DNA of 25,573 bases, taken from positions 1 through 25,573 of the IMG/VR virus record IMGVR_UViG_3300046491_000227. One strand, written 5' to 3'. Both the position numbers and the translations under genes were made by a program. Below the pieces are notes generated by a model. It was not told where the DNA came from. It did not search any database and worked only from the letters and a program-made list of their open reading frames with translations. This document shows positions 1-25,573 of this stretch, piece after piece. Position 1 is the stretch's first letter, and each line of letters opens with the position of its first letter. The stretch comes from a virus.

Positions 1-28
1 GGCCGGTCTGGCGATCCATTCCGATCAT
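1..28 (-). CDS. Baseplate wedge protein, gp25/P2 W-like (5' end only)
   Basis: Only the first nine codons are in the window (MIGMDRQTG). They follow a good ribosome site (AAGGAG, 8 nt before the ATG). P2 W / T4 gp25-like baseplate proteins commonly start with MIGMDR-TG, and the gene directly follows the spike gene region, as W follows V in P2. The product would join the wedge of a contractile-tail baseplate. Seen: start and ribosome site. Inferred: the family, from nine residues plus position. Confidence 0.5.
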
Positions 29-33
29 CGATG

Positions 34-282
34 TCACTCCTTGAACGGCTCGTATTCTTCGCTGGCTTTCAGGAACTTGACCGCCTCGATGTCGGAGGCC
101 GGCACCACGACCGTCGCCTTGTCGACCGGATAGGAACGGTCAGTACCGGGCACGATCACCAGTCGCGACGTGTAGAGCTTGTCGCGGAATTTCAAGGACT
201 CAGGCGATGAGTAAGTTGAGGATGACAATGCCGGTTCCGAGGGCGTTTGCGCATCGGTTGAGGTCGTATCGATCTTGGCCAT
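34..282 (-). CDS. Small conserved-looking phage protein in the baseplate cluster
   Basis: This encodes 82 residues of unknown function. The first ~30 residues are rich in Ser, Thr and Pro and probably disordered. The rest (FRDKLYTSRLVIVPGTDR and on) looks like a small beta-rich domain. The ATG at 282 is chosen because GGAG lies 6 nt upstream. An earlier in-frame ATG at 312 falls inside an intercistronic hairpin and has no ribosome site. The gene lies between the gpV spike and the W-like wedge gene, so a structural or tail-assembly role is likely but not shown. Confidence 0.7.
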   Translation of the reverse strand: MAKIDTTSTDAQTPSEPALSSSTYSSPESLKFRDKLYTSRLVIVPGTDRSYPVDKATVVVPASDIEAVKFLKASEEYEPFKE

Positions 283-299
283 GTGGTTCTCCAGACATG

Positions 300-322
300 A
301 AAAAGCCCGCACTGGGCGGGCT
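300..322 (-). terminator. Intercistronic hairpin with T-run
   Basis: On the minus strand, AGCCCGC and GCGGGCT form a perfect 7-bp stem with a 5-nt loop, followed by TTTTT. It has the form of an intrinsic terminator but sits inside the late operon, 14 nt after the gpV stop and 21 nt before the next start codon. It may be a partial terminator, an mRNA 3'-end protector, or be read through by antiterminated polymerase. A near copy precedes the capsid gene at 3410-3432. Confidence 0.7.
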
Positions 323-336
323 GTGGTGAGTTGAAA

Positions 337-906
337 TTAATGCGTGTGGTGGTTGCTGTTGCCGGTGGCATCAATGATTGCGCCGGCGCTGGTGATGCCC
401 TTGGTAACGTGTAGCGCGCCGTCGATCATTACCGCCGCTTTCAAATTAATGTTGCCGGTGGTCACGTTCACCGCGCTATCGGTCACGACCGCTTCCGTGC
501 TGGCCACTTTGATGGTGACCGTGCCGCTTGGCAGGGTGATGCTGTAGCTCTTGGCCTGCCAGTCGTAGATCAGCGAGCCGCCATCATCAAAACGCCAGAC
601 CTCGACATGGTCGCGGTTGTCTGGTGGGGGACCGGCATTGCCATACAGGCCCGGTACAAACGTGCCTTGCGACACGTCACCGCTTGGGCTGATCAAACTG
701 CCCTGCTCGCCCAAAGACGGTGCCCGCCAGTGCCTTGCCTTGCCCGCGGCGATGCTGTGCCACCGCACCCAAGCGCTGACCCATTCACTGCCATCCGACA
801 CGCGACATACCGGCGGCGAAGCGGAAAGATCCACCGCGACCACATAGCAAGCCTTGACCGCCCCGGCGATCATCCGGTCGTGCTGGGCACTCGCGTAGCC
901 ACTCAC
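337..906 (-). CDS. V: Phage baseplate assembly protein V (tail spike tip)
   Basis: This 189-residue protein is the expected size for P2 gpV-type spikes. The N-terminal ~110 residues hold the OB-fold region (VCRVSDGSEWVSAWVRW, then LGEQGSLISPSGD), the usual gpV/gp45 pattern. Residues ~120-180 are short repeating beta strands typical of the triple-stranded beta-helix needle. The chain ends in NHHTH, giving a C-terminal H187-x-H189 pair. In P2 gpV and phi92 gp138 an HxH motif binds an iron ion at the spike apex. The protein would form the membrane-piercing tip of a contractile tail. Its ATG overlaps the upstream gene's stop in an ATGA, so the two are translationally coupled. Confidence 0.9.
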   Translation of the reverse strand: MSGYASAQHDRMIAGAVKACYVVAVDLSASPPVCRVSDGSEWVSAWVRWHSIAAGKARHWRAPSLGEQGSLISPSGDVSQGTFVPGLYGNAGPPPDNRDHVEVWRFDDGGSLIYDWQAKSYSITLPSGTVTIKVASTEAVVTDSAVNVTTGNINLKAAVMIDGALHVTKGITSAGAIIDATGNSNHHTH

Positions 907-1418
907 ACACCCTCCGCAGGGACAAAGTCCTCTTTGGCGTCGTTGTTGAATCCAATGAGCAACATGCCCGGCGGCTCGTCAGGCCAGAGCCATTCCTCCG
1001 GGCCGAGATAGACTTGCTGAGTCCACTCCACCAGCCACACGGTGTATCCATCCAGGTGCGGCTGGGTCCAGTCCTGCAGCGATTGCACAAACTCGGCGGG
1101 TTCAACTGCCAACCCCCACGTCTGCGAACGCAGCAGCACCGCCAACTGCGTCGCCAATTGCACGGCCTGTTGATGGTGGTGCGGCTTGATCGGGTCAACA
1201 ATGATCCGAGCCTCGAACTTGCAGACCAGCGAGGTTTCGCCGGTGCCGATATCGGTACCCGGCTCGATCTCGGCCACCTCCAGAAACACCGCTGGCAGCA
1301 ACACGCGATCCTTAATGTCTGGCCAGGCTGTGACAGCCTGCACCCCCGGCAAGTGAGTACGGAGATGCTGTTCTACTGCTCGATAAAGCTGGTCAAGGCT
1401 GAAGGGTTCGTCAGACAT
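903..1418 (-). CDS. Putative tail terminator / tail completion protein (gpU-like position)
   Basis: This encodes 171 residues. An N-terminal helix (LDQLYRAVEQHLRTHL) is followed by a strand (LLPAVFLEVAEIEPG) and the stretch SLVCKFEARIIVDP. That helix-strand-strand order resembles lambda gpU-type tail terminators, which cap the tail tube and dock it to the head. It also sits where U sits in lambda, directly after the Z-like gene. It overlaps that gene's stop by 8 bp and overlaps gpV by ATGA. The family call rests on position and pattern, not on a diagnostic motif. It could instead be another tail-completion protein. Confidence 0.65.
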   Translation of the reverse strand: MSDEPFSLDQLYRAVEQHLRTHLPGVQAVTAWPDIKDRVLLPAVFLEVAEIEPGTDIGTGETSLVCKFEARIIVDPIKPHHHQQAVQLATQLAVLLRSQTWGLAVEPAEFVQSLQDWTQPHLDGYTVWLVEWTQQVYLGPEEWLWPDEPPGMLLIGFNNDAKEDFVPAEGV

Positions 1419-2076
1419 TGCCGATCCTCTTTAGGTATTTCTGCAGCTCAAAGTTGAGTTCCTGTTTGAGGATCTCCAGCAGGCGCTCATCCGCTTTTTT
1501 TACCCAGCTTTCGAAGTGCGGTCGGGCTTGCTCCAGCGATACCTTGGCCTTGGCCAGCGGGAAACGACTACCGTTTTCGGCGACCCAACCCGAACTCAGC
1601 CCGCGACCGGGTGACACCGTGCTGTCGGGGTAGTCATCCGCGTTGAAATGCTTGCTGGCCGTGCGTATCCAGATGTCGGGTTTGTTGCCGTAGACCTTTT
1701 TGAGAAAGGCACCTTGGTAACGCCGCCCCGCCACTGACACGCCGCTGCCGCTTTGCCGCGCCCGGCCGATCCGGCTGGACTCGATGGCGTTCAAACCGAA
1801 CCACAGTTTGCCGCTCGCGGCACCGCCGGAAACCGGATAGCTGCGCAACCGTTGACGCACTGCCGCTACAGCGATGCGCTCTGACCGGCTGACCGCTCGG
1901 GCGATGTGCGTGCGCAACCAGCCCAACGTTTTGTTGATCGCACGCCGATGCGCCGCCGCAGCCGCTTTCGGTACCACCTTGGCAAAGTCCTGAAACGCCT
2001 GAAAGTCTGCGGCCGAGGATTGGATGGAGATCATCCCGCCCCCGGCCGAGGGTTTGAAATAGCTACCGACACTCAT
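1411..2076 (-). CDS. Z: Prophage minor tail protein Z-like
   Basis: This encodes 221 residues, near the usual size of lambda gpZ / minor tail protein Z. It has the familiar helical, Ala/Arg-rich N-terminus (DFAKVVPKAAAAAHRRAINK, then LRTHIARAVSRSERIAVAAVRQRL) and the downstream GLNAIESSRIGRARQSGSGV segment that precedes a beta domain. The C-terminus is a charged helix. Z-type proteins act late in tail maturation and head-tail joining. The start at 2076 has GAGG 8 nt upstream and couples by ATGA to the gene before it. A second in-frame ATG at 2034 is possible. Confidence 0.8.
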   Translation of the reverse strand: MSVGSYFKPSAGGGMISIQSSAADFQAFQDFAKVVPKAAAAAHRRAINKTLGWLRTHIARAVSRSERIAVAAVRQRLRSYPVSGGAASGKLWFGLNAIESSRIGRARQSGSGVSVAGRRYQGAFLKKVYGNKPDIWIRTASKHFNADDYPDSTVSPGRGLSSGWVAENGSRFPLAKAKVSLEQARPHFESWVKKADERLLEILKQELNFELQKYLKRIGNV

Positions 2077-2393
2077 GGGCGTAACCTCAGAATCAGGGCG
2101 ACCAGGCCGTCACCGCTCGGTTCAAGCTGAATCAGGTCGTAGTCGCCGCCGCCATCCAAGGCAGGCAGGTCAACGCTGACCAGCATGCCCTGTTCCAGAC
2201 CTTGCGAATCGCTGACGCGGATCTCGAAGCGCGGCTCGCGCAACCCGGTGTTGAGCTTGCCGAACTTGGGTTGCAGCCAGGGCGCGGCGAACATGCCGAA
2301 CACTGGCTCGTCGCGACCCTCGATCCGCGCGGTATCGCCCAGCGTTTCGAACACCACCGCGTCGACCTCGGCGATCAGATCGCGAAAACCCAC
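2073..2393 (-). CDS. Head-tail joining protein, gpFII-like
   Basis: This encodes about 106 residues from a GTG at 2393. The chosen start lies 2 nt after the capsid stop and has GGAA 8 nt upstream. An ATG at 2435 would extend the protein by 14 residues but bury the start in the capsid gene. The body is beta-rich (FEIRVSDSQGLEQGMLVSVD, then DYDLIQLEPSGDGLVALILRLR), consistent with gpFII/ATP-binding-sugar-transporter-like head-tail connectors of about this size. It lies between the capsid and Z-like genes, as expected for a joiner. The family call is moderately secure. Confidence 0.7.
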   Translation of the reverse strand: MGFRDLIAEVDAVVFETLGDTARIEGRDEPVFGMFAAPWLQPKFGKLNTGLREPRFEIRVSDSQGLEQGMLVSVDLPALDGGGDYDLIQLEPSGDGLVALILRLRP

Positions 2394-2395
2394 GG

Positions 2396-3391
2396 TCAGA
2401 GTTCCAGCAGGATCTGGGCGCGCGGTCGAGTGCAAAGATGCAACGGGTTCGACTGCGCCTCTCCGGCCATGCCTTTGTTGAAGGGCAGCGGCTCGATCAT
2501 GCTGTAGTACGGAATGCCCTGAGTGTTGACCGTTTCCATGTAGTCAGCCGGGGCAAACACCGAGATGTACAGATCCGGCACGCCTTCGGGAACCAGCAGC
2601 GCCTTGTCGTCATGGACAAAGGAAACTCCGGCCACCTTGCCACGGTAGCGCTCCCAGATGATGCCGCCGAACTCGAAGCTTTCCCGGGCATCACCACGCA
2701 GCGCGGCCGCTTGCTGACTGTTGAGGTAGGTTTCTTTTACCGAAGGGTGGACGATGAACTTGTTCCAGAAGTTTTTACCGCAGAAGGCGCGCGAGCCAGT
2801 ACTGGTCACGCTACCCAACGCATCCTCCTGCATATCCAACGCCTCGCCGCATTGAACCCGCAGCTCAGTCTCTGGATCCGCCAGTCCCATGGACATCCTT
2901 TGACGCTTCACACCGAAGCGGTCATAGAGATCCAGCAGTACGGTTTTGCCATCGGCGTCGAGGATCTGGCCATTCAGTGCGCCCATACGCTGGAATTCGT
3001 GCGTGGCGTCCAACTGGCGCCGCGCCTTAGCCAGCCGCGCATTGACCACGTCCTGCACCGCTTGAAGTTCGGTACGAGTACCGAAGGCGCGAATGCCTTG
3101 GATCTCATCCGCCTTGATGGTGAAGCGCTCAGGCAGGTGCACGGTGTTGAACGGGATCAGGTTGCGCTTGCTGGCCGCGACCACCAGGCCAGAACCACCA
3201 CGCTCGCCAGCAGGCACCAGTGCCAGGGTGTCGCCGTCCTTTTCAATCTGCACGGTCAGGGTGGTAATGCCTTCCTCGCGAAACAGACCCAGAGCGCTGA
3301 TGCGCCCTGGCAGGTAGGGTTGATCATTAAGTGCAGCGGTCAGCGAGGTAACGGTAAACGCTTCGTCGTCAAAAATGGCGATATCGGCCAT
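2396..3391 (-). CDS. E: Major capsid protein, lambda gpE family
   Basis: This 331-residue protein matches the usual size of the Phage_cap_E family (lambda gpE is 341). Recognisable features are the N-terminal PYLPGRISALGLFREEGI segment, the central IPFNTVHLPERFTIKADEIQ, and the C-terminal substrate-like stretch ESFEFGGIIWERYRG followed by a QSNPLHLCTRPRAQILLEL tail. It forms the icosahedral shell with the decoration protein encoded just upstream. The ATG at 3391 (MADIAIFDDE) is preceded by GGAGAG. An upstream ATG at 3436 lies beyond a strong hairpin and is unlikely. The hairpin leader may help set the high expression a capsid needs. Confidence 0.95.
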   Translation of the reverse strand: MADIAIFDDEAFTVTSLTAALNDQPYLPGRISALGLFREEGITTLTVQIEKDGDTLALVPAGERGGSGLVVAASKRNLIPFNTVHLPERFTIKADEIQGIRAFGTRTELQAVQDVVNARLAKARRQLDATHEFQRMGALNGQILDADGKTVLLDLYDRFGVKRQRMSMGLADPETELRVQCGEALDMQEDALGSVTSTGSRAFCGKNFWNKFIVHPSVKETYLNSQQAAALRGDARESFEFGGIIWERYRGKVAGVSFVHDDKALLVPEGVPDLYISVFAPADYMETVNTQGIPYYSMIEPLPFNKGMAGEAQSNPLHLCTRPRAQILLEL

Positions 3392-3409
3392 GGGTACTCT
3401 CCAGAAACG

Positions 3410-3432
3410 AAAAATCCCGCACGCGGCGGGAT
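3410..3432 (-). terminator. Hairpin leader ahead of the capsid gene
   Basis: On the minus strand, ATCCCGC and GCGGGAT form a perfect 7-bp stem with a 5-nt loop, followed by a short T-run. The hairpin sits 22 nt before the capsid ATG and 22 nt after the decoration-protein stop. It is built and spaced like the hairpin at 300-322. It is probably an intercistronic partial terminator or an mRNA-stabilising element. Confidence 0.65.
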
Positions 3433-3454
3433 GCATATAAAAGAACGAAACGCG

Positions 3455-3799
3455 TTAGCGGACGATCAGCGAATGTGCGGCCAAAGCTTTCTCGGCAGCC
3501 AGATCGAGGCCGGTCAAGTGCGCTTCGCTGACTTCGGCCAGCCGCACCACGGCGCGACCGCGACGCACCACGTCGGATTCGCCGAGCGGGCCGTAGAGAA
3601 TTGCGACAGCGTTTTCAGTGCCGTCCTCTGCCGTTGGGTTGTACGGTGCGAATTCGCCGGAGGCGGTCACCAACCCGAGAATTTGTCCCGGCCACAATGC
3701 TGGACCCGCCGCGACATTGATCGCTTCACGCGAAATGGTGCCAGCGCCCTCGGATAGCAGGAATTCACCTGCGTGCATCGGTTCTTGTTTGATGGTCAT
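3455..3799 (-). CDS. D: Head decoration protein D
   Basis: This 114-residue protein is the length of lambda gpD (110). It shows the gpD family pattern: an N-terminal extension (MTIKQEPMHAGEFLLSEG), then WPGQILGLVTASGEFAPYNP, where gpD proteins carry a similar G-x(n)-Y-P block, and a beta-rich C-terminus. Trimers cement the expanded capsid from outside. The start at 3799 overlaps the protease stop as ATGA, and the preceding AAAGGAG is a strong ribosome site. The protease-D-E order matches lambda C-D-E. Confidence 0.92.
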   Translation of the reverse strand: MTIKQEPMHAGEFLLSEGAGTISREAINVAAGPALWPGQILGLVTASGEFAPYNPTAEDGTENAVAILYGPLGESDVVRRGRAVVRLAEVSEAHLTGLDLAAEKALAAHSLIVR

Positions 3800-4950
3800 G
3801 CTCGTGCTCCTTTCGCGCTTTGCGCGGTTCCAGTTTGGGCCGCTTGGCGAGCAGCCCAAATCGAGTTGGGGTCAGGTTGTTTGGCCAGCACCTTGGGCGC
3901 CAGGTCGTCCGCCAGCGGCAGACTGTTGTCGATTTCAAAGCCCTTACCGCTGGTGACAATCTTGTCGAACAGACGCGCCCGCACCGCCGCCTCGTCCAGA
4001 CCTGCAGCGACATACTCGGCGCTGAATTCCGGCAGCCGCGCAGCCACGCAGAGGTCGTTTACCGCCTTGGCGCGCGCCAGACCGGCTAAAACGATCTCTT
4101 CGCTTTCAAGCTGGGTTGACTTGAGCAGCGGCTCGACCAGGTTGCTGATGCCCGCCGCCGTGCAGCGCTGAGTGACCATCAATGCCAACTTGGCCGAGTC
4201 GACTACTGGCGGCACCAGCGGCGGATCGACAGGATCAAGATCAGGATCCGCTTCAGGTGGCTCCTCGAGCTGGGCCAGCAAATCAGCCGGTGCGTTCTGG
4301 AATCGTTGCAGCACCGCGCCTTGACCGAGACAGGCTTTGACCTTGACGCCGTCGCCCACTTCATCGGCCAGCCCCAAAGCCACCGCTTCGTTGGCGGTCA
4401 ACCAAGTTTCAGCATCAACCATTCGCCGCAGTTCGGCGTCATCAATGTCGGGCGCCTTGGCCTTATAGGCCGCGATGATCGCCTCCAAGGTCTGATCCAA
4501 TACATCAGCAACCCGGCGGAAGTCCTCAGCGCTACCGCCTGTATAGGTGTATGGGTTGTGAATCATCAACATGGCGTTGGCCGCGATTACTACGCGGTGT
4601 GCGCCGCACACGGCCACACTGGCCGCACTCGCGGCCAGTGCATCGATCCGGCCGGTGCAGCGCTCGCCCAGCCGCGACAGCGCGTTGTGCATGGCCAGCC
4701 CGTCGAACAGGTCACCGCCGATACTGTTAAACGCGGCGACCACCGGCGACACACCGTCGTCCATGGCACGCAGATCCTGCACGAACTGATTGGCAGTGAT
4801 GCCCCACGCGCCGATCTCGCCATAGACAAAGACTTCGATCACTCGCTCGGTGGACTCGCCGCTGGCATGAACGGCGTACCAAGTCTTGTCCTTGACCTCG
4901 ACGCGTTTGCCGGCGCGGTTGTAAATACGCGGTTTCGCGCGCTTGCTCAT
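3796..4950 (-). CDS. C: Head maturation protease, ClpP/S49-like, with scaffold tail
   Basis: This encodes 384 residues. The N-terminal ~210 residues form a ClpP/crotonase-type serine protease: FNSIGGDLFDG (oxyanion-side glycines, ~75-84), DALAASAASVAV with nucleophile Ser108 (or Ser111), and LMIHNPYT with His131. The C-terminal ~130 residues are acidic and Pro-rich, then helical, as in proteins that carry an internal scaffold (lambda C/Nu3 arrangement). It should cleave portal-proximal and scaffold proteins during prohead maturation. It overlaps portal and D by ATGA on both sides. A nested scaffold start within the gene is possible but was not pinned down. Confidence 0.92.
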   Translation of the reverse strand: MSKRAKPRIYNRAGKRVEVKDKTWYAVHASGESTERVIEVFVYGEIGAWGITANQFVQDLRAMDDGVSPVVAAFNSIGGDLFDGLAMHNALSRLGERCTGRIDALAASAASVAVCGAHRVVIAANAMLMIHNPYTYTGGSAEDFRRVADVLDQTLEAIIAAYKAKAPDIDDAELRRMVDAETWLTANEAVALGLADEVGDGVKVKACLGQGAVLQRFQNAPADLLAQLEEPPEADPDLDPVDPPLVPPVVDSAKLALMVTQRCTAAGISNLVEPLLKSTQLESEEIVLAGLARAKAVNDLCVAARLPEFSAEYVAAGLDEAAVRARLFDKIVTSGKGFEIDNSLPLADDLAPKVLAKQPDPNSIWAARQAAQTGTAQSAKGARA

Positions 4951-6428
4951 GGTTGCTCCTTGTCGTCGGTGTCTTCGACGGCATCAAGGGTGTTGTAGTT
5001 GAGGCCCAATAAGGTGGCGCGTGCCAGATCAGCAGCGTTTTCCAGATCGACCGTTTCGGCGTCGTAGCCAGTGCGCAAAACCATCTCGCTGCGCGACGAA
5101 AAACCGGCTCTCACCTCCATCGCTCGCGCCTGCACGTCCTGTACCGGCTGGATGTAAGCCCAGCCTTGCGGTACCCAGCGAGTGCGAAGGTACTGGCGGC
5201 GTTTCTGTGCGTAATCGTCCAGCACCAGAACGCCAGACAGCACCGCCATGTCCATCCACGCCGCCCGTACAGGACGGCAGAGCTGATGCACGTACACGCT
5301 GAATTGCAGTTGTTCCAGACGGCGCCGAAACTCGTTGAGCACCACCCTCAACGCTCGGTCGTTGATCCCGCGCATGTCGCCGGTGAGGATTTCGTAAGGT
5401 GTGCCCGATCCCGCTGCTGCAGCCATCAACTGCTGACGCATGAAGTCCGGGTAGTTGTTGCCGGCGTCTGGCGGTTTGGAAAACTCAACCTCCTCTCCCG
5501 GCCCGAGTTCCTGCATGGTGCCGGGTTCGAGCGCGACCATAGGGGTAAACCCGTCGCGATCAAGATCCAGCGGAGCGCCGGTGACCGGATCGCGTGGAAC
5601 CGGTCCCGATTCCGGCGACGGGCGCTTGATGAAACCGGCGAACAGGTTGGCCACCTCTTGGCGGAACAACACCGCGTCGTCGTAGTTGTCCAGACTGCGC
5701 AGCCGTTTAAGCACCGGTGACAATCGCGGCACACCACGCAGTTGTCCTGGCTCCACCGGCTCGAAGATGTGCAGCACCTGCGCGGCCGGGACGCGCACTA
5801 GCTGGTTGTAACCGGCGTTCAACGAGGCCGAGTCACGCGGATGCGACAGGTACATCCAATACGCTACCCGCTTGCCGCCGGGCGTGAACTCGATGCCGGC
5901 GCGGATGATGTTGCCGTTCTTGGTGCTCTCGAATTTGTCGTGCGGCACGAACTCCGGCGCTAGGATCTGCAACTGCAGCGGTACCGCCAAGCCTTCATCC
6001 CGACTGCGAGGACGCAAGCGAACAAAGCATTCACCCGATGTTTCCACCGTGCGCGCCACTAGCGCCTGCTGGCCGTAAAAGTCGGTGCGGTCATCCGCAT
6101 CAGACTCATCGACCCAATCTCCCCACAGCTCCTGCATCAGTTTGCGCAAGGCATCATCGTCGGTTGTCGGCCGAGGGGTGATGCCGGTGCCGATCAGGTT
6201 GCTCACGCGTTTGTCGATGACGTTGAATGCATACGGGTCATTGCGAACCGCTGCCCGGGAGCGCGACCGCAAATTGCGCAGTGCCGGGGTATTGATGCTG
6301 TTGATCCCGTTGTCGGGAGCGTCCCAGCCAGTGGATCGGCGCCCCTCACCAGCGCCTTCGTAACTGGCTTTGATGTTGGACGGCAGCACAAATCCGTTAC
6401 GGGTCAGCGTCGGGAAATGGCGAGCCAT
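4947..6428 (-). CDS. B: Phage portal protein, lambda gpB family
   Basis: This 493-residue protein is typical of lambda-type portals (gpB is 533). The N-terminus has LRSRSRAAVRNDPYAFNVID and NLIGTGITPRP, hallmark portal segments. A later block, PYEILTGDMRGINDRALRVV, matches the conserved region where portals insert in the wing/crown. The dodecamer forms the DNA entry vertex and docks terminase. The start abuts the gpW stop, and the stop overlaps the protease start as ATGA. The end is acidic (DAVEDTDDKEQP). No disruption seen. Confidence 0.95.
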   Translation of the reverse strand: MARHFPTLTRNGFVLPSNIKASYEGAGEGRRSTGWDAPDNGINSINTPALRNLRSRSRAAVRNDPYAFNVIDKRVSNLIGTGITPRPTTDDDALRKLMQELWGDWVDESDADDRTDFYGQQALVARTVETSGECFVRLRPRSRDEGLAVPLQLQILAPEFVPHDKFESTKNGNIIRAGIEFTPGGKRVAYWMYLSHPRDSASLNAGYNQLVRVPAAQVLHIFEPVEPGQLRGVPRLSPVLKRLRSLDNYDDAVLFRQEVANLFAGFIKRPSPESGPVPRDPVTGAPLDLDRDGFTPMVALEPGTMQELGPGEEVEFSKPPDAGNNYPDFMRQQLMAAAAGSGTPYEILTGDMRGINDRALRVVLNEFRRRLEQLQFSVYVHQLCRPVRAAWMDMAVLSGVLVLDDYAQKRRQYLRTRWVPQGWAYIQPVQDVQARAMEVRAGFSSRSEMVLRTGYDAETVDLENAADLARATLLGLNYNTLDAVEDTDDKEQP

Positions 6429-6634
6429 CAGACCCCCTTCCCTGCGTGGAACAGCCGGACCACGCGCGAACGCGGCCCGGCGGCGCTGGCCAGCGACGAG
6501 CGTATTTCTTCGCGCGCCTTCAGCAGCTCATCGACCGTGCGGTATTCCACGGTACGGTCGGTATAGCGCACAGTTTTTTCACCGCGAGCAATGGCCGCCT
6601 CAACCGCGTCGAGGTGCTTTTTCGTAAATGACAT
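6428..6634 (-). CDS. W: Head-tail joining protein gpW
   Basis: This 68-residue protein is the same length as lambda gpW. The sequence MSFTKKHLDAVEAAIARGEK, then RTVEYRTVDELLKAREEI, follows the gpW pattern of two helices around a small beta hairpin. gpW fills the portal channel after packaging and allows FII and tail attachment. It lies between terminase and portal, its normal lambda position, with a 1-nt gap to terminase. Confidence 0.93.
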   Translation of the reverse strand: MSFTKKHLDAVEAAIARGEKTVRYTDRTVEYRTVDELLKAREEIRSSLASAAGPRSRVVRLFHAGKGV

Positions 6635-6635
6635 A

Positions 6636-8633
6636 TCAGCGTCTCTTCAGGTAGCCACTGGTGGAGCTGCGGCGTTGTGGGGGAGCGGCTGCCGGCCGTG
6701 ATTTCACGGCGGCGGGTTGCGGCGCCGTTGGTGCGGCCGGTGTTACCACTGGCCGGCTGAGCCGTTCGCTCTGAACGGGCTGGCTGCTATCGCCCGAAAC
6801 CGACTGGTAGATCGCCTGCCGAATCCGCGCCCAATCGTGCTCTTGGTAGCGATTGATGCCCTGGTAATGGGCCATGGCCAGGTTGTACACCAACAGATCG
6901 AGCGCTTCGTTACGCTCGGATTTGCCCTTGGTCCATTCAATGCGTTTATGCCCCCTGACGTAACGGGTGACTTTGCGCTCAGCCACGCACTGGGCAAAAA
7001 AGTCATCCGGCAGGTCGTTAGCAAAGTGCAGCGCTCCCGGGCCGGTGTCGAATACATAGCGGTTATAGATCCAGTCCTTCGCCGTGTCGGTACCAACAAA
7101 CCAAAGCTCGGCGCCATGCCGTTCAGTCAGGCCCTTCCATGTCACGTCGACCATCGAAGGTCGCTGCGCGATTACTGGCCGGCCCCGCTTGCTCGCCCCC
7201 TTGATGGCGAACACGTTGCGCCAACGGCGCATACGACAGAACTGGTATACCTCGTCGACGTGGTTACCACCGGAGTCGACCGCAGTCGCCATGATCATCA
7301 GATCAGCACCACAAGGGTGTCGGTAACGTGCCTTTAACAGTTCATCCAGCGCCGCCCAGGTGCGCTCATCTGTGGGGTCGCCGGCGATCACTTGAAAGTC
7401 GACCACCCAGCGTTCCATGCCAACACCCCAACCCATCACCATCAGTTCCAAGCGGTTGGCCTGGGTGTCAACCGAAGCGGTCAGCATCAACACGCCGTCG
7501 GGCATTGAGCCAAGGCTGTAGCTTTCCAGCCGCGCCCGATCCCTCAGCACGTCGGCTGAGGTTTGCTCCTGAGCGCTATCCCAGACCTTGGCCAGACGGG
7601 TGTTATAAAACACCTGCATCGGCTCCAGATCGCCTTTGGCCTGAGCCTTTTTAGCCTTCTCGAATTGCTTGGCCAACGAGGCCCAACCGGTCCAGCCGGG
7701 CGGCGAGTACAACGCATTCAAGTTGAAACCAACGGTTTCGCCATCGCCTTGGGTGTGTGCTCGCCACTCCCCTTTTGCCAGCATCTCGCCCTTATAGCGC
7801 TCCTCGATCAGTACGTCGCAGTCGGGGCCGGCACACTGGTAATGCACAACCTGAAAATCCGCCGAGTAATGCAACCGCTCCCACTCCAGAACCTGCATGT
7901 GTTCACAGGTTGGGCAAGGCACGTAGTAGTAACGCTGATCGCTGACCTCAAACAGATCAGCGATCCGTGATGCCCCCCTGACCGTCGGCGAACTGGAAAA
8001 ATAAAATTTGGCGTTACGGCCGAAAGTACTGCCGCGAGTCTCGGCCAGTTCGACCGGATCGCCCTCTTCGCCCACGTCCACACTCCAGCGATCAACCTCG
8101 TCGCCGTAGATGTAGCGTGCGGAAAGCTCCGCCAAGTTGGCCGCAGAACCGGCCGTGGTGATGTACAGCGAACCACCCTCGAACTCCTTCGTGTCCATGG
8201 TGTTGCGCGCATCCCGCGAGCGGTTAGACGCCACGCGTTCACGCAGCACCGGCGTGGCCTTGATGGTTTTACTAATCCGCGACGATACCCGCTTGGCCAA
8301 CCCCAGACTGGGCAACAACGTCAGGATGTTGGACGGGGCCATATGGATCAGGCCGCCGATCCAGTTCAAGGCGATCTGCGTTTTCATCAACTGCGAAGCC
8401 ACCATGGTCACCACGCGTTTGCACGGGTGGGCTGGTGACAGACAGCGCATCGGCTCACGCGCATAAGGGGTACGCGAGGTGTGGTATTGACCAGGTTCGG
8501 CCGCACCGGTGTCGCGCGGGATGCGCATGTACTCGTCGGCCCACTGATCAATCCAGACGTCAGGCTCTGGGCGCTGCCCACGGAAATACGCTTCGCGGTA
8601 CACCGTCGCACCGTTCGACATTTCTAAGGACAT
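6636..8633 (-). CDS. A: Terminase large subunit, GpA family
   Basis: This 665-residue protein is close to lambda gpA (641). The N-terminal ATPase has a GpA-type Walker A-like segment, VASQLMKTQ (78-86; K84, T85), and a Walker B, YIYGDEVD (174-181). Two Cys pairs (VPCPTCEHM and CAGPDCD) form the usual mid-protein zinc-like knuckle. The C-terminal nuclease region holds MATAVDSGGNHVDEVYQF and LDLLVYNLAMAHY, with metal-binding Asp residues. The tail is a Pro/Ala/Ser-rich linker. It translocates DNA into the prohead and cuts concatemers at cos. The start at 8633 lies 4 nt after the small-subunit stop. Confidence 0.96.
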   Translation of the reverse strand: MSLEMSNGATVYREAYFRGQRPEPDVWIDQWADEYMRIPRDTGAAEPGQYHTSRTPYAREPMRCLSPAHPCKRVVTMVASQLMKTQIALNWIGGLIHMAPSNILTLLPSLGLAKRVSSRISKTIKATPVLRERVASNRSRDARNTMDTKEFEGGSLYITTAGSAANLAELSARYIYGDEVDRWSVDVGEEGDPVELAETRGSTFGRNAKFYFSSSPTVRGASRIADLFEVSDQRYYYVPCPTCEHMQVLEWERLHYSADFQVVHYQCAGPDCDVLIEERYKGEMLAKGEWRAHTQGDGETVGFNLNALYSPPGWTGWASLAKQFEKAKKAQAKGDLEPMQVFYNTRLAKVWDSAQEQTSADVLRDRARLESYSLGSMPDGVLMLTASVDTQANRLELMVMGWGVGMERWVVDFQVIAGDPTDERTWAALDELLKARYRHPCGADLMIMATAVDSGGNHVDEVYQFCRMRRWRNVFAIKGASKRGRPVIAQRPSMVDVTWKGLTERHGAELWFVGTDTAKDWIYNRYVFDTGPGALHFANDLPDDFFAQCVAERKVTRYVRGHKRIEWTKGKSERNEALDLLVYNLAMAHYQGINRYQEHDWARIRQAIYQSVSGDSSQPVQSERLSRPVVTPAAPTAPQPAAVKSRPAAAPPQRRSSTSGYLKRR

Positions 8634-8637
8634 AGGT

Positions 8638-9207
8638 TTAGCTCGGGGTAATGGCTTGTTCTAGATCTGCTGCAGACAGCCGCTCAGCATCTTCCAGTGT
8701 TTGTCGTAAAGCCGACGTCAGACGCTTTTCGATTTGCCATGGATCAGACAGCGAGGCCAGTTCAGGCGATAGCTGTGGCGCCATTCCAAGCAAAAGATCG
8801 CGCAGTAAGCGACCGGCGTTATAGGCCGCATCTTCGACCGCCTTGCGCTCTACCAAGGTTCCTTGGGCTTTAAGGAAGTTGTTTTTTTCCTGAAGCGACA
8901 GGTAGTGCTCACGAAGCGCGCGTGACCTTTGAAAGTCGGGTACCTGACCAGAGGGGTCATCTACAAAGTCTGCGATGACTATTTCCAGCGGTGGCTGATC
9001 ACCCCGATTTGGGCGATTGCGCTCATGTCGAGCGGCGACGGCGGCCTTGCTCGGGTCGCTCGTCATGGCCAGAAGCTTCTCGCTGGCCTCCACATCAATC
9101 TTCCCGGTGGCATTCAGAACCAGTCGTTGATTCTTGACCAGCTTGCCAACGTACTGCCTCGACCACCCCTTCAGCTCGCAGTACTCCTTGCGAGTTACAA
9201 AAGCCAT
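8638..9207 (-). CDS. Terminase small subunit (Nu1-like DNA-packaging protein)
   Basis: This encodes 189 residues. The N-terminus (MAFVTRKEYCELKGWSRQYV, then GKLVKNQRLVLNATGKIDVE) is a MerR/Nu1-like winged helix that would bind the packaging site. A helical centre (REHYLSLQEKNNFLKAQGTL) probably makes the oligomer, and the C-terminus would contact the large subunit. The ATG at 9207 is chosen because GGAGG sits 4 nt upstream. A TTG at 9243 would put the start inside an inverted repeat and has no ribosome site. Likely DNA targets are the TGTCAAC repeats just upstream (9238-9437). Confidence 0.88.
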   Translation of the reverse strand: MAFVTRKEYCELKGWSRQYVGKLVKNQRLVLNATGKIDVEASEKLLAMTSDPSKAAVAARHERNRPNRGDQPPLEIVIADFVDDPSGQVPDFQRSRALREHYLSLQEKNNFLKAQGTLVERKAVEDAAYNAGRLLRDLLLGMAPQLSPELASLSDPWQIEKRLTSALRQTLEDAERLSAADLEQAITPS

Positions 9208-9237
9208 GCGGCCTCCATCGTCTTGGCTTGTCGATCC

Positions 9238-9263
9238 TGTCAACTAACCCGGCTTAGTTGACA
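9238..9263. repeat. 10-bp-arm inverted repeat upstream of terminase small subunit
   Basis: TGTCAACTAA and TTAGTTGACA are perfect 10-bp arms around CCCGGC. It lies 31 bp upstream of the small-subunit ATG. The 11-mer TGTCAACTAAC recurs exactly at 9427-9437. Position matches the cosB-type terminase binding region of lambda-like phages, or an operator; the sequence alone does not decide. Confidence 0.7.
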
Positions 9264-9290
9264 AGCCTTCTGGCCATTGCACAGGGGCTG

Positions 9291-9310
9291 CTGTTCAATA
9301 ATTTGAACAG
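9291..9310. repeat. 8-bp-arm inverted repeat CTGTTCAA/TTGAACAG
   Basis: Perfect 8-bp arms (CTGTTCAA, TTGAACAG) surround TAAT. It sits in the non-coding stretch 9208-9418 between two sets of TGTCAAC repeats. A protein-binding site within the packaging region is plausible. An AT-rich centre flanked by arms would also suit a bending site. Confidence 0.5.
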
Positions 9311-9408
9311 GTGTAAAAAGGCCTGAAACCCAATAGAACCGGGGGGACTCCACTAGAAAACACTGTTTGGGATCACGCAAACTCTGTCGCTGAAAACCCG
9401 GTATTCCT

Positions 9409-9437
9409 TGTCAACCTGTCAACCGCTGTCAACTAAC
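9409..9437. repeat. Three direct TGTCAAC repeats (candidate terminase/cos region)
   Basis: TGTCAAC occurs at 9409, 9417 and 9427, the last extended to TGTCAACTAAC as at 9238. Lambda cosB has three repeated R sites between cosN and the small-subunit gene. The number and placement here are similar. No cosN palindrome could be recognised with confidence. The repeats overlap the 3' end of the small gene 9419-9592. Confidence 0.5.
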
Positions 9438-9592
9438 TTTCCAGCCCTGTGGCTAACGCTTTCCCGCGGGTTTCCGACCCCGTACCCTTCAGATAACCTC
9501 AGGGTCCCCGGCGATGTCAGCGCCAGGTCAGGTCGGGTCTCACCTTTGACCCACAATTCCTTCCCGTCATCGCCTATCACGCGGACCTGCAT
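9419..9592 (-). CDS. Small phage protein between holin and terminase
   Basis: This encodes 57 residues, starting MQVRVIGDDGKELWVKGETR. The start codon at 9592 has GGAG 8 nt upstream. Composition and codon use look like real coding sequence (balanced charged residues, an N-terminal beta-hairpin-like VRVIGDDGKELWV). It lies 37 nt after the holin stop in the late direction. Its 3' end runs into the TGTCAAC repeats, so part of the DNA may serve both coding and packaging. No family recognised. Confidence 0.5.
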   Translation of the reverse strand: MQVRVIGDDGKELWVKGETRPDLALTSPGTLRLSEGYGVGNPRESVSHRAGKLVDSG

Positions 9593-9628
9593 CGACCGAT
9601 CTCCTTGGAGTATTTGATTGTCAGCGAC

Positions 9629-9949
9629 CTACTCGTCGACTTGAATACCTGCCTTCTTTGCCAAGAACCGGGTGTACAAACCACCGGCTACATCGGCACC
9701 AATCACCGCTATGACGATGCCCAATCCAGCAGCGAGGTATAGGTTGTTCCAGAGCGCCATCGCTAACAACAACGTCGCCATTCCCAGCAAGCCTGACGCG
9801 AGAAAACGTAACGCTACTCGCTGCAGGATCTGCCGTAACCCGAGGTCACTGCCTGATGCTCTAAGCATCTCCCCGGATAAGCCTGCCATGCTCAGCAGTA
9901 TCAGAAGCCAAAGGGGTACATCCGCGAGAGCTTGTTGCTCCGTGTTCAT
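9629..9949 (-). CDS. Phage holin, LydA/holin 3 superfamily-like
   Basis: This encodes 106 residues with three hydrophobic segments: ~11-27 (VPLWLLILLSMAGLSG), ~47-66 and ~70-90 (YLAAGLGIVIAVIGADVAGG). The C-terminus is short and charged (RFLAKKAGIQVDE). The size and three-segment layout match LydA-type holins common in Pseudomonas prophages. It would make inner-membrane lesions that release endolysin. No endolysin gene is next to it, so that gene is probably beyond the left edge with the tail genes. The ATG has GAGG 7 nt upstream. It is the first gene after the two terminators at 10.03-10.08 kb. Confidence 0.85.
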   Translation of the reverse strand: MNTEQQALADVPLWLLILLSMAGLSGEMLRASGSDLGLRQILQRVALRFLASGLLGMATLLLAMALWNNLYLAAGLGIVIAVIGADVAGGLYTRFLAKKAGIQVDE

Positions 9950-10028
9950 TTGTTGACCTCAAATAGGTTCCGGCCTCCATGTCACTGTCATCCGCTAAGA
10001 GCAAAGAGCCAGGCATGGGACCGAAAAC

Positions 10029-10054
10029 GAAAAAGCCCCGCACGAGGGCGGGGC
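10029..10054 (-). terminator. Terminator 2 upstream of holin
   Basis: AAGCCCCGC and GCGGGGCTT form a 9-bp stem with a 6-nt loop. On the minus strand it is followed by TTTTTCGTTTT. This is a strong intrinsic terminator for leftward transcription, lying between the cargo gene and the holin. Confidence 0.85.
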
Positions 10055-10061
10055 TTATAAA

Positions 10062-10098
10062 TTGGTATAAAAAACCCGACTCGATGGCCGGGTTTTGA
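10062..10098 (-). terminator. Terminator 1 upstream of holin
   Basis: AAAACCCG and CGGGTTTT form an 8-bp stem around a ~10-nt loop, with a T-run on the minus strand and a shorter one on the plus strand. In tandem with the next hairpin it would block leftward transcription. Late genes must then start below it or be antiterminated, as at lambda tR'. Confidence 0.8.
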
Positions 10099-10219
10099 AA
10101 GCGTCTCGCTGCGTTCACAGCAGTTCACGCTGCTATGAAACCAGAGTTATTCCGCGCGGAAAACTTTTATTTTCCGTTGCGTTCACTAATGACAACAAAA
10201 ATTTTCGCCAAGAACTCAC

Positions 10220-11743
10220 CTATATTGACTCAGAAATCTTCCCAGAAATTTCCTCACGCATTTCCTTGAGAGTATCTAATAGCGGGATCGGCCTGCCTCC
10301 TTTTTTTGAAAACTCTTGAATATGCATCTCAAAATTAAATTTCTGAGTGCGTGGATTAGAATCTATTTGCTTCGCACGCTCCAAGAACTCTACAAGCCCC
10401 ACCCTTCCGGCACTCACAAGATCCATCAATTCTTCAAATTCATGAATTGTCAGAAAGTACATATTCTCTATTGGAATTTGGTGATCTGACGAATAAGCGT
10501 TCCGAACTTTATCAAGCTCAGCAGCACCCACAACATTTGCGAACGCCATCCCATTTCCAACATATAACTCCTTATAAGTCACCACCAAAAGATAGTTATT
10601 AGCGCGCTGACAAATAACCGGGTTCTTTACGCTGGCTTTAGGTAATCTTGAAATGACTTCATGACCCTGCTCAAAGGCTTTCATCAGAGATGTTTTAACC
10701 GCTCGACGCATATCCATCTTTCGAACCGCGGCCATCCCCCCCTGAGCCATTTCCACACCCTTTGCATCGATAAGAACATTTGATTCGCCGTCCGCAATCA
10801 AAAAATCTATTACCCCTCCATCACCTGGGAGTTCTCTAATTAGCTCACTCTCTATCGCTGTTGGAAGCTTCGTTTTTTTTAGCCACTCCCCTACATACTT
10901 TTCAAAAGACTTTCCGAACGGGCCATTAAAAGCATTAACATCGTCCAATTTCAAAAAATCGAATACGAAATGTCCCAATGAACGATTCAGAACGGCAGGC
11001 GACACGCACCAATATTTACCGTCGACCTTGACTAAAGGAAATCTCAAAAAAGGGGTCTGATGTAGAAATTCCTCGGGGCTCCGCCCATCAGTATCGGCAT
11101 CCCTCAATGCTTTGTTTAAATCCTTTACATCGATTGAAATTGCTCGAAGATATGCATCAACGTCATACGCTTCAAATGGTGGACAAAGTGCAAAGAGATA
11201 GTCCCGACTTAAAATTCCGCCCTGACTTTCCACTGCGGCTAACAGCACAAACGAAATTCTAAGAAATGTTTCAACAGGTAGCCCGACTCGTTTCAAAAAA
11301 CGCGTTCTGAAATAATGATTGCTTGGAACTCTAGAAAAAATTAGTTCCTGCCTAGCCAAATCAACAAGCTTACCTTCTGCTTGATAAAAAAACTGCTGGT
11401 ATGCAAGAGCCCTCATAAAGAGTCGCAACTCTTCGTATTCATCAGGCATCTTATCACTATCAGTTAGTTCTAAGACTTTTTGCAGCAGCGCTAGGTACTG
11501 CGCACTACTAATGGAAGGTCGCGGTAAAAAACTATTAGCGAGCTCATCAGAGTAAACCCACTTTATTAGAAGCAACACTAGCCAAGGTTGTCGAGCAGCT
11601 TTGTCTTGTTTGTTTTTTGAAGGGGCGTAAAGATAACCAAGCGACGCATCCAATATGCTTAGGGGAAAATACTTTCTAAACTCACCCTGAATTTCTCGAA
11701 AGCCTTTTTCAAATGCCGCAAGCGACTCCATTGCCTTACTCAT
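10220..11743 (-). CDS. PD-(D/E)xK nuclease-like protein, candidate phage-encoded defence factor
   Basis: This encodes 507 residues from the ATG at 11743, with GGGGAG 4 nt upstream. The first ~270 residues are mainly helical with no family I recognise. Residues ~275-350 carry a PD-(D/E)xK core: FGKSFEKYVGEWL (Glu281/Glu286), GGVIDFLIADG (Asp313), VLIDAKG (Asp326-x-Lys328), then a helix. This is the metal-dependent nuclease signature. The C-terminal ~150 residues follow with mixed strands and helices. The gene is clearly AT-rich against its neighbours, ends before two terminators, and sits between Q and the holin, a common cargo slot. I infer a nuclease-based anti-phage or exclusion role. The target is unknown. 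Confidence 0.85.
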   Translation of the reverse strand: MSKAMESLAAFEKGFREIQGEFRKYFPLSILDASLGYLYAPSKNKQDKAARQPWLVLLLIKWVYSDELANSFLPRPSISSAQYLALLQKVLELTDSDKMPDEYEELRLFMRALAYQQFFYQAEGKLVDLARQELIFSRVPSNHYFRTRFLKRVGLPVETFLRISFVLLAAVESQGGILSRDYLFALCPPFEAYDVDAYLRAISIDVKDLNKALRDADTDGRSPEEFLHQTPFLRFPLVKVDGKYWCVSPAVLNRSLGHFVFDFLKLDDVNAFNGPFGKSFEKYVGEWLKKTKLPTAIESELIRELPGDGGVIDFLIADGESNVLIDAKGVEMAQGGMAAVRKMDMRRAVKTSLMKAFEQGHEVISRLPKASVKNPVICQRANNYLLVVTYKELYVGNGMAFANVVGAAELDKVRNAYSSDHQIPIENMYFLTIHEFEELMDLVSAGRVGLVEFLERAKQIDSNPRTQKFNFEMHIQEFSKKGGRPIPLLDTLKEMREEISGKISESI

Positions 11744-11770
11744 GCTGCTCCCCTCAACGCGATGAAAACG

Positions 11771-11800
11771 ATCCACGAAATGTACATTAAAATCGTGGAT
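11771..11800. repeat. Inverted repeat upstream of the nuclease-like gene
   Basis: ATCCACGA and TCGTGGAT are perfect 8-bp arms, 14 nt apart. They lie 28-57 bp upstream of the cargo gene's ATG and downstream of Q. An operator or a weak hairpin is possible. There is no T-run, so it is not a standard terminator. Confidence 0.5.
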
Positions 11801-11867
11801 AGATCGTCATTGGTTGAGGGTAAGCATTGGCTTTCAGCAATGGCGTATTTTAAGAACGCAATTTACA

Positions 11868-12257
11868 CTACGCGACCAAGTCGACATGGCTTATCGCGCA
11901 ATCGATCCAGGCTGATCCAGCCCTAACCAGTTCACGCGCCTTACCCTCACTTATGCCGTAGTGCCTACCGACTCTGACCATCGGCCACTTAGCACCAAAA
12001 TAGAGCCAAACTACATCTCCCATCTGCTGATCACGGTGCGCGAGTCTCGCAACGGCATGATCAATAGCTACAGCCCAATCATCAGTAATGCAATAATTTT
12101 TGGCTTCGGATACCTGCGCAATCGCCTGACGCATCAGAGCTAATGTTGGGGACGTATAGCCCGGCACCCCCATCCCATCCATCCTCCACCAGCCCCACTG
12201 CTCCAGTAAGTATTCGGTGTCTCCCAATGGTCGGCCAGCCGGCTTACGAATCATCAT
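11868..12257 (-). CDS. Antitermination protein Q-like
   Basis: This 129-residue protein fits the phage antitermination Q family (phi82-Q type) in length and pattern: an N-terminal DTEYLLEQWGWWRMDGMGVPG, a centre ITDDWAVAIDHAVARLAHRD, and a C-terminal helix-turn-helix-like VGRHYGISEGKARELVRAG. Q proteins load on polymerase at the late promoter and let it ignore terminators. Here that would open the holin-terminase-head-tail operon past the terminators at 10.03-10.08 kb. It is the last gene of the early block (O, P, nin-type genes), which is Q's place in lambda. ATG 12257 or 12254 may be used. Confidence 0.82.
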   Translation of the reverse strand: MMIRKPAGRPLGDTEYLLEQWGWWRMDGMGVPGYTSPTLALMRQAIAQVSEAKNYCITDDWAVAIDHAVARLAHRDQQMGDVVWLYFGAKWPMVRVGRHYGISEGKARELVRAGSAWIDCAISHVDLVA

Positions 12258-12261
12258 TCCT

Positions 12262-12582
12262 TCAATCCCCTGTGTAATTTGTGCCGCCCGCCCCCAGGCG
12301 GTTCGATCGTTCGTATTGGCTTTGTGTTTCGCTCATCAGCGGCGAACCTTTCAGCGCTGAAATTTCACGTTGAGCGTGCTGCAATTTGAAACTCAATTGA
12401 GTGACCAACTCGTCGGAAGAAAGGACCAACTTGCTCCCCCAAACAACCCAACCTGAGCCGTTGCAATCAGTGCAAACCAGCTCATAAAACAGCCCTTTCA
12501 CCACCGCGCTCCCCGCGCAGATCGAGCAAGGCTCCAGCTCGATCCGTTCTCGCTTAAAGCTAGGCACTCGCCCTTTTTGCAT
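12262..12582 (-). CDS. Small zinc-ribbon phage protein
   Basis: This encodes 106 residues. Cys19-x2-Cys22 (EPCSICAG) and Cys37-x2-Cys40 (VCTDCNGSGW) make a DnaJ-type zinc ribbon. The rest is helical (TQLSFKLQHAQREISALKG) with a polar tail. The function is unknown. Proteins of this sort occur in nin-type regions and are thought to bind nucleic acid or act as chaperone-like adaptors. The ATG lies inside the 3' end of the recombinase gene (23-bp overlap), with GAGG 9 nt upstream, so the two are probably coupled. Confidence 0.72.
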   Translation of the reverse strand: MQKGRVPSFKRERIELEPCSICAGSAVVKGLFYELVCTDCNGSGWVVWGSKLVLSSDELVTQLSFKLQHAQREISALKGSPLMSETQSQYERSNRLGAGGTNYTGD

Positions 12583-13867
12583 GTTTTGAAACCTCGTCTA
12601 TGGTTGTTTCTTCAATGGCCTTGCAGGCCTTATGGTCTGTGGCTTGCAGCGAATTACCGGAATCTTCAAATCTAAAGCCGGTCAATCCATGAATCGCTGC
12701 AAAGCCTTTCTGATCTAGATGCGCGTGCCACTGCTCGAGGGCATCACGCTTGCGGCTCATCACGTCCGACTGGATGTACACCTTCACGTTGTGCCCCATC
12801 GCGTGGTTGATCAGCAGCTCGCCAATCAGGTGGTCGATGCCGAGATCTGCCCAGCCAGTGCGCGCCACCTTGCGCAGGTCGTGACTGGTCCACTCGCCCT
12901 GCCCCAACCGACGAAACACGGCGCAGCCCTGAGCCTCGCCCAGCGCCTTGCCGTTGCGCGCCGGGAACAGGCACTGGCCTTCATAGCCTCGGGCGTACTG
13001 ACCTTCGCGGTACCGCGTCAGTAGCGTGCACACCTGCTCGGTCAGGGGCAGGTGATGCTCGACACCGGTTTTCGTGTTTTCGGCCGGGATGAACCATTCG
13101 CGTTCGGCCAGGCTGATGTGCGACCAGCGCGCCATCCGGGTTTCACCGATCCGCGTGCCATGGAAGAGCATCATCAGTGCGAGCATCGAATCCAGCGGCG
13201 CGATGCTCATAACTTCGGCCAGTTGCCCGAGCAGGCCTTCCAACTGAACGCCGCGCAGACGGGACGGCTTGATGCCGACCTTTGCCTTAGAGAAGTCGTT
13301 GAACCGGATCGCTGCCATCGGGTTGGGCGTGATCATCCCCAGCTTGGCCGCCTGCCGGAATGACAAGGCCAACAGCTGAAACGCGGAACGCACGTAGTCG
13401 ATGGAAACCGTCTCCTGCAGCGGCCACATCAGCAGGGTGTCGAGAGCGGCCTTGTCGATGCCGATCAGGGGCAGCTCGCCGAGGCGCGGTTTCAGGTGGC
13501 ACTTGATGATCGAGGCGCCGGTGTTTTTGCGTTTGGTCGACAGATTGCGATCGCGCGACATGCGATCAGCGAACCAGTCCAGCAGTTCGCCAACAGCCTT
13601 CCACTTCGACAGGCTCGCGCCCTCCCCGGCGGCCAGACGCAGCCGAAGCGACGGCAGCGCCGCTACAACCTGTTTGTGAGTCAGCTCGGGGAACGTGCCG
13701 ATGGGATTCCACTTTCCCTTCAACACCAGGTACCACGAGCCACCGGTTCGAGCCTTGTTGAAGCGCAGGTAAAGGCCCTTATTCTCGATGTCGCGTAAGT
13801 CCTTTACGGTGCCGGCCACTTGGCGCTTGATCTCAGCTTCGGTGATCTTCACCGCGGCGGTACTCAT
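12560..13867 (-). CDS. Tyrosine recombinase/integrase internal to the early region
   Basis: This encodes 435 residues from the ATG at 13867, which overlaps the upstream stop as ATGA. The N-terminal ~80 residues resemble the DUF4102-like arm-binding domain of P4-type integrases. A SAM-like core-binding domain follows (~85-190). The catalytic set is complete: Arg239 (FHGTRIGETR), Lys266 (NTKTG), His329-x2-Arg332 (TSHDLRK), His355 (NHAMGH) and Tyr364 (VKVYIQ). It sits in the nin-like region, far from the prophage end, while a separate integrase begins at 25545. It may resolve dimers, invert or excise a segment, or be a captured second integrase. Confidence 0.9.
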   Translation of the reverse strand: MSTAAVKITEAEIKRQVAGTVKDLRDIENKGLYLRFNKARTGGSWYLVLKGKWNPIGTFPELTHKQVVAALPSLRLRLAAGEGASLSKWKAVGELLDWFADRMSRDRNLSTKRKNTGASIIKCHLKPRLGELPLIGIDKAALDTLLMWPLQETVSIDYVRSAFQLLALSFRQAAKLGMITPNPMAAIRFNDFSKAKVGIKPSRLRGVQLEGLLGQLAEVMSIAPLDSMLALMMLFHGTRIGETRMARWSHISLAEREWFIPAENTKTGVEHHLPLTEQVCTLLTRYREGQYARGYEGQCLFPARNGKALGEAQGCAVFRRLGQGEWTSHDLRKVARTGWADLGIDHLIGELLINHAMGHNVKVYIQSDVMSRKRDALEQWHAHLDQKGFAAIHGLTGFRFEDSGNSLQATDHKACKAIEETTIDEVSKHAKRASA

Positions 13868-14166
13868 GCGGCCCCCTTCACGGTGAGAATTCCAGCCCTG
13901 ATCAGGGCTTCGTGGGTTTCGGCGATGGCGCGCGGCACGTCCTGCCAGTCGATCTCGCCGGCGGCGCGGCCGTCGATCACGTCGTGGCAAGCGCTGCACG
14001 CGTACACCGCCACGGTGTCAAAGCCCTTCATGCCCATGCCCTTCTGCCCGCAAGGCAGATGCGCGAGGACGGTGGTTTCTGGATTGTGATTGCAGATGCT
14101 TGGCATCCGGACGGTGCACTCTTGGCCAATGGCCGAGGCGCGAAGCTTCTTCGAGCTCACTCGCAT
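13864..14166 (-). CDS. YbcO/DUF1364-like putative nuclease
   Basis: This 100-residue protein matches the YbcO/DUF1364 family: SSKKLRASAIGQECTVRMPS, then CNHNPETTVLAHLPCGQKG, and ACSACHDVIDGR. Cys17, Cys25, His36, Cys57 and Cys60-His61 form the metal and HNH-like site. Family members lie in nin regions of lambdoid phages and are thought to act on recombination or replication intermediates. It overlaps the 3' end of the gene before it by 10 bp and the recombinase by ATGA, so the cluster is one operon. Activity is inferred, not seen. Confidence 0.88.
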   Translation of the reverse strand: MRVSSKKLRASAIGQECTVRMPSICNHNPETTVLAHLPCGQKGMGMKGFDTVAVYACSACHDVIDGRAAGEIDWQDVPRAIAETHEALIRAGILTVKGAA

Positions 14167-14366
14167 GCAGGCTTCCCCGTTACGACGTCGACGACTTCAT
14201 AGGTCCCCGGCCACATCCACGAGCCATAACGCTTGGCCATGGCCTCGTCGGCAAACAGCGCCAGCGCGTGATCAGGCGGCGAACTCAAATCGACCTTGAA
14301 CGAGCAGCAGAACACTGCGAAGCGATAGGTATCGATTTCAGGTACAGCAAGGCGACGGTCAGACAC
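14157..14366 (-). CDS. Small phage protein in the nin-like region
   Basis: This encodes 69 residues from a GTG at 14366. The start is fixed by a strong GGGGAGGG 6 nt upstream. The preceding in-frame codons run back into the P gene and are not needed. It has no family I recognise. The sequence (PEIDTYRFAVFCCSFKVDLS, ending TYEVVDVVTGKPACE) suggests a small beta-rich globular protein. Overlaps on both sides (8 bp with P, 10 bp with the ybcO-like gene) mark it as part of the same operon. Confidence 0.68.
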   Translation of the reverse strand: MSDRRLAVPEIDTYRFAVFCCSFKVDLSSPPDHALALFADEAMAKRYGSWMWPGTYEVVDVVTGKPACE

Positions 14367-15030
14367 GTTCTGCCCTCCCCGCACGCATCGCGCGCAAGTT
14401 GGCCAAAGCGGTGTTACCCACTTCGGGGTTGCGATCAGGCTTAGGCGCAGCAAGTTCAGCAATAGGAATGGAGCCTAGCGATTCACCCTTCCAGATCTTC
14501 CTGCACTGAGCCAAGTAGTGACGCTCGAAGCTCGCCAAACCAAGTTCACGCGAGAGCAATGGCAGGCCATGAAAACCAGCGGCCGCAGTAGCGTGGTAGA
14601 CAGCAGCGTGCATCCACTTGGCCGAATCACGCATAGCGGGATGGCAGTTGCGAAGACCTTGGGCGTACGCCTTTTCGACGCTCGGCAATCCCAGCCCTTC
14701 AGGGGCAAAGCACCAGCTGACGAAAACGCCGGGCGCCGGAACAAATGCAGACTTACTCGCACTCAGGACGCGCATGCCGTGGTCGATTTGCTCCATCCGG
14801 TTGATCCCGGAGCGCATGAACTCGCCGAGCCATTCAAGCTTCGAGGCGTTCATCACGGCCTCAGTCGGCCAAGACTGGCGCCATGCGCCACAAGCACCGC
14901 GAAGACGCAGGAACAAATCGTCGATGACAGCTTTGGTCGATGGATCAACCTCGGCCACTACTGGGTCGGACGTCGGCACGTAGGTAGGGTCGGTTCGCCG
15001 CTTGGCAATAAGATCGCGTGCAGATTTCAT
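14359..15030 (-). CDS. P: Replication protein P-like (helicase loader)
   Basis: This 223-residue protein matches lambda P in size (233). It shows the P-family blocks IDDLFLRLRGACGAWRQSWP, LEWLGEFMRSGINRMEQIDHG and the later PEGLGLPSVEKAYAQG and AVYHATAAAGFHGL. P proteins recruit host DnaB to the O-origin complex. It overlaps O by ATGA, as in lambda. A small partner gene and the ybcO-like gene follow at once. Confidence 0.88.
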   Translation of the reverse strand: MKSARDLIAKRRTDPTYVPTSDPVVAEVDPSTKAVIDDLFLRLRGACGAWRQSWPTEAVMNASKLEWLGEFMRSGINRMEQIDHGMRVLSASKSAFVPAPGVFVSWCFAPEGLGLPSVEKAYAQGLRNCHPAMRDSAKWMHAAVYHATAAAGFHGLPLLSRELGLASFERHYLAQCRKIWKGESLGSIPIAELAAPKPDRNPEVGNTALANLRAMRAGRAERV

Positions 15031-15818
15031 ACCCGAACCCCTTTGGCGGTCCAGTCACCGGCCGCATCCATCTCTTCCTCAATATCACCGGACTTCAAAG
15101 TGCGATCACGCTTGATCCACTTGGCAAGGCGGTGGCACCAACCGGCGGCGTTGTCACGGGTATCGGGTTTGGCGATGAAGAAACCTTTGAACGAGTTAAT
15201 CAATTCATCGGTAGCCGATGAGATTGGCAAGCACATCAGGCGAAGCTGGTCTTCCAACTGTTTCGCGCTGAACTCCCAGTCGGCGAACATCGAAAAGCGC
15301 TGGCGAGGATCTTCGAGAGCATCGAGAGCTTTTCGATCCTGATCATCGACCACGCCAGAAAACTCGCGCTGCAACTGCTGTTCGGTTACCTGATGGTTAA
15401 TTGACGTATTGGGTGCAGCCGCTGCACCCCGTTCTGTCGTAGCTTGCACCCCGTTCTGTTGTGGATTGCACCCCGTGCCGTCATTTGCACCCCGCTCGGA
15501 ACGGGGTGCAACATTTGCACCCCGCAATAATTGGAGGTCGTAAACGACTGGGCGTCGGTCATGGCGATCAATGTGAACAGCAGCAATCGCCTGATTGCCC
15601 TGCTTGATCAGTCCCGACGTCTCCAGGTCATCTAACTTGTAACGCACGGTACGCTCGGATAGACCGGTGTCCTGAGCCAGGGTGGAAGCTGACGGAAACG
15701 CGCCAGTACCGTTCGATCCGGCATAGTTGGCCAGGCACAGCAGAACGTGCCGTGCGCTGGCATCCTTGAGAACTTGCGTGGGCAAAGACAGCGCCCATGA
15801 CATTGCTTGAACGCTCAC
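15027..15818 (-). CDS. O: Replication initiator O-like, with DnaT-like C-terminus and internal iterons
   Basis: This encodes 263 residues from a GTG at 15818 (GGAG 7 nt upstream). Residues ~20-85 are a winged helix (ARHVLLCLANYAGSNG, LAQDTGLSERTVRYKLDDLE). The middle (~95-140) is low in predicted structure and is where the DNA carries iterons. Residues ~175-240 resemble the DnaT ssDNA-binding domain (FADWEFSAKQLEDQLRLM, then FFIAKPDTRDNAAGWCHRL). The protein should bind the iterons inside its own gene and start replication with P. It is coupled to the small gene upstream by GTGA. Confidence 0.88.
   Translation of the reverse strand: MSVQAMSWALSLPTQVLKDASARHVLLCLANYAGSNGTGAFPSASTLAQDTGLSERTVRYKLDDLETSGLIKQGNQAIAAVHIDRHDRRPVVYDLQLLRGANVAPRSERGANDGTGCNPQQNGVQATTERGAAAAPNTSINHQVTEQQLQREFSGVVDDQDRKALDALEDPRQRFSMFADWEFSAKQLEDQLRLMCLPISSATDELINSFKGFFIAKPDTRDNAAGWCHRLAKWIKRDRTLKSGDIEEEMDAAGDWTAKGVRV
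15411..15524. repeat. Iterons inside O: probable phage replication origin
   Basis: TGCACCCCG occurs on the plus strand at 15423, 15445, 15467, 15486 and 15516, and inverted at 15502-15510. A shorter inverted copy, GGGTGCA, is at 15411-15417. The first three are 22 bp apart, about two helical turns and not a multiple of 3, so the repeat acts at DNA rather than protein level. Copies at 15485-15494 and 15502-15511 make a 10-bp-arm inverted repeat. Lambda ori also lies in the middle of O with four iterons. Confidence 0.85.
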
Positions 15819-15937
15819 AGCGAGGCTCCGATATTCAATTCGGCAAAACGAGATGACGTATGTCGCGACACTTTTTGCAATTGACCAAAACGTGTCGCAG
15901 GAATGGAGGGATTACCGGGGGTGACGTTCGTATTCAT
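15815..15937 (-). CDS. 40-codon peptide gene between cII and O
   Basis: This encodes a 40-residue peptide (MNTNVTPGNPSIPATRFGQL and on). The ATG at 15937 has GAGGGG 5 nt upstream, one of the best ribosome sites in the region. The TGA overlaps the GTG of O, so it may be a coupling peptide that helps O translation, or a small regulator. No family recognised. The case for it rests on ribosome site and stop-start overlap. Confidence 0.6.
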   Translation of the reverse strand: MNTNVTPGNPSIPATRFGQLQKVSRHTSSRFAELNIGASL

Positions 15938-15970
15938 AATGGCCCCTCAGTTTTTTGCGTTTTGAAGAAA

Positions 15971-15993
15971 CCGGGTTGCAGCCCGGCTTTTTT
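15971..15993 (+). terminator. Hairpin between cII and O
   Basis: CCGGG and CCCGG, with T-G extension, pair around a 4-6 nt loop. TTTTTT follows on the plus strand, and only TTTCTTC on the minus strand. It is best as a plus-strand terminator, perhaps for antisense transcripts opposing the early operon, and a weak one (tR1-like) for cro-cII transcripts. Confidence 0.6.
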
Positions 15994-16004
15994 GTGCCTG
16001 AAAC

Positions 16005-16427
16005 TCAAGCTGCCTTCACCGAGCTTTCGAGCAAATGAAGGCTTTCGCGTACATGTCCGATCTCAGTGAGAATGTCGGTCTTCTCGCCGGATGAAACGTG
16101 CTGGTCATCCAAAGCCTCGTGCACAGCGATGGTCAGATCAGCTACTTCCTTGCCGACATGTACCAGCGAGGCAGTCAGCTCTTTGGGTGCCGGCGCATCC
16201 TTCGGAACGAGCTCGAAACCGAACTGATCCGCCAACGTTTGCAACGGGCGCATGTCTTCGGTGTGCAGCAAAATCCCAAACAGATGCTCAATAGTCAGGT
16301 GATGCGCCGCGTTGTCCGGGTTCGAGCGCTGGAGCAAGCTCACGTGTGCCATGCACATCTTCCCGGCCAACTCCTCTGCCCCACTTTCCTTGACGGTGGT
16401 GTGGCAAGCCCTCAAGAAATCTTCCAT
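16005..16427 (-). CDS. cII: Phage regulatory protein CII (CP76 family)
   Basis: This encodes 140 residues from the ATG at 16427 (GAGG 8 nt upstream). It begins MEDFLRACHTTVKESGAEEL and continues AGKMCMAHVSLLQRSNPDN, the pattern of the Phage_CP76/CII regulators that open with an HTH-containing helical domain. The C-terminal half (DLTIAVHEALDDQHVSSGEK, HVRESLHLLESSVKAA) is helical, probably for oligomerisation. It should favour lysogeny by activating repressor or integrase promoters. It lies directly downstream of cro, as in lambda. Confidence 0.85.
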   Translation of the reverse strand: MEDFLRACHTTVKESGAEELAGKMCMAHVSLLQRSNPDNAAHHLTIEHLFGILLHTEDMRPLQTLADQFGFELVPKDAPAPKELTASLVHVGKEVADLTIAVHEALDDQHVSSGEKTDILTEIGHVRESLHLLESSVKAA

Positions 16428-16501
16428 TCGTAAAACCTCAAATTTGTTTCCGTGGCGTGATGCCAGTGGCGGAGTAGAATTCAACTCATGGATCAGGCCA
16501 G

Positions 16502-16681
16502 CTATGGGGCGTCGCTTTTGCGCTCCGCTTTGAATTTCCCCTTGGAAAGGACCTGAATCTGGTACTGGCGGGACTCTGGGATCGTTTCCCCCCACATGGT
16601 CACGGCACTTGGATGGATTCCCAGCGCAACCGCTAACTTTTTCTTGCTACCGAAGTGTTCGGCGACCTCACGCGTATTCAT
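16502..16681 (-). CDS. cro: Cro-like repressor
   Basis: This encodes 59 residues, starting MNTREVAEHFGSKKKLAVAL. The pattern EVAEHFGSKKKLAVALGIHP-SAVTMWGETIPESR is a lambda-Cro/HTH repressor: an HTH of ~17 residues whose recognition helix contains SAVTMW, then the conserved IPESRQYQIQVL. It ends basic (KFKAERKSDAP). The ATG has GAGGA 6 nt upstream and the stop is TAG at 16502-16504. It is divergent from CI across the operators and is the first gene of the PR operon. It should bind the same operators to shut down CI and trim early transcription. Confidence 0.93.
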   Translation of the reverse strand: MNTREVAEHFGSKKKLAVALGIHPSAVTMWGETIPESRQYQIQVLSKGKFKAERKSDAP

Positions 16682-16708
16682 TGCGCATCCTCATTCGAGC
16701 GTGCCGCA

Positions 16709-16737
16709 ATTTCAGCATGCTGAAGTTATGGCGTCAA
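16709..16737 (-). promoter_or_regulatory. PR-like promoter for cro operon
   Basis: On the minus strand, TTGACG (16732-16737) and TGAAAT (16709-16714) are separated by 17 nt. The perfect 14-bp palindrome TTCAGCATGCTGAA (16711-16724) sits over the -10 and spacer, where a repressor would block it. Confidence 0.78.
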
Positions 16738-16780
16738 CGAAGAATTAAGCGCTCTGCATACTTAAATTCAGCTAACTTAA
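16711..16780. promoter_or_regulatory. Right operator: three CI/Cro sites
   Basis: Three related 14-mers are seen: TTCAGCATGCTGAA at 16711, TTAAGCGCTCTGCA at 16745, TTCAGCTAACTTAA at 16767. The first is perfectly palindromic and the others match it in 10-11 of 12 outer positions when T/K variants are allowed. The second and third are 22 bp apart, the same step as in the left operator. The set covers PR and the PRM -10. Confidence 0.75.
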
Positions 16781-16790
16781 TATTGGCGTC
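16755..16790 (+). promoter_or_regulatory. PRM-like promoter; CI message probably leaderless
   Basis: TAATAT (16778-16783) is a good -10 with a poor -35 (TGCATA, 16755-16760) at 17 nt, as expected for a promoter needing activation. Seven bases after the -10 comes the CI ATG at 16791, and there is no Shine-Dalgarno. The transcript would start at or next to the AUG, as lambda cI does from PRM. Confidence 0.6.
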
Positions 16791-17441
16791 ATGGAAAGAC
16801 ACGAACGTATTGCCCGAGCCATTGCGCTCAGTGGGAAAAAGAAAGGGGAAATCGCCGCCCTTTGCGGGGTGGCGAATTCTGCCGTTACTCAATGGATCTC
16901 AGGCGAAAGTAAAAGTATTCGGCCTGAAAACCTTTACGCGCTGGCTAAGGCCACGGGGTTCAGGGCTGAATGGCTTGCAATCGGCGAAGGCGAAGAGGTT
17001 GAACCTGATTCGAATGTAGGCGCGGCTCGGCAACCCGTGGAGTCGTTTCGATATCCGGTTATCAGCTGGGTAGCTGCAGGCGCGTGGGCCGAGGCTGTGG
17101 AGCCCTTCCCGCCTGGTTTCTCAGATCGGTACGAGCTCTCCGACTATGACTCCAAAGGAACCGCGTTCTGGCTGGAAGTGAAAGGCGATTCGATGACATC
17201 GCCCGTAGGCACAAGCATCACAGAGGGAACACTTATCCTCGTCGACACTGAGGCAGATGTGCAATCGGGCAAACTGGTTGTCGCAAAACTCGCCGACAGC
17301 GATCAAGCCACTTTCAAAAAGCTTGTTGATGATGGCGGCAGGCGTTTTTTGAAGCCGTTGAATCCCGCGTATCCAACTGAGATGCTGGCCGAAGACTGCC
17401 GCATTGTAGGTGTCGTAGTCCGGGCGCTGCAGAAGTTATAG
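16791..17441 (+). CDS. cI: CI-type repressor, LexA/S24 self-cleaving
   Basis: This encodes 216 residues. The N-terminal HTH (~10-60; KGEIAALCGVANSAVTQWIS) binds DNA. The C-terminal S24 domain has the Ala96-Gly97 cleavage pair (VAAGAWAEA), Ser134 in KGDSMTSP, and Lys176 in TFKKLVD. It should repress PR and PL as a dimer and be cleaved when RecA is activated by DNA damage, inducing the prophage. No ribosome site precedes the ATG, in line with a leaderless message. Terminator 17470-17494 follows. Confidence 0.95.
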   Translation: MERHERIARAIALSGKKKGEIAALCGVANSAVTQWISGESKSIRPENLYALAKATGFRAEWLAIGEGEEVEPDSNVGAARQPVESFRYPVISWVAAGAWAEAVEPFPPGFSDRYELSDYDSKGTAFWLEVKGDSMTSPVGTSITEGTLILVDTEADVQSGKLVVAKLADSDQATFKKLVDDGGRRFLKPLNPAYPTEMLAEDCRIVGVVVRALQKL

Positions 17442-17469
17442 CCCCACTTACTCCCTACCCGCTAACCCC

Positions 17470-17494
17470 AAGCCCGCCAAAAGCGGGCTTTTTG
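17470..17494 (+). terminator. Terminator after cI
   Basis: AGCCCGC and GCGGGCT form a 7-bp stem with a CAAAA loop, followed by TTTTTG. It is 29 bp after the cI stop and would end the PRM transcript. Confidence 0.9.
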
Positions 17495-17508
17495 CTGCCC
17501 GAAGACAA

Positions 17509-17528
17509 AGGAGTACAAATGTACTCCT
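17509..17528. repeat. Inverted repeat AGGAGTACA/TGTACTCCT
   Basis: Nine-bp arms around AA, 34 bp upstream of the LexA box and 69 bp from the DUF1654 start. It is different from the CI-type operators and looks like a site for another dimeric regulator. Confidence 0.65.
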
Positions 17529-17561
17529 AAAACCTTGCCAATCAACAGCGTTGAAATAATA

Positions 17562-17577
17562 CTGTACATTCATACAG
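17562..17577 (+). promoter_or_regulatory. LexA (SOS) box with promoter
   Basis: CTGTACATTCATACAG has the CTG-N10-CAG form of the gamma-proteobacterial LexA box and extends to TACTG...CAGTT. It overlaps a possible -10 (TACAGT at 17573) with a -35 TTGAAA at 17551. It would hold the DUF1654 gene off until SOS. Confidence 0.85.
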
Positions 17578-17596
17578 TTAAAGGTAAGGAACACCC

Positions 17597-17848
17597 ATGT
17601 CTCTACGATCGACCGCGACGCCCAGCACCACCACATCTTACGAACTCGCGGGCCGGCGCCTCCAGGCACTAATCGCTGCACCGAGTGTTCAGAAGAGAAT
17701 GGCCGTCACGGTGTCGAGGTTGGAGCACGAGGCCGAGGAAGACTGGCAGCGACTAATTGACGATATCAGCGAGACTGACGGTGTAATGGTTGAATCTTTA
17801 CAAGGTGGTGCAATAAAGATCGGGTGGAAACAATACTGTGACGCTTGA
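17597..17848 (+). CDS. DUF1654 family protein, SOS-controlled
   Basis: This encodes 83 residues with the DUF1654 pattern: TTTSYELAGRRLQALIAAPS, VQKRMAVTVSRLEHEAEEDW, then LIDDISETDGV and a final GGAIKIGWKQYC. The family is common in Pseudomonas and its phages; function is not firmly known to me. The ATG follows AAGGA by 6 nt. A LexA box lies 20-35 bp upstream and a terminator just after, so it is a one-gene SOS unit between the repressor and PL, separate from CI control. Confidence 0.88.
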   Translation: MSLRSTATPSTTTSYELAGRRLQALIAAPSVQKRMAVTVSRLEHEAEEDWQRLIDDISETDGVMVESLQGGAIKIGWKQYCDA

Positions 17849-17852
17849 AGGA

Positions 17853-17876
17853 AGCCCGCAAACGCGGGCTTTTTTA
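17853..17876 (+). terminator. Terminator after DUF1654
   Basis: AGCCCGC and GCGGGCT form a 7-bp stem with a 4-nt loop and a run of six Ts. It isolates the SOS gene from PL. Confidence 0.9.
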
Positions 17877-17887
17877 CGACTGTTGAT

Positions 17888-17946
17888 TTCAGAATGCTGA
17901 ATTATTTTATTAAGCTTGCTTGACTGCTTGATTTCAGCTTGCTTAA
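17888..17946. promoter_or_regulatory. Left operator: three CI/Cro sites
   Basis: TTCAGAATGCTGAA (17888), TTAAGCTTGCTTGA (17910) and TTCAGCTTGCTTAA (17933) repeat the motif of the right operator, 22 and 23 bp apart. The second covers the PL -35 and the third the spacer and -10. Confidence 0.8.
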
Positions 17947-17955
17947 ATAGCTTCA
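17920..17955 (+). promoter_or_regulatory. PL-like early promoter
   Basis: TTGACT (17920-17925) and TTAAAT (17943-17948) are 17 nt apart. Start would be near 17955, just upstream of the boxB-boxA element. Operators overlie both hexamers. Confidence 0.8.
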
Positions 17956-17973
17956 AGCCAGTAAGCCGGCCTA

Positions 17974-18001
17974 GTAGCGAAAGCTACGACGTTCTTTAAC
18001 A
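17974..18001 (+). promoter_or_regulatory. boxB-boxA (nut/rrn-type antitermination) element
   Basis: GTAGC-GAAA-GCTAC is a 5-bp hairpin with a GNRA tetraloop (17974-17987). It is followed by GTTCTTTAACA (17991-18001), 10 of 12 with the rrn boxA TGCTCTTTAACA when the preceding C is counted. The order boxB-boxA and the place, ~20 nt into the PL transcript, fit an antitermination site. Confidence 0.65.
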
Positions 18002-18257
18002 GTCAAAAATCTTCGCGGATCGATCCCCGGCAACGGGCACAGCGCGAAACACAAACGTCGATCCCCATGCCAGCTCTGGAACTGGCCGGGCTCCCTCATG
18101 AGAGCACGCAAAGTTGCACAGCCACCCGATGTGACGCCAGTTGCGGCAGCGGGCAGAGAGAGGACTCCGGCGTAAAAGTGCAGCGAGAAACGGAAAGCAT
18201 CACTGAGCAGCCTTCTCGCGAGGGCTGCTTGGGATGACAACCGACAGGTAATCAACC
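18002..18257 (+). other. Untranslated leader of the PL operon
   Basis: Together with the elements upstream, this fills the gene-free stretch 17849-18257. I see no convincing gene: a 56-codon frame from 18066 is Cys-rich and has no ribosome site. Near the 3' end AGCAGCC and GGCTGCT pair around a 10-nt segment that contains the palindrome CTCGCGAG (18198-18225 region). There is no T-run, so it is a leader structure or a processing site. Confidence 0.5.
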
Positions 18258-18560
18258 ATGAAGCACGCAACAGAAATTGCTCAGGTCGAAATGCACCCAC
18301 TGATGCAACAGCGCGTCGATGTTCTGCGCGTCCTGATGATTCGTACCCAGGCAGCACGCGAGACGTTTGCGCGACTCGCAGGCCTAGTGATGCCGGAGAA
18401 GCAGGTGCGCTTCCAGGTGAGGACGGTCGGCAAGGCCTTCCATGTCGTCAATCTGTCCACCGGCAAGACCGCGGCGTTTCGCTGGACCTACAAGGCGGCG
18501 CTCGACATGGCGATTCAGTTCGAAGCAAAAGCCAACCGGCCAGCAGGAGGTCAGCAGTGA
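18258..18560 (+). CDS. First protein of the PL operon, unknown
   Basis: This encodes 100 residues of unknown function. The N-terminal half is helical (IAQVEMHPLMQQRVDVLRVL, TQAARETFARLAGLV). The second half looks beta (VRFQVRTVGKAFHVVNLST) and ends in a helix with AFRWTYKAALDMAIQFE. The ATG is preceded by CAGG about 9 nt away. Its stop overlaps the GTG of the next gene, so the pair is coupled. It is conserved-looking and is likely an early phage protein. Confidence 0.72.
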   Translation: MKHATEIAQVEMHPLMQQRVDVLRVLMIRTQAARETFARLAGLVMPEKQVRFQVRTVGKAFHVVNLSTGKTAAFRWTYKAALDMAIQFEAKANRPAGGQQ

Positions 18561-18862
18561 TCGGCGTACCGCAACCTAACGCCCGAGACTGCATCGTTGC
18601 GAGCCTGAACGAGCAGCTGGATCAGTTTTTTGGCGCCGGCGGCAAGGCCCAGCAAATCCCCAGTGGCGTAACTGGCGATCCAAAGCTGGCATCCACCCCG
18701 CACCACGACCGCCTGCGCGTCGAGCGCAACAAGATCGCCCCTAAGGTGCGCGAACTGGCCGAAGCCGGCAAGTCCATTAGCGAGACGGCCAAGACGCTGC
18801 ACATGCACGTCAAGCGGGTTGCGCTGATCGCCAGCGAGAACGGACTCAAGTTCAACTCATGA
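18557..18862 (+). CDS. Small HTH-like protein of the PL operon
   Basis: This encodes 101 residues from a GTG at 18557, set by AGGAGG 6 nt upstream. The C-terminal half reads APKVRELAEAGKSISETAKT and continues LHMHVKRVALIASENGLKF, a helix-turn-helix of the type found in resolvase- or Trp-repressor-like regulators. The N-terminal half is polar and perhaps flexible. It probably binds DNA; target unknown. It is coupled to its neighbours at both ends (ATGA with the next start at 18859). Confidence 0.8.
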   Translation: MIGVPQPNARDCIVASLNEQLDQFFGAGGKAQQIPSGVTGDPKLASTPHHDRLRVERNKIAPKVRELAEAGKSISETAKTLHMHVKRVALIASENGLKFNS

Positions 18863-19056
18863 AACGCATCAGTAACCGGGCGACGACACGCCGCCGACAG
18901 ACCTGGCTGGACTTGCCGGCCAGCAGAATTGAAGAGGTAGGCTATGGCCAAGGACAACGCACAGATCCAACGGGACAAGCGCGCGAAAGAGAAGGCGCTG
19001 CTCGAGCGGATCGGCGGCGAGAAGCGTTCGCTGATTGTTTCAAAAGCGCTGGATGA
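18859..19056 (+). CDS. Possible small basic protein overlapping the next gene
   Basis: This would encode 65 residues. It starts MKRISNRATTRRRQTWLDLP, with the start overlapping the previous stop as ATGA. That coupling and the plausible first ~28 residues favour it. The rest overlaps the gene at 18944 in another frame and is Arg/Gly/Ala-rich, typical of a shadow. It may be a real, very short basic peptide or a remnant that once stopped earlier. Confidence 0.35.
   Translation: MKRISNRATTRRRQTWLDLPASRIEEVGYGQGQRTDPTGQAREREGAARADRRREAFADCFKSAG
18916..18952 (+). repeat. Leader copy A (duplicated translation leader)
   Basis: A 26-bp stretch, starting CCGGCCAGCAGAATTGAAGA, recurs at 20341-20366 with one mismatch. 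Both copies lead straight into a GAAGAGGTAGG ribosome site and ATGGCCAAG. The copies precede related genes, so gene and leader were duplicated together. Confidence 0.85.
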
Positions 19057-19252
19057 CGCTCTGCTGATCCTCGGCGAGCGCCACGGCTTAGAGGAGTGGC
19101 AGGAGACAGTCTCAACGTTCCTTATCAACTTAGCCGCAGCTCCGACCGAAGACTCTGCTCGTTTCTCCATCATGTCGCGACATAAAATTGTTGTTTCTGA
19201 AAAGTGGTCGCGACAGCTCCAAGATTTTGCAGAAACACGCGCGAAATCTTAA
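18944..19252 (+). CDS. MAK-type small early protein, intact paralogue
   Basis: This encodes 102 residues: a Lys-rich N-terminus (MAKDNAQIQRDKRAKEKALL), a helical centre (LDDALLILGERHGLEEWQET), then SRHKIVVSEKWSRQLQDFAE. It lines up with the frame-repaired product of 20370-20698 at GLEEWQETVSTFLINLAA (there DIEEINEAVQNLIVNAHA) and SRHKIVVSE (there PRHKVQISE). The strand-helix-helix centre suggests a ribbon-helix-helix or similar DNA-binding protein; this is inference. The ribosome site is GAGGTAGG. Convergent with the minus-strand gene ending at 19266. Confidence 0.8.
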   Translation: MAKDNAQIQRDKRAKEKALLERIGGEKRSLIVSKALDDALLILGERHGLEEWQETVSTFLINLAAAPTEDSARFSIMSRHKIVVSEKWSRQLQDFAETRAKS

Positions 19253-19265
19253 CCAGAGCTTAGCG

Positions 19266-20054
19266 CTACCACGGTCTATCAAGCGGTCGGCCATATTGTG
19301 TCATCCACAACACGAACTCGGCCCCTTTAGTGGTGAGTCTCAGCGTGTCATCCGTTCGCTCTACCAGCCCGTTTTGAAATAGATACGATAAGTATTGATC
19401 CGCAGTCCAGAGGTTAAGTACCGGCTTCGTCTGCTCCTGATGAATGTTCCAGTAAGAGTAGACTTCATTCATTGTGATGGCCCTGCCTGGCCTTTGATTG
19501 AGCATTTGAAGAAGCCTAATCTGACCGCCAAAGATGCATGAATAACAAAACTCAAAATTAAACATCGAGCGAGCCATGGCCAGCATCGGTATGAGATAGC
19601 TCTTGGCTTCTAAATCACTCATATCTGCAACTTCGCGCATGATGCCTTCTTTGGACAATCTCATCTGCTCTGGAAAGACAATCGTCGGAGGCAGAGGAAT
19701 TCCTTTATCGCGTGGCGCAGGCGGCAACTCCTTAGCAATAGGGATTGCTCCCGACGCAATGGGCTCTGAGCGATCAGGGAGGGCTGCCTGAAATACTGGC
19801 GCCTGTAGCTTTACGCCAGAGGGACCAAACTCCAGAACCCTCTCGATCAGCGCTTTGAACTCCAAGCGATAGCAGGTGATCGTCAACAAAAAGATGATCA
19901 GGACGGCATGAGGCCAACCTAGTCCGGACCAGATGGACGAGATTAACCGCTCCAACCATTCCCAAACGATAGCAACGCCCGAGAAGAAGTCCGTACCCGC
20001 GCCTGTTGCTTCAGTTGTTTCGCTCAATTTTGAGTCTCCATAATCCGGCTCCAT
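19266..20054 (-). CDS. Membrane-anchored protein with C-terminal winged-helix-like domain
   Basis: This encodes up to 262 residues. One membrane segment lies at ~46-63 (GWPHAVLIIFLLTITCYRLEF). A cytoplasmic part follows: a Pro-rich linker (~95-125), a helical block with a Cys pair (FCYSCIF), and a winged-helix-like end (LWTADQYLSYLFQNGLVERT, then LRLTTKGAEFVLWM). No family recognised. The ATG at 20054 lies in a CCGGC/GCCGG hairpin without a ribosome site. TTG at 20027, with GGAG 8 nt upstream, may be the true start. It opposes the PL operon and is likely lysogeny-expressed cargo, perhaps an exclusion or sensor protein. Confidence 0.75.
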   Translation of the reverse strand: MEPDYGDSKLSETTEATGAGTDFFSGVAIVWEWLERLISSIWSGLGWPHAVLIIFLLTITCYRLEFKALIERVLEFGPSGVKLQAPVFQAALPDRSEPIASGAIPIAKELPPAPRDKGIPLPPTIVFPEQMRLSKEGIMREVADMSDLEAKSYLIPMLAMARSMFNFEFCYSCIFGGQIRLLQMLNQRPGRAITMNEVYSYWNIHQEQTKPVLNLWTADQYLSYLFQNGLVERTDDTLRLTTKGAEFVLWMTQYGRPLDRPW

Positions 20055-20098
20055 GCCGGGTCGAACACAAATACCGCAACGGTCGGCAATATGCCAAC

Positions 20099-20287
20099 TC
20101 AGACGAAACTCGGCGGCTCGACGATTCGATGCGCCGAATCCATGTAGCTGGCCAGGTCGATCACCTCCCGAAGGAACACGACCACCTCCAGCTTCACTGC
20201 GTCGTCCGGTAGCCCTATACGTCTCAGCATCGCTTTAGCGTCCTCTTCGATCGCCGCCAGCGCATCTACATCGCTCTGCAACCTCAT
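20099..20287 (-). CDS. Small helical protein upstream of the membrane gene
   Basis: This encodes 62 residues from the ATG at 20287, with a perfect GGAGG 5 nt upstream. It is mostly helical (DVDALAAIEEDAKAMLRRIG, then VKLEVVVFLREVIDLASYM) and ends HRIVEPPSFV. No family recognised. It is on the same strand as, and 44 bp upstream of, the membrane-anchored gene, so the two may form an operon. It is more GC-rich than that gene and may be older phage material. Confidence 0.65.
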   Translation of the reverse strand: MRLQSDVDALAAIEEDAKAMLRRIGLPDDAVKLEVVVFLREVIDLASYMDSAHRIVEPPSFV

Positions 20288-20340
20288 GTCGGCCTCCTGC
20301 CAGTGTGAGTTGAGGCATAGATACACCACCTAGTGAGGGA

Positions 20341-20366
20341 CCGGCCAGCGGAATTGAAGAGGTAGG
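20341..20366 (+). repeat. Leader copy B
   Basis: Second copy of the 26-bp leader at 18916-18941 (25 of 26 identical). It ends in the ribosome site for the frameshifted paralogue at 20370. Confidence 0.85.
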
Positions 20367-20369
20367 GTG

Positions 20370-20698
20370 ATGGCCAAGACTGGACAAGAGCGATCAGCGA
20401 AGGCTGCCGGGAAACGGATCGAGCACGACGAGAAGGAGTTGCGGCACGGGTTACGGCTGGGCACTCGGCAGAAGCTTGAAGGGTTGAGGCCTGGAACGAT
20501 ATCGAGGAAATCAACGAGGCAGTGCAGAACCTCATTGTGAACGCTCACGCGCTCGGACCCACCCTCTCCTGCCAAGCGATGGAAAGTCCGCGCCACAAAG
20601 TTCAGATAAGCGAAAACGTGGCGCGGATGTTTCGGAATGAGAGTTTGTCCGAGTTGAAAGCAGTCCGAGGGGACGAAATTATTGAACCTTGCTCTTGA
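20370..20698 (+). pseudogene. Frameshifted paralogue of the 18944 gene
   Basis: From ATG 20370 the frame reads MAKTGQERSAKAAGKRIEHD and on to QKLEGL, then leaves frame at ~20484-20490 and stops after 50 codons. Read one base over from 20489, it continues AWNDIEEINEAVQNLIVNAH, ALGPTLSC, then PRHKVQISENVARMFRNESL to a TGA at 20696. Restoring one T (TTGATGGCC for TTGAGGCC) would give one ~109-residue protein alike in order to the gene at 18944. A one-base deletion is the simple reading. A sequencing error or programmed shift is possible; no slippery site is seen. Its 3' end overlaps the DUF5677 gene. Confidence 0.85.
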
Positions 20699-21398
20699 TC
20701 TGCTCAAGACCTTTTATAGAAAGAGTTAAACATTGCGCAACTAAACTCAATGTAAAAATCAGCTGCTCTTTGGTCGGCCCCATATATAAGGAGTATCCGT
20801 TTGTTTCTTCGATAAATGACCTATCTAGAGAACGAAATGTCGCGTGACCGGCCAAGGAAGAAAGCCCTCGATAGGCAACGCTGTATAGATCTAACATTCC
20901 TGCCGCTGTCGCTGAGCTATGCACTGAATAGGTTTGGCCCGCTCGCGTATCAACAATTTCCTTCAGGTGTTTTTTATTTATTTCAGATAGCTGATCTAGG
21001 GGAATATCTGCCAGAATGGCTCTAGCCTGTTTTACGTCTTCCTTGTCATTGTGAGAATCGAGTTTTTCAAAAATCGAAGGGTCGACGATAAGTGCAGATG
21101 CGTGAAAGAGTGTTTCGTACGCGGTTCTAAGAAGTACCTGTGCCTCTTGTACCATTCCTATTTCGCATAAACGAATTGCGGCTTGAGATGTTCGAATGGT
21201 TCTCTCGAAAAACAAAAACGAGCACAACATAGCCTTATCACTGCCGCTAACACCTGTGTTTAGTAGAAGTATTTGGGCTTGATTAGATATCCGCTCGCAA
21301 TCTGAAAAACCGCCGGCGTATTCCTCCCTAATCACGGCCCTATGCTCGTAAACATAGTCAGATAAAAATCCTTTCTCATCAAAATCCCTAGCAGACAT
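20679..21398 (-). CDS. DUF5677-like protein, candidate cargo gene
   Basis: This encodes 239 residues from the ATG at 21398, with GGAG 7 nt upstream. It is almost all helical. The core SFLFFERTIRTSQAAIRLCE, then MVQEAQVLLRTAYETLFHAS, follows the DUF5677 pattern of paired helices with a conserved R-x-x-x-E. The end is LIFTLSLVAQCLTLSIKGLE. Function of the family is unknown; members often sit in mobile or defence-like islands. The gene is AT-rich against the adjacent methyltransferase, from which it diverges, and overlaps the pseudogene's end. It is likely lysogeny-expressed cargo. Confidence 0.8.
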   Translation of the reverse strand: MSARDFDEKGFLSDYVYEHRAVIREEYAGGFSDCERISNQAQILLLNTGVSGSDKAMLCSFLFFERTIRTSQAAIRLCEIGMVQEAQVLLRTAYETLFHASALIVDPSIFEKLDSHNDKEDVKQARAILADIPLDQLSEINKKHLKEIVDTRAGQTYSVHSSATAAGMLDLYSVAYRGLSSLAGHATFRSLDRSFIEETNGYSLYMGPTKEQLIFTLSLVAQCLTLSIKGLEQIKSKVQ

Positions 21399-21484
21399 TA
21401 GCCAACTCCACTTTCTCAATCGTTCAATACATCGTACACAAATACCCCACTTCTACGAATCACGCCAGCCGGCGAGGATCCCCT

Positions 21485-22420
21485 ATGGAAATCGAATACG
21501 GCTCCGTCTGCTCTGGCATCGAGGCGGCAACGCTTGCATGGAAGCCGCTCGGCATGCGGGCGACCTGGTTCGCCGAGATCGAAGCGTTCCCAAGCGCCGT
21601 GCTGGCTCACCACTACCCGAACACGCCGAACCTCGGCGACATGACCAAACTCGGCGCCCAGGTGCTGGCCGGCAAGATCGCCGCACCTGACGTCCTTGTC
21701 GGCGGCACCCCGTGCCAGGCCTTCAGCGTTGCCGGGATGCGCGAAGGGCTCACCGACCCGCGCGGCGCCCTCACCATCAAATACGTGGAGCTCGCAGATG
21801 CAGTTGACTATGTTCGAGCAGGCCAACGAAAGCCGCCCTGCGTCATCGTCTGGGAAAACGTCCCCGGCGTCCTCAGCGACAAAGGGAACGCCTTCGGATG
21901 CTTTCTTGGCGCGCTTGCTGGGGAAGACTGCGAACTGCAGCCTTCAGGGAAGAAATGGCCGGACGCTGGTTGTGTGTATGGACCCAAAAGAACAATCGCG
22001 TGGCGGATCCTGGACGCCCAATATTTCAGCCTGGCCCAACGACGCCGCCGTGTGTTCGTTGTCGCAAGTGCTCGAGACGGATTCGATCCCACCGAGGTAC
22101 TTTTTGAGCGCGAAGGCCCTCGCAGGGATCGGCCGCCGGGATGGCCAGAGAAGCTCGCAGTTCATCCTACTCTCACGGCACAAGGGGGTGGCTCTCTCGA
22201 TGACAGAGAGGCATATGTATTGGAGTCCGAAGGTGTTCGAAGAACCAGTGTGATTGAGTGGGAGCGGTGCCAAGGGTTTTTCGATAATTACACGAAAATT
22301 CCATGGCAGGGAAAACCATCCGAGGAATGTCCGGACGGCCCGCGCTACAAGGCAATCGGGAACAGTAAAGCTGTTGCCATAGTGCACTGGCTTGGACGCA
22401 GGATACTCTGTTACTTATGA
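21485..22420 (+). CDS. C5-cytosine DNA methyltransferase
   Basis: This encodes 311 residues. Motif I is GSVCSGIEAATLA (6-18), motif IV GGTPCQAFSVAG with Cys77, motif VI ENVPG (124-128), motif VIII QRRRRVF (185-191), and motif X RYKAIGNSKAV (287-297). It should move a methyl group from SAM to C5 of cytosine in a short DNA site. The recognition part (~205-255) is short. Motif IX is odd: EWERCQGFFD, where ECERLQGFPD is usual. From ~22120 the DNA becomes less GC-rich, as if the 3' third had been replaced. The 3' end overlaps the HNH endonuclease by 10 bp, tail to tail. ATG follows GAGG by 7 nt. Confidence 0.92.
   Translation: MEIEYGSVCSGIEAATLAWKPLGMRATWFAEIEAFPSAVLAHHYPNTPNLGDMTKLGAQVLAGKIAAPDVLVGGTPCQAFSVAGMREGLTDPRGALTIKYVELADAVDYVRAGQRKPPCVIVWENVPGVLSDKGNAFGCFLGALAGEDCELQPSGKKWPDAGCVYGPKRTIAWRILDAQYFSLAQRRRRVFVVASARDGFDPTEVLFEREGPRRDRPPGWPEKLAVHPTLTAQGGGSLDDREAYVLESEGVRRTSVIEWERCQGFFDNYTKIPWQGKPSEECPDGPRYKAIGNSKAVAIVHWLGRRILCYL
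21798..22253 (+). CDS. Possible overprinted gene inside the methyltransferase
   Basis: This frame, +1 to the methyltransferase, is open for 151 codons from MQLTMFEQANESRPASSSGK. It contains SWTPNISAWPNDAAVCSLSQ, VLETDSIPPRYFLSAKALAGI. From memory, phage proteins with an order like S-L-S-x-V-L-E-T-G-x-x-P-x-R-Y-F-L-S-x-K-A exist as annotated genes; that was not checked. After ~22130 the likeness fades, at the point where the base composition of the methyltransferase changes. No good ribosome site was seen, so it may also be a preserved shadow frame. Confidence 0.35.
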   Translation: MQLTMFEQANESRPASSSGKTSPASSATKGTPSDAFLARLLGKTANCSLQGRNGRTLVVCMDPKEQSRGGSWTPNISAWPNDAAVCSLSQVLETDSIPPRYFLSAKALAGIGRRDGQRSSQFILLSRHKGVALSMTERHMYWSPKVFEEPV

Positions 22421-23217
22421 GCCAGCCGCTTAACAATAACCTCTTTGATGTCCATATACACTTCCAATCCCGCACGCATATGGGCATGCACCGCAGAGTG
22501 ACAATTAGAACAAAGTAATGCGAGATCTTCTAACACCACTGCCCTTTTCGCCGGGACTGCAGAAATTGGAATCTTATGATGCGCCTCGATATATTCGACC
22601 CCGTATCGAATATTAAAATCTTCCTTGCAAATTTCACAGATGTAAGACTTTGTCGATTTCAGCAGCGTAACTATTTGAGTGTTACGCTCCGATAACAAAT
22701 GGGTAACATATTTTTTACCACCTTCCATAAAGCCTTGGCCGACCTTTTCTAAAAGTGCAGATGCTGCGGCACGGCGACCTAAAACGACATATTCGTCGGA
22801 GCACTCGACCAAGCTGAATACACCTTCCAAAACCCAATTGCTTTTTCGCTCGCTGTAAAGAACCACTGGATAACCAAACTCGGGCTGATTCAGTAAAGCA
22901 AGATTTGCCTTTTCTTTTAGCGACACTACCCCTTTTCGAGCCTTAAACGAATAGCGATAAAGATCTTTTTCAGTGTCCTGCCAACCATCATGGCTATAAC
23001 TACCGGACCGAACCTTAACCAAAACTCCCGCAAGGGAAGGAAGCGATCCAACCCAATTTATACCTTGTTGAGGAGTATTATTAATAATCAGGCCTTCACC
23101 ACTCCAATACTCAGACCCCGGCACCTTCGAATATTGAATGAGATCATATAACTCCCTCTTCGAAACAACTGAACCAATTTGAGCATTAAGCAGATCGTGA
23201 AAACTCATCTTCGCCAT
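22411..23217 (-). CDS. HNH endonuclease with N-terminal SRA/McrA-like recognition domain
   Basis: This encodes 268 residues from the ATG at 23217 (AAGGA 5 nt upstream). The C-terminal HNH/McrA nuclease (~190-250) has Cys194-x2-Cys197, His213-His214 (EAHHKIPI), Cys236-x2-Cys239-His240 (LLCSNCHSAVH) as zinc and active-site residues. Residues ~40-150 (GVLVKVRSGSYSHDGW, DLYRYSFKARKG, NLALLNQPEFGYPVVLYSER) resemble the SRA-like domain of HNH restriction enzymes. It is AT-rich and converges on the C5 methyltransferase. The pair reads as a restriction-modification system, or as a modification-dependent nuclease beside a methyltransferase. Confidence 0.85.
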   Translation of the reverse strand: MAKMSFHDLLNAQIGSVVSKRELYDLIQYSKVPGSEYWSGEGLIINNTPQQGINWVGSLPSLAGVLVKVRSGSYSHDGWQDTEKDLYRYSFKARKGVVSLKEKANLALLNQPEFGYPVVLYSERKSNWVLEGVFSLVECSDEYVVLGRRAAASALLEKVGQGFMEGGKKYVTHLLSERNTQIVTLLKSTKSYICEICKEDFNIRYGVEYIEAHHKIPISAVPAKRAVVLEDLALLCSNCHSAVHAHMRAGLEVYMDIKEVIVKRLAHK

Positions 23218-23354
23218 AGTCATCCTTTGCATATATCACCGTTTTCCAATCTTTGAGTATGGCACTGCCGGTCCACAGCACAAGGCAACGGTCAAACCTT
23301 CATCTCAGCACCCCCCCCTCCACCGCCCGGGCGTGCCCCGGCATAGGACGCCCC

Positions 23355-24029
23355 ATGCCCACAGAAAACAAACCGGCCGAGCCGATGAAGGTTGAGCGCT
23401 CGACTGTGACCAAGCTGGTGATCACCGGCGCGGCGCGGCTTGACCCGATTACCGTATTCCTCGAGGACTTCGGCCGACGCGACTGCCCTACTGAATCCGA
23501 CCCAAGCTATCAGACCGCCCAGGGCAAGATCACGATCAACTGCTGGAACAACAGCTGGAACGCCTACTGGGGCGGCATGGGTCCGCGCACCGTCGCGGAG
23601 TTTGTCGCCGACTGTGATTGGCACTACGTCCTGAATTGTCTGGATCGAGGGATTAGCGGCACCCGATTCAGCGGGGCCGCGCTACATACCTTCGCGAAAA
23701 AATGCATCCTCCAGCGCCGCCGGCAACAGACAGGCCGACACGACTGGGAGCTGGATGAGCTGAGCAAGGATGAGGCTCGTGAGCTCTGGCACGACATCGA
23801 AGTTCTGCGAAGCATCGAGTCACCGAACGAATGCTGGCATCACGACAGGCTGCTGACTGAACTGTTTGGCGATGAGTGGCACTACCCCGTCGGCGACAAG
23901 GCTGTTGAGGAAAACCACGATTTCGCGTACCTACAGCGCGTTGTCGAGGCAGTTCAGGCAGCGCTGCGGCAGGAACAGCAGCCCGTAGTGAATGCCCATG
24001 ATCTGGTGTCGATGGAGTTTGCAGGCTGA
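23355..24029 (+). CDS. Conserved phage protein of the PL operon, unknown
   Basis: This encodes 224 residues from the ATG at 23355 (TAGGA 6 nt upstream). An earlier ATG at 23253 would add 34 low-complexity residues. Key stretches are TKLVITGAARLDPITVFLED, ITINCWNNSWNAYWGGMG, and later LFGDEWHYPVGDKAVEENHD, known to me as typical of a widespread, uncharacterised phage protein. The middle is helical and charged (DELSKDEARELWHDIEVL). It lies between the HNH gene (divergent) and the small minus-strand pair. Early expression from PL is likely. Confidence 0.8.
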   Translation: MPTENKPAEPMKVERSTVTKLVITGAARLDPITVFLEDFGRRDCPTESDPSYQTAQGKITINCWNNSWNAYWGGMGPRTVAEFVADCDWHYVLNCLDRGISGTRFSGAALHTFAKKCILQRRRQQTGRHDWELDELSKDEARELWHDIEVLRSIESPNECWHHDRLLTELFGDEWHYPVGDKAVEENHDFAYLQRVVEAVQAALRQEQQPVVNAHDLVSMEFAG

Positions 24030-24035
24030 GCGAAC

Positions 24036-24368
24036 CTAGCCGATAGGAGGGTTGCCCCCTTCAGGAGATCGACCATCAAAAATTGGCATTGGATCTATCT
24101 GAATGCCAATGAGGATGGCAGACCAAGCTTCATAAGCCATTTTCTGGCGCAGCAAAGCTTCACTCCATCGAGGTCCTGAAACCTCCGATGCGACCACCAG
24201 CATCATCAACTGGTTCGTGGTTGCATCCAAATCAAGTAGGTGTTGATGGGCTTTGAATCGAAAATCATCACTGGTATGCATTTTTGGACACGCGGTCCCG
24301 ACAGGTACTGGCTCGGAACTACGAGCCGCTATTCCTATTCTTCCAGTATGGCACCAATACCTCTTCAT
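24036..24368 (-). CDS. Hypothetical protein on the opposite strand
   Basis: This encodes 110 residues from ATG 24368, or 81 from ATG 24281; neither has a clear ribosome site. The later part reads as a genuine helical protein (FRFKAHQHLLDLDATTNQLM, WSEALLRQKMAYEAWSAILI). It ends MPIFDGRSPEGGNPPIG. No family recognised. It follows 24395-24706 by 26 bp on the same strand, so the two may be one unit opposing the PL operon. Confidence 0.5.
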   Translation of the reverse strand: MKRYWCHTGRIGIAARSSEPVPVGTACPKMHTSDDFRFKAHQHLLDLDATTNQLMMLVVASEVSGPRWSEALLRQKMAYEAWSAILIGIQIDPMPIFDGRSPEGGNPPIG

Positions 24369-24394
24369 GAGATACGAGGTTTATGCCGCCCTTT

Positions 24395-24706
24395 TTAGGC
24401 TCGCCGCAATCCCGAAGAAGCTGACCTAGAAGCACTCACTCCTATAGCACCAGCGAGCTCTCGAGCACGACCGACGCCCCAAGCTAAAACCCTCGTCATC
24501 GACTCCCGTGGGCGAGAGTTATCGGACTCTTCATGCAAGGCCATCCCATCCGAGGCATATATGCCTATGAACAGTTGAGTCTCGCCCGCTCGCGACAGCC
24601 TGACCTGCACGTCGATATAGATCCCGCTACTGAGCGTTTCTTCGTGCGTTCTGCTGTGCAGCGAAGGGTCTGCCCATGACCAGAAGACATCGCCTCGAAG
24701 TCTCAT
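24395..24706 (-). CDS. Hypothetical protein on the opposite strand
   Basis: This encodes 103 residues from ATG 24706, supported by GGAGG 8 nt upstream. It starts MRLRGDVFWSWADPSLHSRT and continues with a beta-like SSGIYIDVQVRLSRAGETQL, FIGIYASDGMALHEE, and a helix SMTRVLAWGVGRARELAGAI. It looks like a small alpha/beta domain of unknown function. It heads a probable two-gene minus-strand unit inside the PL region. Confidence 0.68.
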   Translation of the reverse strand: MRLRGDVFWSWADPSLHSRTHEETLSSGIYIDVQVRLSRAGETQLFIGIYASDGMALHEESDNSRPRESMTRVLAWGVGRARELAGAIGVSASRSASSGLRRA

Positions 24707-24724
24707 TTGGCTGTCCTCCTGTGC

Positions 24725-24757
24725 CTATTTTTTTGGTTCAACAAAAACCAAAAATAG
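24725..24757. repeat. AT-rich inverted repeat
   Basis: CTATTTTT...GGTT and AACC...AAAAATAG pair over 12 bp with a two-base bulge. It lies just upstream of the minus-strand gene 24395-24706 and may be a divergent promoter/operator region or weak terminator. Confidence 0.4.
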
Positions 24758-24873
24758 CTCTATCAGAACAAAGCGCAACCGAATCTAAACGGCGCCTGAC
24801 AGCTGGTCGCCAAAACTGTACGAACTCAAATTCCCCGTACAACTTTCAGCCGCTTAGCGGCAAGGACGAATTC

Positions 24874-25185
24874 ATGTCTGAAGAAAACCAAGTTCCAGAA
24901 TTCGAACTCAACGGCAACCAGCCGAGGCGTCCCAATCTGCGTTGCTACAGCATCGGCGATCAAGACTGGGTTGCCGCCACCAGCGAGGACGAAGCACGTC
25001 GCGTGCTTGCTGAAGTGAACGGCGACGACCCGGCCGACTACGCGGATTGGGATGTTGAGCTGACCAGCGAAAAGACTCTCGACATGCAGTGGACAGATGA
25101 AGACCCGCCGCACGCCGAATGCGGGTGTCTTCGCGATTGGCTGGCTGAAGCAACAGAGCCGACTTACCTGATGGGTACGGAGTGA
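24874..25185 (+). CDS. Small acidic early protein
   Basis: This encodes 103 residues from the ATG at 24874 (AAGGA 7 nt upstream). It is very acidic, with LRCYSIGDQDWVAATSEDEA, RRVLAEVNGDD, then a Cys pair near the end (HAECGCLRDWLAEATEPTYL). Such small acidic phage proteins often act as inhibitors or DNA mimics, but no family is recognised. It is followed after ~115 bp by the DUF4224/integrase pair. Confidence 0.72.
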   Translation: MSEENQVPEFELNGNQPRRPNLRCYSIGDQDWVAATSEDEARRVLAEVNGDDPADYADWDVELTSEKTLDMQWTDEDPPHAECGCLRDWLAEATEPTYLMGTE

Positions 25186-25300
25186 CTCCGCGATCCTAAC
25201 AAGCATTGTCGGCTACCCCGCTCAATCCCCCGAGCAGCGAAACGAACTTCGAAACTTCTAACAACCTTCTGCCGTCACGCGTGGCATGGAGCAATACCTC

Positions 25301-25543
25301 ATGGAAACCGAAATCCTCTCCGACGAGGAACTTGCCGCACTCACCGGCTACAAGGCCCGGGCCTACCAGCGCCGCTGGCTGATTGATCGCCAGTGGGTGT
25401 TCGTCGAAAGCCGGGGCAAGCGCCCGCTGGTGGGCCGCATGTATGCCCGCATGAAGCTGGGCATGATCAGCCCTACGATTGCCGATCCGAACCCGCCGCC
25501 GGCTGCACCGGTATGGACACCAGACTACTCGCGAGTGAATTGA
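25301..25543 (+). CDS. DUF4224 domain protein
   Basis: This encodes 80 residues from ATG 25301 (GGAG 9 nt upstream). ATG 25286 is possible but has no ribosome site. METEILSDEELAALTGYKAR, then YQRRWLIDRQWVFVESRGKR, is the DUF4224 pattern, a small HTH-like domain. These genes often sit immediately 5' of phage tyrosine integrases and may act as excisionase-like or directionality partners. The integrase ATG follows 2 nt after the stop. Confidence 0.88.
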   Translation: METEILSDEELAALTGYKARAYQRRWLIDRQWVFVESRGKRPLVGRMYARMKLGMISPTIADPNPPPAAPVWTPDYSRVN

Positions 25544-25544
25544 T

Positions 25545-25573
25545 ATGCGCCCCCGCAAGGCCGACACACGCAA
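25545..25573 (+). CDS. int: Phage integrase (5' end only)
   Basis: Nine complete codons (MRPRKADTR) are visible before the window ends. That start, directly behind a DUF4224 gene, is what I know from Pseudomonas phage tyrosine integrases. This would be the enzyme for chromosomal integration, distinct from the recombinase at 12560-13867. The family is inferred from a few residues plus position. Confidence 0.6.

Follow-up and report, generated by a model that had tools for sequence, protein, structure and literature searches.

A GapS1-family gene carried as cargo between the Q and holin genes of a temperate phage

Between Q and the lysis gene of the phage studied here lies an AT-rich reading frame of 507 codons, which the initial annotation read as prophage cargo, a nuclease-based factor for defence or superinfection exclusion. 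The locus raises two questions: to which family does the protein belong, and does it serve the phage itself or the bacterium in which the prophage resides?

The window, by which the whole analysed stretch of DNA is meant, is a linear IMG/VR virus record of 25,573 bp. It encodes a CI/S24 repressor, a tyrosine integrase, O- and P-like replication genes, Q and a holin, together with lambda-type head and packaging genes (terminase, portal, decoration D and a capsid E homologue at 2396–3436), and is a temperate phage. The host is probably Pseudomonas, because the nearest bacterial relatives of the 507-residue protein are found in hosts of that type. The tyrosine integrase gene (12560–13999) is part of the operon, with the P-like/HNH genes on one side and Q on the other, unlike the integrase of lambda at the prophage end; the same order is seen in three other phages (L196, L197 and L198). 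Elsewhere in the window a C5-cytosine methyltransferase gene (21485–22420, plus strand, PF00145) is convergent with an AT-rich HNH nuclease gene (22411–23232, minus strand) with which it overlaps by 10 bp. The HNH nuclease gives weak matches to ZorE and type IV restriction enzymes, and the pair (21485–23232) is a possible restriction-modification-like system or second defence cargo. A DUF5677 protein (20679–21419) near the methyltransferase lies in a further AT-rich stretch (GC about 0.44) and has no PHROG match.

The gapS1 gene and its protein family

The gene is read from an ATG at position 11743 on the minus strand to a stop codon at 10220–10222, exactly the span first assigned to it. Many stops interrupt the plus strand over the same interval, and GAGGGGAG lies just 5' of the ATG. 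The frame is intact and under purifying selection, with dN/dS values against relatives of 0.08–0.15. Its GC content is 0.425 (GC3 0.39) against a mean of 0.56 over the window, of which it forms the 1524-bp segment lowest in GC; a composition unlike that of the flanking phage genes had been remarked from the outset.

By profile match the protein is assigned to the named anti-phage family GapS1. NCBIfam model NF047931 (antiphage_GapS1) is aligned from end to end (model positions 1–455 of 455) with 446.6 bits (446.7 in a repeat search; E 1e-133), above the curated cut-off of 320 bits. PHROG 14259, a family with no assigned function, also matches (E 4e-51). The Pfam search returned no name, just a weak hint of an SfsA RE-domain (E 0.018), and the PADLOC search returned no match, so these two resources alone would leave the protein unnamed. 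The N-terminal residues, about 270 of them, had been described as belonging to no recognised family; this is corrected here, as they form part of GapS1 and resemble a region of Upx (see below). The protein is a new, phage-borne branch of a family already known for defence.

Conservation was assessed in an alignment of 40 GapS1 relatives from phages, plasmids, viral contigs and bacterial genomes, 19–98% identical to the window protein. The residues predicted to form a PD-(D/E)xK site, namely D313, D326-x-K328 and a glutamate in the preceding helix, had been picked out in the initial annotation, and all are invariant or nearly so. Two further glutamates, E298 (40/40) and E331 (39/40), are likewise kept, and the N-terminal part has its own invariant positions (W54, Q117, Q121, R131 and F149). 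Since the motif residues are near-invariant across the 40 relatives, they are predicted to be the family active site. The coding features are as follows.

10220–11743, minus strand: gapS1 coding sequence, NF047931 and PHROG 14259 matches as above, dN/dS about 0.1
10940–11743, minus strand: N-terminal helical region and winged-helix-like part, residues 1–268
10635–10939, minus strand: predicted PD-(D/E)xK nuclease core, approximately residues 269–370
10901–10903, minus strand: E281 codon, Glu of the preceding helix, 39/40
10805–10807, minus strand: D313 codon, predicted first acidic metal-binding residue, 40/40
10760–10768, minus strand: D326-A-K328 codons, D or E at 326 in 40/40 and K at 328 in 40/40
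10667–10669, minus strand: Q359 codon, helix after the core, 39/40

The gene also stands alone. It is the sole ORF between Q and holin in the window and in three related phages (L160, L018 and L114); a fourth (L008) has one extra ORF of 96 codons on the opposite strand. More widely, GapS1 relatives are flanked by varied neighbours with no obligate partner, as in a single-protein system. Full-length match, single-protein architecture and PD-(D/E)xK motif are thus the points of likeness to GapS1 as defined by NF047931. The window copy differs from the founding GapS1 (Mahata et al. 2024, doi 10.1038/s41564-024-01840-5) in its place, which is the Q–holin slot of a temperate phage with lambda-type head genes and not a Gamma-Mobile-Trio island.

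The Q–holin interval as a cargo site

The borders and contents of the interval in the window are listed below.

9629–9949, minus strand: holin, right border of the slot (PF16085, E 2.3e-23)
9950–10179, minus strand: conserved pre-holin block with tandem intrinsic terminators at 10033–10056 and 10071–10096 (terminator scan, inverted repeats)
10180–11867, no strand assigned: variable cargo segment, from the Q stop codon to the conserved pre-holin block
11744–11826, minus strand: gapS1 leader hairpin over the ribosome-binding site and start (inverted repeat 11771–11778 / 11793–11800; outer arms 11751–11758 / 11813–11820)
11868–12257, minus strand: Q-like antiterminator, left border of the slot (PF06530, E 5.2e-10; PHROG 79)

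A search of viral contigs for relatives of Q and the holin yielded 83 distinct Q-to-holin intervals, ranging in length from 254 bp to 3651 bp. The shortest (L136) is empty: its conserved pre-holin block begins no more than about 30 bp after Q. In the remaining slots there are 138 ORFs of 70 codons or more, some of them surely spurious, that fall into 84 clusters, usually with one large gene to a slot. Cargo has a GC content of 0.449 against 0.575 for the flanks and is the lower of the two in 81 of 81 comparisons. In the 82 cases with cargo the longest ORF has the orientation of the phage genes 52 times and the reverse orientation 30 times. GapS1 occupies five of the 83 slots (the window, L160, L008, L114 and L018), a fraction that is not an occupancy estimate, the sample being a non-random one of best-scoring relatives. 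Fragments of GapS1 were also found at three contig ends (L019, L142 and L144).

Several slots carry cargo that could be named, some of it known defence genes: DzbA of Dazbog (E 5e-139), ApeA, an OLD-like ATPase-TOPRIM protein, PARIS/PtuA-like ATPases, NsnA/PD-T4-2, a NACHT protein and KAP NTPases. Others hold a MerR regulator or an astacin protease, which are not defence-like, and the slot is therefore best described as a general cargo site that is rich in defence genes. In one interval (L154:2385–4738) DzbA is followed by a second ORF of 391 codons. Three large cargo families recur, with five, four and six members (L123, L036 and L098, respectively), and have an orientation opposite to that of the phage genes. 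The first has no PADLOC match and the second is a KAP-type NTPase; all three are candidates for new defence genes.

With its variable slot, its absence from relatives and its distinct composition, gapS1 is an accessory (moron or cargo) gene, and the placement in a cargo slot originally suggested for it holds. The neighbourhood survey also removes a core replication or lytic gene from consideration, through the 5/83 distribution and the empty slot; in the related phages gapS1 is not a core replication gene.

A block of approximately 230 bp containing the tandem terminators precedes the holin in 83 of 83 slots, the empty one included, although in the most distant intervals it is recognised in part only. 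The terminators are therefore those of the phage and not of the cargo, contrary to the initial annotation, which had assigned them to gapS1. Their position recalls that of the Q-controlled terminator of lambda, and they may be tR'-like. The upstream inverted repeat, also regarded as the gene's own, is real, but it forms the tip of a longer leader hairpin and is confined to a lineage of three close phages (the window, L196 and L197). This hairpin has a dG of -41.6 (z -4.69; none of 200 shuffles was as stable) and pairs the ribosome-binding site. As it is absent from relatives of 67–72% identity, it may act as a translational control particular to this lineage and not be a feature of the family. 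No sigma-70-like promoter was found upstream of gapS1.

Such a hairpin would restrict how much of a toxic product is translated, as might be expected if gapS1 were one half of a toxin–antitoxin-like addiction pair, or a decayed remnant, with no present role in defence. The intact and selectively constrained frame, the retention of the full catalytic residue set and the lack of a second gene in the slot all argue against this, and we consider it extremely improbable.

Outside the slot, a scan of bacterial genomes with the single sequence gave no match to gapS1 relatives; an alignment-based scan found 25 GapS1 loci. Chromosomal copies occur in Pseudomonas, Pseudoalteromonas, Shewanella, Planctomycetota, Chloroflexota and Cloacimonadota, with neighbours that include BrxA, PglZ, PifA, an RT and integrases. 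Other carriers are Klebsiella P2-like phages, where the gene lies beside the integrase, plasmids and an integrative conjugative element (ICE). A 46-protein tree places the window copy with the four slot-borne phage copies in one group (support 100/99), which joins the chromosomal copies of Pseudomonas (support 100/100). Exchange of the genes between phages and chromosomes would be expected to give such a pattern. One sequence in the tree, from a record named 'Bacteriophage sp.' (L004, MT837992.1), lies at branch length 0 beside a chromosomal copy of Pseudomonas proteolytica (L177) and is possibly a bacterial contig labelled as phage. Two further matches (L182:6001–7150 and L218:5001–6263) contain internal stops or shifts with no single open frame, and are possibly decayed copies or sequencing errors.

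These observations bear on whether gapS1 might be a nuclease for the phage's own lytic programme, acting in host DNA degradation, recombination or packaging. The gene lies before the holin on the strand of the replication and late genes, and read-through, early or late, could transcribe it. Against such a role stand its scarcity among the slots and absence from an otherwise intact empty one, the presence of relatives in unrelated phages, plasmids and chromosomes, an AT-rich composition that departs from the flanks, and the opposite orientation of other slot cargo in 30 of 82 cases. A lytic function is accordingly judged very unlikely.

Predicted fold and likeness to Upx

A full-length AlphaFold2 model, built with the 40-sequence alignment, has a pLDDT of 88.9 and a pTM of 0.89. 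In the model E281 lies within a helix (residues 269–291), D313 is adjacent to a strand (314–318), and D326 and K328 are at the end of a second strand (321–328); a further helix (353–369) completes the core. Both the α/β fold and the residue set of a PD-(D/E)xK enzyme are present in this model, and metal-dependent nucleic acid cleavage is predicted. The HMM and structure searches proposed in the initial annotation have thus returned the NF047931 match and a predicted PD-(D/E)xK fold.

Structural matches from Foldseek and VIA are mainly to PD-(D/E)xK enzymes, among them Upx, BspD6I, FokI, HindIII, Can2, McrC, Hjc, LmuA and Shedu. The nicking enzyme N.BspD6I matches with a Z-score of 10.7 over 168 residues (3.4 Å), and FokI with 8.2. 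No viral model was matched by Foldseek at E ≤ 0.001.

The best Foldseek match is Upx (PDB 9wuf; E 5.7e-6, probability 1.00), which we take to be the PD-(D/E)xK protein that Gao et al. 2020 reported as a defence system. VIA aligns GapS1 residues 1–436 with Upx residues 763–1269 (Z 9.8). When residues 1–268 were modelled and searched alone (AlphaFold2 pLDDT 87.3), Upx again came first, with a Z-score of 12.1 over 241 of the 268 residues (5.2 Å; Upx residues 763–1112). The next match had a Z-score of 7.2, and later ones mainly cover a winged-helix-like piece at approximately residues 150–260 (Z up to 7). The fold common to the two proteins therefore takes in the helical part as well as the nuclease. 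With 1212 residues resolved, Upx has more than twice the length of GapS1, and its extra N-terminal half of about 760 residues is not present in the 507 residues of GapS1. In terms of these models, GapS1 resembles the C-terminal part of Upx in free-standing form. The likeness is stated at the level of the fold because sequence searches among PDB chains (phmmer and profile) do not reach Upx or any other chain. A sequence match to PDB 5wjb was discarded, as it looks like a chance coiled-coil or scaffold match.

The closeness of the fold to type IIS and nicking enzymes, and a winged-helix-like region that in the model could bind DNA, are what would be expected if GapS1 defended by direct, restriction-like cutting of incoming DNA, with no structural-protein trigger and no halt of the host. 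N.BspD6I and FokI do share the nuclease fold, but they are 11–13% identical to GapS1 and their DNA-recognition domain is not common to it; sequence-specific cutting is unsupported for GapS1. The slot also holds no partner methyltransferase, and self-DNA would need other protection. The founding GapS1 of Vibrio reportedly responds to a capsid protein by inducing dormancy, which likewise speaks against simple restriction. Direct cutting of this kind appears unlikely, though it deserves some weight.

Proposed function and wider meaning

With good confidence, gapS1 is read as a prophage-borne, single-protein anti-phage system, by which a lysogen would be defended against superinfection through dormancy or abortive infection. 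Membership of the GapS1 family, the conserved PD-(D/E)xK site, the nuclease-like predicted fold and the defence-bearing slot support the defence reading, and with it the nuclease-based factor first envisaged. Given its family, the protein very likely shields the lysogen against other phages.

Assuming that the gene is expressed, the lysogen would make GapS1 at a low level limited by translation, the ribosome-binding site being held within the stable leader hairpin, and the protein would be kept inactive. On infection by another phage, the N-terminal region or the whole protein may sense a phage component. The triggered nuclease would then cut nucleic acid, be it phage DNA, host DNA or RNA; growth would halt and the incoming phage would fail. 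GapS1 relatives vary widely and may not all respond to the same trigger. In lytic growth the prophage would have to keep its own capsid from triggering GapS1. Avoidance of autoimmunity by a prophage-encoded sensor of structural proteins has been studied for Tha in Staphylococcus (PMC11087260).

A GAPS1-like protein is known from the Klebsiella prophage ST437-OXA245phi4.1 (PMC12774648), and according to a meeting report GAPS1 of K. pneumoniae protects against many phages (PMC12908700); these reports lend independent support to a defence role for the family. The copy in ST437-OXA245phi4.1 belongs to the same family and is likewise prophage cargo, but it is 27% identical to the window protein and occupies another cargo site, beside the integrase of a P2-like phage.

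The less documented parts of this analysis are the Q–holin slot as a defence-rich cargo site and the structural link between GapS1 and Upx. In the literature searched, of which coverage was partial, no paper describing the interval as a hotspot was found, which is weak evidence of absence, and no description of the Upx link was found there either. We hold, with somewhat more confidence than doubt, two views: that the Q–holin interval is a general and so far little-noticed defence hotspot in many temperate phages of the Pseudomonas type, which form a large group, and that its single-gene cargoes, dozens of them unnamed, are candidate new defence systems; and that GapS1 is the free-standing sensor-plus-nuclease half of Upx.

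If the second view is true, two separately named defence families would be united, and the Upx match suggests an N-terminal module common to both. If GapS1 senses capsids, a phage that encodes GapS1 alongside its own capsid would provide a clean test of how autoimmunity is avoided. The genomic place of gapS1 matters more than the gene itself. The slot survey leads to dozens of further cargo genes that are worth testing.
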